Assembly (NCBI GenBank): GCA_947471505.1
Contig: CANIWM010000008.1
Coordinates: 1-64,000, forward strand
Direction of reading: 5' to 3'
Length of the DNA: 64,000 nt
Origin: Chthoniobacteraceae bacterium
GTDB lineage: Bacteria; Verrucomicrobiota; Verrucomicrobiia; Chthoniobacterales; Chthoniobacteraceae
In this document: positions 1 to 64,000 of the stretch, piece by piece
Layout: each line of letters begins with the position of its first letter
Numbering within the stretch: position 1 is the stretch's first letter
The notes under the pieces: generated by a model
Told to the model about the DNA's origin: nothing
The model's database searches: none
Seen by the model: the letters and a program-made list of their open reading frames with translations, nothing else
Translations under genes and position numbers: made by a program

Positions 1-148
1 CACCCTCATCCACCACCCAAAACTCAGGTTCTGGGTCGTTGAACATCCTCCAACCAACATTTGGCCCCCTATTCTCGGCGCTTTTTCTCTGTAAAACACG
101 GTCCGCTTTTGTACCGGCAAGAATTCCGCTTTTGTACCGTCGCCGACA
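1..148 (-). mobile_element. Inner part of one end of an IS21-like insertion element
   Basis: On the minus strand the element would begin at 148 with TGTCGGCGACGGTAC, followed by two copies of a 15-base motif 23 bases apart. Ends starting TGT with repeated internal motifs are typical of the IS21 family, whose transposase binds several sites at each end. Downstream of 148 the coding sequence of a receiver domain starts abruptly in mid-domain, which supports 148 as the junction. The transposase genes would lie to the left, outside the window. Bases 1-100 show no recognisable protein. The family assignment is recalled from motif shape, not searched. Confidence 0.5.
102..139. repeat. Two direct copies of a 15-base terminal motif
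   Basis: TCCGCTTTTGTACCG occurs at 102-116 and again at 125-139, a spacing of 23 bases (about two helical turns). This fits paired transposase-binding sites inside the end of an IS21-like element. Confidence 0.7.
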
Positions 149-830
149 GGACGGTGCGGCTGCCGTTGACGCGGCGACAGGGACCCGATTCGACATCATC
201 ATCATGGACCTCCAAATGCCCCGCCTCGACGGAATGGCAGCGACTCAGCGCATTCGCGAAGCGGAAACCGCGCGCGGCGAGTCCAACCCAGCGGTAATCA
301 TCGCGCTGACCGCAAACGTGATGCACGGCGAGGAAGGGCGATGCATGGCCGCTGGGATGAACGAATATCTCTCAAAACCCGTGCGCCCAGAAACTCTCCG
401 CACCTTGCTCCGTCGGATTGTTGCAAATCGGCCAACTTCAAGCTTTATGAATATAGAAAACATCGAGGATGTCGCTGGATCGGCCGCAGCATTGATTCAA
501 CAACTCGGCATCGACGGTGCGCTGGAGATGTTTGAGATTTTTGACCGCGACATTGAACACGCCATTGCAGAGGTCGTGCGAAAGCACGATTCTGGCAATG
601 CGAGCGAGTTCGCGAAGGCCGCACATTCCCTCGTGGGATTCTTCGGATTGGTGGGCTCCGACGGATCGGTGAATATGGCGCGAGCGATGGAGGAATCAGC
701 GTTGGCGAGCGGCTGCGCGCAATGCACTCCGATGGTAAAGGCAATATCCGCCAGCGTGGAACGTCTCTTGCCTATGGTCAGAGATGCAATCGCCGGGATG
801 CGAGCGCAGTTGGAAACTCAGATGAACTGA
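149..830 (+). pseudogene. 5'-truncated receiver-Hpt signalling protein
   Basis: The surviving reading frame starts inside a response-regulator receiver domain. It keeps the phosphoacceptor strand (IIIMDLQMPRLDG) and the later ALTANV and LSKPV segments, but lacks the first strand with the acidic pocket. After a short linker comes a histidine phosphotransfer (Hpt) domain with the motif AAHSLVGFFGLVGS, whose His would accept phosphate. Receiver followed by Hpt at the C-terminus is the usual tail of a hybrid sensor histidine kinase, so the sensor and kinase parts were probably lost or displaced by the element ending at 148. An ATG at 39 is in frame but would add residues encoded by the element, so any product from it would be a non-native fusion. 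Confidence 0.75.
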
Positions 831-878
831 GCCGCCACTGCATCGGCCCCGGGATGCGCGTCCACACACCGAATTATT

Positions 879-2072
879 ATGCGAATCCTATACGTCCACG
901 AACGCTTCGGAGCCCTTGCGGGGGCTGAGGCCAATGCACACATCACCGCCACCGAGCTGGGTCTCCGAGGAAACCGCATGGGCATCCTCCACGGCCCCGG
1001 TACTGGGCGCGGCGAAGACGCGTGGTGCACGACATTCCCCGAGCGTTTCCCCATCGGCGGAAAAGAGGCCGTCGCCCGTGCATTGCGCGAGTTTCAGCCC
1101 GATGCGGTTTACGTTCACAAAATGTCCGACCTCGAAACGATTGACGCCCTCGTCGCGTCCGGCGTCCCGCTCGTCCGCATGGTCCACGACCACGACATCT
1201 ACTGCATGAGGAGCTACAAGTATGACTACCTCACGCGCAAGATTTGCACCCGCGCCGCCGGGCCAGCGTGCATCTTCCCATGCCTCGCCAGCGTCGTGCG
1301 CAACCCCGGCCCCGGCCTCCCGCTGAAGCTCCAGAGCTTCTCGGAAAAACTCCGCGAGATTGCGCTCAACCGCCGCTTTAATCGCATGGTCGTCGTCACC
1401 CAATACATGCGCGACGAGCTACTCCGCAACGGCTTCGATGCCGACCGCATCCGCATCCACGCGCCCGTCCCCCGCCCCGGCGTGGCGGGGCTCTCCAGCA
1501 CTTTTAGCGATCGGAACCTCATCATCTACGCGGGCCAAATCATTCGCGGCAAAGGTGTGGATGTGATGCTCAAGGCGCTGGCGAAAATGAAGAACAACTT
1601 CGAGTGCATCATCCTCGGCGACGGCAACCACCGCGCTGCGTGCGAGAAGCTCTCGCGCAAGCTCGGCCTGCAAGACCGCGTCCACTTCAAGGGCTTCGTC
1701 TCGCAGGATGAGCTGAAGAATTACTACAAGGAATGCACCGCCGTCGCGCTGCCAAGCGTGTGGCCGGAGCCCATCGCCACCATCGGGCTGGAAGTCATGC
1801 GCTACGGCCTGCCGGTCGTCGGGTTCGATGCCGGTGGCATCAAGGATTGGCTGATTGATGGCCACAACGGATTCCTCGTCCCGTGGATGGATACGGACAT
1901 TTTCGCGCAGCGCCTTGACACCCTGCTCGGCGACAAAGCACTCGCCCGCGAGCTGGGGGAAAACGGGCTCCAGCTCGTCTCCGAGCGGTATGACTTCGAC
2001 AGCTACATCTCCGACCTAGAGGACCTTTTCGTCGAAGTCTCCGCCACGAAACTCGACCTCGCACTCGTATGA
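879..2072 (+). CDS. Glycosyltransferase family 4 protein
   Basis: 397 residues with two Rossmann-like halves. The N-terminal half has the acceptor-side GAEANAHITATELGLRG segment. The C-terminal half has IIYAGQIIRGKGVDVMLKAL, a GFVSQDELKNYY segment, and PEPIATIGLEVM, which gives the E-x7-E nucleotide-sugar-binding motif of retaining GT4 enzymes. It should transfer a sugar from a nucleotide donor onto a growing envelope polysaccharide or lipid-linked glycan. Its stop overlaps the start of the next gene (ATGA), an initiating sugar transferase, which points to exopolysaccharide or O-antigen synthesis. The exact sugar cannot be read from sequence. Confidence 0.9.
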   Translation: MRILYVHERFGALAGAEANAHITATELGLRGNRMGILHGPGTGRGEDAWCTTFPERFPIGGKEAVARALREFQPDAVYVHKMSDLETIDALVASGVPLVRMVHDHDIYCMRSYKYDYLTRKICTRAAGPACIFPCLASVVRNPGPGLPLKLQSFSEKLREIALNRRFNRMVVVTQYMRDELLRNGFDADRIRIHAPVPRPGVAGLSSTFSDRNLIIYAGQIIRGKGVDVMLKALAKMKNNFECIILGDGNHRAACEKLSRKLGLQDRVHFKGFVSQDELKNYYKECTAVALPSVWPEPIATIGLEVMRYGLPVVGFDAGGIKDWLIDGHNGFLVPWMDTDIFAQRLDTLLGDKALARELGENGLQLVSERYDFDSYISDLEDLFVEVSATKLDLALV

Positions 2073-2815
2073 CACCCGGCTCTTCGACCGATCAATCCCT
2101 GCGCCGCATCGGCATGGCGCAAAGCCCGTTTGGGCGCTGGCGGCTCAACGTCCAGCTCCGCTGGGCGCGCACCCGCTGGCGATTTGCCGCAGTATCCTCG
2201 CGGCTCGCCAAGCGCGTGCTGGACATCATCGTCTCATTCACCGTGCTCGTCATCAGCTCGCCGATCCTCATCCTTGTCTCCATCCTCGTGAAGCTCGACG
2301 GCGGGCCAGTGCTCTTCGGCCAACGCCGCGTCGGATTCGCAGGCCGCGAGTTTGGGATGCTGAAGTTTCGCAGCATGGTCACAGACGCCGAGAAGCGTCT
2401 CGCGGAGGTGATGAAGCTAAACGAGAAGGCGAGCGGCATTACCTTCAAAATGAAGAACGATCCCCGAGTGACGCGCGTGGGTCGCATCCTGCGCAAGACC
2501 TCGCTCGACGAGCTCCCGCAGCTCTGGAACGTCCTTCGCGGGGAGATGTCGCTCGTCGGGCCGCGCCCTGCTCTCCCTCGCGAAGTCGCGCAATATTCCG
2601 TGGCAGACCGCCGCCGCCTTTTCGCCAAGCCCGGCCTGACGTGCCTCTGGCAAGTCGGCGAGCGCAACGGCGGCATGTTAGAAATCGGCAACCGCAACGC
2701 CATAGACTTTCCCGAGCAAGTCCAGCTCGATGTCCGCTACATCGAAGAGCAATCGGTGCTGAAGGACCTTCTGCTCCTCATCAAAACCATCCCCGCCGTC
2801 CTCTTCGGATCATGA
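2069..2815 (+). CDS. Undecaprenyl-phosphate sugar phosphotransferase (bacterial sugar transferase)
   Basis: 248 residues of the WcaJ/ExoY-type core. After about 45 basic residues comes one hydrophobic segment (IIVSFTVLVISSPILILVS), then the family signatures GQRRVG, MLKFRSM, TRVGRILRKTSLDELPQLWN and EMSLVGPRP, and near the end GLTCLWQV. These enzymes attach the first sugar-1-phosphate to undecaprenyl phosphate at the cytoplasmic face of the inner membrane, starting polysaccharide repeat units. The longer five-helix N-terminus of WcaJ is absent, so this is the short form. It overlaps the upstream glycosyltransferase by four bases. Confidence 0.93.
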   Translation: MTPGSSTDQSLRRIGMAQSPFGRWRLNVQLRWARTRWRFAAVSSRLAKRVLDIIVSFTVLVISSPILILVSILVKLDGGPVLFGQRRVGFAGREFGMLKFRSMVTDAEKRLAEVMKLNEKASGITFKMKNDPRVTRVGRILRKTSLDELPQLWNVLRGEMSLVGPRPALPREVAQYSVADRRRLFAKPGLTCLWQVGERNGGMLEIGNRNAIDFPEQVQLDVRYIEEQSVLKDLLLLIKTIPAVLFGS

Positions 2816-3078
2816 AGACTAAACCAATCTGCCCCGCGTTGCGCCGAACCGTCGCCGATCTAGCCAGCCGCGCACTGCTCGCCGCGCCAGCGTTCAGCGA
2901 AATGGATGCCCTCGCGTATTCCAGCGCCTTCGCCGCCCACGCAACGAGTGATGGCAACTTTCGTATCGTTCGCCGCTTAATTGGACGTGCGTTTGGCCGA
3001 AGCCCCGTTAGGCTCCGCGTCGTCAATTCAAAGACGCATGAAGATTTTTTCCGTGGGAACCACCCTTCGCATCACTGA
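2812..3078 (+). CDS. Small hypothetical protein, doubtful
   Basis: An 88-residue frame begins with an ATG that overlaps the stop of the sugar transferase (ATGA), which suggests translational coupling. It is Ala/Arg-rich, has no recognisable domain, and its last 41 bases overlap the start of the STAS gene. It fills an otherwise non-coding 220-base gap inside the operon. I do not recognise it. It may be spurious. Confidence 0.3.
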   Translation: MKTKPICPALRRTVADLASRALLAAPAFSEMDALAYSSAFAAHATSDGNFRIVRRLIGRAFGRSPVRLRVVNSKTHEDFFRGNHPSHH

Positions 3079-3340
3079 TGTGAACGAACTAAACGCAATC
3101 ACCGCGCCAACGCTGCGCGACAATGTCCGTGCGGCTCTCAAGCCGGAGACTACCGCCGTGGAGCTCGATCTTTCGGACACGAGATTTCTAGACTCCAGCG
3201 GGCTCGGCGCGCTCATCGCACTCCAAAAAACCATGTCCACCCGCCAAGGGACCGTCAGCATCATCAACCCCACCAACACGGTAGTGCAGGTGCTCGAATT
3301 GACTCGATTGCATCGAGTGCTCGAGGTCATCCACCGTTAA
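3038..3340 (+). CDS. STAS-domain anti-sigma factor antagonist (RsbV/SpoIIAA-like)
   Basis: A 100-residue single STAS domain. The sequence LDLSDTRFLDSSGLGALIAL contains the conserved DSSG motif whose first Ser is the phosphorylation site in this family. In partner switching, the unphosphorylated form binds the anti-sigma kinase and frees its partner. The next gene, five bases downstream, encodes such a kinase fused to a phosphatase. The start at 3038 is preferred because it gives exactly one STAS domain; an in-frame start 57 bases upstream adds an unrelated stretch. The target may be a sigma factor or a polysaccharide regulator; none is encoded nearby. Confidence 0.88.
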   Translation: MKIFSVGTTLRITDVNELNAITAPTLRDNVRAALKPETTAVELDLSDTRFLDSSGLGALIALQKTMSTRQGTVSIINPTNTVVQVLELTRLHRVLEVIHR

Positions 3341-3345
3341 GCCCG

Positions 3346-4188
3346 ATGAAATCTTTCCAGATCGCGCAACCCGTCGAAAAACGAACGATGATGCGATTGG
3401 AGTTCCCGTGTTCCCTCCACGCTGCCCGTGCTGCCGGGATGGAGTTGCGCGAGTTTCTCGCCGGGCAAAGCGTCTCTGCCGCAGAGTTAGACGCGTGGGA
3501 ACTCGCGGCTGTCGAGGCCGCGAATAATGCTGCGCTTTACGCACCAGAATCCCGTCGCGGCCTTGCGCTTTCCATCGAGGCCTCCGTCAGTGCAAAATCG
3601 GTAGAGGTAAGAATCACCGACCACACGGATGGCTTCGAACTTCCCGATTCCACGGAGCTCCCAGACCTCGAAAGTGAAGGCGGGCGTGGGCTTTTTTTGA
3701 TCCGCACGCTCACGGACTCGATTGATTATCTCCGGGGGAGGAACGGCAATATCCTAGCCATGTCGAAGGCGAGAGACCAAGCGGCGAAGGCCAGACCCAT
3801 CCCTACCGTTGCTGAACTGGAGTCTGAGCTTTCCCTCCTCACGGAGGAACTCGCCGCGAGCTACGAAAGTCTATCGGCCATCTTCAGTTTCACTTCCACG
3901 TTTTCCAATGCCGAGGATCCGCTCGCGCTTGTGGAGCCTTGGATGAAAGAGCTCGCGCGCGTCACCTCCGCAGCCTGGTATGCCTTCTTCGTCGCATCAC
4001 CCGATGGGCGCACCCTCACGCTCGCGAGCGGTAGCGGGCCGGAGATTCCAGCGAAAATTCAAGTCCCCAGTCGCGGAGAGCCAGCCCCCGACGGATGCGC
4101 CATCGGGCTCGCAGTGTGGTCGAGGCAGGACGTTTGGTTCGATGCGAGCATGCCTCTAGAGCCTGTCATGCACTTCCCGGACAATTAA
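3346..4188 (+). pseudogene. 5' part of anti-sigma kinase-GAF-PP2C fusion, split by IS5-family element
   Basis: Residues about 15-145 form an RsbW-like HATPase domain: the N-box AAVEAANNAALYA, the DHTDGF segment and the G2 loop EGGRGLFLIRTLTDSIDYL. A short coiled-coil linker (about 155-175) leads into the beginning of a GAF domain (about 180-272). The host frame ends at MPL just before the element at 4159. The last residues up to the stop at 4188 are read from the IS terminus. Joining 4158 to 5040 restores an unbroken frame into the downstream SpoIIE-type phosphatase. As it stands, the kinase half may still be made with a short foreign tail. Confidence 0.85.
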
Positions 4189-5037
4189 GCTGTACAATGT
4201 AAATACATCTCCGGCATACGCTTGGGATGAACAAAGAAAGAACCGGATACACGAGCGATGTGAGCGATGAAGAATGGGAGTTTTGCGCACCGTATTTGGA
4301 GTTGATGGATGAGGACGCGCCGCAGCGCAAACACAGCTCCAGAAATGTGTTCAACGCGCTGCGATGGTTCATCCGCGCAGGATGCCCGTGGCGGATGCTG
4401 CCCAATGATCTGCCGCCGTGGAGCGCGGTGCAGCAGCAGGCGCAGCGCTGGCTCAAAGCGGGATGCTTTGAAGCCATGGCCGGGGACCTGCGCATTCTGC
4501 TGCGCTGTGCGGACGGGCGCAAAGCCCAGCCGAGCGCGGCCATCATCGACAGCCGCACACTGCAAAGCACCCCCGAGAGCGGAGCGCGTGCGGGCTTTGA
4601 CGGAGCCAAAAAGCGCAAGGGTTCCAAAGTCCATGCCGCAGTGGACACGCTCGGCCACTTGCTCGCGCTCAAAGTGACCCCCGCCAACGAGCAGGACCGC
4701 GCACAAATCGCAGACCTTGCAAGAGAGCTGCAGGAGGTGACCGGGAAAAACATCAAGCTGACATGGGTGGACCAAGGCTACACCGGCGACACCCCCAAAC
4801 AGGATGCGGCCGCGCACGGCATTGCGCTCGAAGTGGTCAAACACCACGAGGCCAAACACGGCTTCGTCCTGCTGCCCCGCCGCTGGGTGGTCGAGCGCTC
4901 CTTCGGCTGGGCCGCCCGCTTCCGCAGGCTCGCCCGCGACTACGAACGCCTCGCCTCCACTCTCGGCGGATACCACTGGCTCGCCTTCACCTCTCTCATG
5001 CTCAATTCCCTCCTCTCCAAATGTGCATGACAGGCTC
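4159..5037 (+). mobile_element. Complete IS5-family insertion sequence (IS427-like), 879 bp
   Basis: Perfect 15-base terminal inverted repeats GAGCCTGTCATGCAC begin at 4159 and (reversed) end at 5037. The flanks carry a TA duplication (4157-4158 and 5038-5039). Because the flank is CTAG-like, the ends could also be placed one base inward with a 4-bp CTAG duplication. One transposase gene with all three catalytic acids fills the element. Terminal sequence, short TA-centred target and single-frame transposase fit the IS427 subgroup of IS5. It sits inside the GAF domain of the kinase-phosphatase gene. Confidence 0.93.
4227..5030 (+). CDS. IS5-family DDE transposase
   Basis: 267 residues. An N-terminal DNA-binding region (SDEEWEFCAPYL, FNALRWFIRAGCPWRMLP) precedes an RNase-H-fold catalytic core. 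The DDE acids are visible as IIDSRTLQS (first Asp), VDQGYTGD (second Asp) and RRWVVERSFGW (Glu with the Y/R(x)ER-type context). No frameshift or stop interrupts it, so it looks functional. The stop codon lies within the right inverted repeat. It catalyses cut-and-paste movement of its own element. Confidence 0.95.
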   Translation: MNKERTGYTSDVSDEEWEFCAPYLELMDEDAPQRKHSSRNVFNALRWFIRAGCPWRMLPNDLPPWSAVQQQAQRWLKAGCFEAMAGDLRILLRCADGRKAQPSAAIIDSRTLQSTPESGARAGFDGAKKRKGSKVHAAVDTLGHLLALKVTPANEQDRAQIADLARELQEVTGKNIKLTWVDQGYTGDTPKQDAAAHGIALEVVKHHEAKHGFVLLPRRWVVERSFGWAARFRRLARDYERLASTLGGYHWLAFTSLMLNSLLSKCA

Positions 5038-5990
5038 TAGACAATGACGACGTCTTAGCTGGGGCAGTGGGCCGAAGCAGCGGGATGCTCCACAGCGTCT
5101 TCATCGGCTCGCAGCTCATCGGCTTTGTCGCACTAGGGCGGCGCGTGGACGAGCACCCGTTCACCGCTGGGCAAGTGAACGTCATTCACACGTTCGCCGA
5201 CTTCCTCGGCACCCAAATCCGGCACGCACAAGTGCAGCGCGAGAGCCTGCTAAACCAAGTCATGCGGCGCGATTTAGAGATCGCCTCCAGCATTCAGCAA
5301 TCACTCCTCCCTAGCGCACTTCCTCGTTCGCCGGGGCTTGAAGTGTACGGAAGCGCCACCAGCGCTCGCGAGGTCGGCGGAGACTTCTATGATGTGATCG
5401 GTTTTGCCGATGGGAGCGTCCTCATCGTTATAGCCGACGTCATGGGAAAAGGCGTCCCTGCCGCACTGTTCGCCGCCATTCTCCGCACCCTCGTCCGCTC
5501 TCGCCGCGACATCGCCCGGCAGCCCGGCGAGCTTTTAGAATGGGTCGCAGCCACGCTTTTCTCGGACTTCGACCGCGTGGAGATGTTCGCCACCATGCAG
5601 CTCGCATACTACGACGTTCCCGCGCGCCGCGTGCATGTCGCGGGAGCTGGACACTGCCCGCTCCTCATCGCCGCGCCAGATGGGGCCATCCACGAAATCC
5701 CCTCCGACGGAGTACCCATCGGCATTCAGCATAACTCCCACTACGCCGAGTTCGTCCATTCCATCGCACCGGGAAGTCGCCTCCTGCTGTTCACCGATGG
5801 TGTCACCGAATCCCGGAACCTTGCTGGCGAGCAATGGGGGAGCGACCGACTGAGGGATTGGCTCTCTACTGCTCCCCAACAGCCACCCGCGCAACTGGGC
5901 GAGGCGCTACTTTCAAATATCACTCACCATCGCGGCGCTGCACCTGTGCCGGACGACATCACCTTTGTTCTCCTCGCCACACACATATGA
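5038..5990 (+). pseudogene. 3' part of the split fusion: end of GAF domain plus SpoIIE-type PP2C phosphatase
   Basis: Continuing the host frame from 5040, the sequence gives the end of a GAF domain (GMLHSVFIGSQLIGFVALGRR), a helical linker (RRDLEIASSIQQSLLP) and a complete PP2C/RsbU-type phosphatase: AREVGGDFYDVI, VIADVMGKGVPAAL, LLLFTDGVTES and DDITFVLL hold the metal-binding Asp residues. Such domains dephosphorylate STAS proteins. An ATG at 5067 could allow independent translation of a 307-residue phosphatase without its regulatory partner. Its stop overlaps the start of the next response regulator (ATGA). Confidence 0.87.
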
Positions 5991-6364
5991 GCGCCATACC
6001 ACGGAAAATCCTAATCGTTGACGACGAGCCCCACATGATCCGCCTCGCAGAACTCAGCCTTCGCAAAGGCGCGTTCGATGTCGTCACCGCGCGCAATGGC
6101 CGCGATGCTGTGGAGCTTGCGAGTAGTGAAAAGCCGGACCTCATCGTAATGGACGTGCAAATGCCGGAGATGGATGGACTAGAAGCCTTGCAAGCCCTCA
6201 AATCGAACAGCGAAACAATCGGCATTCCCGTCGTCATCCTCACCGCCCGAGGCCATCAGCTCACTCGCCAAGAAGCCGTAGGGATCGGGGCGAGCTCCTT
6301 CCTCACGAAGCCCTTTAGTCCGACCCAGCTCCTCTCCGAGGTGCAGCGCATCCTCGGCGAATAG
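5987..6364 (+). CDS. Single-domain response regulator
   Basis: 125 residues, receiver domain only (CheY-like). ILIVDDEPHM supplies the acidic pocket, LIVMDVQMPEMDG the phosphoacceptor Asp, VVILTARG the switch Thr and FLTKPFSP the conserved Lys. There is no output domain. The gene overlaps the phosphatase by four bases, so it was made as part of the partner-switch operon and probably relays phosphate to or from the receiver-Hpt kinase whose remains lie at the left edge. Confidence 0.93.
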   Translation: MSAIPRKILIVDDEPHMIRLAELSLRKGAFDVVTARNGRDAVELASSEKPDLIVMDVQMPEMDGLEALQALKSNSETIGIPVVILTARGHQLTRQEAVGIGASSFLTKPFSPTQLLSEVQRILGE

Positions 6365-6369
6365 GCCGC

Positions 6370-7599
6370 TCAGCCCCCCACAGCCTGCTCGACAAAGGCC
6401 AGAGCCGCCGCGAGCGAGCGAGCATCCCGCGCGTGCAGCGTGATTAGGGGCTCGCCCTTAGAAATCATCTGCCCGACTTTCGCCATCGCGCTGCATCCCA
6501 CGGCGAAATCTACGGCATCCGTCGCCTTCGCGCGACCGGCCCCGAGCGCGAGGCAGGCTCGACCGATGAGCCCGGCGTCCATCTTGCAAATCGCCCCGTC
6601 GTGAGTCGCACGTACGATGTGAATGATGGGCGCTGGCTGGAGCTCAAGGATGCGCTCCGTATCGGCAGCCCGTCCGCCTTGCGCTTCGACGAGCGCGCAC
6701 CATTTGCGCCACGCCGTGCCGTCGTTCAGCCATGCCGCGAGCTGCGCGCGCGGGACGGGCGCGACACGTTCTGCGAGGTCGAGCGTGAGGGCGACGAGGT
6801 CGGCGGGGCCGCGTCCTTGCAGGGTCTCCACACTTTCCCAGACTTCGAGCGCGTTGCCCGCCGTGTGGCCGAGCGGTTCATCCATGGGGTTCAAAATGGC
6901 GCTCGTCTCCACGCCGCACTCGCGCCCAGCGGCGACCATATCTCGGGCGAGCAGCTCTGCTTCGGCGCGGGTTTTCATGAATGCGCCGCTGCCAAATTTC
7001 ACATCGAGCACCAGCCGGTCGAGAGACTCCGCGAGCTTCTTGGACATGATGCTGGCGACGATGAGCGGGCGACTCGGCACGGTCGCGGTGACATCGCGGA
7101 GGGCGTAGAGCTTTCGGTCCGCAGGGCACAAGTCGGAGGTTTGCCCCATCATCACCACGCCGATGCGCTCTAGCTGTGCGAGTGCTTCATTTTCGGAAAG
7201 TCCGACACGGAAGCCGGGGATGCTCTCCAGTTTATCCAGCGTGCCGCCGGTGATGCCGAGCCCGCGCCCGCTGATCATGGGCACCCACACGCCTGCACAT
7301 GCGAGGAGGGGCGCGAGGATGAGGGAGACTTTGTCGCCGATGCCGCCCGTGCTGTGTTTATCCACCTTCGGCGGCGAGCCAGCGGGCCAGCGGCACGAGC
7401 GCCCGCTGTCGCGCATCGCCTTGGTGAGCGCGCCCGTCTCGGCATCCGTCATCCCTTTGAAATAAACGGCCATCGCCCAGGCGGCGACTTGGTAATCAGG
7501 AATCTCGCCGTTCGCGTAGTCTGCGATGAACTCGGCGATGTCGCTCTGCGTGAGTTCCAAGCCATCGCGTTTGTGCTCGATAAATGTCGGGACGTGCAT
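6370..7599 (-). CDS. deoA: Thymidine (pyrimidine-nucleoside) phosphorylase
   Basis: 409 residues. It phosphorolyses thymidine to thymine and deoxyribose-1-phosphate in nucleoside salvage. The family signature is clear: DKHSTGGIGDKVSLILAPLL for phosphate binding, SGRGLGITGGTLDKLESIPG, and KFGSGAFMKT. It is somewhat shorter than the usual 430-440 residues, mostly in the C-terminal domain. It converges on the response regulator with five bases between stops and has no other deo genes beside it. Confidence 0.93.
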   Translation of the reverse strand: MHVPTFIEHKRDGLELTQSDIAEFIADYANGEIPDYQVAAWAMAVYFKGMTDAETGALTKAMRDSGRSCRWPAGSPPKVDKHSTGGIGDKVSLILAPLLACAGVWVPMISGRGLGITGGTLDKLESIPGFRVGLSENEALAQLERIGVVMMGQTSDLCPADRKLYALRDVTATVPSRPLIVASIMSKKLAESLDRLVLDVKFGSGAFMKTRAEAELLARDMVAAGRECGVETSAILNPMDEPLGHTAGNALEVWESVETLQGRGPADLVALTLDLAERVAPVPRAQLAAWLNDGTAWRKWCALVEAQGGRAADTERILELQPAPIIHIVRATHDGAICKMDAGLIGRACLALGAGRAKATDAVDFAVGCSAMAKVGQMISKGEPLITLHARDARSLAAALAFVEQAVGG

Positions 7600-7707
7600 C
7601 GCAGGACGTTGGTTTTTTCCGATGCAGAGGGAAGGAAAAAATCAGTTTGAGCGGTTGCGAAGCTCTCTCCCGTTGGGCATTATCGCAGCCCCTCAAAACA
7701 CATCATT

Positions 7708-8379
7708 ATGAAAAACCACCACCTCAAAACACTCGCCACGATTGCCGTCATCGCAATCTCCACACCACGCCTACTCACCGCCGACGAAGGCGGAGGGCGC
7801 ATCCAAGAACTCCGCGCTCGCGCCGCAGAAGCCAAGCACCAAGGCCGCATGGAAGACGCACAAAAACTCCACCGCGAAGCCGAAGAACTCGCACAAGCCA
7901 CTCGCGACACCGGGCGCAAAGACGGCGGAGAACGGCGTGAGCCATCGCCCCAAGTGCGTGAAGCAGCCCAACGCGCCGAGCAACTCCAGCAAAAAGCCCG
8001 CGAAGCAAAGGAAGCAGGCCGCATGGACGAAGCGCAAAAGCTCCACGAAGAAGCCGAGCAAATCACCAAACACGCACGCGAAGCCAACCGCAAAGAAGGC
8101 GGTGCCGAGCGCGAGGGTGCAAAGCGTGAGGGCAAAGACAACGCCCCCGAGCAAAGAATGCAGCACGTCGAAAACGCCATCCGCAGCCTCCGCGCTGCCG
8201 GGATGAATGAACCAGCGGACGCGCTGCAAAAACAACTCCAAGCAGCCCACGCCGAACAACGCCCAAACGCGGGCGGCGATCAGCAACGTCAACTCCAAGA
8301 AATGGGCCGTGCCATCGGTGAGATGCAGCGTGCGATCCAAGACATGCAGCGCCGCGTGGAAGAGTTGAGCCGCAAATAG
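7708..8379 (+). CDS. Secreted coiled-coil protein with duplicated helical repeat
   Basis: 223 residues: a signal peptide (about 1-25, ending near LLTADE), then almost entirely charged helix. A unit of about 50 residues is duplicated: the core AKHQGRMEDAQKLHREAEEL recurs as AKEAGRMDEAQKLHEEAEQI, each followed by a Gly/Arg-rich break. The C-terminus is a heptad helix (EMQRAIQDMQRRVEELSRK). Function is unknown; it is probably a periplasmic structural or scaffold protein. Only 17 bases separate it from the following dehydrogenase gene. Confidence 0.75.
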   Translation: MKNHHLKTLATIAVIAISTPRLLTADEGGGRIQELRARAAEAKHQGRMEDAQKLHREAEELAQATRDTGRKDGGERREPSPQVREAAQRAEQLQQKAREAKEAGRMDEAQKLHEEAEQITKHAREANRKEGGAEREGAKREGKDNAPEQRMQHVENAIRSLRAAGMNEPADALQKQLQAAHAEQRPNAGGDQQRQLQEMGRAIGEMQRAIQDMQRRVEELSRK

Positions 8380-8396
8380 CGCGGGGCTCCTCCAGC

Positions 8397-9152
8397 ATGA
8401 CCAGACTTACCAATAAAACCGCCGTCGTCACCGGCGCGGGCTCCGGCATTGGCCGCGCTATTGCCGAGCGCCTCGCTGCCGAAGGCGCGCACGTTTTCGC
8501 CGTAGAACCCACCGCCGAACGAGCCGCCGACACCCTCGCCGCCATCACCGCCGCTGGCGGAAAATGCGACGTTCTTTCCGCCGATGTCGCCGATACCGAA
8601 GCCATGCGCGCCGCCTTTGCCGCAGTGCCCAGGCTCAACATTCTCGTGAACAACGCAGGCATCGCCCACATCGGCAACGTCTCTGCGACGAAGCCCGAAG
8701 ACCTCGACCGCCTTTACGCCGTGAACGTGAGAGGCGTGTATCACGGCCTCCATTTCGGTGTGGAGAAAATGACAGGCGGCGGTGCGATCGTGAACATCTG
8801 CTCCGTCGCCGCGAAGCTCGGCATCTCCGACCGCTTTGCCTACTCGATGACGAAAGGCGCAGTGCTTAGCATGACGATGAGCGTGGCGCGCGATTACGTG
8901 GCCAGCGGTATCCGCTGCAATTGTGTCTGCCCGGCACGCATCCACACCCCATTTGTAGATGGCTACTTGGAGAAAAACTACCCCGACACCAAAGCCGAGA
9001 TGTTCGCGAAGCTCTCCGCGTGGCAGCCCATCGGCCGTATGGGCGAGCCCAGTGAGGTCGCCGCGCTCGTCGCATTTCTAGTTTCGGACGAAGCGGCGTT
9101 CATCACCGGCAGCGCCTACGACATCGACGGCGGGGTGACGCTGCTTCGATGA
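8397..9152 (+). CDS. Short-chain dehydrogenase/reductase
   Basis: 251 residues, a classical SDR. TGAGSGIGRAIAERLAAEG binds the dinucleotide, ILVNNAG is the family's structural motif, and S...Y-S-M-T-K (SVAAKLGISDRFAYSMTKGA) gives the catalytic Ser, Tyr and Lys. The C-terminus (GSAYDIDGGVTLLR) is the normal family ending. It should perform NAD(P)-dependent oxidation or reduction of an alcohol or ketone. The substrate cannot be assigned. Confidence 0.9.
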   Translation: MTRLTNKTAVVTGAGSGIGRAIAERLAAEGAHVFAVEPTAERAADTLAAITAAGGKCDVLSADVADTEAMRAAFAAVPRLNILVNNAGIAHIGNVSATKPEDLDRLYAVNVRGVYHGLHFGVEKMTGGGAIVNICSVAAKLGISDRFAYSMTKGAVLSMTMSVARDYVASGIRCNCVCPARIHTPFVDGYLEKNYPDTKAEMFAKLSAWQPIGRMGEPSEVAALVAFLVSDEAAFITGSAYDIDGGVTLLR

Positions 9153-9227
9153 GAGTTGAGAGTTGAGAGACCGCGCCCGCAACCCCGTATGATGTCATCT
9201 TTCGTAAATAAGCCGGCCGCTTGGAAA

Positions 9228-9267
9228 CGAATGGGAGAGGGGCTTAGGAAAGCCCCGCTCCCATTCG
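9228..9267. terminator. Long perfect hairpin between convergent genes
   Basis: CGAATGGGAG pairs with CTCCCATTCG and GGGGCTT with AAGCCCC, with one A/G mismatch and an AGGA loop. The 17-bp stem lies between the convergent dehydrogenase and gmd genes. A CTTTTTA run follows 13 bases later on the plus strand. It is likely a bidirectional terminator or a repeat-derived hairpin. Confidence 0.5.
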
Positions 9268-9313
9268 CCCTACGATGCGGCTTTTTACTTTGGGCAAGCA
9301 GCGCGACGCTCCG

Positions 9314-10303
9314 TTAGCGGACCTCGCGTTTCACGTTCTCGAGGTCGGCATCTACCATCAATTTGGTGAGGCCGATGAAGGTCGTTTGCGGTTCCCAGCC
9401 GAGCTTGGCTTTCGCTTTTGCGGGGTCGCCGATGAGGAGCTCGACCTCTGCGGGGCGCTCGTAGCGGGCGTCGTATTTTACGAACTCCTGCCAGTCGAGC
9501 CCGACATGCGCGAAGGCCACTTCGCAGAACTCGCGCACGCTGTGGGTCTCATTCGTCGCGAGCACGTAGTCGTCGCCTTCTGGCTGCTGGAGCATCCGCC
9601 ACATGCCCTCCACGTATTCCTTCGCGTAGCCCCAATCGCGCTTCGCGTCGAGGTTGCCGAGGTAAAGTTCTTTCTGCATCCCGAGCTTGATGCGGGCTAC
9701 GGCGCGGGTGATTTTTCGCGTCACGAACGTCTCACCCCTGCGCGGGCTTTCGTGGTTGAAGAGGATGCCGTTGCTGGCGTGCATCCCGTAGCTTTCGCGG
9801 TAGTTCACGGTGGCCCAGTAGCCGTACACTTTCGCGACGGCGTAGGGGCTACGGGGCCAAAATGGGGTGGTCTCTTTCTGCGGGACTTCCTGCACTTTGC
9901 CGAACATCTCGCTGCTGCTGGCTTGGTAAAAGCGCGCTTTCACCTTCGCCTCGCGGATGGCTTCCAAAATGCGGATCGTCCCGAGTCCGACGATATCGCC
10001 CGTGTATTCTGGGATGTCGAAGCTGACGCGCACATGGCTCTGCGCGCCGAGGTGGTAGATTTCATCGGGTGTGACGCGGTCGATGAGGCGGGTGAGGCTC
10101 AGCGAATCGCTGAGGTCGCCGTAGTGCAAAAACATGCGCACGCCGTTGACGTGCGGGTCTTGGTAAAGGTGGTCGATTCGTGAGGTGTTAAACGACGATG
10201 CGCGGCGGATGATGCCGTGAACTTCGTATCCTTTTTCGAGTAGTAGGTCGGCGAGGTAACTGCCGTCCTGACCGGTGATTCCAGTAATAAGCGCTTTCTT
10301 CAT
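9314..10303 (-). CDS. gmd: GDP-mannose 4,6-dehydratase
   Basis: 329 residues, an extended [23 protein letters not shown] binds NADP. The family-specific signatures [31 protein letters not shown] and [13 protein letters not shown] (catalytic Y-x3-K) are all present, as is [14 protein letters not shown]. It converts GDP-mannose to GDP-4-keto-6-deoxymannose, the branch point to GDP-fucose, GDP-rhamnose or GDP-perosamine. The mannose-1-phosphate guanylyltransferase at 36960 could supply its substrate. No fucose synthase gene lies beside it. Confidence 0.96.
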
Positions 10304-10433
10304 TTGGGCTGTAAACGCTTAGCAAATGGCACGCCAGTGGCGGATTGGCTAGTTGGATTGTATGAAAACGGAGCGATTCCGCCTTTTCCGCAGCTTGCAC
10401 ACCGGCCCATCTTCCCGATATATCCGGTGCGTT

Positions 10434-11693
10434 ATGACTTTTCACCCTACCATTCTTGCCGTGCTCTTCGCGCTGGCGCTACCTGCCGTATCTCAAAAAA
10501 ACGAGGAACCCGCAGCGCCGCCGCCACCGCAGCAAGACGGAGTGCGCATCACTTTTGCACCGCCGCCGATGGAGGGGACGCTCAGCGTTGGCGTCTATAA
10601 TGGAGAGGGTAAACTCATTCGCACCCTGCACAAAGAGGCCACGAAGAAAGATTTCACCGTCGGCGTGAACGGCTTCATCACGACATGGGATGGCAAGGAC
10701 GATGCCGGCAACGCCCAGCCTCCCGGAAAGTACGGCGTGCGCGGCTGGATGGTCGGCGACCTCGGCGTAGAGGGTGTCGCGTATCACGGCAACGACTGGA
10801 TGAAAGCCGACGACTCTCCACGAGTCATCCGCGCCGTCGGGGTGAAAAACGTGGGCCAAGATGAAATCCACGTCTGGCTCGAACACGTCCGAGGCGATCA
10901 ACTTGAGTTCTCTTGGAGTATGAAAAAGGAAGGCGCAGAACCGCCGAAGGTGGACGCAATCGCCATCGCCGAAGGCGGCAAACTGCAAGTCCGCAAATCC
11001 GGCGAGCCACCAATAAATGTCGCCCTCGCCGACGATGAGAAGGCCATCACTGCCACCGTCGGATTTGGCAATACGGTGTGGGCGATCATGGAGACAGCCA
11101 TCGGTCGCGAGGTCCGTGCTTATTCATCCAGCGGCGAGTTTCTCCGCCGACTCTCCTACGCCAAAGATGAACCCGCGCCGCAGCAGCTCGCAGCGTCCAT
11201 GTGGAGCGAGACGATCTTTTTGATCGAAGAAGGCGGCGGCGAACAGCGAGTCCGCGCCCTCGCCCTAGGTGCCGCGCCTTTGCCCGAAGGCGAAAAGAAA
11301 TCCACCTGGAAAGTCGTCTATCTCAAGCGCATCATCGCTAGCGCGAAATTTGAAGACATCGCCGCAAAACTCGGACGTCCCAAGCCCTTCGTTCCCGAGG
11401 CTGAAATCAAAATCACCTCCAAGCCCAACCCTCTTGCCGAGAACAACGCCAAATCCGAACTAGCCGTCCGCATCGCCACCGCACCCGGCGGAGCTGTCTT
11501 GGAAGCAGCCGACGGACTCCCGCTCATCCACCTCAGCGACACGCCCGGCTTGAAGTGGGCCGTCATGGCCCGCGAAGGCGATGCCATCACCGTCCTCCAA
11601 GGCGACGGGGCGCTCGTGGAAGAGTTCAAGATCAGCAAGCAATCGAACGTGATGTCCTTCGACGCTGGCGAGTACGAGCTGAAGGCGAAGTAG
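10434..11693 (+). CDS. Secreted protein with FlgD-like Ig domain
   Basis: About 419 residues from the ATG at 10434, which opens a good signal peptide (TILAVLFALALPAVS). A Pro-rich linker follows. The segment about 40-125 resembles the FlgD Ig-like fold: GTLSVGVYNGEGKLIRTL and the pattern TTWDGKDDAGNAQPPGKYGV. The remainder is beta-rich with no catalytic motif. An in-frame start 81 bases upstream would bury the signal peptide and is less likely. It is probably a cell-surface or periplasmic protein of unknown role. Confidence 0.75.
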   Translation: MTFHPTILAVLFALALPAVSQKNEEPAAPPPPQQDGVRITFAPPPMEGTLSVGVYNGEGKLIRTLHKEATKKDFTVGVNGFITTWDGKDDAGNAQPPGKYGVRGWMVGDLGVEGVAYHGNDWMKADDSPRVIRAVGVKNVGQDEIHVWLEHVRGDQLEFSWSMKKEGAEPPKVDAIAIAEGGKLQVRKSGEPPINVALADDEKAITATVGFGNTVWAIMETAIGREVRAYSSSGEFLRRLSYAKDEPAPQQLAASMWSETIFLIEEGGGEQRVRALALGAAPLPEGEKKSTWKVVYLKRIIASAKFEDIAAKLGRPKPFVPEAEIKITSKPNPLAENNAKSELAVRIATAPGGAVLEAADGLPLIHLSDTPGLKWAVMAREGDAITVLQGDGALVEEFKISKQSNVMSFDAGEYELKAK

Positions 11694-11711
11694 GCAAAAA
11701 AAACTCGACCC

Positions 11712-13187
11712 TCAACTAAACAGCGACTCAATAGGTCGCCCGAGCCCGTCTTTCGTGACGTAAAACGGGCGCTCCTCCACGACGTAGCTGAGCTTCGGCG
11801 AAATCCCCATCGCCTTATAAACCGTCGCGTGCAGGTCTTCGATAGACACGGGGTCTTTCACTGTTTTGCACGGGCGCTCGTCGGCAGTCTCGCCGTGAAC
11901 GTGACCGCGCTTCATTCCTCCACCGAAGAGCAGCACGGAGCCCGCTTCGGTAAAATGCCGATGCATCCCATAGAACTTCAGTTCCTCGATTTTGTCCGGG
12001 ACGCGAGCCTGCTCCCGCTGTTGGCTGTTCTGCTTTCCCTCAATGAGCATGTCGCGCGAAAACTCGCTCGCGAGCACCACGAGTGTGCGTTCCAAAAGGC
12101 CGCGCTCTTCAAGGTCGAGAATAAGCTGTGCGACCGGTGCATCGATCATCGCTTTCATCGCTTGAAGTTTCGTGTGGCCGTTCTCGTGGCAATCCCAATT
12201 TAGAAATGGAATATACTCCGTCGTCACCTCGATATACCGCGCGCCCGCCTCCGCTAGTCGCCGCGCCAGCAAGCACCCGAGCCCGAAGCGGCCCGCGCTC
12301 TGCACCTCATATACACCCTCGCGATCCAGCTTTAATCCCGTCACTTTCGCCGCATCAAAGCCTTGTGGCACATACTTCGCGACGCTCTCGGCGGGCTCCA
12401 GCGCGAGGTCGAATGCCTTCGCTTCCGGTGACGCCAGCAGCCGATGCGCGTTATCCATCGACCGCACAAACGACTCCCGCTGATACGCACTCCCCTCGCG
12501 CACCGGGCTCGCTTCGAGTAGCCGCTTGTAAAACTTATTCCGATCCGCAAACCGCCCCGGCGTCATCCCCTCCGGAGGCCGCACCGCCTGCGTCGCGTCC
12601 TGCGGGAACGGGATATTAAAAGGCCCATGCTCACTGCCGAGAAAGCCTGCGGTCGTGAATGACTTCAGCTCCTCACCCTCTCCGAGGTCAAGCCGCTGAC
12701 CAATATTGATAAACGCCGGAATCGCTGCATTGCGTTGCCCGAGCGTCCGTGCCATCACCGCTCCGATATGAGGCGCGGCCACCGATTGAGGCGGGACATA
12801 GCCCGTGTGCCAGTGATATTGATGCCGCGAATGCAGGATAAACCCGAGGTCCGCCACCTGCGCCGTACGAATCAGCGTTCCCCGATCCATCACCGCCGCC
12901 GTCTTTTCCAGCCCCGCAGAAAAGCGCACGCCATCCACACTCGTCGGGATACTCGGGAACGTGGACAACACAGCCTTCGACTCCACGCCTTTCTCAAACG
13001 GCGTGTAACGCTTCGGGTCGAATGTCTCCGTATGCGCCATCCCACCCGCCATCCACAGCACGATGATACAGTCCGCTCGAGGCGCAATTTTCTCAAGCTC
13101 GCCTGCGGCAAAAAGGCGCGGCTCATTCGCAGCCAACGCGGCCAGCGTAGCAGTGGAAGCAGACTTGAGGAAATCGCGGCGGTTCAT
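11712..13187 (-). CDS. DUF1501 family protein, Tat-exported
   Basis: 491 residues from MNRRDFLKSAS, a twin-arginine-type signal (an upstream start at 13226 would place 13 residues before it). It has typical DUF1501 features related to the sulfatase/alkaline-phosphatase fold: IIVLWMAGGMAHTETFDPK, LHSRHQYHWHTGYVPP, GRFGLGCLLARRLAEAGARY and VLASEFSRD. The family is abundant in Planctomycetes and Verrucomicrobia, usually paired with cytochrome/DUF1553 proteins. This copy instead ends an operon with an ECF sigma factor and an anti-sigma-like protein. A second copy is at 31701. Function is unproven; a role in exported carbohydrate catabolism is often supposed. Confidence 0.9.
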   Translation of the reverse strand: MNRRDFLKSASTATLAALAANEPRLFAAGELEKIAPRADCIIVLWMAGGMAHTETFDPKRYTPFEKGVESKAVLSTFPSIPTSVDGVRFSAGLEKTAAVMDRGTLIRTAQVADLGFILHSRHQYHWHTGYVPPQSVAAPHIGAVMARTLGQRNAAIPAFINIGQRLDLGEGEELKSFTTAGFLGSEHGPFNIPFPQDATQAVRPPEGMTPGRFADRNKFYKRLLEASPVREGSAYQRESFVRSMDNAHRLLASPEAKAFDLALEPAESVAKYVPQGFDAAKVTGLKLDREGVYEVQSAGRFGLGCLLARRLAEAGARYIEVTTEYIPFLNWDCHENGHTKLQAMKAMIDAPVAQLILDLEERGLLERTLVVLASEFSRDMLIEGKQNSQQREQARVPDKIEELKFYGMHRHFTEAGSVLLFGGGMKRGHVHGETADERPCKTVKDPVSIEDLHATVYKAMGISPKLSYVVEERPFYVTKDGLGRPIESLFS

Positions 13188-13252
13188 AGTGCCGACCAAT
13201 CTGGAGCAGGGAAGGAGGCGCATCAAGCCCGCTGATCAATCTCCTCAACTCT

Positions 13253-13819
13253 CTACATCTCCGCGATGTCGGGCATCGTCGGCATATCCGCCAAGCCGGG
13301 CGAAAGCGGGGTGCAGATGGCCGGTGCGGCTACGAACTGAAACTCGCCGCTATTCGCGGAAGCGGACGCAGACTGAAAACGTGCGGTCAATTCCTCCACC
13401 GACTTTGCGTAACCCTTTGCCTGAACGTCTCCGACGAGCGACTGCACGGCCTGACTCGCTGTCGCCAGCTTATCCACGGTGCCGCCAAGTTGCCAGATAG
13501 CAGGGCGCGTGACTCCGAAAGTGACGCCAGCCGCCAACAATGCCACCGCCGCCGTCCGGCGCATGACACCAAACCAAGTCCACATCGGGACATCGAGCAC
13601 GCGATCACGCTGCGCATCGTCGAGTATAAAGGTCGGGTCTTCTTCGAGTTCCAAGCCTTCTTTGAGCATCTCGCCCATTTCCAGCATGGCATAAACGTCG
13701 TTCCGGCATTCCTCGGAGACACCCAGCATACTCTCCACGTAGAGCCGCTCGTTGGGCGGCAACTCGTTGAGTGCGTAGTCTGTTAAGTCTTGGTCTGATA
13801 CTTTTCCTCTCATAGTCAT
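13253..13819 (-). CDS. Anti-sigma-factor-like membrane protein
   Basis: 188 residues. The N-terminal 60 residues (DLTDYALNELPPNERLYVES) match the cytoplasmic helical head seen in PVC-group anti-sigma proteins, without the zinc-binding His/Cys motif of ZAS domains. One transmembrane segment (about 86-103, RRTAAVALLAAGVTFGV) divides it from a periplasmic tail. It starts five bases after the ECF sigma factor gene, the standard arrangement for a sigma/anti-sigma pair. It would hold the sigma factor at the membrane until signalled. The role is inferred mainly from position and topology. Confidence 0.65.
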   Translation of the reverse strand: MTMRGKVSDQDLTDYALNELPPNERLYVESMLGVSEECRNDVYAMLEMGEMLKEGLELEEDPTFILDDAQRDRVLDVPMWTWFGVMRRTAAVALLAAGVTFGVTRPAIWQLGGTVDKLATASQAVQSLVGDVQAKGYAKSVEELTARFQSASASANSGEFQFVAAPAICTPLSPGLADMPTMPDIAEM

Positions 13820-13824
13820 TGGTC

Positions 13825-14463
13825 CTAGGAGGCCGCTTGTTTGGCTAAATAGATGATCTTCTCGTCTTTCTCATCGCGCTCGATCTTGGTGCGAAGGTTG
13901 CGCATCGCTGCGTTCAAAATAAATCCGACATTACCGACGCTCAGCCCGGTGATGGTGCTGATTTCTTGGTAGCTGTGGTTGCCGTGGAAGCGAAGGCGCA
14001 CGACATCCTGCTGGTTGCGCGGGAGCGATTTCACATGCTCCATGAGGCGGGCGACTTGCTCGCGGCGGGCCATGTCTTGCAGCGGGGTGATGCTGTCCAC
14101 GCGGCGATGCTCAAACTCCTCGTGCTCGACGTAAATATAGCGGTCCTCTTTCTTCAGCGATTTCAGCGCGCAGTTGCGGCAGACGGTGAAGAGCCACTGC
14201 GAGAGATGGCCTTCGATATTGGCCTGCTCCTGCGTGTGGAGGCGCATGAAGGTCTCCTGCACGGTATCCTTAGCCCGGTCGAGGTCTTGCAGGATGCTGA
14301 GAGCATATTGCAAAAGCGGACGCTCGAAACGCTCAAGAGCGCTTTGGACCCATTCAGATTTTTTAGTGGCTTTGGATTTGAACATATTTGGATGTCTGCG
14401 TTGTGGACCCGGAGGTCCGGTTTTTCTTGTAGTTTTTCTCGAAATTTTTTCTGGAGAGGCCAT
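13825..14463 (-). CDS. ECF-type RNA polymerase sigma factor
   Basis: 212 residues from 14463, or 186 from an alternative ATG at 14385 (MFKSK) that better matches family length. Region 2 is seen in LLQYALSILQDLDRAKDTVQ with FMRLH and LFTVCRNCALKSLKK. Region 4 is LPRNQQDVVRLRFHGNHSYQ followed by the helix-turn-helix EISTITGLSVGNVGFIL. No region 3 is present. Likely regulated by the membrane protein encoded next, and probably autoregulatory. The upstream gene encodes a giant Ala-rich exported protein, seven bases away. Confidence 0.92.
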   Translation of the reverse strand: MASPEKISRKTTRKTGPPGPQRRHPNMFKSKATKKSEWVQSALERFERPLLQYALSILQDLDRAKDTVQETFMRLHTQEQANIEGHLSQWLFTVCRNCALKSLKKEDRYIYVEHEEFEHRRVDSITPLQDMARREQVARLMEHVKSLPRNQQDVVRLRFHGNHSYQEISTITGLSVGNVGFILNAAMRNLRTKIERDEKDEKIIYLAKQAAS

Positions 14464-14470
14464 TGAGCGG

Positions 14471-17206
14471 CTACTTTTTCGCTGCTTCGTTAGCGAGATT
14501 CAACAGGTATTGTTCGACCATTGGGCCGTATTCTGCCGGGTATTTTTCGCCTAGCGATTGCTGAATCGCTTCACGCTCCCTAGCTGGGAGTGCGATGAAG
14601 TTTGCCTTTTTCAATGCAGCTTGCCGAGCCTGCCGCTCGACGGCCTGAGGATCGCCGCCGGCCTTGTAATCTTCAGCACCTTCGCCCGGCGGCTTGTCCG
14701 TGGAAGTCTGCTTTTTCCCCGTGCCCGAGCCGCGTCCAGGCTGCTGGCCTTGGCCTTTCATTCCGGGGCCGGGTTCCTGACCTTGGCCGGGCTGCTGGCT
14801 CGCGCCTGCTTGTTGCTGGCCGATGCCCGCTTGTTGTGCGGCCATCGCGGCGGCGGCTTGGGCGAGCTGCTGGGCGGCTTGTTGCGCGGCTTGTTGCGCG
14901 GGGGCATTTTGTCCGGCCATCGCTTGCGCTGCGCCGGTGGCGGCTTGCTGGGCCGCTTGCTGGAGTTCGGGGGAATTAGCGAGAGCTTCAGCGGCGGCTT
15001 GGCCGGCTTGTTGGGCGGCTTTTGCGAGTTGTTCGGCGGCTTTCGCCATCGCTTGCTGCGCGGCTTGCGGGCTTTGCTGGGCGGCTTGGGCGAGCGATTG
15101 CTGGGCGGCGTTGACGTCCTTCAGTGCTTCCTGAATTTGGTTGGCGGCTTTCGCGAGTTCGTCGGGCGTGAGGGGCTGTTCGTTGCCCATTTGCTTCATC
15201 GCTTCGGCGAGTTCTTTGCCCATCGAGTTTTTTGCGGCGAGCATCTTTTCAATCGCCTTTTGCGCGGCTTCGCGGGCTGGGGCGGCGTTGGTAGCTTCGA
15301 GTTCTCCCCGAGCGGAGCCCATGTCGAGCATTGCGTCTCCAAGTGCCTGCGTGGCGGCAAGTTGCAGTGCGCCGAGTGAGCCTTTGTACTCTTCGGTTTT
15401 CTCCTGAATTGCAGACTGCATTTGCGCCAGCCGCTTGAGTTCCTCTTTGCTCCGGTTCGCACTGAGGGCGGAGGCTTTTGCAGCGTCCAAATCAATGGAC
15501 TGCTCTTGTTCGATGAGCTTCGCCAGCTCTGCTAGTGCAGCCAGAGCGTCGGCGGCCTGTTGCTTGGCCGCTTCGGTCTTGGCCATTTCTTTCGCGATTT
15601 CCTGCGCGGCCTTTGCGAGGTTCTGCGCGGCTTGCGCGGCTTCTTCGCGGCCTTTGGCGGGGTCGGCGGCGGCCATTGCTTGCTCGCTTTGCTTTGCGTC
15701 GGCGACGGCGGCTTTCAGCGCCTCGGCGGCCATCGGGGCGAGTTCGGCAGCGCGCTCAGCCATCTTCTCGGCGCGGCGGGAGGCGTCAGCTTGCTGCTGG
15801 CGGTTTGGGGTGTCGCTTTTGGCGACGGCACCTTCTTCTTTAGCAAGGTTCTCGACGGCGCTTTTGAGCATTTCGAGGTTCTTCGTCTTGTCGCCGCCGC
15901 GTGCTGCGAGCATCTCGGCTTCTTCGGCGCGGATGCGGATGTCCTCGCGAGCTGCGGTCATTTTTTCGAGCGCGGCGGTCTGCTTTGCTGCGGCTTCGGG
16001 CGCGTTCATCGCTTTGAGGGCAGTCCGCGCTTCTTGCATGGCGCGGTTGGCGCCCTTGAGCGAGTCCAGCGCCTTCGGCACATCGGCCAAGTCTTGCGCG
16101 AGGAAGTCGTTCTTAATGGCGATGTCGCCCTGCTGGTCTTCGACGCGCCCTAGCACTGCGCTGTTCTGCGCCATCTCTTGATTGAACTTCGCCGCCATCT
16201 CCGGGTTCTGTTTGAGTTGATCCAAGGTTTGCTTCGGGTCGGCGGGGTTTACTTGGTCGGCAAGCCATTTATCCATCGCCTTCTCCACGGGATGCTTCGC
16301 GGTAGAGTCGCGTGTTTGCGTCTGCTCGGCGATGAGCTTCCCGAGTTCCGCCTCCGCCTTGCGCAAGCCTTCGGCGCCGCGCTCTCTCGGGGCGACGGCA
16401 CGCGCCACGCGGCGCAGCTCGTCCCGCCCGGAAATCTCGCTACCCAGCGCGGGCTGGAGCTGCCCGACTTTGAGCTGCTCTGCCGCGTTCTGCGTGTCTG
16501 CTTCCACCTTTTTGAGCTGCGCCTCGAGCTGTTTGAAATTCCGCGCCGCTTCCGCATCTGCGGGCTCTGCTGCGAGCTTGCGCAGACGGCCCGAAGCGAG
16601 CTGCACCTCTTGCGCAATCGCCGCCTGCTCGCCGCGCTGCGTCTCCATTTGCGCGTTCCGTATCGACTCCAAATTTGTCGCGCCCGCCCACTGCCCGATG
16701 CGGGCGAGCTGGATGCCGTTGCGGAGATTCTGCGCCTGCCGGTCGGCGAGTTCGTTCAGCCGTTTCGCGAGTTCTGCCGCCTCACCTTGCTGCGTGTGCG
16801 CGGCTAAAATGCGCGCCATTTCCACCGAGATCCGTTTCTGTGCGGAATACGCATCCGCCACCGTCTGCGCTGCCGCCACGCGATCCTGCACAGCCCGCGC
16901 TTGCTGGAGCAGGTCCACCACCGTCCGCATCTCCTCCACGCTCAGCCGGTCGAGCTGCCCGCGCAGCGCTTTCACCGTCAGCGCGTCGTCGCCGCCGAGA
17001 TGATTGCGCTCATACTCCCCCAGCATCGCATCCAGAGCAGCCACGAGATTCTTCGCCTGCGCTCCGATTTGCACCTGTCGCTGCTCTGCCTCGCGGATCG
17101 GCTCTGCGGGCAACGGCGCTGCAAAAGCGACGGAGCACGAAGACGCGGCGATTACCAACTGACAAGCCAGGCGGAGCGAAGAGTGAGTCATGGGTGGTGT
17201 ATTCAT
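14471..17206 (-). CDS. Giant Ala/Gln-rich exported coiled-coil protein
   Basis: About 911 residues from MNTPPMTHSS (a second Met at 17191 is possible), with a signal peptide ending near SVAFA. The rest is almost pure helix: long Ala/Glu/Gln/Lys heptads, then a Gln/Ala-rich stretch of roughly 150 residues of AQQAAQQ-type repeats, a Gly/Pro/Gln-rich unstructured segment (about 790-850), and a compact tail with LPAREREAIQQSLGEKYPAE. A similar short tail is familiar from large exported PVC-group proteins. A further 504 bases of open frame upstream overlap the permease gene on the other strand and lack the signal peptide, so they are excluded. First gene of the ECF operon. Function is unknown. Confidence 0.75.
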   Translation of the reverse strand: MNTPPMTHSSLRLACQLVIAASSCSVAFAAPLPAEPIREAEQRQVQIGAQAKNLVAALDAMLGEYERNHLGGDDALTVKALRGQLDRLSVEEMRTVVDLLQQARAVQDRVAAAQTVADAYSAQKRISVEMARILAAHTQQGEAAELAKRLNELADRQAQNLRNGIQLARIGQWAGATNLESIRNAQMETQRGEQAAIAQEVQLASGRLRKLAAEPADAEAARNFKQLEAQLKKVEADTQNAAEQLKVGQLQPALGSEISGRDELRRVARAVAPRERGAEGLRKAEAELGKLIAEQTQTRDSTAKHPVEKAMDKWLADQVNPADPKQTLDQLKQNPEMAAKFNQEMAQNSAVLGRVEDQQGDIAIKNDFLAQDLADVPKALDSLKGANRAMQEARTALKAMNAPEAAAKQTAALEKMTAAREDIRIRAEEAEMLAARGGDKTKNLEMLKSAVENLAKEEGAVAKSDTPNRQQQADASRRAEKMAERAAELAPMAAEALKAAVADAKQSEQAMAAADPAKGREEAAQAAQNLAKAAQEIAKEMAKTEAAKQQAADALAALAELAKLIEQEQSIDLDAAKASALSANRSKEELKRLAQMQSAIQEKTEEYKGSLGALQLAATQALGDAMLDMGSARGELEATNAAPAREAAQKAIEKMLAAKNSMGKELAEAMKQMGNEQPLTPDELAKAANQIQEALKDVNAAQQSLAQAAQQSPQAAQQAMAKAAEQLAKAAQQAGQAAAEALANSPELQQAAQQAATGAAQAMAGQNAPAQQAAQQAAQQLAQAAAAMAAQQAGIGQQQAGASQQPGQGQEPGPGMKGQGQQPGRGSGTGKKQTSTDKPPGEGAEDYKAGGDPQAVERQARQAALKKANFIALPAREREAIQQSLGEKYPAEYGPMVEQYLLNLANEAAKK

Positions 17207-17317
17207 AAAATGGACGGTTCGCACGTATAGCCACGTCTTTGGCGAATGTCTTGGATCAAATTGCGGACAAATGGCTTGCCGCACCGCGCCCCTTTCGCGC
17301 CTATCTGCGCCTGCTGA

Positions 17318-18355
17318 ATGTTCACGTTTGTCGTCCGCCGCATCTTCTCGTTGTTTCTCGTGCTGCTTGTCGCGGTCACGGCGAGCTTTTGCCTGCTGCG
17401 ACTCGCCCCCGGCAATCCCTTCACCCAAGGCGAGCGCGCCATGACTCCCGAGCAACTCAATGCGGAAGAGCGCAAGTATGACCTCGACGGCTCGCTCTTC
17501 TCCCAATGGGCGCGCTACATCGGCGTGCAGCGCAAGAACTCGAAGGAAAATGTCCGAGATGTCCGGCAAGAAACCATTTCCGAAAAATCCGGCGGAAGAG
17601 AGGTTTCGCAAGGGACTCGTGAACTCGGTGAATTCTCCGGCCTGCTCCAAGGAGACTTCCAGCCCTGCCTCAAATACAAGGACCGCACCGTCCGCGAACT
17701 CATTGTCCAAACCATCCCCGTCTCCGCCACGCTCGGCGCCCTCGCTTTACTCCTCGCCACCGTAGTCGGCGTCACGCTTGGCAGTCTCGCTGCGCTCAAA
17801 AAGGACAAGCTCGCCGACGCCGGGACGATGTTCTTTGCACTCTTCGCCGTCTCGCTGCCCACCTTTGTCGTCGGGCCTGCGCTCATCCTCGTCTTCGCTC
17901 TGTGGCTGCGCTGGCTGCCCGTCGGCGGGTGGAATGGCGCGTCGAGCATCGTGCTGCCCGCCATCACGCTTGCCGGACCGTTCATCGCGTATATCAGCCG
18001 CCTCACCCGGACGAGTATGCTGGAGGTGCTCGGGCAGGATTTCGTCCGGACGGCACGGGCAAAAGGGCTGGCGGAGAAGCGCGTCATCTACCGCCATGCG
18101 CTGAAGGTCGCCATCCTTCCCGTCGTCAGCTTCGTCGGCCCGCTCGCGGCGAATCTCGTCACCGGCTCACTCGTCGTGGAGTCCGTCTTCAGCCTCCCCG
18201 GCATGGGCGGCTTCTTCGTCAACTCCGTCCTCAACCGCGACGTCTTCCTCTGCTGCGGCACCGTCGTCATCTACTGCACGCTCCTCGTCCTGCTGAACCT
18301 CGTCGTGGACGTTGCCTACAAGTTCCTCGACCCACGCATCACACTCGATGAGTAG
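17318..18355 (+). CDS. Peptide-type ABC transporter permease (DppB/OppB-like)
   Basis: 345 residues. The N-terminus FVVRRIFSLFLVLLVAVTAS and the early LRLAPGNPF are diagnostic of DppB-type permeases. Six hydrophobic segments follow, with the EAA-type coupling loop DFVRTARAKGLAEKRVIYRH and LVVESVFSLPGMGGFFV near the end. The periplasmic loop after helix 1 carries an unusual charged stretch (about residues 68-105, with KENVRDVRQETISEKSGG). It pairs with the overlapping downstream permease. No substrate-binding protein or ATPase gene is adjacent. Confidence 0.93.
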   Translation: MFTFVVRRIFSLFLVLLVAVTASFCLLRLAPGNPFTQGERAMTPEQLNAEERKYDLDGSLFSQWARYIGVQRKNSKENVRDVRQETISEKSGGREVSQGTRELGEFSGLLQGDFQPCLKYKDRTVRELIVQTIPVSATLGALALLLATVVGVTLGSLAALKKDKLADAGTMFFALFAVSLPTFVVGPALILVFALWLRWLPVGGWNGASSIVLPAITLAGPFIAYISRLTRTSMLEVLGQDFVRTARAKGLAEKRVIYRHALKVAILPVVSFVGPLAANLVTGSLVVESVFSLPGMGGFFVNSVLNRDVFLCCGTVVIYCTLLVLLNLVVDVAYKFLDPRITLDE

Positions 18356-19253
18356 CCCAGCCACCCATCCCGGAGCGCTCCGCCGCTTGTTAAAGAACCC
18401 CAAAGCCATCGCCGCGCTTGCCGTGCTCGGGCTCATCATCCTGCTCGCCATCGCCGGGCCGTGGGTCTTCCCGTATGCGCCCGAGACCACTTCCTCCGCC
18501 ACCCTCTCGCCACCCTCTTCCGAGCATTGGTTCGGCACCGACCTCAATGGCCGCGACCTCTTCTCCCGCGTCCTCCAAGGCGCACGCGTCTCCCTCATTG
18601 TCGGGATGTGCGGCGCGCTCGTCAGCTTCCTCATCGGCACCGCCTACGGGCTCGTCTCCGGCTACGTCGGCGGGCGCACGGATAACGTCATGATGCGCCT
18701 CGTCGAAGTCCTCCACAGCGTCCCCCGGCTCATCATCATCATCGTCGCCATCTTCACGTTTGCCCCGAGGCTGGAGGGCTTTCTCCACGTCCATTGGCCC
18801 GAGATGAAAGGCTACGCCAAAGTGCTCCTCATCATCCTCAGCCTCGGCCTCATCGAATGGCTCTCCATGGCCCGCATCGTCCGGGGCCAAGTCCTCACCT
18901 TAAAAGAGCAGCAGTTCGTCCTCGCCGCCCGCGCACTGGGGCAAAGCCACGTCCGCATCCTCCTTCGCCACATCCTCCCCAATCTCATCGGCGTAGTCGT
19001 CGTCTATCTCACCCTCACCATCCCCGCTGTCATCCTCGACGAATCATTCCTGAGCTTCCTCGGCCTCGGAATCAGCGACCCACAAGCGAGCTGGGGCAGC
19101 CTCCTCAGCGATGGGAAAAACGCCATCAACCCCATCCGCAGCTACTGGTGGCTCCTCGTCTTCCCCGCCACCGCCATGTCGCTCACCCTTCTCTCCCTCA
19201 ACTTCCTCGGCGACGCCCTCCGCGACGCCCTCGACCCACGCGCCCGCCGGTGA
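18348..19253 (+). CDS. Peptide-type ABC transporter permease (DppC/OppC-like)
   Basis: 301 residues from the ATG at 18348, which overlaps the end of the preceding permease by eight bases (a longer start at 18312 is possible). Features: the N-terminal basic segment and first helix (AIAALAVLGLIILLAIAGPW), HWFGTDLNGRDLFSRVLQGA, the coupling loop QFVLAARALGQSHVRILLRH, and DESFLSFLGLGISDPQASWG, all typical of OppC. It forms the heterodimeric inner-membrane channel with the previous protein for oligopeptides or similar solutes. Confidence 0.94.
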   Translation: MSSPATHPGALRRLLKNPKAIAALAVLGLIILLAIAGPWVFPYAPETTSSATLSPPSSEHWFGTDLNGRDLFSRVLQGARVSLIVGMCGALVSFLIGTAYGLVSGYVGGRTDNVMMRLVEVLHSVPRLIIIIVAIFTFAPRLEGFLHVHWPEMKGYAKVLLIILSLGLIEWLSMARIVRGQVLTLKEQQFVLAARALGQSHVRILLRHILPNLIGVVVVYLTLTIPAVILDESFLSFLGLGISDPQASWGSLLSDGKNAINPIRSYWWLLVFPATAMSLTLLSLNFLGDALRDALDPRARR

Positions 19254-19347
19254 TCAACTAAATGCGCTAAAAGACGCTAAAATTTTTGCCACACACACGA
19301 CGTTCACATAGCCTCCTTTTAGCGCCCTTTAGCGCCTTTAGCTGATC
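19252..19347. repeat. Imperfect inverted repeat built from GCGCTAAA units
   Basis: The left arm (19252-19282) starts GATCAACTAAATGCGCTAAA. The reverse complement of the right arm (19317-19347) starts GATCAGCTAAAGGCGCTAAA. About 27 of 31 positions match. Each arm holds two to three direct copies of a (G/A)CGCTAAA unit. It fills the gap between the OppC-like gene and rpe. It may be a small non-autonomous element or a transcriptional hairpin. Confidence 0.7.
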
Positions 19348-19358
19348 AAAAAAACACC

Positions 19359-20018
19359 ATGCACCCGACCATCATCGCACCATCCATCCTCGCCGCCGAC
19401 TGGGGGCGTCTCCACGAACAAATCCGAGCCGTCGAAGCCGCAGGCGCAGACTGGCTCCACCTCGATGTCATGGACGGACACCTCGTCGATAACATCAGCT
19501 TCGGCCCCGGCTTCTGCGACGCCGTCGCCCGCGTCGCCACCACCCCGCTCGATGTGCATCTCATGATTTCGCGCCCCGATCACTACTGGCCGCGCTTTGC
19601 CAAACTCGCCCACAACATCACCATCCACGTCGAAGCCCAATGCGACGTCGCCGCCACCCTCCGCGACATCCGCGCGGCGGGCATCGGCGCAGGCATCTCC
19701 CTCAAACCCGGCACCCCCTTTAGCGAAATCGAGCCGCTCCTCCCCCTCGTCGATCTCGTCCTCATCATGACCGTCGAGCCCGGCTTCGGCGGCCAGCCCT
19801 TCCTCGCGGGCCAGATGGAGAAAGTCACCGCCGCCCGCGACCAGCGCACCATCCGGCAGCTCAACTACCGCATCCAAGTCGATGGCGGCATCAACCACAC
19901 CACCGGCCAACAAAGCCGCACCGCCGGAGCCGACACCCTCGTCGCCGGCAGCAGCATCTTCGGAGCACCCGACATGGCCGCCGCCATCCGCACCCTCCGC
20001 GCCGTGGACACCCCATAG
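19359..20018 (+). CDS. rpe: Ribulose-phosphate 3-epimerase
   Basis: 219 residues, a TIM barrel. IIAPSILAADWGRL, GADWLHLDVMDGHLVDNISF (with the metal-binding His and Asp), PLDVHLMI, MTVEPGFGGQPF and QVDGGINHTT are the family signatures in order. It interconverts ribulose-5-phosphate and xylulose-5-phosphate in the pentose phosphate pathway. The C-terminal phosphate-binding segment reads TLVAGSSIFGAPD. Confidence 0.96.
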   Translation: MHPTIIAPSILAADWGRLHEQIRAVEAAGADWLHLDVMDGHLVDNISFGPGFCDAVARVATTPLDVHLMISRPDHYWPRFAKLAHNITIHVEAQCDVAATLRDIRAAGIGAGISLKPGTPFSEIEPLLPLVDLVLIMTVEPGFGGQPFLAGQMEKVTAARDQRTIRQLNYRIQVDGGINHTTGQQSRTAGADTLVAGSSIFGAPDMAAAIRTLRAVDTP

Positions 20019-20053
20019 CGGTTTCTGGGTTAAAAGTGGAGAGGTGGAGCACG

Positions 20054-20180
20054 GACGGGATCGGCCCCCAAGGAGGGGGAACGTCCCGTTCCCCTGAACC
20101 ACGAAGTGGTTCCCAGCGGCTCGCACGTTAAGGGAGGCGCTTCGCGCCTCAGGGGAACGGGACGTTCCCCCTCCTTGAGC
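20054..20180. repeat. Long inverted repeat with internal hairpins (type A)
   Basis: Arms at 20070-20097 and 20149-20176 are perfectly complementary over about 28 bases (core GGGGGAACGTCCCGTTCCCC). Outside them GACGGGAT faces ATCCCGTC. Inside lie two small palindromes, GAACCACGAAGTGGTTC and AGGCGCTTCGCGCCT. The first palindrome recurs in the element at 45025. No coding capacity. Confidence 0.85.
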
Positions 20181-20236
20181 CCGTATTATCCCGTCTTCCC
20201 TAAATAAAGCGCCGATGTGAGCAGGCAAAAAGACTG

Positions 20237-20394
20237 GCGCGGGGGAGCGCGGGCTTCCAGCCCGTCCTCGCCGGCATCCTGCCGGGGAGTGGGAGACGCA
20301 CGCTTCGGCAGAGGGCCATTCTCGCGAGTGCCACGGTGTGTGTATCCGGCAGGATGCCGGACACTGCGGGCTAGAAGCCCGCGCTCCCCCGCGC
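20237..20394. repeat. Long inverted repeat with GCGGGCTTCCAGCCCG-type arms (type B)
   Basis: Arms at 20237-20264 and 20367-20394 are complementary apart from one base near the hairpin centre. Each arm itself contains a palindrome (CGGGCTTCCAGCCCG and CGGGCTAGAAGCCCG). Inside, CCGGCATCCTGCCGG faces CCGGCAGGATGCCGG. Nested palindromes of this kind are common between genes in PVC-group and acidobacterial genomes. Confidence 0.85.
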
Positions 20395-20495
20395 ACATCC
20401 TCAGTGCTTCTGGGTGAATCTCTGTAGCACGCTGTTCACTCAGCCCCAGGCATTGCGAGTCGCTCTGGGGCACGACGCCGGACCGCGTAGATACG

Positions 20496-20810
20496 TTGTT
20501 CGATGTGAACTTGCTGCGCAGCACCCAGCAAGTCATCCCCGGAGCGCCGGTGGATACCCTGTGGACGCCCGCTAACCGGAGACTTACGACGACGGCCCTC
20601 CCCGCAGGCGCGACCCGCCTAGAAGCTTGGCGCGAAGGCCCCGGTGGGATGCCCGAGCTGCTCGCCATCGGCAATCCCGGCGAGCTATTCGTGGAAATCC
20701 CGGCGACCGTCACGTTCGACTCGGGCGACCTCTATCAACTCTGGCTGCAAGCCCGCAATTCCCGAGGCAGCAGCCCCGCCGGGCCGAAGCAAAACTGGAC
20801 GGCACCGTAG
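20496..20810 (+). CDS. Possible gene remnant, fibronectin-III-like fragment
   Basis: A 104-residue frame with beta-sheet character (LPAGATRLEAWREG, LYQLWLQARNSRGSSPAGPK) resembling the last strands of a fibronectin-type domain. It has no signal peptide or convincing ribosome-binding site, and repeats lie on both sides. It may be the tail of a lost surface protein. Weak evidence. Confidence 0.3.
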   Translation: MFDVNLLRSTQQVIPGAPVDTLWTPANRRLTTTALPAGATRLEAWREGPGGMPELLAIGNPGELFVEIPATVTFDSGDLYQLWLQARNSRGSSPAGPKQNWTAP

Positions 20811-20896
20811 CGGGATCGCGGTTTTTTTTGAACCGCAGATACGCGCAAATGCACGCACGGATTGTGGCAGTGAGGGCCAAAGGCCCGATGTCATAC

Positions 20897-21025
20897 CAGC
20901 CTAGGGCAACGCCCTAGGTCGTCTGGCAGAAGAATCCCAGCCCTGAAGGGGCGCTCCAAGATGAGCCGCCCCTTCAGGGCTCGTTCGTTGCGCGGGCCGG
21001 AACCTAGGGCGTTGCCCTAGGCTGG
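20897..21025. repeat. Inverted repeat with CCTAGGGC palindromes (type C)
   Basis: Arms at 20897-20919 and 21002-21025 pair as CAGCCTAGGGCAACGCCC against GGGCGTTGCCCTAGGCTG. The centre carries AGCCCTGAAGGGGCG facing CGCCCCTTCAGGGCT. No coding capacity. It lies 40 bases beyond the end of the leucine-rich-repeat gene and may act as its terminator. Confidence 0.85.
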
Positions 21026-21066
21026 GATGTCGCCGCACCTTCGGTGCTCCGCGCATTCGCGTACGG

Positions 21067-21807
21067 CTATGGTTCGATGATTTTCGTGTTCGGGAGGGCG
21101 GCCTTCAGCGATGCGACGCTCTCCTTCGACAGCCCCGTGCAGCCGGTGAGATAGACCGATTGCAGAGCGGGGAGGTTCTTGAGCGCGTCCACATTCGTAA
21201 GCCCCGTGCAGCCGATGAGCACGACCCCTTGCAGAGCGGAGAGGTTCTTGAGCGCGTCCACATTCGTCAGCCCCGTGCAGCCAGTGAGTATGAGCGTTTT
21301 CAGAGCGGAGAGGTTCTTGAGCGTGTCCAAGTCTGTCAGCCCCGTACATCTGTCGAGGCGGAGCCATTGCAGGGCGGTGAGGTTCTTGAGTACGTCCACA
21401 TTTGTCAGCACCGCGCAGTTGAGGAGCACCACCTCTTGCAGTCGAGTGAGGGGGCGCAGGGCGGAGAGTTCGCGCAAGGTGGCCGCATTGTCGATGCGCA
21501 GCCCCTTCGGATTCAGCAGGTGGACGATGGCGAGGTGTTGCTCAAACGCTTCGCTCGTCAAAATACCAATGGCGGTTACGCCATCCGACCAAGTCCCTTT
21601 CTTAAATGCGGCCTTCCAGTTCAGCCGAATCTCTTCGATCGGGTCGGTGTATTGCACCTTCCACCCCAGCGCCCTTGCCTCTTTGAGCGCAGCGCGGAAG
21701 GCGTATTGGGTCCACCCGCCGTATGCGAGGAACCCGGCGGCGAGGAGGAGGAGCCAGCGTTGGAGGTGCCACTTTCGGCGCGGTGGTGGTGGTGTGTCGG
21801 TGGTCAT
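21067..21807 (-). CDS. Membrane-anchored leucine-rich-repeat protein
   Basis: 246 residues from the ATG at 21807. A Pro/Arg-rich cytoplasmic start and one membrane segment (LLLLAAGFLAYGGWTQYAF) precede an exported part. About residues 115-230 are 23-residue leucine-rich repeats of the form LKNLSALKTLILTGCTGLTN, at least five in succession, each ending in VDA or similar. LRR arrays usually bind other proteins. The longer frame upstream of 21807 overlaps the next gene and is rejected. No partner is evident. Confidence 0.8.
   Translation of the reverse strand: MTTDTPPPPRRKWHLQRWLLLLAAGFLAYGGWTQYAFRAALKEARALGWKVQYTDPIEEIRLNWKAAFKKGTWSDGVTAIGILTSEAFEQHLAIVHLLNPKGLRIDNAATLRELSALRPLTRLQEVVLLNCAVLTNVDVLKNLTALQWLRLDRCTGLTDLDTLKNLSALKTLILTGCTGLTNVDALKNLSALQGVVLIGCTGLTNVDALKNLPALQSVYLTGCTGLSKESVASLKAALPNTKIIEP
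21172..21447. repeat. Four tandem 69-bp coding repeats
   Basis: The motif GAGGTTCTTGAG recurs at 21172, 21241, 21310 and 21379, exactly 69 bases (23 codons) apart, within the leucine-rich-repeat gene. The first two to three units are nearly identical at the DNA level, suggesting recent expansion. Confidence 0.9.
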
Positions 21808-21845
21808 GGTGAGCGAACGTGCGGAGAGGGGTATCGGGCAATCTC

Positions 21846-22349
21846 CTACAGCCCCCGTGGATGCCGCAGCACGGTGTTCTTTGATGAGCGGGACTTTGTG
21901 CTCCAGCGGGGGCCTTCGCCAGCTCCGTGCCAGCCGGTATCGAGGCGCAGGCCCGCGATTTCCAGAAAGACGTGGCCGGACCTCGCGTAAATCGTGATCC
22001 ATTCGCCACGCCCACTGCGGCCATAGTTGCGGAACCCATCGGAAGTCAGGCAGCCATCGAGCAGGTCCACTTCGCGCAGAACGTAGGAGGTCATGCCCGA
22101 GCAATCGTAGCCGGAATCCACCCCCTCGCAGCGCCCGCCGCCGTAGCGATAGGGCAGGCCGACGATGCGGTTGCCGGCAGCGATAGCGTCTTTCACCACA
22201 TCCGGCGCACCGTCGGAGACTTCCGCCAATCCATCCACGATGCGCCCGCCCTTTGAGGGAGAGTATCGGTAGTAAACCGTGCCGCCCCCCGAGCAAGCAG
22301 CGAGAAAGAGCGAAGCAAGAACAGCCAGCGATAGAGCGAAACGGTGCAT
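21846..22349 (-). CDS. Lipoprotein with NlpC/P60-like hydrolase fold
   Basis: 167 residues. The N-terminus LAVLASLFLAACSGGG is a lipoprotein signal with the lipobox LAAC. The catalytic region shows GLPYRYGGG, then YDCSGMTSYVL with the nucleophile Cys, and SGHVFLEIAGLRLDTG with the catalytic His, the pattern of NlpC/P60 cysteine peptidases that cut peptidoglycan stem peptides. The domain is short and the usual third polar residue is unclear. It is probably membrane-anchored in the periplasm. Confidence 0.78.
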   Translation of the reverse strand: MHRFALSLAVLASLFLAACSGGGTVYYRYSPSKGGRIVDGLAEVSDGAPDVVKDAIAAGNRIVGLPYRYGGGRCEGVDSGYDCSGMTSYVLREVDLLDGCLTSDGFRNYGRSGRGEWITIYARSGHVFLEIAGLRLDTGWHGAGEGPRWSTKSRSSKNTVLRHPRGL

Positions 22350-22478
22350 CCCGCCTACATGCCCGACGCCGCCGGGAAATCCAGCTTTCGTTCGCGGGTG
22401 TGATCAAACGTGGAATGAGTGCGAGTGGCGTGGGCGCTTCGCCCATGAAGGGGCGACACGCCAACCCTGCGAGTGTAA

Positions 22479-22629
22479 CGAGCCAAGGAGCGGCGGCATT
22501 CCTGCCGCCGTCCCCAAACGCGCCAAGCGCCTGATCCGAAGCGTGCGGCTCTCGGAATCTGCACGGTTTTCTGATTGGGCGCTTCGCGCTGTAGGGACGG
22601 CGGCAGGAATGCCGCCGCTCCTTGGCTCG
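22479..22629. repeat. Inverted repeat with GCGGCGGCATTCCTGCCGCC arms (type D)
   Basis: Arms of about 36 bases at 22479-22515 and 22594-22629 are complementary (CGAGCCAAGGAGCGGCGG facing CCGCCGCTCCTTGGCTCG). A CGCTTCGCGC-like hairpin lies inside. The element occupies most of the 394-base gap between the divergent lipoprotein and AsmA-like genes. The frame that remains open through it in front of the AsmA-like gene is not regarded as coding. Confidence 0.85.
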
Positions 22630-22743
22630 CTTCGCTCGCATGAGGCCGCTATCGCGACCTTCACGCATTCCACTTTTAACCACACCCTTCGTTCGCCCTG
22701 CGTGACTTTCTCCGCGGACCGGCTACAAGGCTCGCCTTTCCAC

Positions 22744-25170
22744 GTGTCCGACAAAGAAACGCCCAATAAAGCATCCAACACCAAAGCCCGCAAAAAGCGC
22801 GGGTTCTTTGGCAAACTTCGCCTGCTCATTTTATGGCTCATCCTGCTCGTGTGCATCGCGATTCAGGCTCCGGTTTTCCCCTACGTCGTCCGTGGCGTCG
22901 TGAACTTTGAGGCATGGCGCAACGGCGTCGGCGTCACCATCGGCGCGGTGGAGGGGACGATCTTTGAGCCCCTCGTCCTCCGCGATACCGTGTGGACCTA
23001 CGCTTCGCCCACCGGCGCTGCGACAAGGCTGGAGGCCCGTCGCGTTCGCGGGTGGTTCGCGTGGAGCAATATCTTCCCCGCGCCCGTCGCCGGGTGGATT
23101 CGCAATGGCGCGGCACAGCTCGGCGCAGAGCCGCTCGGCGGCAACGGCATCTGGTGGCAGCGGCTGGAAATTGACGGCGTCTCCGCAAAGCTCGCGCTGC
23201 CCGCTGGCGCACCTGTGCCCGCCGTTTCCTCCGCGCCATGGGTGGACCTCCGGCCCGGCGGAGATTGGCTGCGGATGCCGCTCTTCTTCGACCTGCGCGA
23301 CGCCGACGTGATCATGGAGCGCGGCACGGAATTCATCCGCGCCAGCAATCTGAAATTCATCGCCAGCGCGCTAGAGCCCGGCCACCTCGTCGCCGGGCAA
23401 CTCACCATTAAGACGACTTGGTTTTCCAAAAACTTCCGCGAAGTGCGCGGACGGACGAGCCTCGAAGGCACCCGCATCACCGCCGCCGGGATGACGCTCG
23501 CGCCCGATCTCAAAGTGAACACGTTCAGCGTAGAGCTTGCGGATTTGCCGTTGGGGAAAATCGCGTGGGAGACTGCCCTCGACGCCTTCGGCGGCACCCT
23601 CGTCGCCGAGGCCGAAATCGCGCCCCACGACAAAGACCTCGGCCTCAGCGTGAACGGCAGATTTGCGAACATTGACCTCGGTTCGCTCTCCACATTCTTC
23701 GGCCTCAGCGAAGCGGCGGGCGGCGTCATCCGCGAAGGGACATTCATTTTCCACGGCAGCCCGCGCGACATCACGCTCGGCGATTCGCGGCTGCGGCTGG
23801 AAGCGGACCGCGTGCAGTGGGAATCGCGCCAGTGGGACACGCTCGTGCTCGGCCTTTCCGTCGTCGAACAGCGGCTCGTCATCCCCGAGTGCAAGCTCAA
23901 GCAAGGCTCCAACGAACTCGCCCTCAGCGGCACCCTCGCCATGCCGCAGCCCGGCGCGAAGTGGTGGGAGCTGCCGTTCGACCTCAAGATCGACGCCTCC
24001 ATCCGCAACCTCACCGAGCTTTCCGCGCTGCTCTTGCCCGAGTTCACCTACACCGCTGGCGAGCTGTTCCTGCGCGGCTCCGTGAGCGGCTCCGGCGCAA
24101 AACCGAAGACCCTCCCGAGCTACGACGGCCAACTCATCGTCAACGGCAAGGGCCTGAAATGGCGCACCGCACCGCTCGATCACCTCACCGGCGCCCTCGT
24201 CTTCAAAGGACGCGAAGCACAGATCGTGAACGCCCAATTTGACAACGACGACGACTACCTCCGCGCCAACGGCACCGTGAGCCTCGACACCGGCGGCTTC
24301 GACGGGCGCGTGAGGGCATCCGTCCGCGACCTCCGGCTCTACGGCGCGCTCCTCGGCCCGCCGATCTTCCCCGCGCCCGTCGCTGGCAGCGCCGCGATTT
24401 CATGGGCGGGGAAATGGACCGACGATCAGCGAAAGGGCGACTTCACCGCGAAGCTCGGGCGCTTTCACCTCCTCGGGGCCAACGCGACCTACCCGCTCGA
24501 CGCCGAACTTTCCGGCACCGTCGAGCGCGAGCAACTGCTCTTCGACAAATTCAAAGTCAGCCAAAACGGCACCATCCTCACCGCCGCAGTCGGCGTCGGC
24601 CCCAGCCTCGTCAACCTCAGCGACATCCGCCTGCAAAAGAACGGCGAGATTTGGCTCGAAGGCGCAGCACTCCTCCCGCTCGACCTGTGGCAACGCTGGC
24701 CGGATGTGAATTTCACCAAGCTGCTCAACGAAGACACCGTGGGCCGCATCCAGCTCACCGCCAAAAACCTCCGCCTCGCCGACGCCTCGCAGCTCACCGG
24801 CTTCGAGTGGCCGCTCGGCGGAATCGTCAACGGCACCCTCACCGCAGACGGCGCGCTCAAGTCCATCAAGCTCGGCGGCGCAGTCCAACTCACCGGCGCG
24901 AAAATCCCGCTCAACTGGAACGGCAGCACCGTGACGGAAACCAACGCCGACTTCGCCCTCGACGGCAACACCATCACCCTCACCAAAGCCGAAGGCCGCC
25001 ACCCCGAAGGAACCTTTACCCTCACCGGCACGCTCCTCCTCGGAAACCTCCGCGCCCCTCAGCTCAACGCCACCGGCACCGGCACCCGAACAGAAAAGCC
25101 CTTCACGCTCAAAGCCGCCGGCCCCGCAGCCAGCGCAGTCATCACGCTCGAAGACGTGAAAGCAGAGTGA
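22744..25170 (+). CDS. Large AsmA/TamB-like envelope protein
   Basis: About 808 residues from a GTG at 22744 (VSDKETPNKAS). A basic cytoplasmic stretch (KARKKRGFFGK) and one membrane segment (LLILWLILLVCIAIQAPVF) anchor a long beta-rich periplasmic part with repeated strand patterns (e.g. GAVEGTIFEPLVLRDTVW, TRITAAGMTLAPDLKVNTF, LRANGTVSLDTGGFDG). The early VVNFEAWRNGVGVTIGAVEG and the layout match AsmA-type proteins, thought to move or buffer lipids between membranes. The true start is uncertain because the frame is open upstream through repeat DNA. No catalytic motif. Confidence 0.7.
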   Translation: MSDKETPNKASNTKARKKRGFFGKLRLLILWLILLVCIAIQAPVFPYVVRGVVNFEAWRNGVGVTIGAVEGTIFEPLVLRDTVWTYASPTGAATRLEARRVRGWFAWSNIFPAPVAGWIRNGAAQLGAEPLGGNGIWWQRLEIDGVSAKLALPAGAPVPAVSSAPWVDLRPGGDWLRMPLFFDLRDADVIMERGTEFIRASNLKFIASALEPGHLVAGQLTIKTTWFSKNFREVRGRTSLEGTRITAAGMTLAPDLKVNTFSVELADLPLGKIAWETALDAFGGTLVAEAEIAPHDKDLGLSVNGRFANIDLGSLSTFFGLSEAAGGVIREGTFIFHGSPRDITLGDSRLRLEADRVQWESRQWDTLVLGLSVVEQRLVIPECKLKQGSNELALSGTLAMPQPGAKWWELPFDLKIDASIRNLTELSALLLPEFTYTAGELFLRGSVSGSGAKPKTLPSYDGQLIVNGKGLKWRTAPLDHLTGALVFKGREAQIVNAQFDNDDDYLRANGTVSLDTGGFDGRVRASVRDLRLYGALLGPPIFPAPVAGSAAISWAGKWTDDQRKGDFTAKLGRFHLLGANATYPLDAELSGTVEREQLLFDKFKVSQNGTILTAAVGVGPSLVNLSDIRLQKNGEIWLEGAALLPLDLWQRWPDVNFTKLLNEDTVGRIQLTAKNLRLADASQLTGFEWPLGGIVNGTLTADGALKSIKLGGAVQLTGAKIPLNWNGSTVTETNADFALDGNTITLTKAEGRHPEGTFTLTGTLLLGNLRAPQLNATGTGTRTEKPFTLKAAGPAASAVITLEDVKAE

Positions 25171-25179
25171 CCTCCCGCG

Positions 25180-26208
25180 TCACGCAACGTGGATCACAGC
25201 CTTAATCACCCCAGTCTCCGGCTTGATCCAAATAGGGAAAGCCTCCGGCACTTCCTCGAATGAAGCGTGGTGTGTGATCCACGGCCCCGTGTCGATGCGC
25301 CCGTCCTCGATCAGCGAGATGATGCGCGTGAAATCGCGCGCGGGCGCATTGCGGCTCGCCATGAGCGTTAGCTCCCGGCGGTGCAAGAACGGCGCGTGCG
25401 GAAACTCCAAGTTCTGCTGCGTGATACCAACATACACGACCCGCCCGGCAAACGACGCAAACTCCATCGCACGGACCATGGACTTGTTGTTGCCGGTCGC
25501 ATCGATGACCACGTCCGCCATCTGCCCATTCGTGAACTCCGCGAGCGCCTTCAAGTCCGACTCATCGCCGCGAACCAAGATGGTATTGGGCACTCCCATT
25601 TTCTCCCGGACGAAAGCGAGACGCGTCTCGCTGATGTCCATCACCACCGTGTCCGCGCCCGAGAGCTTCGCAAATTCGACAACCGAAAGCCCAATCGGAC
25701 CCGCACCGATGACGAGCACCGTCTCGCCGCGCTTCGGGTTGCCACGATCGACCGCGTGGCAGCCGATGGCAAGCATCTCCACAAGCGCACACTGATCCGC
25801 CGTCAGCCGGTTTGCGACATGGAGTTTCCGCGCCGGAAGGATGATGCGCTCCGTGAGCCCGCCATCGCACATCACGCCCATCGTCTTGTTATGCTCGCAG
25901 CAGTTCGTGAAGCCACGGCGGCACGCGTAGCAGTTGCGGCAGTTCAAATACGGCTCCACCGAGCAGAGGTCGCCCGGCTTCACATTCGTCACGCCTTCAC
26001 CCACGGCGATCACTTCCACACCCAGCTCGTGGCCGGGGATGCGCGGGTAAGAAAACATCGGCATCTTACCGAGAAATCCACCCAAATCCGTCCCGCAAAC
26101 TCCCACGCTTAAAATGCGCATGAGCGCCTCGCCAGCCCCAGGTGCCGGTGGTTCGTCAATTTGGATGGTGCGCCAGGAGAGAGGTTTTTCGAGTTGGAGT
26201 GCTTTCAT
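25180..26208 (-). CDS. Zinc-dependent alcohol dehydrogenase (medium-chain family)
   Basis: 342 residues from MKALQLEKP. Catalytic zinc site: VCGTDLGG with GHELGVEV. Structural zinc site: the four Cys of CRNCYACRRGFTNCC. Cofactor site: VLVIGAGPIGLSVVEF. The closest subfamilies are sorbitol-, galactitol- or L-galactonate-type polyol dehydrogenases, which oxidise sugars or polyols with NAD(P). It converges on the AsmA-like gene with nine bases between stops. Confidence 0.92.
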   Translation of the reverse strand: MKALQLEKPLSWRTIQIDEPPAPGAGEALMRILSVGVCGTDLGGFLGKMPMFSYPRIPGHELGVEVIAVGEGVTNVKPGDLCSVEPYLNCRNCYACRRGFTNCCEHNKTMGVMCDGGLTERIILPARKLHVANRLTADQCALVEMLAIGCHAVDRGNPKRGETVLVIGAGPIGLSVVEFAKLSGADTVVMDISETRLAFVREKMGVPNTILVRGDESDLKALAEFTNGQMADVVIDATGNNKSMVRAMEFASFAGRVVYVGITQQNLEFPHAPFLHRRELTLMASRNAPARDFTRIISLIEDGRIDTGPWITHHASFEEVPEAFPIWIKPETGVIKAVIHVA

Positions 26209-26267
26209 GGTTTGTCCCGCAATACCGCCACGGATGACGGGCACAAGTCACGAAAGAAGATCGCCAT

Positions 26268-26726
26268 TTACCTCGAACGCCGAGACAGCGTTTCCACGTC
26301 GGCCATGTCCTTGCTTCGCCCAGTGGCGCGCTTGTTTTGAAGCAGGAGTTCGCGACTGATGATGTGACAGGGTGTGCCGTCCATATCACCCTCAATCCGA
26401 GATGCCCACGCCTCATCGAACGTGATTCCCGTTGCAAAATTGATGAGGTCCACCCGCCAAGGCGGCGCACCGAAAAAGACGCAGCTTTCCTCCGCCAATA
26501 AATCCGCTGCCGAGATTTCGAGACAAGCCAACCCGAAATCCTCAATGGCACGCACTACGAGCGCGGCGTTCTCCGGTGTACGCTCGATAAAGAAGTCCAC
26601 GTCTCCCGTAAAACGAGGATGCCCGTGCCACGCCACGGCGTAGCCGCCGAGCATCACGTAGCGCACATTATTCCTGTTCAGTGATGCGACGAATTCGCGG
26701 AATTCTTTCGTCCAGTTGAGTTTCAT
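26268..26726 (-). CDS. Nucleotidyltransferase-fold protein (DUF6036-like)
   Basis: 152 residues. LGGYAVAWHGHPRFTGDVDF holds the GG...DxD-type motif of minimal nucleotidyltransferases related to AbiEii and MNT. The rest is short helices (PWRVDLINFATGITFDEAW, RELLLQNKRATGRSKDMAD), with the K...K/D pattern common at the end of this fold. It overlaps the small upstream gene by 59 bases, a conserved-looking pair resembling type II or IV toxin-antitoxin or MNT/HEPN modules, although no HEPN motif is seen. Confidence 0.8.
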   Translation of the reverse strand: MKLNWTKEFREFVASLNRNNVRYVMLGGYAVAWHGHPRFTGDVDFFIERTPENAALVVRAIEDFGLACLEISAADLLAEESCVFFGAPPWRVDLINFATGITFDEAWASRIEGDMDGTPCHIISRELLLQNKRATGRSKDMADVETLSRRSR

Positions 26727-26874
26727 CGGGAGTGACGGTGGCTATGAGTGCAAAAAGCTCTGCCATCCGCTGCTGCGGTGTGAGCGAGCGGTAGTGCTCA
26801 TCCTCCCAAGCCTCGGCTTCGGCGAAGCTGCGGAATTTTTTCACGAATGGCGCGGTGTCTTGCACGCCGCGCAC
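26668..26874 (-). CDS. Small partner protein of the nucleotidyltransferase
   Basis: 68 residues, no membrane segment. FVKKFRSFAEAEAWEDEHYR and LTPQQRMAELFALIATV resemble small helical proteins often found just upstream of DUF6036-type nucleotidyltransferases. It overlaps that gene by 59 bases in another frame, implying coupled translation. It is likely the antitoxin-like or adaptor member. Function is inferred from pairing only. Confidence 0.6.
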   Translation of the reverse strand: MRGVQDTAPFVKKFRSFAEAEAWEDEHYRSLTPQQRMAELFALIATVTPDETQLDERIPRIRRITEQE

Positions 26875-26918
26875 CTTATCTCTGCGGCAAGGAATTGCCA
26901 GCTTCGACTTCCCCCGCG

Positions 26919-27851
26919 TCAGTTGTTCTCCGGCAGTCCCTCGCGATGCCCGAGGTTTTTCACCGGGGCGAAAATGGCGAGGACTTCGGCGAGTAGCTCT
27001 TTATCGAGGGGCTCGGCTGCCCACTTTGCCCAATTGCGGATGTTGGCCGGATTCGCGCTGCCCGAGACGGTCGTCGTGATGTCCTCGTTCGCGATGGAGA
27101 ATTGTAGCGCCAGTTTCGCGATGTCCACGCCCCGGCTGGCGCAAAGGGCGGCGGCGGCGCGGGCGGCGGCTTTTACTTCCTCGGGCTCTTTGAGCCACGC
27201 CGGGAGCGGGGCGTTGGTGAGCAGGCGGGCGGAGAACGGCCCGGCGTTCATCACGCCCACGCCGCGTGCTTTTAGGTAGGGCACCAGCTCGTCGGCGAAC
27301 CGCGTGTTTTGCAGGGTGTATTGGTTGTAGCTCAGCACGCAATCCACGTCCGTCTGGTCGAGGATGAACTTGAATGCCTTCATCGGGTAGCCGCTGAAGC
27401 CGATGTGTTTCACCTTCCCCGCCGCCTGTATCTTGCGCAGCGCGGGGAGTGTCTCATCCACGATCTGCTGCATCGGCACGAACTCGATGTCGTGGCACAG
27501 CACGATGTCGAGATGATCGGTTCCCAGGCGGTGCAGCGAGACATCCACGCTCTCCGCCACGCGCTTCGCGGAAAAATCGAAGTGCGCCAAGTCGTAGCGC
27601 CCGAGCTTCGTGCAGAGCGTGTAGCTGTCGCGCGGCACGCCTTTCAGCGCGATGCCGAGGAGCACCTCGCTCATGCCGCGTCCGTAAAATGGCGACGTAT
27701 CAATGAAGTTCAGCCCGCACTCCAGCGCGACGTGGACGCTTTGGAGCGCCTCCTCCACTTTCACGCTGCGAAACTCCGCCCCGAGCGACGATGCGCCGAA
27801 GCTGAGGATCGGAAGTTGGAGCCCTGTTTTGCCAAGTGTTCGTGTTTGCAT
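26919..27851 (-). CDS. Aldo/keto reductase
   Basis: 310 residues from MQTRTLGKTGL, a TIM-barrel NADPH-dependent oxidoreductase. TGLQLPILSFGASSLG opens the barrel. The catalytic tetrad is visible: Asp in NFIDTSPFYG, Tyr in PFYGRGMSE, Lys in LCTKLGRY, His in IVLCHDIEF. A putative cofactor segment ITTTVSGSANPANI closes the barrel. It resembles the L-fucose or galactose dehydrogenase-like branch in its GRGMSEVLLG segment. The start was chosen because the 44 upstream residues are not domain-like. Confidence 0.9.
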   Translation of the reverse strand: MQTRTLGKTGLQLPILSFGASSLGAEFRSVKVEEALQSVHVALECGLNFIDTSPFYGRGMSEVLLGIALKGVPRDSYTLCTKLGRYDLAHFDFSAKRVAESVDVSLHRLGTDHLDIVLCHDIEFVPMQQIVDETLPALRKIQAAGKVKHIGFSGYPMKAFKFILDQTDVDCVLSYNQYTLQNTRFADELVPYLKARGVGVMNAGPFSARLLTNAPLPAWLKEPEEVKAAARAAAALCASRGVDIAKLALQFSIANEDITTTVSGSANPANIRNWAKWAAEPLDKELLAEVLAIFAPVKNLGHREGLPENN

Positions 27852-27945
27852 CCGCGCAATCTGCCAGACGCGACGGCGCGTTGAATAGCCCGATTTCCAT
27901 CCCGCTGCTTGCAAGTCTCCGCCGCCGCGATAGACCCCACTGCGT

Positions 27946-29202
27946 ATGTTTCCATCACTAGCACTGCGCATCTTACAGACCACCGACCCGCGGTGCCTCG
28001 GGAAATTCCTTTGGAACTTCGGCTACAAAGGCGTCCTCTCTATTCAGCTCTTCAAAAAGCGGATTCAGCACGGCGAATTCTTCCCGCCCTTTTTGTACCT
28101 CTCCATCCTGAACTCCTGCAACCTGCGCTGCCAGGGCTGCTGGGTGGATGTCGCCGCCGAGCGCGTCGCCATTGACCTCGATACGCTCAACGCCACCATC
28201 AACGACGCCAAGGCCCACGGGAACGCGTTCTTCGGCATCCTCGGCGGCGAGCCTTTCATGCACCCCGAGCTGCTCGACCTCTTCGCCGCGCACCCCGACT
28301 GCTATTTCCAAGTCTTCACCAACGGCCAATTCATCACCGAGAAAATCGCAAAGCGTCTGCGCGAACTCGGCAACGTTACCCCGCTCATCAGCATCGAAGG
28401 CCGCGAAGTCGTCAGCGACGAGCGGCGTGGCAACAAGCAAGTCTATGAGCGCACCCTGCGCGGGCTGCGTGCTTGTTTAAAAGAGAAGCTCCTCACCGGA
28501 GTCGCGACGAGCGTGTGCCAGACAAATATCGGCGACCTCTGCACCGAGCAATGGCTGCGGGAGCTGATCGACTTTGGCGCGCACTACGTCTGGTTCCACA
28601 CCTTCCGCCCCGTGGGGCCGAAGATGAACGCGCAGCTCGCGCTCAGCCCCGAGCAGCTCGTCCAAGTCCGCCGCTTCGTCGTCGAGATGCGCACCAAAAT
28701 GCCCATCGGCATCGTGGACGCCTACTACGCTGGCGACGGCAAAGCCCTCTGCCCGATGAGCACCGGCATCTCCCACCACGTCGGCCCGAAAGGCGACATC
28801 GAGCCCTGCCCGATCATCCAATTTGCCACCGAGAACATCCGCGACCCACGCGGCGTGTATGCGACCATGCGCGACTCCGCTTTTTTGAAAGACTTCCGCG
28901 AGCTCAGCGCCGAGCACACACGCGGCTGCGTCGTCCTGGAGCGCCCCGATTTAGTGAAAGAGATCGTCCTCAAACACGGCGCGCGCGACACCACGATCCG
29001 AGGCACCGCGATGGCCGAACTCGACGCCATGACGCCCCGCTTTTCCCAATGGCTCCCCGGCCAAGAAATCCCCGAGAAACACTGGATGTATCGCTGGGCG
29101 AAAAAGTGGTTCTTTAACGACTTTGGCGCATACACCAAAGCCGACCACGACCACACCGCCAGCGCCAAAGCCCGCCAGCTCGCAAGCACCGGTCAATCGT
29201 AG
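27946..29202 (+). CDS. Radical SAM protein
   Basis: 418 residues. ILNSCNLRCQGCW carries the CxxxCxxC motif for the 4Fe-4S cluster that cleaves S-adenosylmethionine. FFGILGGEPFMHPELLDL is the SAM-binding GGE motif, and LISIEGREVVSDERRG fits the barrel strand 4 region. The C-terminal half holds further Cys (CPMSTGISHHVGPKGDIEPC, then GCVVLERPD), a SPASM-like arrangement for an extra cluster. Substrate unknown; it could modify a peptide or lipid. It is divergent from the aldo/keto reductase with a 94-base gap. Confidence 0.9.
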   Translation: MFPSLALRILQTTDPRCLGKFLWNFGYKGVLSIQLFKKRIQHGEFFPPFLYLSILNSCNLRCQGCWVDVAAERVAIDLDTLNATINDAKAHGNAFFGILGGEPFMHPELLDLFAAHPDCYFQVFTNGQFITEKIAKRLRELGNVTPLISIEGREVVSDERRGNKQVYERTLRGLRACLKEKLLTGVATSVCQTNIGDLCTEQWLRELIDFGAHYVWFHTFRPVGPKMNAQLALSPEQLVQVRRFVVEMRTKMPIGIVDAYYAGDGKALCPMSTGISHHVGPKGDIEPCPIIQFATENIRDPRGVYATMRDSAFLKDFRELSAEHTRGCVVLERPDLVKEIVLKHGARDTTIRGTAMAELDAMTPRFSQWLPGQEIPEKHWMYRWAKKWFFNDFGAYTKADHDHTASAKARQLASTGQS

Positions 29203-29316
29203 CCACTACCATCTGCACCTTCGCGTCAGACAACGGCTTTTAACGGACAGGCAACCCAACTGGTGACGGGTATTCGCCCCTATGGTTTGCGGCCAGACGG
29301 GGTTCCTCCTCACCCA

Positions 29317-29322
29317 TATAAT
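29317..29322 (+). promoter_or_regulatory. Consensus TATAAT -10 candidate
   Basis: A perfect TATAAT sits 15 bases before the ATG of the cytochrome/DUF1553 gene in an otherwise GC-rich gap. No good -35 hexamer lies 16-18 bases upstream. The transcript would have a leader of only a few bases. Confidence 0.35.
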
Positions 29323-29336
29323 TCGATTCCTATTTC

Positions 29337-31697
29337 ATGAAGTATCTTGTTCCAATTCTGTTTGCCGCCGGTGCGTTTGCTGCGGAGCCGCTCTCGCCGG
29401 AGCTGGCGGTGCTCAGCGCGGAGGCGCGGGGTGTTTTGGCGCACAATTGCACGAAGTGTCACGGACAGCAGAAGCAGAAGGCAGAACTCCGACTGGACCT
29501 CCGCGAGGCGGCGATGAAGGGCGGCGAAAGCGGTGCTGCAATCACGCCGGGGAAGCCGGATGCGAGCGAGCTGATCCGGCGGCTGAAGCTTCCGGTGACG
29601 GACGAAGAGGCGATGCCGCCGAAGAAGGGTCCGCTCGATCCGAAGGATGTCGCGACACTGGAGAAATGGATCGCCGCCGGGGCTCCGTGGCCGGATGGCG
29701 CGACTGCGGGCATCGTCTTTCAGCGTGCGCCCATCGCGCCGCGGACGCCCGATTTCCCTGCGGGCACCGAGGCATTTGAGAATCCCGTGGATAAGTTTGT
29801 AGCGGGCTACTTTCTGGAGAAAAAGTTCGCGTGGCCCGCGCCCGTGGACAACCGCGCGTATCTTCGTCGCGCTTCGCTCGATGTCGTCGGGCTGATTCCG
29901 GAATGGCAGGAATTGCAGGCTTTCGACGGCAACCGCGCGAAGGCAGTGGACGCTCTTTTTGCACGAAAGGAAGACTACGCAGGGCACTGGCTTTCGTTTT
30001 GGAATGATGCGCTGCGCAACGATTACAGCGGCGCGGGCTACATCGACGGCGGACGGCTGCCGGTTTCGTCGTGGCTGTATAATGCGCTGCTCAAGGACGT
30101 GCCTTACGATCAGTTTGTGCGCGAATTGATCACGCAGGCGCCGGGCGCGGAGGGGTTCATCAAGGGCATCAAATGGCGCGGCGATGTGAGCGCCGGACAG
30201 CGCATCGAGTTGCAGGCGGCGCAGAGCATCGGGCAGGTGTTGCTCGGCGTGAATATCAAGTGCGCGTCGTGCCATGATAGTTTCATCTCCGACTACACGC
30301 TCAAGGACGCGCACGCGCTGGCCGCTGTTTTTTCCGACAAACCGCTCGACCTTTTCCGGTGCGATAAACCGACCGGCGAAACGGCTGGGGCGGCGTTTTT
30401 CTGGCCCGAACTCGGCAGCATTACCGCCGAGGCTCCGCGCGCAGAACGGCGTAAGCAACTCGCGGATATCCTGACGAAGAAAGAGAACGGCCGGCTCGCT
30501 CGCGTGATGGTGAACCGGCTGTGGGCGGCGTGCTTTGGCCGCGGGCTCGTGGAGCCGGTGGACGCGCTGGACAATCCGCCGTGGAGCCGCGATTTGCTCG
30601 ACTGGCTCGCGTCGGATTTCGCCGCGAACGGCTACCGCGTCACGCGCACGCTGCGGCTCATCCTCACGTCGCGTGCTTATCAACTCCCGGCGGTGGAAGT
30701 CGCCAGTGCGGACGACCTCGCGAAATCGTCGTTCGTTTTTCAAGGGCCCGTCGTCCGGCGATTGAGCGCCGAGCAATTCACGGATGCTGTGAGCCGTATC
30801 GCCACGCCGCTTTACAAAAAGCGCAAGTTCGTCCCCGGCGATAAAGGCGGGCCGGCTTTCGCCGCGGGCGCGCAGTGGATTTGGAACGACGAAGCCGATG
30901 GAAATATCAACGCGTTCCCGCAGGGAAAACGCTACTTCCGCACCGTCGTGGAATTTCCCAAAGGCAGCAAGCCGCGGCTCGCCCGCGTCGTCGGCTCGGC
31001 GGACAATACGCTCGCTTGCTATATCAACGGCACACGCGTGCTCGACAACCCGAACTGGAACGAAGCCGTGGATGCCGACGCGACCGAGGCTGTAATGGGG
31101 CAAACCGGAATCACCGTCGCCGTCATGGCCGACAACATCGCGCCCGGTGCGGCAGGACTGCGCCTCGCGGTCGCCGTGTGGTTCGAGGGACACAAAACGC
31201 CGCTCGTCCTCGCGACAGGCCCCGGCTGGCGCAGCGCCGAGAAACCCGCCGACGGATGGGAGCAGCCCGCCTTTGCCGATGGTGAATGGGCGCCGGTCAT
31301 CACGCTCGGACCAACCGGACTCCCCTGGGCTGACGTCCGCGGCTTTACGCTGCTGGAGCACGGCGGCTTCGTGCGCGCTGCATTCGTGGACAACGACCCG
31401 CTGCAAAACGTCCTTGGACGGCCCATCCGCGACCAGATCAATATGAGCCGCCCGACGCAGGCGACGCTTCTGCAAGCGCTCACCTTTGCAAACGGACGCA
31501 GCTTCGACGACACTCTTACCAAAGCCGCCGCGAAATGGTCCGCCCGCATCCCCGATGCGACAGCGCGCCTGACAAACATCTACCGCACCGCACTCCTTCG
31601 CGATCCGCGCGCAGACGAACTCGCCTTCGCCGCCGCCGCGCCTGCCGACCTGCTGTGGTCGGTGCTGCTGTTGCCCGAATTCCAACTCATCCGATAA
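29337..31697 (+). CDS. Planctomycete-type cytochrome c / DUF1549 / DUF1553 protein
   Basis: 786 residues with a short signal peptide (YLVPILFAAGAFA). A cytochrome-like domain has CTKCHGQQKQKAELRLDLRE, the CxxCH haem site. DUF1549 (about 140-330) carries a second CASCHD. DUF1553 occupies the rest, with NRLWAACFGRGLVEPVDALD and TLRLILTSRAYQLP. An inserted beta-sandwich-like stretch (about 500-650, WIWNDEADGNINAFPQGKRY and following) divides DUF1553. The family is characteristic of PVC bacteria and is always near a DUF1501 gene, as here three bases downstream. Thought to act in the periplasm on polysaccharide breakdown; the reaction is unproven. Confidence 0.9.
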   Translation: MKYLVPILFAAGAFAAEPLSPELAVLSAEARGVLAHNCTKCHGQQKQKAELRLDLREAAMKGGESGAAITPGKPDASELIRRLKLPVTDEEAMPPKKGPLDPKDVATLEKWIAAGAPWPDGATAGIVFQRAPIAPRTPDFPAGTEAFENPVDKFVAGYFLEKKFAWPAPVDNRAYLRRASLDVVGLIPEWQELQAFDGNRAKAVDALFARKEDYAGHWLSFWNDALRNDYSGAGYIDGGRLPVSSWLYNALLKDVPYDQFVRELITQAPGAEGFIKGIKWRGDVSAGQRIELQAAQSIGQVLLGVNIKCASCHDSFISDYTLKDAHALAAVFSDKPLDLFRCDKPTGETAGAAFFWPELGSITAEAPRAERRKQLADILTKKENGRLARVMVNRLWAACFGRGLVEPVDALDNPPWSRDLLDWLASDFAANGYRVTRTLRLILTSRAYQLPAVEVASADDLAKSSFVFQGPVVRRLSAEQFTDAVSRIATPLYKKRKFVPGDKGGPAFAAGAQWIWNDEADGNINAFPQGKRYFRTVVEFPKGSKPRLARVVGSADNTLACYINGTRVLDNPNWNEAVDADATEAVMGQTGITVAVMADNIAPGAAGLRLAVAVWFEGHKTPLVLATGPGWRSAEKPADGWEQPAFADGEWAPVITLGPTGLPWADVRGFTLLEHGGFVRAAFVDNDPLQNVLGRPIRDQINMSRPTQATLLQALTFANGRSFDDTLTKAAAKWSARIPDATARLTNIYRTALLRDPRADELAFAAAAPADLLWSVLLLPEFQLIR

Positions 31698-31700
31698 ACC

Positions 31701-33122
31701 ATGAACGACCGCCGCACATTTCTACGCCAGCTTTCCGCAGCATCCATCGCCGCCATGACCGTCGGTGCCCCTCGACGCTCGTATGCCATCGCTTCAAAAC
31801 CAAAGGCCACCGCCGATACCGTCATCCTGCTCTGGATGGCCGGCGGCATGGCGCACACCGAGACGTTCGACCCGAAGCGCTACGTGCCTTTTGAAGTCGG
31901 GATGGAAGCGGGAAAAGTGCTCTCCACTTTTGAGTCGCGCCCGACCGTGCTCGATGGCGTGCAATTTTCCGCAGGCCTCGAAGAAATCGGCAAGGTCATG
32001 GACCGCGGCACGGTCATCCGCTCGCACGTCGTGGCCGACATGGGGAGCATCCTGCACTCGCGGCATCAGTTCCACTGGCACACGTGCTACGAGCCCCCGC
32101 AGAGCGTCGCCGCGCCGCACTTGGGCGCGTGGGTCGCCAAAGAACTCGGCGCGCGCAATCCCGTCGTTCCGCCGTTTATCGTCATCGGCCAGCGCTTCGA
32201 TCGCGGAGAAAAAGAAGAGCTCAAAACATTTCACACCGCCGGGTTTCTCGGCAGCGAATACGGACCATTTCTCGTGGAAGAACCGACTGCCGCGCTGGAG
32301 ACCGTGCGTCCGCCGAAGGGCATGACGCCCGAGCGTTTCGAAGCGCGGCATTCGCTCTATCGCGAGATGTTGAAAAAGAGCGGCGTCGCCGAAAAATCGA
32401 GCGACTACCAGCAGGACTCGCTGCTCCGTTCCATGGAGCAGGCCTACGGACTTCTCCGCTCACCGGAGGCCAAAGCGTTCGACCTCGCGCTCGAACCCAT
32501 GGAAGCCTACGACGCATACAACACAGGCCGCTTCGGACTTGGCTGTCTGCTCGCACGCCGACTCACGGAAGCCGGCGCGCGCTTCATCGAAGTGACCAGC
32601 GAATACATACCGTTTGAATACTGGGACACGCACAACACCGGCCACGCTCGCACCGCCGACATGAAGCGCCAAATCGACCGCCCCGTAGCCCAGCTCGTCC
32701 GCGACCTCGAAGCCCGCGGATTGCTCGACCGAACACTCATCATCCTCGCGAGCGAATTCAGCCGCGACGCCATGCTCGAAGGCGCCGCCGCCAAACCCGC
32801 CCCCGAAGGCGCGGACACAAAAAAGCTGCCCGAGAAAATGTCCGAGATGAAGCACTACGGAATGCACCGCCACTTCACCGGCGCAGGCTCCGTCCTCATG
32901 TTCGGCGGCGGAATCAAGCGCGGCCAGGTGTATGGAAAAACAGCGGACGAACGCCCCTGCACAACGATCGAGAATCCCGTCAGCATCGGCAACATCCACC
33001 AAACGATGTACCACGCCCTCGGCATCAGCCCCGAAACGCACTACGAGATCGAAGGCCGCCCGTTTTACACCACGCCCGACGGCAAATCGCCCATCATCCC
33101 GGCGCTGCTTGCGAAAGCGTGA
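31701..33122 (+). CDS. DUF1501 family protein, Tat-exported
   Basis: 473 residues with a twin-arginine signal MNDRRTFLRQLSAASI. Landmarks match the copy at 11712: VILLWMAGGMAHTETFDPK, LHSRHQFHWHTCYEPP, GRFGLGCLLARRLTEAGARF, ILASEFSRD and MHRHFTGAGSVLMFGGG. It directly follows the cytochrome/DUF1553 gene with a three-base gap, the standard pairing for the family. The two proteins probably work together in the periplasm. The enzymatic role is unknown. Confidence 0.93.
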   Translation: MNDRRTFLRQLSAASIAAMTVGAPRRSYAIASKPKATADTVILLWMAGGMAHTETFDPKRYVPFEVGMEAGKVLSTFESRPTVLDGVQFSAGLEEIGKVMDRGTVIRSHVVADMGSILHSRHQFHWHTCYEPPQSVAAPHLGAWVAKELGARNPVVPPFIVIGQRFDRGEKEELKTFHTAGFLGSEYGPFLVEEPTAALETVRPPKGMTPERFEARHSLYREMLKKSGVAEKSSDYQQDSLLRSMEQAYGLLRSPEAKAFDLALEPMEAYDAYNTGRFGLGCLLARRLTEAGARFIEVTSEYIPFEYWDTHNTGHARTADMKRQIDRPVAQLVRDLEARGLLDRTLIILASEFSRDAMLEGAAAKPAPEGADTKKLPEKMSEMKHYGMHRHFTGAGSVLMFGGGIKRGQVYGKTADERPCTTIENPVSIGNIHQTMYHALGISPETHYEIEGRPFYTTPDGKSPIIPALLAKA

Positions 33123-33234
33123 GGTTCGTCGGGCATCCTGACAACCTGTGGATTTGTGATGACAAGTTTGCACGGCATGGCGCGGGGATGCGTTGCTTCT
33201 TGGATCGCGAAAGGCTGACGCTGCATTTCGCGAC

Positions 33235-34125
33235 ATGAACTTGAGACAATCACGCATCCTGTCTTGCGGCGAAGTGCTGTGGGACCTCTTTCCTGAAGGT
33301 GCACGCTTCGGCGGTGCGCCTGCGAACTTCGCCTGCCATGCGGCAATTCTTGGAGCTCAAGTGACGGTGCTCAGCGCGGTCGGTAATGATGAGCGCAGCG
33401 ACGCGGCTCTCGCGATCCTTAAGGGCTTTGGGATCGATACATCGTTCGTGCAACGCATCGCGGACTCGCCGACCGGAAGCGTGGGCGTAAGCGTCGATGC
33501 GGCGGGGAAACCGACATTTGAGATTCATACCGGTTCCGCGTGGGATCGCATCGCGTGGACAACCGCATTCGAGAAGCGTATCGCAGAAATGGACGCAATC
33601 TACTTTGGCACTCTAGGGCAACGGGGCGAGGTGTCGCGGACCACGATACAGCGGGCACTAGGGCTCGCGAAGGAACGCGGCATCCTCCGGGTCCTCGACG
33701 TTAATTTGCGCAGGCCGTTCTACGATGCCGGGGTCATCCGCGACTCCATCGTGCAAGCCAGCGTGTTGAAGCTGAGCGATGATGAATTGGGCGAAGTCGC
33801 AAACGCTTGCGGTGTGGCGATGGCAGAAAAGGCGGAGGCCACGCTGCGGCATTTACGTGAGGCCTTCGGGCTCAACCTCGTCGTGATGACTCGCGGCGCG
33901 AAGGGTGCGCTGCTGGTTTCTCGGGATGCTACTTTCGATCAGCCGGGGATTCCGACCGAGGTGGTGGATACCGTCGGCGCTGGTGATTCGTTCACTGCGG
34001 CTTTTGTGCTCGGGCTGCTGCGTGGCGATGCGCCGCAGGACAATCTTCGCAAAGCCTGCGAGACAGCATCCGCCGTATGTGCAAAATCGGGCGCTGTTCC
34101 GGCTGCTGGATGGAAGCCGGCTTAA
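33235..34125 (+). CDS. PfkB-family carbohydrate kinase (fructokinase-like)
   Basis: 296 residues from MNLRQSRILSCGE. GARFGGAPANFACHAAILGA is the substrate-binding GG motif, VLDVNLRRPFYD the central strand, and VDTVGAGDSFTAAFVLGLL the ATP/anion-hole signature with the catalytic Asp. It phosphorylates a sugar, most like fructokinases by the GEVLWDLFPEG opening. Upstream starts at 33193 add non-conserved residues. No transporter or regulator is adjacent. Confidence 0.92.
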   Translation: MNLRQSRILSCGEVLWDLFPEGARFGGAPANFACHAAILGAQVTVLSAVGNDERSDAALAILKGFGIDTSFVQRIADSPTGSVGVSVDAAGKPTFEIHTGSAWDRIAWTTAFEKRIAEMDAIYFGTLGQRGEVSRTTIQRALGLAKERGILRVLDVNLRRPFYDAGVIRDSIVQASVLKLSDDELGEVANACGVAMAEKAEATLRHLREAFGLNLVVMTRGAKGALLVSRDATFDQPGIPTEVVDTVGAGDSFTAAFVLGLLRGDAPQDNLRKACETASAVCAKSGAVPAAGWKPA

Positions 34126-34234
34126 AGGACTCCCGCTTTTGGCGTGTAGGAAGAAGGCGTTCGGAACCTTGACTGTGTCCGATGTGGTATGGGGTGCTTG
34201 GCTCCCTGCGAAACGAGCGGGAGTTGCTATCCGC

Positions 34235-34978
34235 CTACGGCATCAACACCGACTCTTTCACCACCTTCGGCATGAACGTGGTGATGTATTCGCGGATCAT
34301 CTCGTCCACGGTTTGGTCCACGTCTGCCTGCTTCGCAGCGTCGCGGGCGGGGGGTATCGTCGCCGTGACGGTGATGTAGGCCCAACGCTGGTTGTAGCCG
34401 GAAAGGAGGCGGTCTTTCATATCAATCATCGTGCGCTCAAAATGCGAACCCGTGATGCCGGTGTGGCCGACGAACCAGTAGTAACTAAGCATCCGATTTT
34501 GCTGGAGATGCCCGGCTTCGTCTTTTGTCGTCTTGGTATTGTAGAGCCGCGTCGCGGTGAAGTGCCCGCGACCGGGTAAATTGAACGGCACCTCCCGCTT
34601 GTCGGCGATGTTCCAGCCTTGCGTCGGCAGGCAGCGCTCGGCGCGGTGGATACTCGTATTCATATCCTGCCCGGAGAGGACGACCGAGAGCGTGATGCCG
34701 GTGTATTCCGCCGGGATCCCCATCTTTTTCCCCGAATAGCTCCCGAGCGTCGCATAGGCTTTGCGGGCGAAGCCGGTGTCCTCGCCGAGTGTGTCGCGTT
34801 CCTTTGTCGTGATCTCCAGATCCGTGCCGCGCCATGCGCCGATGTATTCCGGCATGTCCTTCATCTCCACCACGCCGAGCGGCTGGACGCTGAGACCCTT
34901 TGGCAGTGCGAAGACGAGGCTCAACCCGAGCGTCACCACGGCCAGTAAGATGCCTGCGCGTTTAGGTTCAATAGTCAT
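34235..34978 (-). CDS. EpsI-domain protein, exosortase partner
   Basis: 247 residues from MTIEPKRAG. One N-terminal membrane segment (GILLAVVTLGLSLVFALP) and a periplasmic EpsI domain with IGAWRGTDLEITTKERDTLG, AERCLPTQGWNIADK and LLSYYWFVGHTG-like landmarks. The HRAERCLP motif is the typical EpsI Cys/Arg region. It overlaps the exosortase gene by 11 bases. EpsI proteins accompany exosortases that process surface proteins and are linked to exopolysaccharide export. Confidence 0.9.
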   Translation of the reverse strand: MTIEPKRAGILLAVVTLGLSLVFALPKGLSVQPLGVVEMKDMPEYIGAWRGTDLEITTKERDTLGEDTGFARKAYATLGSYSGKKMGIPAEYTGITLSVVLSGQDMNTSIHRAERCLPTQGWNIADKREVPFNLPGRGHFTATRLYNTKTTKDEAGHLQQNRMLSYYWFVGHTGITGSHFERTMIDMKDRLLSGYNQRWAYITVTATIPPARDAAKQADVDQTVDEMIREYITTFMPKVVKESVLMP

Positions 34979-36014
34979 ACGAGATCGGTCCTTTCGTGGG
35001 CTTCTCCGGCTCTTCGGGCGTCGGTGCGGCGGGGCCACCGGGCTTGGATGGCGGCTTGTTAAACAACGCTTTTACGCCCGACCAATCGCGGTCGAGCAAG
35101 TTCCCCAGCCCCACCATCGCCAACACGGCGACGGGAAAAAAGATGAAGCCCGACCAGTCGTGATAGAGCCCCGTCGCCGTCTTCGGGTCGAGGAAGCGGG
35201 CAAAGATGACCACGGAGAAAACGCGCGCAAAGTTCCCCAAAATCGCGAAGAGCAGCGAGCAGCAAAAGAGCGCGAACTTTTTCCCCGCCGTGCGCATCGT
35301 GAACTCCGCATAGAGCGCCGCGAGCATCAGCATCGCCATGAGCGAGCGGATGCCGGAGCAACCGCCAGCGACCTCCATCGGCTCGAAGCGACCGTCCGGC
35401 GAGCGAATCATCGCGCCATCCACCTCAATCGGGATTCCGCAGATGGTGGACATCACGCGGATGGCCGTCGCCGTCTTTGCCTGAAGGCCCGCCGTGTTTT
35501 GCACCACATTGCCCATCGGCGTCATGAAGAGCAGGAAGAGGCACGGAAAAATGACCAACCGCCCCACTTTCTTGCCCCACAAATAGACGACCGCGCCATA
35601 GACGAGTAGCGGCAGAGCGAAGATGGACAGACGCGGCTGGAGCATCCGCACCGAGAGGACGTAAGCCACGATCCCCGCCGCCACCCAGCCGAGCCCTGAG
35701 TTCGTCGGCTCCTTCGCCGCCGCCCAGAGTTGCTCCCTTTTGAGATGAAGCAGGATGAAAAAGATGGGGATGATGCCCCAGCAGTGGACCTGATCGTTTT
35801 CCTCGTTCCAGCTCGCCGCAATCCACCGCCCCGCCGACTGGCTGCCGAGCATGAAGGGCGTCGGGATAAAATAAAACACCCACAGCACAAGCAGCGACCC
35901 AGCGAGGAGCGCCGTGGAGATCGGGTTCTCTTTCAGCGCAGCAAGGATGGCAGGCCACGTCGCTTGCGGCGGCGCGGGCTCGGGTTCAGGTGTAGGCCGG
36001 GGTGTGTCGGACAT
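34968..36014 (-). CDS. Exosortase
   Basis: 348 residues from MSDTPRPTPE, with about eight membrane segments. The transpeptidase triad is visible: Cys219 in VAGGCSGIRSLMAML, Arg264 in NFARVFSVVIFARF and His285 in YHDWSGFIFF. A Pro-rich cytoplasmic start precedes the first helix. Exosortases cut and transfer proteins carrying a C-terminal PEP-CTERM-like sorting signal. I see no such substrate in the window; substrates are normally scattered over the genome. It is encoded with EpsI. Confidence 0.95.
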   Translation of the reverse strand: MSDTPRPTPEPEPAPPQATWPAILAALKENPISTALLAGSLLVLWVFYFIPTPFMLGSQSAGRWIAASWNEENDQVHCWGIIPIFFILLHLKREQLWAAAKEPTNSGLGWVAAGIVAYVLSVRMLQPRLSIFALPLLVYGAVVYLWGKKVGRLVIFPCLFLLFMTPMGNVVQNTAGLQAKTATAIRVMSTICGIPIEVDGAMIRSPDGRFEPMEVAGGCSGIRSLMAMLMLAALYAEFTMRTAGKKFALFCCSLLFAILGNFARVFSVVIFARFLDPKTATGLYHDWSGFIFFPVAVLAMVGLGNLLDRDWSGVKALFNKPPSKPGGPAAPTPEEPEKPTKGPISYDY

Positions 36015-36079
36015 GGCTGTGGAGACTACGCGGCGTGCCGGAGTGTTCAATCTTTCCCTCAAGCCCCGAGAAACAAAAT

Positions 36080-36105
36080 GGGGCAGACTGCTGCCAGTCT
36101 GCCCC
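36080..36105 (-). terminator. Intrinsic terminator after tRNA-Leu
   Basis: GGGGCAGACTG pairs perfectly with CAGTCTGCCCC around a four-base loop. Read on the minus strand it follows the tRNA by five bases and is itself followed by ATTTTGTTT. The stem and T-rich tail fit a factor-independent terminator. Confidence 0.75.
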
Positions 36106-36110
36106 TAAAA

Positions 36111-36195
36111 TGGTGCTCGCGAGAGGACTCGAACCTCCACAGGTTTCCCTATATGATCCTGAGTCATACGCGTCTGCCAGTTCCGCCACGCGAGC
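36111..36195 (-). tRNA. tRNA-Leu (anticodon CAG)
   Basis: On the minus strand the acceptor arms GCTCGCG and CGCGAGC pair perfectly, followed by A and an encoded CCA. The anticodon loop CTCAGGA (stem TATGA/TCATA) gives CAG at 36159-36161, reading CUG. The T arm is GGAGG-TTCGAGT-CCTCT. A long variable arm (TAGGGAAACCTG) is typical of leucine tRNAs. Confidence 0.97.
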
Positions 36196-36269
36196 AAAAA
36201 CTCGGGGCGCGGATAGAAGCGGCCCCCGCCCTCGCTGGCAAGGGGAGTTTTCACAAATCCGCGAACGGG

Positions 36270-36833
36270 CTATCGCGGCGGGAGTATCTCCGACAGCGCG
36301 ATGACGACATCCGGGAACGCCAACGGCGACGCCACACCTTCGGCTAAAACGATGATTTTCTCCCGATACGCCGGGCCTTCCGGTTGGCGGTAGATTTCCA
36401 AAATATCGTCTTCCAGATTCAACAGCCAAAACTCGCGGATGCCCGTCGCCGCATAGGCGCGCTGCTTATCCTCGCGGTCGTAGCGGACGGAGCTATCACC
36501 CACTTCGATAATGAGGAAAACCTCCTCCTGCGTAGGATGCCGCTTGGAGTCGCGGCGGCTCCACGGGACTAAAGTGAGGTCCGGCTGAGGTGCAGAATGC
36601 TCCTCCAGCTCTACCGGGTTTTGCGGAGAAATCTTGAAGCGCCGCCGCGCCTGCTCGCCGAGTTCGGCATTGAGATTTGTGACAGCCTGAGCGTGGCGGT
36701 ATCCGATTGCGTGCATGATGATGAGTTCTCCGTTGAGCAATTCGATCCGGTCTTTCGCATCCAAAAGGCCCGATTCGTAGAGATGCTGGAAGTCTTCGAT
36801 GGTGAATTTGTATGTGGCAGCGAGCGCACTCAT
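36270..36833 (-). CDS. Uma2 family protein (DUF820, PD-(D/E)XK fold)
   Basis: 187 residues from MSALAATYKF. Landmarks: YRIELLNGEL-like DRIELLNGELIIMHA, the central PQPDLTLVPW, FLIIEVGDSSVRYD with the E-V motif, and KQRAYAATGIREFWLLN. These give the D...E-x-V...K pattern of the nuclease-like fold. Uma2 genes are abundant in cyanobacteria and some PVC bacteria; a nuclease role is presumed, not shown. It stands alone between tRNA-Leu and manC, a common site for mobile accessory genes. Confidence 0.88.
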   Translation of the reverse strand: MSALAATYKFTIEDFQHLYESGLLDAKDRIELLNGELIIMHAIGYRHAQAVTNLNAELGEQARRRFKISPQNPVELEEHSAPQPDLTLVPWSRRDSKRHPTQEEVFLIIEVGDSSVRYDREDKQRAYAATGIREFWLLNLEDDILEIYRQPEGPAYREKIIVLAEGVASPLAFPDVVIALSEILPPR

Positions 36834-36959
36834 GCGTGCCAAACTGCCACACGGATATTGGCGCGTCAAAAGGTTTGCCCCGCGACTCCGTCGGAAAAGA
36901 CCGACGCACACACAGAGTTCTAGCGTCCTGCGCGCTTTTCCGTTACGACCCGCCGCACT

Positions 36960-38033
36960 ATGTCATCTGCCCTATATGTCCTCATCCTTGCTGGTGGTAG
37001 CGGAGAGCGGTTCTGGCCGCTGAGCCGCAAGGCGCGCCCGAAGCAATTGCTGTCGCTCTTTGGTAAGGAAACCTTGCTCGAAGCCACTATCAGTCGGCTC
37101 GACGGGCTCGTTCCTGCGAAGAACATCCTCATTTTAACTAACGCGGACCAAGAGGCTGGCGTGCGCAAACTCGCCACGACTTTGCCGCCGGAAAACATCG
37201 TCGCCGAGCCCGCCAAACGCGACACCGCTGCGGCCATCGCGCTCGGCGTCGGCTGGGTCGCGGCGCGCGATCCGCACGCCACAATGATCGTGCTGCCTGC
37301 CGATCATCTCATCCGCGATGTGGCTGGTTTTCAAAAGACCCTCCGCACCGCTGCGGCTGCTGCTCGGCAGTCTGGGGAGCTTGTGACTATCGGGATCCAG
37401 CCGACTTGGGCGTGCCCAGGATTTGGCTACATCGAGATGGGCGGCGCGCTCGCCGTCGCCGAGGCGAAAGATGGCCCCGCCGTGCACGACGTGACGCGCT
37501 TCCGCGAAAAACCGAACGCCGAACTGGCCGAGCAATTTCTCCGGCAGGGCAACTTCCGGTGGAACGCCGGCATGTTCATCTGGACGATCCCCGCCATCCT
37601 CTCCGCGCTCCAGCGCCACGCGCCCGAGCTGGGCGCATTCGTCTCGCGCATTCACGGCGGCGAAAACTTTGCAAAGCTCCTCTCTGACGTTTTCCCCACG
37701 CTCCCGAAAATCTCGATAGACTACGCCATTTTGGAAAAAGCGGGCCGCGTCCTCATGGTCGAGAGCGCCTTCGATTGGGACGATGTGGGGAGCTGGACGG
37801 CCCTCGCCAAGTATCTCCCCGACCAAGGCCACGGCAACGTCGGCAACACCGACATCACGCTCATCGAAGCCCATAACAACCTCATCTTCTCCACTCAAAA
37901 ACGTCGCATCGCATTGCTCGGCGTGAGCGATCTCATCGTCGTGGAAACCGACGACGCCATCCTCGTCTGCAACCGGCACGAGGCGGAGAAAATCAAGCAC
38001 CTCGTGGCGAAAGTGCCGACGGGGATGCAGTAA
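36960..38033 (+). CDS. manC: Mannose-1-phosphate guanylyltransferase
   Basis: 357 residues, single-domain type without the C-terminal isomerase. ILAGGSGERFWPLSRKARPK binds GTP, followed by PKQLLSLFG, VLPADHLI, GFGYIEMG, RFREKP, NAGMFIWTIPAIL and the late FDWDDVGSW. It makes GDP-mannose from mannose-1-phosphate and GTP. That product is the substrate of the gmd enzyme at 9314 and of mannosyltransferases. Divergent from the Uma2 gene. Confidence 0.95.
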   Translation: MSSALYVLILAGGSGERFWPLSRKARPKQLLSLFGKETLLEATISRLDGLVPAKNILILTNADQEAGVRKLATTLPPENIVAEPAKRDTAAAIALGVGWVAARDPHATMIVLPADHLIRDVAGFQKTLRTAAAAARQSGELVTIGIQPTWACPGFGYIEMGGALAVAEAKDGPAVHDVTRFREKPNAELAEQFLRQGNFRWNAGMFIWTIPAILSALQRHAPELGAFVSRIHGGENFAKLLSDVFPTLPKISIDYAILEKAGRVLMVESAFDWDDVGSWTALAKYLPDQGHGNVGNTDITLIEAHNNLIFSTQKRRIALLGVSDLIVVETDDAILVCNRHEAEKIKHLVAKVPTGMQ

Positions 38034-38039
38034 ACGCGG

Positions 38040-39290
38040 CTACCGTCGCAGCACGAGCGAGGCGTTGATTCCGCCGAAGCCGAATGCGTTGTTCATCGCG
38101 TATTCGAACTTCGCGGGGCGTCCGACATTGGGCACTACGTCGAGGTCGCAGGCGGGGTCGGGGGTCCGGTGGTGGAGCGTGGGCGGGAGCCACTGATCTT
38201 GCAGCGCGAGGGCGCAGATGGCGGTCTCCATCGCGCCGGTGGCTCCGAGTGGGTGGGCGGTGAAGGGCTTAGTGCCGCTGATGGCGAGGCGGCGGGCGTG
38301 GTCGCCGAAGAGACGCTTGATGCAGGCGACTTCGCCTGCGTCGTTGAGCTGGGTGCTGCTGGCGTGGCAGTTGATGTAGCCGATTTGCTCCGGCGCGATA
38401 CCGGCATCGGCGAGCGCGGCGGCCATGCAGGCGGTGGTGCTCTCGCCGTCGGGGTGCGGCGAGGTCATGTGGTAGGCGTCGTTGTTCAGCGAGTAGCCGC
38501 AGACTTCCGCGTAAATGTGCGCGCCGCGTGCGGTGGCGTGGGTGAGTTCTTCGAGGACGAGCGTGCAGCCGCCCTCACCCATGACGAAGCCGTCGCGTGC
38601 TTTGTCGAATGGGCGGCACGCTTCGGCGGCAGGCTGGCCAGCCCAGCGGGACATGGTTTTTATGAAATCGAACGAGCTAAAGGTGAGCGGGCTCAGCGGT
38701 GCTTCGGCCCCGCCGGCGAGCATCACGTCGGCCCAGCCATCGCGGATGTAGCGCATCGCTTCGCCCACGGAGACGACGCCGCTGGAGCAGGAGTTTGAGT
38801 TCGTGGTGCCGACTCCGCGCAGGCCGCATTCGATGGCGATATTGGCGTGCGCGCTGCCGCCGAAGACTTGCAAGGCGAGCGTCGGGTTCACGCCGCGCGG
38901 GCCTTTTTGCAGGAAGCGCGCGTGCTCATCCTCCGCCCCCGCGATGCCGCCGAGGGCTGTGCCGAAGCTGACGCCCGTACGCGGTTGCGGGCGCTCTTTG
39001 CTCCACGGGAGCCGCGCGTCTTCCAGCGCCAGCAGCGCGCTGGCGACGGAGAATTGCGCGTAGCGGTCGAGCCGCTTCAGCCGGTGCGGGGGAAAAAAGA
39101 CCGCCGGGTCCCAAGCCGCGATTTCCCCGACGCTGACAGCGCGGCAGCCCTCTACGTGAAACGCCGAGAGCCGCGTGATGCCGCTGCGCCCCTCGCGGAT
39201 GCTGCGCCAAAACGCTTCACGCCCGACCCCGCAGGCGGCGATAGGGCCGAGGCCAGTGATGACGATGCGGCGGGCGCGTTCGCCATTCAC
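38040..39290 (-). CDS. fabF: Beta-ketoacyl-ACP synthase II-like protein
   Basis: 416 residues with the thiolase fold. The catalytic triad is present: Cys in TNSNSCSSGVVSVGEAMR, His in INCHASSTQLND and His in AHPLGATGAMETA, with FGFGGINASLVL at the end. It condenses malonyl-ACP with an acyl-ACP in fatty-acid elongation. The Cys context (SNSCSSG instead of the usual ACATS type) is uncommon. No acyl-carrier-protein gene is adjacent, so a specialised lipid or polyketide role is possible. Its start touches the stop of asd. Confidence 0.87.
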   Translation of the reverse strand: MNGERARRIVITGLGPIAACGVGREAFWRSIREGRSGITRLSAFHVEGCRAVSVGEIAAWDPAVFFPPHRLKRLDRYAQFSVASALLALEDARLPWSKERPQPRTGVSFGTALGGIAGAEDEHARFLQKGPRGVNPTLALQVFGGSAHANIAIECGLRGVGTTNSNSCSSGVVSVGEAMRYIRDGWADVMLAGGAEAPLSPLTFSSFDFIKTMSRWAGQPAAEACRPFDKARDGFVMGEGGCTLVLEELTHATARGAHIYAEVCGYSLNNDAYHMTSPHPDGESTTACMAAALADAGIAPEQIGYINCHASSTQLNDAGEVACIKRLFGDHARRLAISGTKPFTAHPLGATGAMETAICALALQDQWLPPTLHHRTPDPACDLDVVPNVGRPAKFEYAMNNAFGFGGINASLVLRR

Positions 39291-40288
39291 TAGATCAACT
39301 CCGCGATTTGCACCGCATTGAGCGCGGCACCTTTAAGCAACTGGTCACCCACGACCCAAAAGGCGAGGCCATTATCCAGCGCGCAGTCCATGCGCAAGCG
39401 GCCCACTTGGCAGTTGTCGCTCCCTGCGACATTCAGCGGGAGCGGGTATTTCGCCTCGGCGGGTTCATCCACAATATCGAGCCCCTCTGCCGCTGCTAAA
39501 ACCGCACGCGCCTCGGCGACGCTCACGGGCTTTTCAAACTCTGCGCTGACGGAAATCGAGTGCGCCCGATAGACCGGCACGCGCACGCAAGTCACCGATG
39601 CCCGGAACGTCGGGTGGTGCATGATGCGCCGTCCTTCGTTCTGCATTTTCATCTCCTCCTTCGTGTAGCCGGTATCGAGGAAGCTATCCACATGCGGCAG
39701 GACGTTGAACGCGATTTGGTGGGGATAAACCGAGCGCGGGACGGGCAAGCCGCCGACAATCGCCGCGACTTGATCTTCCAGTTCCTTGAGCGCCTGCGCA
39801 CCTGTGCCGCTGACGGCTTGGTAGCTGGAAGCGAAGATGCGCTTCACCCCGAAAGCCTGATGCAGCGGCCACAGCGCCATGAGCGTGATGGCCGTCGTGC
39901 AGTTCGGGTTCGCAATGATGCCGCGGCTCAGCGCGATGTCCGCGCCGTTCACTTCGGGCACGACGAGCGGCACATCCGGGTCCATGCGGAAAGCGGAAGA
40001 ATTATCCACAACGACGGCCCCAGCTTGTGTGGCAAAAGGCGCGTATTGCTTCGAGATTCCCCCGCCCGCGCTGAAGAGCGCGATGTCCACTCCGGCGAAC
40101 GAATGCTCCGTGAGCTCCTGCACGGGGATCAGCTCGCCCCGAAACGGCAGCGGCTTCCCAGCCGAGCGCGCAGAGGCGAGCAGCGTCAGTTTCCCGACAG
40201 GAAAATTCCGTTTCTCCAGCGTCTTCATCATTTCGATTCCGACGGCTCCAGTGGCTCCAACGATGGCTACATGCAGGCTTTTGCTCAT
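39290..40288 (-). CDS. asd: Aspartate-semialdehyde dehydrogenase
   Basis: 332 residues. IVGATGAVGIEMMKTLEKRN binds NADP, IALFSAGGGISKQYAPFA follows, and IANPNCTTAITLMAL holds the active-site Cys. YQAVSGTGAQALKELE and the later VPVYRAHSISVSAEF with the catalytic His complete the set. It reduces aspartyl-phosphate to the semialdehyde on the route to lysine, diaminopimelate, threonine and methionine. Co-directional with the FabF-like gene, sharing one base. Confidence 0.96.
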   Translation of the reverse strand: MSKSLHVAIVGATGAVGIEMMKTLEKRNFPVGKLTLLASARSAGKPLPFRGELIPVQELTEHSFAGVDIALFSAGGGISKQYAPFATQAGAVVVDNSSAFRMDPDVPLVVPEVNGADIALSRGIIANPNCTTAITLMALWPLHQAFGVKRIFASSYQAVSGTGAQALKELEDQVAAIVGGLPVPRSVYPHQIAFNVLPHVDSFLDTGYTKEEMKMQNEGRRIMHHPTFRASVTCVRVPVYRAHSISVSAEFEKPVSVAEARAVLAAAEGLDIVDEPAEAKYPLPLNVAGSDNCQVGRLRMDCALDNGLAFWVVGDQLLKGAALNAVQIAELI

Positions 40289-40409
40289 AAATAAAAGGGC
40301 GCGGAATCTACCCTTCCTCTCCTACTTGTCGAGGCTCACGTCATTTACTGTGATTTGCAGCGACTCTCCGCTTGCGCACTTCGCAGCGTGCGCTCTACTT
40401 TCCGCCGCT

Positions 40410-41054
40410 ATGGCCGATTCACACTCTGATAAAGCTTGGGATGAGTTTAAGTGGGAGCGCTTTCTCCAAGAACAGGAGCAGCGTACCGAGAAGTATATGG
40501 AGCTTCTGGAGAAGTATATCGACCACCCACAGCGCGACGAAATCATCGCCGAAGAGATGGGCTGGAAGCACATGATTAACGGCGAGGTGCGCGAGTGGGA
40601 GGAAGAAGTGGAGGCGGCATTTGCCGATGACGCTGACGACGATTCCGACGAGGAAGAGAGCGGGCCGAGCTTTGAGCGGCACCCCATTTACCGGCAGGCG
40701 CTGGCATTCAATGGCGAGCTTGATGAACTACTGGATAACTCTGACGAGAAGGCGCGGGAACATCCTGCGATGATCTCCCTGAGCACTCAGGTTTCGCTCG
40801 CGACGGCAAAACTGGCGGCGGCATTGAGCAATGACGAAGTCGAGGAACTCGGCATGAGTATCGCCTACCTCAAGCGCGCGCTCGCGGCTCTGACGAACGG
40901 GCTCGACTCGACGATGCACCTCCTCGACGGCGGCTTCATTTCGCAAGAAATCTTCCAGCAACTTCGCGACCGACTTTTTGGCATCCGCGGCGACATCATT
41001 ACCACGATGGGAGAATATCGTGCGGAGTTTCGCCGCCGTCATGGCCGGGGGTGA
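40410..41054 (+). CDS. Acidic helical protein of unknown function
   Basis: 214 residues from MADSHSDKAWDEF. Entirely helical and acidic, with a run DDADDDSDEEES near residue 75, and helices such as QEQRTEKYMELLEKYIDHPQ and FGIRGDIITTMGEYRAEF. No signal peptide, membrane segment or catalytic motif. I do not recognise the family. It is divergent from asd, with 121 bases between starts, and is followed by cysE. Confidence 0.7.
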   Translation: MADSHSDKAWDEFKWERFLQEQEQRTEKYMELLEKYIDHPQRDEIIAEEMGWKHMINGEVREWEEEVEAAFADDADDDSDEEESGPSFERHPIYRQALAFNGELDELLDNSDEKAREHPAMISLSTQVSLATAKLAAALSNDEVEELGMSIAYLKRALAALTNGLDSTMHLLDGGFISQEIFQQLRDRLFGIRGDIITTMGEYRAEFRRRHGRG

Positions 41055-41100
41055 GCCGCTCTTGCGGAAGTCGGACGCTGCCGTGTAACCTCACGGAATC

Positions 41101-42006
41101 ATGGACAGCGAACTGGGAAAAATCACCGAGGCGATAATGCGCTCTTACGATGCCGGCGGCGGCATCAACCACGTCGATGGCGCGAACTTGCCGTCGAAGC
41201 GGACCATTTCCACGATCTGCGAAGACCTGCTCCAGCTTTTGTTCCCCGGCTTTCACGATGCGGAGCCGATCCACAGCTCGCATCTCCAGCGGGTGACGAG
41301 CCACCGCATTTACAGCATCGCCGAGCGGCTGGCGGAGGAGATTTGCAAGAGCTTGCGACTCAACGAACCGGACTGCCCGAACGCGCAGGCGACGAAGCTG
41401 GCGCACGACTTTCTTGGCGGACTGGTGCGCGTTCGCGAGCTGTTGAAAACGGATGTCGAAGCGGCTTTCCAAGGCGACCCGGCGGCGGGCGCGACGGATG
41501 AGGTGATCCTCAGCTACCCGTTCATCGAGGCCATCGCCGTCCAGCGCAGCGCGCACGTCCTCTACGCGCTGGAGGTGCCCATTATCCCACGGATGATGAC
41601 GGAGTGGGCGCACAGCCGCACGGGCATCGACATCCACCCCGGCGCGCATATCGGCAGCCACTTTTTCATCGACCACGGGACGGGCGTCGTCGTCGGCGAG
41701 ACGAGTATCATCGGCACGCACGTAAAGCTCTACCAAGGCGTCTCGCTCATCGCGAAATCGCTCGCCGGCGGACAGGCGCTTCGCGGGCAAAAGCGGCACC
41801 CGACCATCGAAGACCACGTCACGATTTACGCCAACGCCACCATCATGGGCGGCGATACGACCATCGGCAACGGCTCCACCGTGGGAGCCAGCGTCTTCCT
41901 CACCCACAGCGTCCCGCCGCGCTCGCTCGTCCTCGCCGAGGGCATGGGCGTGCGGGTGCTGGATAAAAATCGGGGCAGCGCCGAGTGGGACGATTGGGCG
42001 ATATGA
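41101..42006 (+). CDS. cysE: Serine O-acetyltransferase
   Basis: 301 residues: a long N-terminal helical domain followed by a left-handed beta-helix. FIEAIAVQRSAHVLYALEVP and the hexapeptide region GIDIHPGAHIGSHFFIDHGT with VVGETSIIG and VTIYANATIMGGDTTIGNG are diagnostic. It acetylates serine with acetyl-CoA as the first step of cysteine synthesis. The length and N-terminus match the longer serine acetyltransferases. No cysteine synthase gene lies beside it. Confidence 0.95.
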   Translation: MDSELGKITEAIMRSYDAGGGINHVDGANLPSKRTISTICEDLLQLLFPGFHDAEPIHSSHLQRVTSHRIYSIAERLAEEICKSLRLNEPDCPNAQATKLAHDFLGGLVRVRELLKTDVEAAFQGDPAAGATDEVILSYPFIEAIAVQRSAHVLYALEVPIIPRMMTEWAHSRTGIDIHPGAHIGSHFFIDHGTGVVVGETSIIGTHVKLYQGVSLIAKSLAGGQALRGQKRHPTIEDHVTIYANATIMGGDTTIGNGSTVGASVFLTHSVPPRSLVLAEGMGVRVLDKNRGSAEWDDWAI

Positions 42007-42065
42007 GTCGGCGCGTGAAATGCGCGCTCTTGAGGTATTCCGCGAAGCGCCTACCTTCCGCGCTC

Positions 42066-44165
42066 ATGCAGTCCAACCGATTTACCACGATCACCGCCGC
42101 TTTTGCGCTGGCGCTGCCGCTTTCTGCGCAGCAGTCGCAGCCGCAAGGAGTCTCCAGCATCACCCGGCCAGCCGAGCCCGAGGTGCGGCGGCCAACTGTG
42201 ATTGCGCGGCCCGGCGAGCCGCGCGCGATCATCGGCGCAGCGCCGACGAATGTGCCCGTGATGTCGCCGCCGGAGCCCGTGGCGGTGCCGGTCGCCCCGG
42301 CTCCTGCGAAGCCCGTCATCATCCAGCCGACTTGGGAGACGCAGAAACTGGCGCGCAGCTACACGTTCACCATCCCTGCGCCGCGCGGGCAGATTACGGA
42401 CCGCAACGGCGTCCCACTCGCCCGCAACCGCATCGCGCAGAATCTCGCGATCATTTTCCCCACACCCGCGAAGTTCACGGATGCGGAGGCGCAGCAATTT
42501 ATCACGCAGCAAGTGGCGCTCGCGGCACGGATCATTGGCCGCCCGCTGGCGGTGCCGGAGAAGGGGCTGAAGCATTACCAGAACCGCTCCATCACGCCGC
42601 TCGTCATCCCCTCGGCGATTGATCTCTCTCCGGCGGAAGTGGCCGCTTTTACCCGCATGAATCCGCCGGGGCTCACGCTCCAGTCCGTCTATCAGCGCGT
42701 CTATCCGCAAGGGCGCTCGGCGGGGCACATCGTCGGCTACGTCGGGCGCATGGGGAATTGGCTCACGGGCGGCGTGGAGACGAACGAGCTGCTCTGGCCG
42801 CAAGTCGAGGGACGCGAGGGGCTGGAGCTGACGTTTAACGAGCAGCTCACGGGGAAAAACGGCGCGCTATTTGTCTCCTACGATGCGATGGGCCGGAAGT
42901 CCGAGGAGCGCGTCCTCGTCGCGCCGACGCCGGGGCAAAACGTCGTCACCACGATAGACATGCGTTTTCAAAAATCCGTGGAAGCCTCGCTGACAGCCGC
43001 CAACCGCCCCTGCGCGATGTCGGTGATGGACTGCAATACCGGCGAGATACTCGCGATGGCCTCCATGCCGAACTACGACCCAAACGTCTTCATCCCCACC
43101 ATCACCGAGAGCGAACTGACGGCGCTCAGCGACCCGAAAAACAACAACCCGCTCATCCCCCGCGCGTTTCGTTCCGCCTACCCGCTCGGGTCCGTGTTCA
43201 AGGTCATCACCGGCCTTGCCGCGCTGAATGAAGGCAAGGTGGACCCCGACGACGAGTTCGGCGGGGAGGCGTTCCTCACCATAGACGGGCGCAAGTTTTG
43301 GGACCACACGAAGAAGGACACCGGCCCTCACAATTTCATCAGCGCGCTCACCATGAGCTGCAACACCTACTTTTATAAAATGGGCATGAAGGCCGGCTTC
43401 GGGCCCATCACTGACTATGCGCGGCACCTCGGCTTCGGTAGCCGGACGGGCATCCCCATCAACGGCGAGGAAGCGGGCTCTTTCAACGACATAGAAACCA
43501 TCCTCAAAGTGGACAAACGCAAAGCCGGAATGGGCGACCTCGCGAACCTCTCCATCGGCCAAGGGCTCACCACCGTCACCCCGATCCAAGTCACAAAAGC
43601 CATGACCGCCATCGCCAACGGCGGAACCGTCTATCAGCCCCGCCTCGTCCTCCAAGTGCAAGGCGTGGATGATAAAGTGAGCATCGGCTACGAAGTGCGC
43701 GTGCGGCACCAATTCGACATTTCCAAAGAAGTCATCACCGTCATGCGCAAGGGCCTCTTCAACGTCGTCAACGGCAAAGGCGGCACTGCCCACGCCGCGC
43801 AAAACTCCAACGTCAGCCTCGCCGGGAAGACCGGCACCGCGCAGTGGGGCTCCGGCGCGAAAGAGCGTGTCGCGGCGTGGTTTGGCGGCTACGCCCCGGC
43901 GGAAAAGCCCAAGTGGGCCTTCGCCGCCGTCTATGAAGGCAAGCCCGGCGACGACTCCATCCACGGCGGCTCCAACGTCGGCCCCATCATCAGCCGCGCC
44001 CTCAAAGGCTTCCCAAAACCCGAGCCCGAAGAAAAAGAAGGCGGCCTCCGAAAGCCCAAGAAAAAGAAAGTCACCGACGACGAAGAAGCAATGGAAGCCG
44101 CCGAAGAAGAAGCTCCGAAAAAGCCCCGCCGCCGCCGCGTCGAACCGGACGAAGTCGTCCAATAA
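42066..44165 (+). CDS. mrdA: Penicillin-binding protein 2
   Basis: 699 residues from MQSNRFTTITA, whose hydrophobic start may be a signal peptide or anchor. The dimerisation region opens with APRGQITDRNGVPLARNR. The transpeptidase domain has the catalytic SxxK in YPLGSVFKVITG, SCN in MSCNTYFY and KTGTAQWG. It cross-links peptidoglycan during cell elongation. The C-terminal 55 residues are a Lys/Glu/Arg-rich tail (KPKKKKVTDDEEAMEAAEEE) not usual in the family. Its partner rodA is not adjacent. The stop is immediately followed by the next ATG. Confidence 0.92.
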   Translation: MQSNRFTTITAAFALALPLSAQQSQPQGVSSITRPAEPEVRRPTVIARPGEPRAIIGAAPTNVPVMSPPEPVAVPVAPAPAKPVIIQPTWETQKLARSYTFTIPAPRGQITDRNGVPLARNRIAQNLAIIFPTPAKFTDAEAQQFITQQVALAARIIGRPLAVPEKGLKHYQNRSITPLVIPSAIDLSPAEVAAFTRMNPPGLTLQSVYQRVYPQGRSAGHIVGYVGRMGNWLTGGVETNELLWPQVEGREGLELTFNEQLTGKNGALFVSYDAMGRKSEERVLVAPTPGQNVVTTIDMRFQKSVEASLTAANRPCAMSVMDCNTGEILAMASMPNYDPNVFIPTITESELTALSDPKNNNPLIPRAFRSAYPLGSVFKVITGLAALNEGKVDPDDEFGGEAFLTIDGRKFWDHTKKDTGPHNFISALTMSCNTYFYKMGMKAGFGPITDYARHLGFGSRTGIPINGEEAGSFNDIETILKVDKRKAGMGDLANLSIGQGLTTVTPIQVTKAMTAIANGGTVYQPRLVLQVQGVDDKVSIGYEVRVRHQFDISKEVITVMRKGLFNVVNGKGGTAHAAQNSNVSLAGKTGTAQWGSGAKERVAAWFGGYAPAEKPKWAFAAVYEGKPGDDSIHGGSNVGPIISRALKGFPKPEPEEKEGGLRKPKKKKVTDDEEAMEAAEEEAPKKPRRRRVEPDEVVQ

Positions 44166-45017
44166 ATGCACACCGCATTCGTCCTCGGCGCGGGCCTCGG
44201 CACACGCCTCCGCCCGCTCACCAACCGTCGGCCCAAGCCCCTCATCCCGCTCGCCAATCGCCCGCTCATTACCCACGCCTTCGACCACCTTATCGCCGCC
44301 GGAGTGAAGCGCTTCGTCGTGAACACCCACTGGCGCGCAGAACGATACACCGAGTTTTTCCCCACCGGAGAATGGCGCGGCTGCCCCGTCCACTTCATCG
44401 AAGAAACCCCCGAAGTCCTCGAAACCGGCGGCGGCATCTGGAACGCCCGCAAGCTGCTCGGCGACGGCCCATTCATCGTCTATAACGGCGACATCCTCAG
44501 CGACATTCCCCTCCCCCGCGCCATCGCGCACCACCGTGCATCCGGCAACGAAGTCACCCTCATCCTCCGCACCACTGGCGACAACCGCAACGTCACTTTC
44601 GACGCCGCAAGCGGGCGCATCCTCGACCTGCGAAAAGTGCTCCGCCCCGAGCTAGAGCCGCGCTGCCTCTTCACCGGCATCTACCTCGTCCAGCCACAGT
44701 TCATCGCCCGCATCCCCGCCGCGCAGAAAATCTCCGTCGTCCCCATTTTCCACGAAATGATCCGCGCAAGCGCAAAGCTCGGCGGCATCCTCCTCGACGA
44801 AGGCACCTGGCGCGACCTCGGCACCCGCGACGAATACCTCGCCGTCGCCGGCCCCGGTAACACCATCCACCCCACCGCCACCATCGGCGCAGGCGCGAGT
44901 TTGGAAAACTGCATCATCTGGGAAAACGCCACCGTGGCCCCCGGCGCACACCTCACCCGCTGCATCGTAGCCGACGGAGCCCACGCCAGCGGCGAGCACA
45001 GAGACACAGATTTCTAG
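44166..45017 (+). CDS. Sugar-phosphate nucleotidyltransferase (MurU/mannose-1-phosphate type)
   Basis: 283 residues. FVLGAGLGTRLRPLTNRRPK is the nucleotide-binding signature, followed by PLIPLANRPLI, ETPEVLETGGGI, IVYNGDILSD with the metal-binding Asp, and TWRDLGTRDEYL. The last 40 residues form a short hexapeptide tail (TIHPTATIGAGASLENCIIW). Related enzymes activate mannose-1-phosphate or N-acetylmuramate-1-phosphate. Position directly after PBP2 favours a role in cell-wall sugar recycling, but this is only context. Confidence 0.88.
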   Translation: MHTAFVLGAGLGTRLRPLTNRRPKPLIPLANRPLITHAFDHLIAAGVKRFVVNTHWRAERYTEFFPTGEWRGCPVHFIEETPEVLETGGGIWNARKLLGDGPFIVYNGDILSDIPLPRAIAHHRASGNEVTLILRTTGDNRNVTFDAASGRILDLRKVLRPELEPRCLFTGIYLVQPQFIARIPAAQKISVVPIFHEMIRASAKLGGILLDEGTWRDLGTRDEYLAVAGPGNTIHPTATIGAGASLENCIIWENATVAPGAHLTRCIVADGAHASGEHRDTDF

Positions 45018-45024
45018 CGCAGCA

Positions 45025-45148
45025 GAAGGGGAGGTATCTTACCGCCCTGAACCACGAAGTGGTTCCCGTAAAGCGGTCCCTTCGCTGAAAGCGTAAGACT
45101 TTGGGCGACCCTTCGGGCCGCAGGGCGGTATGATACCGCCCCTCCTAT
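45025..45148. repeat. Inverted repeat related to the type A element
   Basis: Arms at about 45028-45050 and 45122-45145 pair as GGTATCTTACCGCCCTG against CAGGGCGGTATGATACC. The interior carries GAACCACGAAGTGGTTCCC, identical to the palindrome in the element at 20054, and CCTTCGGG-like loops. It fills the 184-base gap before the aminotransferase gene. Confidence 0.8.
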
Positions 45149-45201
45149 AGATTTCGACGCGGGCTTGCACTGCGAGGGCTGAATCCGCCATCTGTGGGGT
45201 G

Positions 45202-46335
45202 ATGCAAGTACCGCTGCTCGATCTCCGTGCGCAATATGCGCCGCTAAAGTCTCAATTTCTCACCGCTATCGAGGAAGTCTGCGATTCGCAGGCGCTCGTG
45301 CTCGGGCCTCGCACGGAGGCTTTCGAGCAGGCCGTGGCGCAGTACTGCGGCGCGAAACACGCCATCGGGTGCAGCAGCGGGACGGATGCGCAGCTCATGC
45401 TCCTCATGGCGATGGGCATCGGGCCGGGCGATGCGATTATCACCACGCCATACACGTTTTTCGCCACCGCGAGCTGCATCGCCCGGCTGGGTGCGCGGCC
45501 TGTTTTTGCGGACATTGATCCGGTGACTTACAATCTCTGCCCGGCGTCGGTGGAGGAGGTGCTCAAAAAGACGAAGAATGTGAAAGGGATCATCCCCGTG
45601 CATCTCTACGGGTGCTGTGCGGATATGGAGGCGCTGCGGGCGCTCGCGAGCCGCTACAATGTCCCAATCCTCGAAGACGCCGCGCAGGCACTCGGCGCGC
45701 AACACGCGCTCGGCGCTGCGGGAGCGATGGGCAACGCGGGATGGTTCTCATTTTACCCGACGAAAAACCTCGGCGCGTTTGGCGATGCGGGGATGGTGGT
45801 CTGCCACGACGACGACTTCGCCGCACGGCTGCGGGCGTTTCGGAATCACGGGATGGAGGTCCGCTATTACCACAAGTTTGTCGGCGGCAATTTCCGCATA
45901 GACGCCATCCAAAGCGCGGTGCTGCATGTGAAGCTCCCGCACCTCGACACATGGAGCGCGGGCCGCCGTGCGCGGGCTGCGACCTACCGCAGGCTGTTCT
46001 CGCTGCACGAGCTAGAACGCTGGCTCACGGTGCCCGTGGAGCCGTGGAAAGATACGGGCGTGGTGAACCATCACATCTACAACCAATTCATCGTCCGCGC
46101 CCCGCGCCGCGACGACTTACGGGCGTACCTCGGCGCTGCCGGAGTGAGCACGGAAATCTACTACCCGCTTCCGCTGCACCTACAGGAATGCTTCGCGTAT
46201 CTCGGGTATAAAGCGGGCGATTTCCCCGAGTCCGAGCGCGCAGCCCGCGAGACGTTGGCGCTGCCGATTTACCCCGAGATTTCCACGGAGCAGCAGAACT
46301 ACGTCGTGGAGAAAATCGCCGCCTTTTTCCGCTAG
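45202..46335 (+). CDS. DegT/DnrJ/EryC1/StrS aminotransferase
   Basis: 377 residues from the ATG at 45202 (a GTG lies one codon earlier). [13 protein letters not shown] opens the family. [20 protein letters not shown] and [15 protein letters not shown] hold PLP contacts, and [19 protein letters not shown] contains the Schiff-base Lys. [20 protein letters not shown] is also conserved. These enzymes aminate keto-sugars used in lipopolysaccharide and surface glycans. It could act on the product of the gmd enzyme, although the genes are 35 kb apart. Confidence 0.93.
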
Positions 46336-46339
46336 GGCC

Positions 46340-47134
46340 ATGCAAGCCTACCTCGACTTACTCCGCCTCGTCCTCGACAAAGGGCACACGAAATCCGACC
46401 GCACCGGCACCGGCACCACGAGCGTCTTCGGCGCGCAGACGCGGTTCGATTTATCGGCGGGATTCCCCGTCCTCACAACGAAGAAGCTACACCTCCGCAG
46501 CATCATCCACGAGCTGCTGTGGTTCCTCAAAGGCGACACAAACATCCGCTACTTGCAGGAGAATAAGGTGAGCATCTGGGACGAGTGGGCCGACGCCGAC
46601 GGCAACCTCGGGCGCGTCTATGGCGCGCAGTGGCGTGACTGGCGCACAGCCGACGGCGGGCACATTGACCAAATCGCCAACGTCGTCGCGCAGATCAAAG
46701 CAAACCCCGACAGCCGCCGCCTCATCGTCAGCGCGTGGAACCCCGGCGAAGTCTCCGGCATGGCCCTCCCGCCGTGCCACGCACTGTTCCAGTTCTTCGT
46801 GCTCGATGGGCGACTGAGCTGCCAGCTCTACCAACGCAGCGCAGACCTCTTCCTCGGCGTCCCGTTTAACATCGCCAGCTACGCGCTGCTCACGCTGATG
46901 ATCGCGCAAGTCTGCGGGCTCAAGCCGGGGGAATTTGTCCACACGTTCGGCGACTTGCACCTTTACTCAAACCACATGGAGCAGGCGAAAGAACAGCTCT
47001 CCCGCGAGCCCCGCCCGCTGCCCGTGATGAAACTGAACCCCGCCGTGACAGACCTCTTCGCGTTCCAGTTCGAGGACTTCACGCTCGAAGGTTACGACCC
47101 GCATCCGGCGATCAAAGCGCCCATCGCGGTGTAG
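46340..47134 (+). CDS. thyA: Thymidylate synthase
   Basis: 264 residues, the standard short ThyA length. [67 protein letters not shown] with the active-site Cys, and [20 protein letters not shown] are all canonical. It methylates dUMP to dTMP using methylene-tetrahydrofolate. Begins four bases after the aminotransferase. Confidence 0.98.
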
Positions 47135-47147
47135 CTCGCGGCGCGTG

Positions 47148-47391
47148 CTAACTTCGAATGGCGAGAATCAGCACCCGCTTTACCGGCACGTCCAAGCGAT
47201 AGGTGAGGGTCCATTTCCCAAATAGCTTTTCATGGATGAGAAAGCCACATCGCAAGAGGTCTTCGTCGGGGGAGTTGATCGGGGTTTGCGGCGAGGCTGC
47301 GGAAGGCGGCGATGAGGGTCAATCGTTCCGACGTTTTGAGTAAAGCGAATGCCTCTGCAACTTCTCCCTCCAAGGCGAATTGGTAAGCCAT
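47148..47391 (-). pseudogene. RelE/ParE-like toxin gene with one-base frameshift
   Basis: Reading down from the ATG at 47391 gives MAYQFALEGEVAEAFALLKT and further residues up to NPDQLP, then goes out of frame. The next frame continues as DEDLLRCGFLIHEKLFGKWT and TYRLDVPVKRVLILAIRS to a stop at 47148. The total of 244 bases is one more than 81 codons. Removing one base from the run of five G at 47268-47272 (C on the coding strand) restores an 80-residue RelE-fold protein. It starts three bases after the antitoxin stop. Either inactivated or a sequencing error. Confidence 0.75.
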
Positions 47392-47394
47392 CGA

Positions 47395-47604
47395 TCAGCG
47401 GCCTTCGGCGGCGAGACGGGCATGGAGTGCTTCGATTTCACTCTGGGAAACAACATTTCCCGTGTCAGCCGATGCGATGCGGCGGGAAATCATGGATTCC
47501 CAATCCGGCTCCCGTTCATCAAGAGTGGAAAGCAACCGTGCGATTTCGCGGCGACTCTCTGGCGTCATTCTGCAAATTTCAGTTTTTATCTCAGCCAAAC
47601 TCAT
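47395..47604 (-). CDS. Putative antitoxin of a type II toxin-antitoxin pair
   Basis: 69 residues. The helical start MSLAEIKTEICRMTPESRRE and Arg-rich middle followed by an acidic, flexible tail (SQSEIEALHARLAAEGR) resemble small addiction-module antitoxins encoded before RelE/ParE toxins. It lies three bases upstream of the frameshifted toxin. If the toxin is dead, this gene may persist as a remnant or transcriptional regulator. Confidence 0.65.
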   Translation of the reverse strand: MSLAEIKTEICRMTPESRREIARLLSTLDEREPDWESMISRRIASADTGNVVSQSEIEALHARLAAEGR

Positions 47605-47664
47605 GCGGTCCGATTAGCACAGGGCCTAGAGTCGCGCAACGAGTATCCTCCCGAGCAAGTGCCG

Positions 47665-47856
47665 TTACCCCCCGGCGACGATCCGCAGCAGCTCCACAGC
47701 GTCACCAGTTTGTAAAAGGCGCGGCCATTCGTCTGGGCGGAGGGCGGTGCCGTTTAGCTCTACGAGCACGGTGCCTTTGGGAAAGCCTAGCTCGGCGACT
47801 AGCTCGGCGACGGTGGTTGCGGAGGTTTCTGTGGGCTTGCCGTTGAGCTTGATCAT
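47665..47856 (-). CDS. thiS: Thiamine biosynthesis sulfur carrier ThiS
   Basis: 63 residues, beta-grasp ubiquitin-like fold. IKLNGKPTETSATTVAELVA opens the domain, GTVLVELNGTALRPDEW lies centrally, and the C-terminus LLRIVAGG ends in the Gly-Gly that is adenylated and thiocarboxylated. It carries sulfur for formation of the thiazole ring. The ATG overlaps the stop of thiH by four bases. Confidence 0.93.
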   Translation of the reverse strand: MIKLNGKPTETSATTVAELVAELGFPKGTVLVELNGTALRPDEWPRLLQTGDAVELLRIVAGG

Positions 47857-49013
47857 GGTGCGAGGATGGCGTGGTCCCAGTCTTTCCACACGGGCTCGAA
47901 GCCGCAATTTTGCAAGAGTTGCGCGATGGTAGCCGGGCTGCGCATGTCGGCGATTTGGAATTGCTCGGTGGCTTGGCCGGACTGCTCCGTCTCCACGCGG
48001 CGACCGCGCACTGTCAGGTGCAGGTCGTCTTTTCCCTCGCCGGTGTAGCCGCCGGGCTCGGTGTGGCTGCCCGCGCTCATCATGGTGATGCCGAGCGGCA
48101 GGAGCGCGTCGCGCAAAGCGGCGGGCTCGCGCGTGCTGAGGACGATGCCGACGTGGGGGAAACACAGCCGCAGCGCGCACACCGTCTGCACCATTTCGCG
48201 GTCGGGCAGCTCGTGGCGCGGCGCAAATTCTCCGGCACACGGACGCAACCGTGGGAGGGCGACGGTGAACTGCGCTTTCCAGCAACGGCGCATCAAATGA
48301 TCGAGATGCGCCGCCAGCGCCAGCGCCTCTGCCCGCCAAGGTGTGAGGCCGAAGAGCGCACCGATGCCGATGCGCCGAAAGCCCGCATCGTAGGCCCGCT
48401 CGGGGCACGCGAGCCGCCAGTCGAAGTCGCGTTTTGGCCCCATCGTGTGCATCTCCGCGTAGGTCGCGCGGTCGTAGGTTTCTTGATAAACGACGAGCCC
48501 TTCCGCCCCAGCGCGGACGAGAGGCTCGTAGTCGGCGACTTCCATCGGCGCGACCTCCAGCGCGATGGTCGGGATTTCCGGCACGAGCGCGCGGATGCAC
48601 GCTTCGAGGTAGCCGTTGCTGACGAACTTCGGGTGCTCCCCCGCAACGAGCAGGACATTGCGAAAACCTTCCTTTGCCAAATGCCGCGCCTCTTTCATCA
48701 CGCTGGCGATTTCCAGCGTCACGCGGAGAATCGGGTTATCCCGCGAGAAGCCGCAGTATGCGCAGTTATTGATGCACTCGTTACTGAGATACAGCGGCGC
48801 AAAAAGCCGCATCGCCCGCCCAAAATTCCGCCGCGTGACGAGCGCCGACTCCTGCGCCATCGCCTCCAGCTCCGCGTCGCTCTTCGGCTCCAGCAGCGCG
48901 GCAAAGCGCCGCAGGGCAGCGGATGGTTGTTTCGGAAAAATGATCTCGTCGGCGTATGACACGCGCCTCTTATACGAGGGGAATGCGAAAGCGCCAAGAG
49001 ACTTGCTCGACAA
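47853..49013 (-). CDS. thiH: 2-iminoacetate synthase ThiH (radical SAM)
   Basis: 386 residues. LSNECINNCAYCGFSRDN carries the CxxxCxxC cluster motif. Further landmarks are FRNVLLVAGEHPKFVSNGYL, VYQETYDRATYAEMHTMGPK and MMSAGSHTEPGGYTGEG, all typical of ThiH. It splits tyrosine to dehydroglycine for the thiazole ring. It is translationally coupled to thiS. The usual companion thiG, and thiE and thiC, are absent from the window. Confidence 0.95.
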   Translation of the reverse strand: MSSKSLGAFAFPSYKRRVSYADEIIFPKQPSAALRRFAALLEPKSDAELEAMAQESALVTRRNFGRAMRLFAPLYLSNECINNCAYCGFSRDNPILRVTLEIASVMKEARHLAKEGFRNVLLVAGEHPKFVSNGYLEACIRALVPEIPTIALEVAPMEVADYEPLVRAGAEGLVVYQETYDRATYAEMHTMGPKRDFDWRLACPERAYDAGFRRIGIGALFGLTPWRAEALALAAHLDHLMRRCWKAQFTVALPRLRPCAGEFAPRHELPDREMVQTVCALRLCFPHVGIVLSTREPAALRDALLPLGITMMSAGSHTEPGGYTGEGKDDLHLTVRGRRVETEQSGQATEQFQIADMRSPATIAQLLQNCGFEPVWKDWDHAILAP

Positions 49014-49056
49014 CCCACTGCCCCGCCGCTCTAGTCGCCCCAGATATCACGCCATT

Positions 49057-49578
49057 ATGACCCCTGAAAACTCAGACACCAAACCCACTCCAACCCACGA
49101 CAAAACACCTGCGAACGTTCCGCACTATGTCCTCCGCCGTGGGGAAATTCTCGGCCCGTTCGAGATTGAGGAGCTCCATAAGCTCGTCGCGGATGGCGTG
49201 CTGGAATACGACGACTTTGTCCAAGAAGCGGGCAACTCCGAGTGGCTGCCGCTCCGCTGGCTGCTTGTCCCCGGCGATGCACAGGACCTCGGAGGCGCTC
49301 TCGCTCCGACGTGGCATACGCTGCTGAAGTGGTCGTGGCTGCGGCTCCGCTACAACCTCGATGCACAGTCACTTTACGCAGGCTGGGTCTGCCTCGGCCT
49401 CGCACTCTGCGGGCTCTATCTCTCATCGCGCTGGCGGGAGATTCTCTGGTTGCCGTGGGCGATTTTGGCTTTCTTCGGCGGTGTCGCACTTTACCGGCGC
49501 GAACGAATCGGCGCTGGCATCGCCCTGATGCTCGCGTCTGCCGTAATCCCCGGTTCGCTGTGGGCGTATTTTTACTAG
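49057..49578 (+). CDS. GYF-domain membrane protein
   Basis: 173 residues from the ATG at 49057. Residues about 22-75 (YVLRRGEILGPFEIEELHKL and DDFVQEAGNSEWLPLRWLL) match the GYF_2 domain, a small peptide-binding fold common in PVC bacteria. Three hydrophobic segments follow (about 110-170), so the domain is tethered to the inner membrane. Function is unknown. Confidence 0.82.
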   Translation: MTPENSDTKPTPTHDKTPANVPHYVLRRGEILGPFEIEELHKLVADGVLEYDDFVQEAGNSEWLPLRWLLVPGDAQDLGGALAPTWHTLLKWSWLRLRYNLDAQSLYAGWVCLGLALCGLYLSSRWREILWLPWAILAFFGGVALYRRERIGAGIALMLASAVIPGSLWAYFY

Positions 49579-49650
49579 CCCTCCCGCTCCCTATTTTTTT
49601 CGCGACAAAAAATCCTGAAAGATTACAGACCCCGGCTCGTATTATAGTTC

Positions 49651-50910
49651 ATGGATAAAATACTCGTACACGGCGGTCACCCGCTCAATGGAACCGTCCG
49701 CGTCAGCGGCAGCAAAAATAGCGCGCTCCCGATCCTCGCAGCGGCACTCCTCACTCGGCAGCCCTGCGTCATCTCCAATGTGCCGGACCTCTCCGACATC
49801 AATTACATGCTGCAAATCCTCAGCCACCTCGGCGCGCATGTCGAGAGGGCCAGCGGCGTCGTCCGCATCGAGGCTGAGAAAATCAAAACGGAAGCCCCGT
49901 ATGACATCGTGCGGAAAATGCGCGCGTCTGTCTGCGTGCTCGGGCCGCTCCTTGGGCGGGAACGCGAGGCAACCGTCTCCCTTCCCGGCGGCTGCGTCAT
50001 CGGCGACCGGCCGATTGATTTGCACCTCAAAGGCTTTGAGGCACTCGGCGCAGTCAGCCGCATCGAGCATGGAAATGTGAAGCTGTTCGCCAAAGAACTC
50101 CGGGGAGCCACCGTGAACCTGCGCGGCAAGCAAGGCCCCACCGTCCTCGGCACCGACAACGTCATGATGGCTGCCGTCCTCGCCGAAGGGACCACCGTCA
50201 TCGAGAGCGCCGCTGCCGAGCCCGAAGTCGTGGACCTTGCCAATTTCCTGAACAAAATGGGCGCGAAAATCGAGGGCGCAGGCACTCGCCGCATCGTCAT
50301 CGAAGGTGTGCCCGAGCTTCACGGAGCCGAGCACGAAGTCATCCCCGACCGCATCGAGGCCGGCACTTACCTCGTCGCCGGAGCCATCATGGGCGGCGAT
50401 GTCATGCTCCGCCGCGTGGACCCCACACACCTCGGCGCGCTCATTGATGCGCTCCGCCAGTCGGGCTACGAGATCGAAATCGGCAAGGGCACGCTCCGCA
50501 TCAAGGGCCATCCCTCGCCCACGCCCGTGCAGCTCACCACCGAGCCCTACCCCGGTTTCCCCACGGACATGCAGGCGCAAATGTGCGCGCTCCTTTCACA
50601 GACGAGCGGCATCAGCGTCATCAGCGAAACCATTTTCCCGCAGCGCTTCATGCACGTCAGCGAGCTCAAGCGCATGGGCGCAGACATCTCGCTCGACGGG
50701 CACACCGCCATCATCAAGGGCGTGGAGAAAATGAGCGGAGCCCCCGTCATGGCCAGCGACCTCCGAGCCAGCGCCGCGCTCGTGCTTGCCGGGCTGCGCG
50801 CCGATGGGGTGACAGAGGTCAATCGCGTCTATCACATTGACCGAGGCTACGAGTCCATCGACGAAAAGTTGAACCAGCTCGGTGCCCGTATCGAGCGGAT
50901 GAAAGCGTAG
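49651..50910 (+). CDS. murA: UDP-N-acetylglucosamine 1-carboxyvinyltransferase
   Basis: 419 residues. [17 protein letters not shown] binds substrate, [20 protein letters not shown] holds the reactive Cys (fosfomycin target), and [18 protein letters not shown] plus [13 protein letters not shown] are canonical. It catalyses the first committed step of peptidoglycan synthesis. A weak -10-like TATTAT lies only about five bases before the ATG, so the message may be nearly leaderless. Confidence 0.97.
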
Positions 50911-50982
50911 GGCGCGGACAAGGAGCGGCGAAACTAAACCTTTGACCCATCTGCTACAGCCGCTAAGTTCCGCCCCGAACGA

Positions 50983-51732
50983 ATGAAGATTGCTCCAACA
51001 CTCCGCAGCCTGTCTGCCAACTTTGTGCGAATTGCGATGGTCAGCCAGCTCTTGGCCGTCGCCGCAACCGCCGACTCGCTCCCTAGTATCCAGTCCATCT
51101 ACGATAGCAGCCGGGCACATTCTGCGAAAAAAGCCCAGCAGCCGGTCGTCCTAAAGTCCAAGGTAGCGGTGGCAAAGCCAAAATCTCTCCCCGCAATCGC
51201 CGCATCCCCGAAGCGAGGCCCCCGCGTCACATTCAATGAGCCCGTAAAAGCTCAGGTCGCGGTGGAAGCCAAGATTGCCCCCGCGAAAGCCGCCAAGCCG
51301 GAATCCCTTCGCAACCCAGAGACGGCCAAGAAGCTCGACCTCAGTAAAATCCCTCTTTTCGGCCCTCTATCGTCCTCTTTCCGCTACGACTCGCGCATGG
51401 TCAAAGCGATGGAAATCGCTTCCGCTAGGGCCTATGCACACAGTCAGGGCTCTTGCTGGCGGTACGTCAAAAATGCCCTCGTAAGCGCTGGCCTCGTCGA
51501 TTCCCGGCCGACCTCCGCCTACGCGAAAGAGGCGGCCAGCGAGCTCACGGAGAAGTATGGCTTCCGCCGCATCTCCTGTTCCGACCCGTACAAAGCGCCT
51601 CTCGGCAGCGTCCTCGTCTATGGCGGCGGCGGTGCAGGCCATGTGGAGTTCCGCACCCGCACCGGATTCGTCAGTGATTTTACCAATACGAAGCCGTCCG
51701 CCCGTCCGCTGGTCGGCGTTTACGTGAAGTAG
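50983..51732 (+). CDS. Exported CHAP-like (NlpC/P60-type) protein
   Basis: 249 residues. A hydrophobic start (IAMVSQLLAVAATADS) suggests export. Residues about 35-110 are Lys/Ala/Pro-rich linker. The C-terminal 115 residues show SCWRYVKNALVSAGLV with a possible nucleophile Cys, and PLGSVLVYGGGGAGHVEFRT with the His, the order found in CHAP amidases. It may trim peptidoglycan. The call rests on this motif pattern only. Confidence 0.6.
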   Translation: MKIAPTLRSLSANFVRIAMVSQLLAVAATADSLPSIQSIYDSSRAHSAKKAQQPVVLKSKVAVAKPKSLPAIAASPKRGPRVTFNEPVKAQVAVEAKIAPAKAAKPESLRNPETAKKLDLSKIPLFGPLSSSFRYDSRMVKAMEIASARAYAHSQGSCWRYVKNALVSAGLVDSRPTSAYAKEAASELTEKYGFRRISCSDPYKAPLGSVLVYGGGGAGHVEFRTRTGFVSDFTNTKPSARPLVGVYVK

Positions 51733-51811
51733 TCGATGGCCGTAGAGGCGAGTCGGAAACGGGCTCGCGGCAGCGTTGCTTGAGAAAGCGTGAACGGTTA
51801 CTGCTCCTCGC

Positions 51812-53575
51812 ATGAGAACCATTCTTTTCCTCGGAGCATTCCTTTTCGCCGTCGCGACGGTGAGCGCGGCGAACCGGCCGAACGTCGTCATTTTCCTCGC
51901 GGACGACTCGGGCTGGGGCGACTACAGCATGAACGGAAACACGAATCTCCAGACGCCGAACATCGACTCGCTCGCGCGCGATGGCGCAATGCTGGAGCGC
52001 TTCTACGTGTGCCCCGTGTGTTCGCCGACGCGCGCGGAAATGCTCACCGGGCGGTATCATCCGCGCGGCGGTGTGCGTGGAGTGTCCACAGGACAGGAGC
52101 GGCTGAATCTCGATGAAAAGACGCTAGCGGATTCGTTCAAGGCGGCGGGCTATGCGACGGGGGCATTTGGAAAATGGCACAACGGCAGCCAGTGGCCGTT
52201 CCATCCGAACGCGCGCGGGTTCGATGAATACTACGGCTTTACCTCGGGGCACTGGGGCGAGTATTTCGACCCGCCGCTGGAGCATAATGGGGAACTTGTG
52301 CGGGGCAGGGGATACATCGCCGACGACCTGACTTCGAAGGCGCTGGAGTTCATCGAGCGCAACGCCGCGAAGCCCTTCCTCTGCTATGTCCCGTACAACA
52401 CGCCGCACTCGCCATGGGCCGCGCCGGCTGATGCGTGGGAGCGCTTCAAGGATCGCCCGATCGCGATGCGCAGCGAGGCGGGGGAAAAGGAGCCGTTGGC
52501 GACGACGCGTTGTGCGCTCGCGATGATGGAAAACCTCGATGCGAATGTGGGCCGCGTGCTCCGCAGGCTCGACGACCTGAAGCTGAGCGAAAACACCGTG
52601 GTTATTCACTTCTCCGACAACGGCCCGAACTCCGAGCGCTGGAACGGCGCGATGAAAGGCCGCAAGGGGACGACCGATGAAGGCGGCGTGCGCTCGCCGC
52701 TTTTCGTGCGATGGCCGGGGCACATTCCGCGCGGGACTCGCGTGAAGGAAATTGCGGGCGCGATCGACCTGCTGCCCACGCTCGCTGCGATGGCGGATGT
52801 CCGCCACATCGGCACGAAGCCGCTCGATGGTCGGGACCTTTCTCCGCTGCTCACCGGCAAGACGACGGACTGGCCGGGGCGCATGATCTTCTCCACCTGG
52901 GGAGGAAAGGTGAGCGCACGGAGCCAGCGCTACCGGCTGGATAATGCGGGTGAGCTTTACGACATGGAAGCAGACCCTTCGCAGAAGAAGAACATCGCCG
53001 CGCAAGAGCCTGCTGTTGCCTCCAAAATGGCGGCGGCACTCGCAGCGTGGAAGAAGGAGATGGGCCTGACCGCCATGAGCATTCTGCCGACCGACGATCG
53101 CCCGTATCCCGTCGGCTATCCCGAGTTTCCCACCACGCCGCTGCCCGCGCGCGACGGCGTCGCAGAAGGCGGAATCAAGCGCAGCGCAAACGCGCCGAAC
53201 TCATCCTACTTCGTGAACTGGAAGTCGCTCGACGGCCGCATCACCTGGGATGTCGATGTTCACACAACGGGCGAATACGACGCGGTGATCTACTACACCG
53301 CGCCGCTCGCCGATGCCGGCGCGACGATTGAGCTCAGCCTGAACGGCGCGAAGCTCACCGGCAAAGTGCAGCCCGGTTGGGACCCGCCGCTTTACACAAA
53401 TCAAGACACCATCCCGCGTCCGGCGGGCGAATCGCAAATGAAGGAATTCCGCCCGCTGAAGCTGGGAACGATCCAACTCGAAAAGGGCCGCGGCCCGCTC
53501 ACGCTGCGAGCGCTGGAGATGCCGGGGCAGTCGGTGATGGACGTCCGGGCGATCTATCTTACCCTGAGAAAGTAA
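51812..53575 (+). CDS. Sulfatase (arylsulfatase A family)
   Basis: 587 residues with a signal peptide (ILFLGAFLFAVATVSA). RPNVVIFLADDSGWGD supplies metal-binding Asp residues. VCSPTRAEMLTGRYHPRGGV contains C-x-P-x-R, whose Cys becomes formylglycine. GKWHNGSQW, VIHFSDNGPNSERW and PLFVRWPGH follow. A C-terminal beta-sandwich-like extension (about 450-587) resembles carbohydrate-binding or DUF-type tails. It would remove sulfate from polysaccharides or other esters in the periplasm. No formylglycine-generating enzyme is seen in the window. First gene of a tight operon. Confidence 0.94.
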   Translation: MRTILFLGAFLFAVATVSAANRPNVVIFLADDSGWGDYSMNGNTNLQTPNIDSLARDGAMLERFYVCPVCSPTRAEMLTGRYHPRGGVRGVSTGQERLNLDEKTLADSFKAAGYATGAFGKWHNGSQWPFHPNARGFDEYYGFTSGHWGEYFDPPLEHNGELVRGRGYIADDLTSKALEFIERNAAKPFLCYVPYNTPHSPWAAPADAWERFKDRPIAMRSEAGEKEPLATTRCALAMMENLDANVGRVLRRLDDLKLSENTVVIHFSDNGPNSERWNGAMKGRKGTTDEGGVRSPLFVRWPGHIPRGTRVKEIAGAIDLLPTLAAMADVRHIGTKPLDGRDLSPLLTGKTTDWPGRMIFSTWGGKVSARSQRYRLDNAGELYDMEADPSQKKNIAAQEPAVASKMAAALAAWKKEMGLTAMSILPTDDRPYPVGYPEFPTTPLPARDGVAEGGIKRSANAPNSSYFVNWKSLDGRITWDVDVHTTGEYDAVIYYTAPLADAGATIELSLNGAKLTGKVQPGWDPPLYTNQDTIPRPAGESQMKEFRPLKLGTIQLEKGRGPLTLRALEMPGQSVMDVRAIYLTLRK

Positions 53576-53576
53576 A

Positions 53577-54563
53577 ATGATTCGCGACCCAAATTTGCCG
53601 GAGATGAAACGAGAGTTCGCGGCGGCTCCGTCGTCCTGGTATCTTGTGTGCACAGTTGCGGAGTTGGCGCGCAAACCGGTGCGTTTTGATCTTCCAGACG
53701 GGCAGACATTCGTTGCATTCCGAACTCCGGACCACACGACGACGGTAATCAGCGGACGTTGTAGCCACATGGGAGCGGACCTTTCACGCGGGTGCGTAAA
53801 GAACGGGCGCATCGTTTGCCCGTTGCATGCATGGGAGTACGGTCGCGATGGACGTTGCGAGCGTATTCCGGCTTCGGCGGATATTCCGGAGTTCGCCCGG
53901 CAGCAGACCTATCCCGTCGAGGAGCGCGCCGGGCTGGTGTTCTTTTTCAACCAGCCGGAAGCGCGGTTCCCGTTGCCGTTTTTTGATGGGGTCGATCCAG
54001 AGGCGATGGTTCCGGCAAGGCCGATTGATTTTACGGAGGCTGTGCCCTGGTATCTCATCGGCGGAAACGGCTTTGATAAACAACACCTCGCGGCCACCCA
54101 CGACCGAAATCTCATTGCAGAGCCCGTGGTCGATTCGCCCCATCCGTTTGCCATGCGCTGTCGCCTCGATCTCTCGATCGCGGGCAACTCTTATACGGAC
54201 CACCTCACCCGCATGTTTGCTGGAAAACACTCGCAGATGACGCTGACATCGTGGTGCGGATCACTGCTCTTTGGCGTGGCAAAATTCCGACGAGCAACCA
54301 CGTATGGGATGATTTCAGTCCGTCCGCTTCCGAACCACGCAATTCATGCCCGGATTGTGGTTTTCGTTCCGCGCTCATCAAATTCAATGGCGCGAACAAT
54401 TCTCGATCCGATCAACGCGGCGGTGCGACGGCATTTCATCGCGGCATTTTTCCAGTCGGACATCGGAAAGATTACCGGCATCCGTTACCATCACGAACGC
54501 ATGATCAGCGCCGATAAAATGCTCGTCGATTACCTTGAATGGCTCCACACCATACACCGTTAG
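53577..54563 (+). CDS. Rieske non-haem iron oxygenase
   Basis: 328 residues. The Rieske [2Fe-2S] site is GRCSHMGADLSRGCVKNG followed by CPLHAWEYG (C-x-H...C-x2-H). The catalytic domain shows GNGFDKQHLAATHDRN, matching the D-x2-H-x4-H iron-binding motif, and an FHAAFFQ-like end. Such oxygenases hydroxylate or demethylate aromatic, steroid or lipid substrates with an external reductase. One base after the sulfatase gene. The substrate is unknown. Confidence 0.93.
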   Translation: MIRDPNLPEMKREFAAAPSSWYLVCTVAELARKPVRFDLPDGQTFVAFRTPDHTTTVISGRCSHMGADLSRGCVKNGRIVCPLHAWEYGRDGRCERIPASADIPEFARQQTYPVEERAGLVFFFNQPEARFPLPFFDGVDPEAMVPARPIDFTEAVPWYLIGGNGFDKQHLAATHDRNLIAEPVVDSPHPFAMRCRLDLSIAGNSYTDHLTRMFAGKHSQMTLTSWCGSLLFGVAKFRRATTYGMISVRPLPNHAIHARIVVFVPRSSNSMARTILDPINAAVRRHFIAAFFQSDIGKITGIRYHHERMISADKMLVDYLEWLHTIHR

Positions 54564-54568
54564 CTCCT

Positions 54569-55141
54569 ATGAAAAACTATCTCTGCGCTCTCATCATCTT
54601 CGCCTCGGCACTGCCGGGCATCGCCCAATTGCCGATTGATGAAGCGGGCGCAGCGATCACCAAGCTCCGAGAAGGCCTTGTCGCGAGTTTCAAAAAAGGC
54701 GACATCGACGGCATCGTCGCGAATCTCGACAAAGACGCGGTAGTGACCTGGCAAAATGGCGAAGTCTGCCGCGGCCCCGAAGCGGTGAAGGCCTATCACA
54801 CCCGGATGATGACCGGGGACAAACGAATCGTGCGTGAGGTTCAATCCGAGCCTGAAATTATCGGACGTCAGGTGAATGGCGACTGGGCCGTGTCATGGGG
54901 GAATCTGCACGATCGTTTCATCCTCATGGATGGCTCGGACCTGCCTATGAACAGCGTCTTCACGGCGACTGTCGCAAAGCGCGGCGACCGCTGGCTGGTC
55001 ACTGCGTTTCATGTCTCGGTGAACGCTTTCGACAATCCCGTCCTCGGCCTTGCGACACGTAAAGTCGCGCTCTGGGGCGGCATCAGCGCGGGCGTCTTTG
55101 GGGTGCTGGTCGGATTCTTCGCAGGGCGTCGAAAGGCGTGA
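54569..55141 (+). CDS. SnoaL/NTF2-like protein with C-terminal membrane anchor
   Basis: 190 residues from MKNYLCALIIFAS, with a signal peptide. Residues about 25-150 resemble the DUF4440/SnoaL fold (KKGDIDGIVANLDKDAVVTW, VKAYHTRMMTG, DRWLVTAFHVSVNAF). The C-terminus is a membrane helix (WGGISAGVFGVLVGFFAG) followed by RRKA, so it is held at the outer face of the inner membrane. It sits between the Rieske and hydrolase genes and may bind the same small molecule. Confidence 0.72.
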   Translation: MKNYLCALIIFASALPGIAQLPIDEAGAAITKLREGLVASFKKGDIDGIVANLDKDAVVTWQNGEVCRGPEAVKAYHTRMMTGDKRIVREVQSEPEIIGRQVNGDWAVSWGNLHDRFILMDGSDLPMNSVFTATVAKRGDRWLVTAFHVSVNAFDNPVLGLATRKVALWGGISAGVFGVLVGFFAGRRKA

Positions 55142-55953
55142 GCCTGGACGACGCAACCGCGCAGCTTCACGAGCGCATCGTGAGCATTCCCGAAAACGCG
55201 GCTTTCCTAAAAACGGCGCGTGAGTTCGAGCAGTGCGCGAGTATTCATGCGGACATCATCGGAGTCGTTCCCGGAGCATTCTACAGGGAGCATCGCGACA
55301 GTGGCGCGGATGGTGCGCGGATATTCGATATCGCACGGAAGCTCGGCTGCGAAGCTGAACTGATCCCCGTCGCCGCTTTTGGAAGACTCGATGAAAACGC
55401 CGCGACGATTGCAGCGTGGCTCGCCGCCCACCGTGGCAGACGCGTCGCGCTTGTCAGCCTCAGTAAAGGTGGCGCGGATGTGAAGCGCGCGCTTGCGTTG
55501 CGCCCCGACGCTTTCTCGAATGTGACCGCGTGGGTGAGCCTCAGCGGTATCGTGAACGGAACTCCGCTCATCGCGTGGCTGCGGAATCGTCCGCTCCGAT
55601 GGTGGGCTGTGCGATTGCTACTTTGGTGGCGCGGCCACAGCGGCAAGACGCTGGAAGATCTTCGCTACGACGAGGGCGTTGCATGGCCCGCCGTTCCTCC
55701 GACTCTGCACATCGTCCATGTTGTCGGCTTCCCGCTGGAGCGAGACCTCGCGCATCCTTGGGCACCGCGTGCGTACAAGCGTCTCGCTCCGCTCGGACCG
55801 AACGACGGAGGCGGAATCCTGCTCGCTGATTGCGAAAAACTGCCCGGCACCGTTTGCCCGCTCCTCGGAGCCGACCACTATCTTTCGCCGCAATGGGACG
55901 CACTCCCGCTTCTCACCGGAATCATCGCCGCAGCGGTCGTGGATTGTCCGTGA
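55138..55953 (+). CDS. Alpha/beta-hydrolase-like protein
   Basis: 271 residues from a GTG that overlaps the preceding stop (GTGA). HADIIGVVPGAFYREHRDSG is strand-turn rich, RRVALVSLSKGGADVKRA gives the nucleophile elbow in the variant form S-L-S-K-G, and GADHYLSPQWDAL near the end supplies the likely catalytic His. It may cleave an ester or lactone. Last gene of the sulfatase-Rieske operon, 40 bases before the Jet genes. Confidence 0.7.
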   Translation: MSLDDATAQLHERIVSIPENAAFLKTAREFEQCASIHADIIGVVPGAFYREHRDSGADGARIFDIARKLGCEAELIPVAAFGRLDENAATIAAWLAAHRGRRVALVSLSKGGADVKRALALRPDAFSNVTAWVSLSGIVNGTPLIAWLRNRPLRWWAVRLLLWWRGHSGKTLEDLRYDEGVAWPAVPPTLHIVHVVGFPLERDLAHPWAPRAYKRLAPLGPNDGGGILLADCEKLPGTVCPLLGADHYLSPQWDALPLLTGIIAAAVVDCP

Positions 55954-55993
55954 CGGCAAATGACCGAAACCGTAACGAATCGTGTTCAGAAGC

Positions 55994-57484
55994 ATGGAAT
56001 CACTTTCACAATCGCTCGGCGGGCGTCTTTCGCGTCTTTTTGACGGCGGGTTTTTCCGACCGCTTGGACGGCCCAGTGCCGCGGTGTACGTGGACTGCGC
56101 GGACCGGCTGGTGGAAGCGGCAGATGACGGCGGACAGGTGCTTTACCCGGAGGCGCGAATCTTAATTCGCGAAGTGCTGGCCCGGCATCCAGACGTGCAA
56201 CTCGATGAGGATGAAGGAGGCGCGTTCCGCGACCTGAATCAGCGGGCCGGACAGTTCTTTAACAAACTGCTGGAGGCGCACTGGCTGGAGCCGCGCCGGG
56301 TGAGTCTTGACGAACATTTCGTGCTCATCACGCCTGCGCTCCGTCGTTTAAATCGGATGCTGCGCGAGTTGGCGGAGGATCGCCCCGCAGAGCTAAAGGA
56401 CTTCGCAGTGACGCTACGTTCGCTGTGCGCAGACTTGTTACGCGAGGATGTGCTGAATCCGGCGAAACTCGGTCCGGAGGAGATGCGCCAGACGGTGAAA
56501 GATATGCTCGACCGTGCCGGCCGCGCGGAGGAGCAGATGCACATGGTGGAGACGCTCATCCTGCGGCAGGAGGAGGCGCAGCGCGAGAGTGCGTCGGCGC
56601 AGGAAACGTTGCAGCGATTTCTCGTCGAATTTCACTCCGGCGAACACATGGTCTGCTACGACGCGATGCAGGAGGCAGGACTGCTGCCAAAGCTCAGCCA
56701 AGCCCGTTCGGTGGTGCAGGAGGCGGCTTATGATCCTTTCACAAAGCAACGACTCGCTGAAGGGCTGGCCAAGCATCTCGGACTGGAGACGACTGCCGCA
56801 TATACGGAGGCGGAACGATGGCTGTTAAAGCTGGAGCGCAGACTTGCGGCGATCCCGGTGAAGCAGCGGCTCATCGATGGCCGCATGGCGGATTTCGCAC
56901 GGCTCTCGGATGCGCGGCACCGCTACCAAACGGAGATGCGCGGGCGACGACCGGAGCAGGTGAAGACGTTTCTCGATGAAGCTTCCCGCATTCACGCTGG
57001 GAAATCATTCGCCTCGCTCGCGGCAGAAAATGGAATGCCGCTTCTGTCGCCGGTTGTCGCCATTTGGTTCGGTACGGATTCACTTTCGCCCGGACGCAAG
57101 CAGCGAGCTGCGGTGAATCTCGACCTTGGTGCTTCCCCAGCGGATGTGGATGCCGAGTCGGCGAAGGATGAAATCCGGCGGCGGAATCTGAACATCCTTA
57201 CCCCGCAGCGAGCGGTCCGGTTCGTGGAAAGTCACCTCTCCGAAAAGGGGCAGCGCGTTTCGACCGAGACCCTGAGAATCAAAGCATCGGACGATCTTTT
57301 GGAGATGCTGGACTTGCTCGCGGTCCTCGCTTTCGACCGAGGAATTTCACCGTCCACGAAGCGGAATGTCCGCTGGCGCGTGCATCTTTCGCGTGCTGAA
57401 TGCTGCACCGAGCCCGGCGAGATTCCACGCGACCGCGAGGGGAAGCACGTTGTCGAACGGTTTGAAATCGAACGAATCGCTTAA
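55994..57484 (+). CDS. jetA: Wadjet subunit JetA (kleisin, MksF/MukF-like)
   Basis: 496 residues from the ATG at 55994 (a GTG at 55982 is possible). A winged-helix-like N-terminus (RLSRLFDGGFFRPLGRPSAA, then VLYPEARILIREVLARHPDV) precedes long helices (about 150-330, AEEQMHMVETLILRQEEAQR) and a C-terminal part that would contact the SMC ATPase (LEMLDLLAVLAFDRGISPS). The length and layout match JetA family proteins; I do not see the DUF3375 form of type I. Kleisins close the SMC ring. Identity depends strongly on the three following genes. Confidence 0.88.
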   Translation: MESLSQSLGGRLSRLFDGGFFRPLGRPSAAVYVDCADRLVEAADDGGQVLYPEARILIREVLARHPDVQLDEDEGGAFRDLNQRAGQFFNKLLEAHWLEPRRVSLDEHFVLITPALRRLNRMLRELAEDRPAELKDFAVTLRSLCADLLREDVLNPAKLGPEEMRQTVKDMLDRAGRAEEQMHMVETLILRQEEAQRESASAQETLQRFLVEFHSGEHMVCYDAMQEAGLLPKLSQARSVVQEAAYDPFTKQRLAEGLAKHLGLETTAAYTEAERWLLKLERRLAAIPVKQRLIDGRMADFARLSDARHRYQTEMRGRRPEQVKTFLDEASRIHAGKSFASLAAENGMPLLSPVVAIWFGTDSLSPGRKQRAAVNLDLGASPADVDAESAKDEIRRRNLNILTPQRAVRFVESHLSEKGQRVSTETLRIKASDDLLEMLDLLAVLAFDRGISPSTKRNVRWRVHLSRAECCTEPGEIPRDREGKHVVERFEIERIA

Positions 57485-57489
57485 AACTC

Positions 57490-58116
57490 ATGCCTCTACC
57501 TTGGCCGACATTTTCCACCTGGCACCGCATCCGCGAAGACGAGAGAGCGGCGCTTTCCGACGTGCTCACGGAGCTGCTCGCGCACGGCGCACTCATCGGC
57601 GATGCGGGGCATCATCGCGAGCTCTATTTGCTTGCGCGGGAATATCAGCCGGAGTTGGCGGAGTATCTCGCGCCGCTCCATCTCACGCTGCTCGCCGATC
57701 CAGACCGCCCGATTTTCCTCCTGCGCCCGGTGCCCGGAGATTGCGGCCTGCTCGCGCGGTTTAACAAAGCCGAGACGCTGCTCGTGCTCACTCTTTGGCG
57801 CATCTACCACGATGAACGGATGGCGCAGGTCGCCGAATCCGTGATCGTCACCACGGGCGATATCTGGCGGCGGCTGAAACTCTATTTTGAAGCGATCGAG
57901 CCGCCATCCGTCGCGCAACTCCGAGAGATGCTCGGAAAGCTGCGCGGGCGGCGACTGGTGCGCGTGCAGTGGCACGACGATGCGGCGCAGTTCGGTGAAT
58001 CACATGTGGAGATTTTGCCGACGCTGGCGCACGTCATCCCGTTTGAAAGTGCGGACGCTTGGCAGCAGCAAGTGGCGATTTACCAGCAACCCGCCGCAGA
58101 GGAGATCGCACAATGA
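57490..58116 (+). CDS. jetB: Wadjet subunit JetB (MksE-like, DUF4194)
   Basis: 208 residues. Mostly helical winged-helix protein with LFARFNKAETLLVLTLWRIY-type segments (RFNKAETLLVLTLWRIYHDE), matching DUF4194, and VTTGDIWRRLKLYF. It binds the kleisin as the MukE equivalent and helps regulate loading. Starts five bases after jetA. Its stop overlaps the jetC start (ATGA). Confidence 0.9.
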   Translation: MPLPWPTFSTWHRIREDERAALSDVLTELLAHGALIGDAGHHRELYLLAREYQPELAEYLAPLHLTLLADPDRPIFLLRPVPGDCGLLARFNKAETLLVLTLWRIYHDERMAQVAESVIVTTGDIWRRLKLYFEAIEPPSVAQLREMLGKLRGRRLVRVQWHDDAAQFGESHVEILPTLAHVIPFESADAWQQQVAIYQQPAAEEIAQ

Positions 58117-61100
58117 GCCGTCGCATTTCGCTTACGCGCATCATCGCGTTGAATTGGTATGGCTTTCGTCAGATTTTTGATGTGGACGACAACGTGCTCA
58201 TTTCCGGTGCCTTTGGCTCGGGGAAATCTGTGCTGCTCGACCTCGTGCAGTACGTCCTGCTCGGCGAACACTGGCGCGCAAACCGCGCTGCAGCGGGCAA
58301 TGCGCGGGGGCGCGACCTTGTCGGGTACTGCCTCGGCGATACGAACCAGATACGCAACGGTCAGCGGCATTTTCTGCGGCAAAACGGGGTGACACTCGTC
58401 GCGCTGGAGTTTTCAAAACCGACGGACGGACGTGCGAAACCAGAGCGCGAGACGTGGGGCGTGCGGCTGCAATTCACAAGCCCGGACGCGTCGCCGTCGC
58501 CGACGTATTTTTACATTCCTGATCGACTGGAATACAGCGAGATCGCGCCGGATGGGGAGTTTCTGACGGACGAAGATTTTCGCCGCTGGCTACGGCGCGA
58601 CTATGGAAACGAGTGCATATTCAATCGCCAGCGCGATTACCTCGAAGAGATGGCCGCGCCGCGTCACTTGAACTTCGACGCGGCTGCATTTCAGCGGACG
58701 TTTCCAAAAGCCATCGCGTTTGAGTTGGAGGACAATGTGGAGAAGTTCATCCGTGAATTTATCCTCGAAGAAAGCCCGCTGGACGTGCGCGAGGTGCGCT
58801 CGGCATTGCGAGCGTATCACCACACGCAGAAGCGGCTGGAGAAGCAGGAGGACGAAGCCGCATTCCTGCGGCGTATCTGCGAGCAACACACGAAATGCGA
58901 AGCTGCCGGGCGCGAAGCGGCAGTGCTCGGTCACGTCGATTTCATGCTGAAACTCGCTAGGGCGGGAGAAATACGAGATGTGGAAACGGAGAAACTTTCC
59001 CGGCTGGAGTCGAAGCACACCGATGATCTGACGACGCTCGAAGTGCGGCGTGCGGAAGCGGAGGCATTGCAGGCTCAACTCAACGCAGTGCGATTTGAAA
59101 TCGGAGGTGACCGCGATGCCGTAAAGCTCGATGCGCTCGCGCGCGATGCGGAGAAAAAGCAGCACCAAGTCGCGGAGCTGCAAATCGCGCAGAAGGCTGT
59201 ACGTCAGCGGCTCGACGACCGGCATGAACGCTGGATGGAATGGCTCCGTCACGGTGAATCGCTTTCGCTCGAAGGCATCCGCAGCGCTGCCAATGTGGAC
59301 GATGGGCTGCTTGCACGACTGAGGGAGGGGAAGGAGAATGAACGACTGGAATCGATGTCTGCATTGGCGCGACGCTTTGATGAAGTGTGGCTCGCGGTTG
59401 GCGAAGTTCTCCAGCCGATGAAAGCGCGAGTGCACACGGCGAATAGTCGCGTGAAGCAACTCGAAGATGATTTAAAGCAGATCTCCGACGGTAGAGCGCC
59501 GGGTGCGTTTCCGCTGTTCGAGGCTGTGCGACTGCGACTCGGTGAACGTGCAGAGCAACTCGGGCGGCTCATCGAAGTGAAGCCCGAGGCGGAGCGTTGG
59601 TGGCCTGCGCTGGAACTGTTTTTGGACAGCCATCGCTGGACGGTCATCGTGCCAGAAAGCGCAGACTATCTTGCGGCCCTGGATTCTTTCCGCCGAACGA
59701 TGCCGGGACGGGAAGGCGAAGCGCTGCTGAATCCCAGCGAGGCAAGAGAGCTTCGCCCAAAACCACTGGAGGATTCATTGTTCAGCAAAGTCGAAGTCCG
59801 CCACGGAATCGCGCGGACGTTCGTGGAGCATCTGCTCGGTGACGTGAAGTGTGTGGAGACTGCCGATGAACTCAACGCGTTTGCTCGCGCCATCACGCCA
59901 GATGGGATGCTCAAGGATGCGCCGGTCCGCCGACGCTTAAAATCCGGAGCATCTGTCGAGCGGACATTGGGGCGTGAAGGCTTGGCGCGGATGCGTGCAG
60001 CGAAACAGAAAGAGCAGAACGAAATCCGTAGCGAAGCAGCGGTGCTTCAACGCCAACTCGACGACGTGAGTGCGTGGCTCGACACCGGAGCTAAAGCGGG
60101 GCTGCGTGATGCGAAATTGCCAGATCGCTCTGCGGAGCTGCCGCAACTTCCCGCGCTGGAACGCGAACTGGGCACGCTCCGCGAGACTATCGCGCTGCTT
60201 TCCACGCCTGAGCGAGCGGAGCGGCAAGCACGCTTGATGGCGCTCGATGAGCAAAAGACGAAGCTCGACCAGCAAATCGGCGGGCTGGCGAAATCGGCGC
60301 AAGAGTTCGAGATTCGCGCCAAACCGATACGCGAAGCCATCGCCTCGGCAGCAGGTGACGCGGAAGCAGAACGTCTCAACGTCGAAGAATGCCGCGCGGC
60401 TCTCGGCAGACGATTCGCCGGAATTCTCAATGCAGAACTCGATCAGATCGCAGACCGCTTCCGCGCGGAGCACTCGAAGTGGGCAGACTGTTTCTATGCT
60501 ATTACTGAGGGACGGACCGCCGCTGAAAAAGCGGCGCTGGATGCAAGGCACGTCCGAAATCACGAGCGCCAGACTCTTGCCACGGTGCGCGACGAGCAAG
60601 GGAACTTGCGCCACCCTGAGTATCAGTACGAATTTTCACACGAGGATGAAAGCAACGAGCCGTGGACGGCCCGGTTGCGCGTGCTGGATGGAGTGGAGCT
60701 GGAAAAATCCCGTCAACTCGCTGCCGACCGGAAAGCCGAGTGGGAGCGGCGTCTCGGGGAAAATGTGCTCAATGAATTGAACCGCCGCATTTCTGATGCA
60801 ACAGCGACGGTGAGGCTGCTGGAGCGGTATCTCAGCCAGCCAGTCGGTAAATTCCGCTATCGCATCAGTCAGAGAAAAGACACAGCCGGGTTTGGCGCGA
60901 TCTGGTCGTTGCTCGGCTCCGGGCTGGAGCCGACCGACCCGCTCACAGCAGCGATTCAGGATGCTGAATCGCAGAGTGCGAAGGCCGAACTCATGCGCGC
61001 AGTGGACGCTGCCGACAAGGCCGACGACCGCGCCCGGCGGCTGCTCGATTACCGGAATTACCATCACTACGACATCGAGATGGTGCCTGCCGATAAGCCG

Positions 61101-61502
61101 GACGCGCCGCCCATTTCGCTGAACCGCAGCGGACGGAACCTCAGTGGTGGTGAGAGCCAGGCGCCGTTTTTCATCTCGATGCTCGCTGCGTTCCGGCGAG
61201 TGTATGATCGTGGCGACCGCGCGTCCGGGCGCTCGCAGCAGCTCGGTCTGGTGGTGATGGATGAGGCTTTCTCCAAGCTCTCTGGCGACGGCATTGAAGA
61301 CTGTCTCGCTCTGGCAAGAACCTTCCAACTCCAGCTCGTCATGGCTTTTCCACCCGAGCGGCTGGGCGTGATGGTGCCACACGCGCAGACGGTCGTGATG
61401 TGCCAGAAAAACGTGGAGCGCGACCGTGAAGGTTACGTCACCAGCATCACGAATATTCCGATGATTGCGACGATGACCGAGGCGCTGGAGGCGCTCGAGT
61501 GA
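58113..61502 (+). CDS. jetC: Wadjet subunit JetC (SMC-like ATPase, MksB/MukB-like)
   Basis: 1129 residues. Walker A is GAFGSGKS at residues 32-39. After an N-terminal head with further conserved segments (FIREFILEESPLDVREVRSA) come long coiled coils (about 270-480 and 600-880) around a hinge-like region (about 485-600). The C-terminal head has the signature LSGGES (about 1010) and Walker B LVVMDEAFSK (about 1045). It powers DNA loop extrusion, which lets the complex sense small circular DNA. Overlaps jetB (ATGA) and jetD (GTGA). Confidence 0.95.
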   Translation: MSRRISLTRIIALNWYGFRQIFDVDDNVLISGAFGSGKSVLLDLVQYVLLGEHWRANRAAAGNARGRDLVGYCLGDTNQIRNGQRHFLRQNGVTLVALEFSKPTDGRAKPERETWGVRLQFTSPDASPSPTYFYIPDRLEYSEIAPDGEFLTDEDFRRWLRRDYGNECIFNRQRDYLEEMAAPRHLNFDAAAFQRTFPKAIAFELEDNVEKFIREFILEESPLDVREVRSALRAYHHTQKRLEKQEDEAAFLRRICEQHTKCEAAGREAAVLGHVDFMLKLARAGEIRDVETEKLSRLESKHTDDLTTLEVRRAEAEALQAQLNAVRFEIGGDRDAVKLDALARDAEKKQHQVAELQIAQKAVRQRLDDRHERWMEWLRHGESLSLEGIRSAANVDDGLLARLREGKENERLESMSALARRFDEVWLAVGEVLQPMKARVHTANSRVKQLEDDLKQISDGRAPGAFPLFEAVRLRLGERAEQLGRLIEVKPEAERWWPALELFLDSHRWTVIVPESADYLAALDSFRRTMPGREGEALLNPSEARELRPKPLEDSLFSKVEVRHGIARTFVEHLLGDVKCVETADELNAFARAITPDGMLKDAPVRRRLKSGASVERTLGREGLARMRAAKQKEQNEIRSEAAVLQRQLDDVSAWLDTGAKAGLRDAKLPDRSAELPQLPALERELGTLRETIALLSTPERAERQARLMALDEQKTKLDQQIGGLAKSAQEFEIRAKPIREAIASAAGDAEAERLNVEECRAALGRRFAGILNAELDQIADRFRAEHSKWADCFYAITEGRTAAEKAALDARHVRNHERQTLATVRDEQGNLRHPEYQYEFSHEDESNEPWTARLRVLDGVELEKSRQLAADRKAEWERRLGENVLNELNRRISDATATVRLLERYLSQPVGKFRYRISQRKDTAGFGAIWSLLGSGLEPTDPLTAAIQDAESQSAKAELMRAVDAADKADDRARRLLDYRNYHHYDIEMVPADKPDAPPISLNRSGRNLSGGESQAPFFISMLAAFRRVYDRGDRASGRSQQLGLVVMDEAFSKLSGDGIEDCLALARTFQLQLVMAFPPERLGVMVPHAQTVVMCQKNVERDREGYVTSITNIPMIATMTEALEALE

Positions 61503-62638
61503 ACCCCGCGCGGTTGCCCATCGCGTGCGAACTCTTCGCGCAATGGCAGCGATCGCGCGGCGACCGCGCTGAGCCTGCAAAACAGCCTTTTACGCGAAGC
61601 TGGAGCGAGTTGCTCGAGAGTGCCGGAATGCGAAGTGCGATTGAAGAGTCGGACGCCGAGCGCGATGCTCGAGCGCTCGCAATCGCCGGATGGGTGAACC
61701 TCAAAAACGTCCGCTACTTTGCCCATCGCATCGCACGTATCTCCATCCCGCTAGCGATGGAGGACCGCTGGTGCGACGCATTCGGCTTCACCCGAACGAG
61801 CGATGACGAAGCTCGCCGCATCCGCGAGTTCCCGTGGGTGCCTGCACTTGCCTTCCTTGCCGAAGCGCGGACCAACATTCCGTTTGTAGACCTGCTGCGG
61901 CTTCACGATTTCCTCATTTCCGACCGTGCCGCGCTCGACACCATACCCATTAAAGAAAGGTCGCTTGAGATTTTCGGCGACGAAAAGCGCCTCGACTTGA
62001 TGCAGGGCTGCTCACTGTTTCGCGCTGGACGGCTCGACCTCACGCGCGACCTGCGTTGCGAACTCATCGGCGTGCCGCTCGCTTGGAAACGCGGCCCTGC
62101 CGCCGCCGCTCACCAACCGCTGATCGTCATCGAGAATGCCGCGACGTGGCATTCCTACTGCCGCTGGAACTCAAAGCACGCCCACTTCAGCGCCGTCATC
62201 TATGGCGACGGCAACCGTTTTGCAGACGGCATCCGCTATCTCGCAGACATCTTCGCCGAACTCGGGGGAACGCGCCCCATCTTCTACTTCGGCGACTTAG
62301 ATCCGCCGGGACTGCTCATCCCGCAAGAAGCGTCCGCGCGCGCTACTGCGCTCGGTTTCCCCCGAGTCGATCCGCACCTCGAAAGCTACGCCACGCTCCT
62401 CCGCATCGGCACGAACCGTGAGCAGCCGTGGGAAGGCGAGCCAGCATCTTCCACACTTTGCGATTGGCTCGGCGAACTTGGCCACGCGGCGCAGCAGATT
62501 TTTGCCGCACGAAAACGATTGGCGCAGGAGCATCTTGGGTGGGATGTATTGTGCAGGGTGGATTACCTCGCCCCGCGCCAGGCGAAACAATGTGAGATCC
62601 AGCCGATAATCCCGCCGGCCAGTAAATCGAGCGAGTAG
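61499..62638 (+). CDS. jetD: Wadjet subunit JetD (Toprim nuclease)
   Basis: 379 residues from a GTG inside the jetC stop. An N-terminal DUF3322-like arm (to about 190) carries IKERSLEIFGDEKRLD, a hallmark of JetD. The DUF2220/Toprim domain follows, with catalytic Glu212 in IVIENAATWHS and Asp266/Asp268 in YFGDLDPPGL. JetD cuts the plasmid DNA trapped by JetABC. The last 76 bases overlap the PAP2 gene on the other strand. Confidence 0.94.
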   Translation: MNPARLPIACELFAQWQRSRGDRAEPAKQPFTRSWSELLESAGMRSAIEESDAERDARALAIAGWVNLKNVRYFAHRIARISIPLAMEDRWCDAFGFTRTSDDEARRIREFPWVPALAFLAEARTNIPFVDLLRLHDFLISDRAALDTIPIKERSLEIFGDEKRLDLMQGCSLFRAGRLDLTRDLRCELIGVPLAWKRGPAAAAHQPLIVIENAATWHSYCRWNSKHAHFSAVIYGDGNRFADGIRYLADIFAELGGTRPIFYFGDLDPPGLLIPQEASARATALGFPRVDPHLESYATLLRIGTNREQPWEGEPASSTLCDWLGELGHAAQQIFAARKRLAQEHLGWDVLCRVDYLAPRQAKQCEIQPIIPPASKSSE

Positions 62639-63171
62639 TGCTGCCGCGTTGCCAGCGTGGAATATGCGATCGCGGCGAACCATAGCCCGCAAACGACGAT
62701 CGTCCAGCGCGGGACCGAAAACACCCGCAGCGCAAGCGCACTCATGGACACGATGAATCCAGCGTGAAGCGACGGAAATGCGTTTAAAGTCCCGTCGAGT
62801 GTCACAATCCAATTCATCGCCACCCCACTTCCAATAACCTCCGGTCGCGTTACTCGCGTGGGGAGGAAGAGGAACACAGTAAAGCAAATGAACAGCATGA
62901 TCCCCACGCAGATGACGAAACGCCTGATCGCCTCACGTGTCGGTAGCAACCACGGCAGCCCGCCGGAAAACGCAAAGTAAGACAGATAAACCCAGCTCCA
63001 CGGCTCCGGAGCAAAGGGCACCACTCGATCAATCCACAACATCGGCACTTCGTGGACGGGGAAAAGCGCGTGCCGGCCAAGCGTGCCGTAGCAGACCCAA
63101 AATACCGCATTCAAAACGACCGTGATGCGCAATTTCAGCCGCCACTCTGCTTTTGCGAGTTGAAGCAACAC
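62563..63171 (-). CDS. PAP2-family membrane phosphatase
   Basis: 202 residues from a GTG at 63171, two bases after the desaturase stop. About five or six membrane segments. The acid-phosphatase motifs are visible: NAFPSLHAGF (central) and STLATRQHYSLDLLAGGIIG (C-terminal His and Asp). The N-terminal K-x6-RP motif is seen only loosely as FLPTRVTRP. It likely dephosphorylates a lipid phosphate or acts as an inositol-phosphoceramide-synthase-like transferase. The longer frame upstream overlaps the desaturase gene. Confidence 0.85.
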   Translation of the reverse strand: MLLQLAKAEWRLKLRITVVLNAVFWVCYGTLGRHALFPVHEVPMLWIDRVVPFAPEPWSWVYLSYFAFSGGLPWLLPTREAIRRFVICVGIMLFICFTVFLFLPTRVTRPEVIGSGVAMNWIVTLDGTLNAFPSLHAGFIVSMSALALRVFSVPRWTIVVCGLWFAAIAYSTLATRQHYSLDLLAGGIIGWISHCFAWRGAR

Positions 63172-63173
63172 AG

Positions 63174-64000
63174 CTACGGAATGACCTTTCCGGCGTGCGG
63201 GTTCGGGACGCTTTCGGGAGCGCGCCGCGGGCCGCGCCACATTTTCAAATACGCGGTGAGCAGCCAGCCGCGCCCGGTGTTTCCATCGAGCTCGGTCTTC
63301 GGCAGATGCACCCACGGCACCGACGGATGCGTGTGGTGCGTGAGGTGCCAGTTGTGATTCAGCCAAAGCACATCAAGCGGCTTCCAAATCCACAAATTCC
63401 GTGCGCCGCGCGTGACGTGTCGCTCCGTGCCGTAGTGGTGCACATATTGCATCGCCGACCACATGAACCCGAATCCGGCATACATCGCGATGTAGTGCCA
63501 GAAAGGAATTTGGAGAAACCACACGATACCAGTGTGCAACGCAATCGCCGCCGCGCCTTCCAGCCGAATGAGGCGCCGATAGCGGGGATTGAGCGACTCG
63601 ATAAATGCGGTCGTCGCCTGATCGACGTGCAGGTATTTTTTGTCGGATCGAAACGGTAGTACAAGAAACAGGATGTTGCTGAGCACTACCATCACGTAAA
63701 AAAAGCCTGTAAGAATCCCGTAGAACGCAAGGATTCTCCATAGCTTGTGGTCGCCATCGAAATAATAGTCAAAAGCCTCATCGTCCGATCGATTGCGCAA
63801 GTGATGCCCCAAGTGCCCCTGTCGCATGAGGTGAAACGGAGCCGGAAAAAACAGCGCCATCAACGCGCCAACCGAGTCATTGATCCGTCTGTTGGAAAAC
63901 AGCATCGCGTGCTCCGCTTCGTGAGTTATCGCATAGACCGAATACATCACGATTCCAAAAACCACCGCGAGAAATCCCAACGCCCAACCGTGGACTCTCG
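63174..64000 (-). CDS. Membrane fatty-acid desaturase (5'-partial at window edge)
   Basis: The frame is open to the window edge, so the start lies beyond 64000; at least 274 residues are visible. All three histidine boxes of membrane di-iron desaturases/hydroxylases are present: HEAEH, HLGHH and HLTHH (within NWHLTHHTHPS), with YVHHYGTERH between. Several membrane helices separate them. It introduces a double bond or hydroxyl into a lipid or carotenoid. Co-directional with the PAP2 gene, suggesting a lipid-modification operon. Confidence 0.9.
   Translation of the reverse strand, partial: RVHGWALGFLAVVFGIVMYSVYAITHEAEHAMLFSNRRINDSVGALMALFFPAPFHLMRQGHLGHHLRNRSDDEAFDYYFDGDHKLWRILAFYGILTGFFYVMVVLSNILFLVLPFRSDKKYLHVDQATTAFIESLNPRYRRLIRLEGAAAIALHTGIVWFLQIPFWHYIAMYAGFGFMWSAMQYVHHYGTERHVTRGARNLWIWKPLDVLWLNHNWHLTHHTHPSVPWVHLPKTELDGNTGRGWLLTAYLKMWRGPRRAPESVPNPHAGKVIP

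Follow-up and report, generated by a model that had tools for sequence, protein, structure and literature searches.

Palindromic repeat families beside rpe and REP transposases (RAYTs) in frame inside housekeeping genes of Verrucomicrobiota

The three palindromic elements that lie behind rpe in the DNA analyzed here (A, B, and C) very probably represent three unrelated REPIN families, each served in trans by a RAYT, with the RAYT of element B embedded in frame in alaS. The site beside rpe is itself a dense but ordinary REPIN site, with members that are newly found and of a known kind.

Palindromic elements around rpe

The window, that is, the whole 64-kb stretch analyzed (G000:C8:1-64000), belongs to a genome of 6.07 Mb in 153 contigs (G000; 96.7% complete), which was compared with other genomes of the same genus (G001 onward); the genomes named are MAGs or bins, and the rest are drafts. 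The features around rpe are as follows.

19254..19358, no strand: element D, a palindromic insert with TGATCA at both ends, between a permease gene and rpe
19359..20018, + strand: rpe, ribulose-phosphate 3-epimerase (TIGR01163), directly upstream of A and B
20043..20068, no strand: left extension of A, common to other copies of the larger repeat enclosing A
20069..20177, no strand: element A, read as a REPIN; exact 29-nt arms, two inverted GGAG-plus-hairpin units with two small hairpins between them
20237..20394, no strand: element B, read as a REPIN; 49-nt arms at 88%, of which 21 nt are exact; putative cognate RAYT inside alaS (G000:C1:56130-56742)
20496..20810, + strand: ORF, possible gene remnant between B and C (Pfam search); 26-nt gap in G008
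20872..21049, no strand: element C, read as REPIN-like; exact 24-nt arms at 20896-20919/21002-21025 and an inner perfect 15-nt pair at 20939-20981
21067..21816, − strand: leucine-rich-repeat (LRR) protein gene adjoining C (PF12799 LRR_4, E value of 1.6e-10; start codon assumed)
22479..22629, no strand: element E, read as a fourth REPIN family, with the most matches; exact 36-nt arms; outside the preliminary description

A preliminary description had placed three palindromes of different families near rpe. A, B, and C were located at that spot and their arms verified by scanning all 64 kb for exact inverted arms (≥14 nt, spacing of ≤200 nt), which returned only six pairs, all within 20069-22629 and all belonging to A, B, C, and E; about 0.05 such pairs would be expected by chance in the window (arithmetic assuming equal base use). 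The suggestion of an accumulation site thus fits, as the four elements that pass the scan fall within 2.6 kb, E lying 1.5 kb beyond the three palindromes. The lengths first given hold for B (158) and C (130) but not for A, whose palindrome measures 109 bp (exact arms at 20069-20097 and 20149-20177; 46-nt arms at 87%) and whose repeated unit extends left to about 20043. The identity of rpe is secure (254.5 bits against a TIGR01163 cut-off of 212.6), no Pfam family matches the ORF at 20496-20810 at an E value of 0.001, and the LRR gene contains a 69-bp tandem repeat. Element D occupies 105 nt in G000 but is missing from G008, which has 19 nt there, and no further copy of it was found among 1.56 Mb of compared locus sequence.

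As a palindrome is matched on either strand, the hits in the own genome were grouped into places by hand from the match tables. DNA searches gave 49 matches at 22 places for A (plus 5 places with 23 to 24 nt only), 14 matches at 7 places for B (four full-length copies including that of the window, one half, and two beside a transposase), 11 matches at 5 places for C, and at least 80 matches for E (40 of 63 candidates scored). None of A, B, and C is therefore unique, each set of arms being repeated in the genome, so that three families do meet beside rpe. Within the genus, C has matches in 10 of 10 genomes and A in 4 of 10.

All four elements consist of two inverted REP hairpins that enclose a spacer, and all are dispersed in multiple copies. 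In their hairpin units, A and E combine GGAG with an 8-bp stem, and in B GGAG is followed after two bases by a 6-bp stem; as had been proposed, the arms have no common sequence, nothing being shared beyond the GGAG tag of A, B, and E. Element C has an 8-bp stem and a tag that reads CCAG rather than GTAG or GGAG and is called REPIN-like for that reason. With two inverted hairpin units each, A, B, and C are best read as REPINs, C as REPIN-like. Among 20 aligned copies of A, changes on both sides were seen in 9 of 33 consensus pairs, without a shuffled control, and in the stem, for example, A-T pairs are exchanged for G-C pairs; the copies are related, two of the 20 (L110 and L115) were wrongly cut but counted, and four others (L008, L016, L030, and L122) were excluded. 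By eye, C adjoins the end of an LRR gene at three of its five places (the window, C79, and C49; L041, L042, and L044), and the gene and the element were perhaps duplicated together.

Transposases flanked by the same hairpin units

A RAYT had been guessed at as the source of mobility, and the guess holds for each of A, B, and C: Y1 transposases flanked on either side by their hairpin units were found for all three. The own genome has nine Y1_Tnp matches. One of them (C1:56244-56540) is enclosed by two half-units of B (C1:56130-56178 and C1:56695-56742; 94 to 96% identity), and another (G000:C97:20199-20426) is enclosed by two full copies of E. None of the nine loci has A units; A-type units with 77 to 80% identity to the window copy bracket a RAYT in G009 (C85). 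Units of C, in inverted orientation, bracket Y1 matches in G001 (C198), G005 (C236 and C12), and G008 (C196). At the C12 locus of G005 (L342), the Y1 match covers profile positions 46 to 121 only, in a 108-aa frame, and an extra gene lies between the C units. Judged by these flanking units, all four families are tied to a RAYT of their own, as in the REPINs of Pseudomonas. Of 60 Y1 matches across the genus, 40 are in frames of <300 aa and 12 in frames of ≥500 aa, 10 of these 12 having a recognized host.

RAYTs inside alaS and clpB

The B transposase lies in frame inside alaS, in an ORF of 1244 codons without a stop (G000:C1:54552-58196, L135). The frame passes from the N-terminal part of AlaRS through a REP read as GARGSAGFQPAVSGILPG, the transposase, and a REP read as PARQDAGQHGLEARAPL to the C-terminal part of AlaRS. 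TIGR00344 (alaS) scores 785 bits over three stretches that surround the insert, with a REP_Tyr_transpos match between them, and solved AlaRS structures align on both sides. At an E value of 1e-20, the RAYT-bearing gene is the only alaS match in its assembly. A second RAYT lies in frame in clpB (G000:C42:4637-7888, L144; 1117 codons, no stop), where the NCBIfam ClpB model matches in stretches around REP_Tyr_transpos and ClpB structures align on both sides. The gene measures 3252 nt in G000 versus 2553 nt in G008, a difference of 699 nt or 233 codons, the gap being scattered by the aligner; the alaS junctions are blurred in the alignment with G008 because that genome has other sequence in the linker concerned. 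The NCBIfam equivalog model for RAYTs, NF047646 (cut-off of 80 bits), scores above its cut-off in one recG host (82.9) and one priA host (82.2) and below it in eight other hosts (63.1 to 79.8; G000 alaS, 73.2; G000 clpB, 63.1), and Y1_Tnp in G000 alaS scores 20.1 against a cut-off of 23 in the whole-protein scan and 24.2 in the genome search.

Both inserts are also found in G006 and G002, and G008 has neither. Without an insert are alaS of G008, G001, G004, G005, G007, and G009 (that of G003 is fragmentary) and clpB of G008, G003, G004, G005, G007, and G009 (that of G001 is fragmentary). G002, with 7% contamination, has the insert-bearing clpB plus pieces of an uninterrupted clpB (C368). Further RAYTs are found in thrS and recG of G006 and, close to the end of a contig, behind an MTase-like part in G003.

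Several other arrangements were seen. RAYTs are fused in frame before recF in G006 (C86, L220) and G003 (C622, L225). In G006 (C149, L216) and G002 (C274, L222), inspection by eye showed that alaS contains, besides the RAYT, a REP-like peptide in its later part that has no transposase. At the other linker of alaS, G000 (L135) has a low-complexity repeat, SDSPVGTHPAGQ, at about aa 316 to 395, which may be a decayed insert; the counterpart of this linker carries a RAYT in some other species. Four candidate in-gene cases (G006_C10, G002_C161, G008_C34, and G008_C133) were excluded because they have no recognized host, and G008_C104, labeled as a recF fusion through incompletely masked RAYT letters in the recF representative, is actually a free-standing RAYT.

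In-gene RAYTs across the phylum

GTDB genome contigs were scanned with an alignment of six in-gene RAYTs, and the best 80 of 169 relatives gave 79 loci (L236 to L314), all from MAGs or bins and four of them, judged by equal lengths, on the same contigs as loci of the genus comparison: by title, 77 are from Verrucomicrobiota, one is from Kiritimatiellota, and one is from another bacterium. By similarity to representative hosts, 73 of the 79 were assigned a host (alaS, 30; recG, 29; thrS, 6; metH, 5; carB, priA, and MTase-like, 1 each), and 6 are free-standing. As the query was built from in-gene RAYTs, this share holds for the subfamily and not for RAYTs at large. The same host was matched on both sides in 63 of the 79 loci; 5 of these 63 are the representatives themselves, whose host names come from NCBIfam, as does that of alaS. 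The other 10 matches are one sided, 9 of them running off a contig end and one (L241) not; the names of the one-sided priA and MTase-like hosts likewise rest on NCBIfam and not on an independent match, that for MTase-like being weak (31.9 bits against a cut-off of 900). Two loci (L239 and L300) have two RAYTs at two sites in one alaS reading frame.

The HUH histidines are kept in 78 and 79 of the 79 loci and the catalytic tyrosine in 77. Of 73 loci with enough flanking sequence, 50 have inverted arms of ≥14 nt around the RAYT, compared with 0 of 73 when the right flank was shuffled once; the six remaining loci have too little sequence behind the RAYT. Together with the low dN/dS values given below, these features point to a transposase whose function is kept.

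Predicted structures of the fusions

Two fusions were modeled. The recG fusion (L247; 899 aa, 26 sequences) gave a pLDDT of 72.6 and a pTM of 0.60: RecG lies mostly at 70 to 90, the RAYT part at 66 to 83 (residues 411 to 510) and at 52 to 55 in its last helix (residues 511 to 540), and the stretches 351 to 403 and 546 to 574, which include the REP-encoded linkers, mostly at 25 to 40. The alaS fusion (L297; 1096 aa, 19 sequences) gave a pLDDT of 70.9 and a pTM of 0.38, with a poor N-terminal part, 63 to 91 in the RAYT part (residues 451 to 590), and <50 in the linkers (residues 415 to 445 and 590 to 610). The models show what is predicted to be a folded transposase between disordered linkers. 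A Foldseek search with the recG model had RecG 1gm5 as its top match, and no RAYT structure was among the matches listed (best 50). One RAYT core had a weak match to TnpArep 4er8 (E value of 0.15), behind a sulfotransferase (E value of 0.0043). By sequence alignment, the inserts fall at residues 455/473 of RecG 1gm5, 327/330 of ThrRS 1nyq, and 522/525 of ClpB 6dju, sites that are probably tolerant loops.

Alternative explanations

The RAYT domain could have been domesticated, i.e., could be useful to the host enzyme or the cell and no longer mobile, which we consider doubtful. Low dN/dS and intact catalytic residues would agree with such a role: the median dN/dS is 0.045 for alaS (16 pairs), 0.095 for recG (8 pairs), and 0.037 for thrS (2 pairs), compared with 0.124 for free-standing RAYTs (3 pairs), metH giving no pairs. 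These pairs, of 78 to 99.5% identity and each within one host, share members, and the values range from 0.03 to 0.56, the highest being from a pair with three differences. Host labels also cluster on the RAYT tree, with 24 changes against 52.6 when shuffled and a minimum of 10, a pattern of general fidelity to one host gene with occasional switches. The tree was made by a quick method and has many weak forks; it leaves out four duplicates and two rows that lack a RAYT match, and one of its three recF rows is the free-standing RAYT of G008_C104. Against domestication, the same subfamily is found in unrelated enzymes and seems to switch among them (24 changes where 10 would do), its presence in one genus is patchy, with the near relative G008 lacking both inserts, and the flanking REPs exist as dispersed copies.

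It is unlikely that A, and perhaps C, spread along with or within larger inverted-repeat elements (MITEs) through the action of a transposase other than a RAYT, although A may have ridden with another element, because many of its copies lie within a larger repeat with outer arms GGTGTGATTAAAAGTGGAA and share sequence well past the REPIN. At least eight places (the query's own included) match ≥200 nt of a 271-nt extended A query (40 of 90 candidates scored); the window copy matches this query (from L003) from 20043 onward and, in a comparison of flanks by eye, lacks the right outer arm. The want of A units at the nine Y1 loci of the own genome and of a GTAG or GGAG tag in C points the same way. 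Other copies of A, however, have no outer arms visible by eye (L006, L016, L025, and L030), and the units that flank RAYTs in G009 (A type) and in G001, G005, and G008 (C) argue for the RAYT-served families proposed above.

The position of the palindromes directly 3′ of rpe could suggest that they are kept as transcription terminators or mRNA stabilizers of rpe rather than as mobile DNA. Evidence that bears on this comes from G008, the nearest relative compared (rpe protein 98% identical, the next being 80%; DNA here 94 to 96% identical), which carries A and B at the same place and whose compared locus ends in C. From 19968 to 20394, 427 nt are identical in the two genomes, whereas the surroundings differ by about 3 to 6% (24 of 660 positions in rpe and 56 of 942 in the permease gene), and the next longest identical stretch in the 3.2 kb compared is 212 nt. 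The identity might be taken as selection on the hairpins, but the tract includes the spacers, which suggests recombination instead, and it ends exactly at the last base of B; our guess is recombination that ended at the REP. Copies lie at many places in the genome, and use by the host would not exclude mobility. A role in rpe expression in place of mobility is thus quite unlikely, and since A, B, and C all belong to repeat families, a terminator role for the host gene is rejected as the sole explanation. The same-genus genomes yielded no empty site for any of the three at the rpe locus, since G008 shares A and B and the others have no DNA alignment behind rpe (no blastn match there; in G006, no rpe match at an E value of 1e-30), and no movement of the elements was seen in the genome comparisons. 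G008 has element B but no RAYT in alaS, so that either the B transposase was lost there or B arrived by another route.

Removal of the in-gene RAYTs by protein splicing, RNA splicing, or translational bypass, by which the host enzyme would be made without the RAYT, is very unlikely. Conserved housekeeping hosts are used repeatedly, as with inteins, but neither an intein model nor a splicing (Hint) domain is among the NCBIfam matches listed for 10 fused or partly fused proteins (for carB, the best 25 of 37) or among the Pfam matches of two proteins. A stop-free frame runs across the RAYT and its two REPs, although removal would make this unnecessary; moreover, the linkers differ among 22 examples, and the inserts fall between conserved host blocks.

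Assembly chimeras or chance open frames are scarcely credible, even though the named cases are from MAGs or bins and REPs are repeats of the kind at which assemblers err, given 79 loci from many records in the same few hosts, 63 of them with both host halves in frame, a codon-position pattern, and a dN/dS below 1.

Proposed mechanism

In IS608, hairpins are cut and moved as single strands. REPINs are nonautonomous mobile elements, and RAYTs, which are HUH/Y1 single-strand DNA transposases, would act in trans and cut and move their REP hairpins as single strands, as proposed for REPINs. The three palindromes would have landed one after another in tolerant space behind rpe, an area that includes a probably decaying ORF. 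The alaS-RAYT fusion would be translated whole and not spliced, the transposase being a domain hung, in a tolerant place, on two disordered linkers encoded by REPs. In alaS, the RAYT would gain the expression of an indispensable gene while its REPINs spread elsewhere, and its position inside such a gene would make imprecise deletion lethal. We lean, if only slightly, toward a still broader reading, an intein-like life without splicing: HUH transposases of Verrucomicrobiota would settle inside indispensable ORFs, losing their own stop codon and turning REP hairpins into disordered linkers, would revisit the same few hosts, and would send out REPINs.

RAYTs seem unable to copy themselves, and what prevents their loss is a stated open question, for which addiction or a host role has been suggested in the accessible part of the Pseudomonas report (PMC3116915). 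A transposase built into alaS, thrS, or recG suggests a testable answer, in that its deletion would kill or hurt the cell. A further implication would be that long proteins of the family were set aside by at least one earlier survey, as far as its accessible text goes (PMC6006769). More generally, a mobile enzyme of about 200 residues with its linkers would be shown to sit inside essential enzymes in many members of the phylum, and REP DNA to serve as a coding linker.

Comparison with known systems

What appears to be new, on the sequence evidence, is the residence of complete RAYTs within housekeeping proteins, an uncommon mode of existence; short intragenic REPs are already known. In the open literature, as judged by titles, openings of abstracts, and text passages, no paper was found that describes complete RAYTs fused in frame into host genes. 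Inteins are sporadic in-frame elements in conserved housekeeping genes and are similar in their sporadic in-frame insertion, but the elements described here match no intein model and give no sign of being spliced, and their enzyme is a REP transposase. Rickettsia palindromic elements are likewise in-frame palindromic inserts in working protein genes; unlike the fused RAYTs, they are short and have no transposase inside.

The Rickettsia elements are cited in a study of intragenic GTAG/CGTC REPs, which, in its accessible part, describes in-frame palindromes in housekeeping and repair genes of a verrucomicrobium, Opitutus terrae, and REPs in tRNA synthetase genes of other species (PMC3733652). 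Those inserts encode 20 to 82 aa, and the part available mentions no enzyme inside them, whereas the hosts described here accommodate a complete transposase core of about 155 aa with no stop. A survey of the TnpA-Y1 family, as far as it is accessible, notes unexpectedly long proteins and describes the HUH/Y1 core and REP association that the present RAYTs have in common with it (PMC6006769). The closest parallel to the site beside rpe is in Pseudomonas, where, according to the accessible part of the report, REPINs are inverted REP doublets of several families per genome, each tied to a single-copy RAYT by which mobilization in trans was proposed (PMC3116915). The REPINs and RAYTs described there are extragenic; here, the RAYT of element B is an internal part of alaS.
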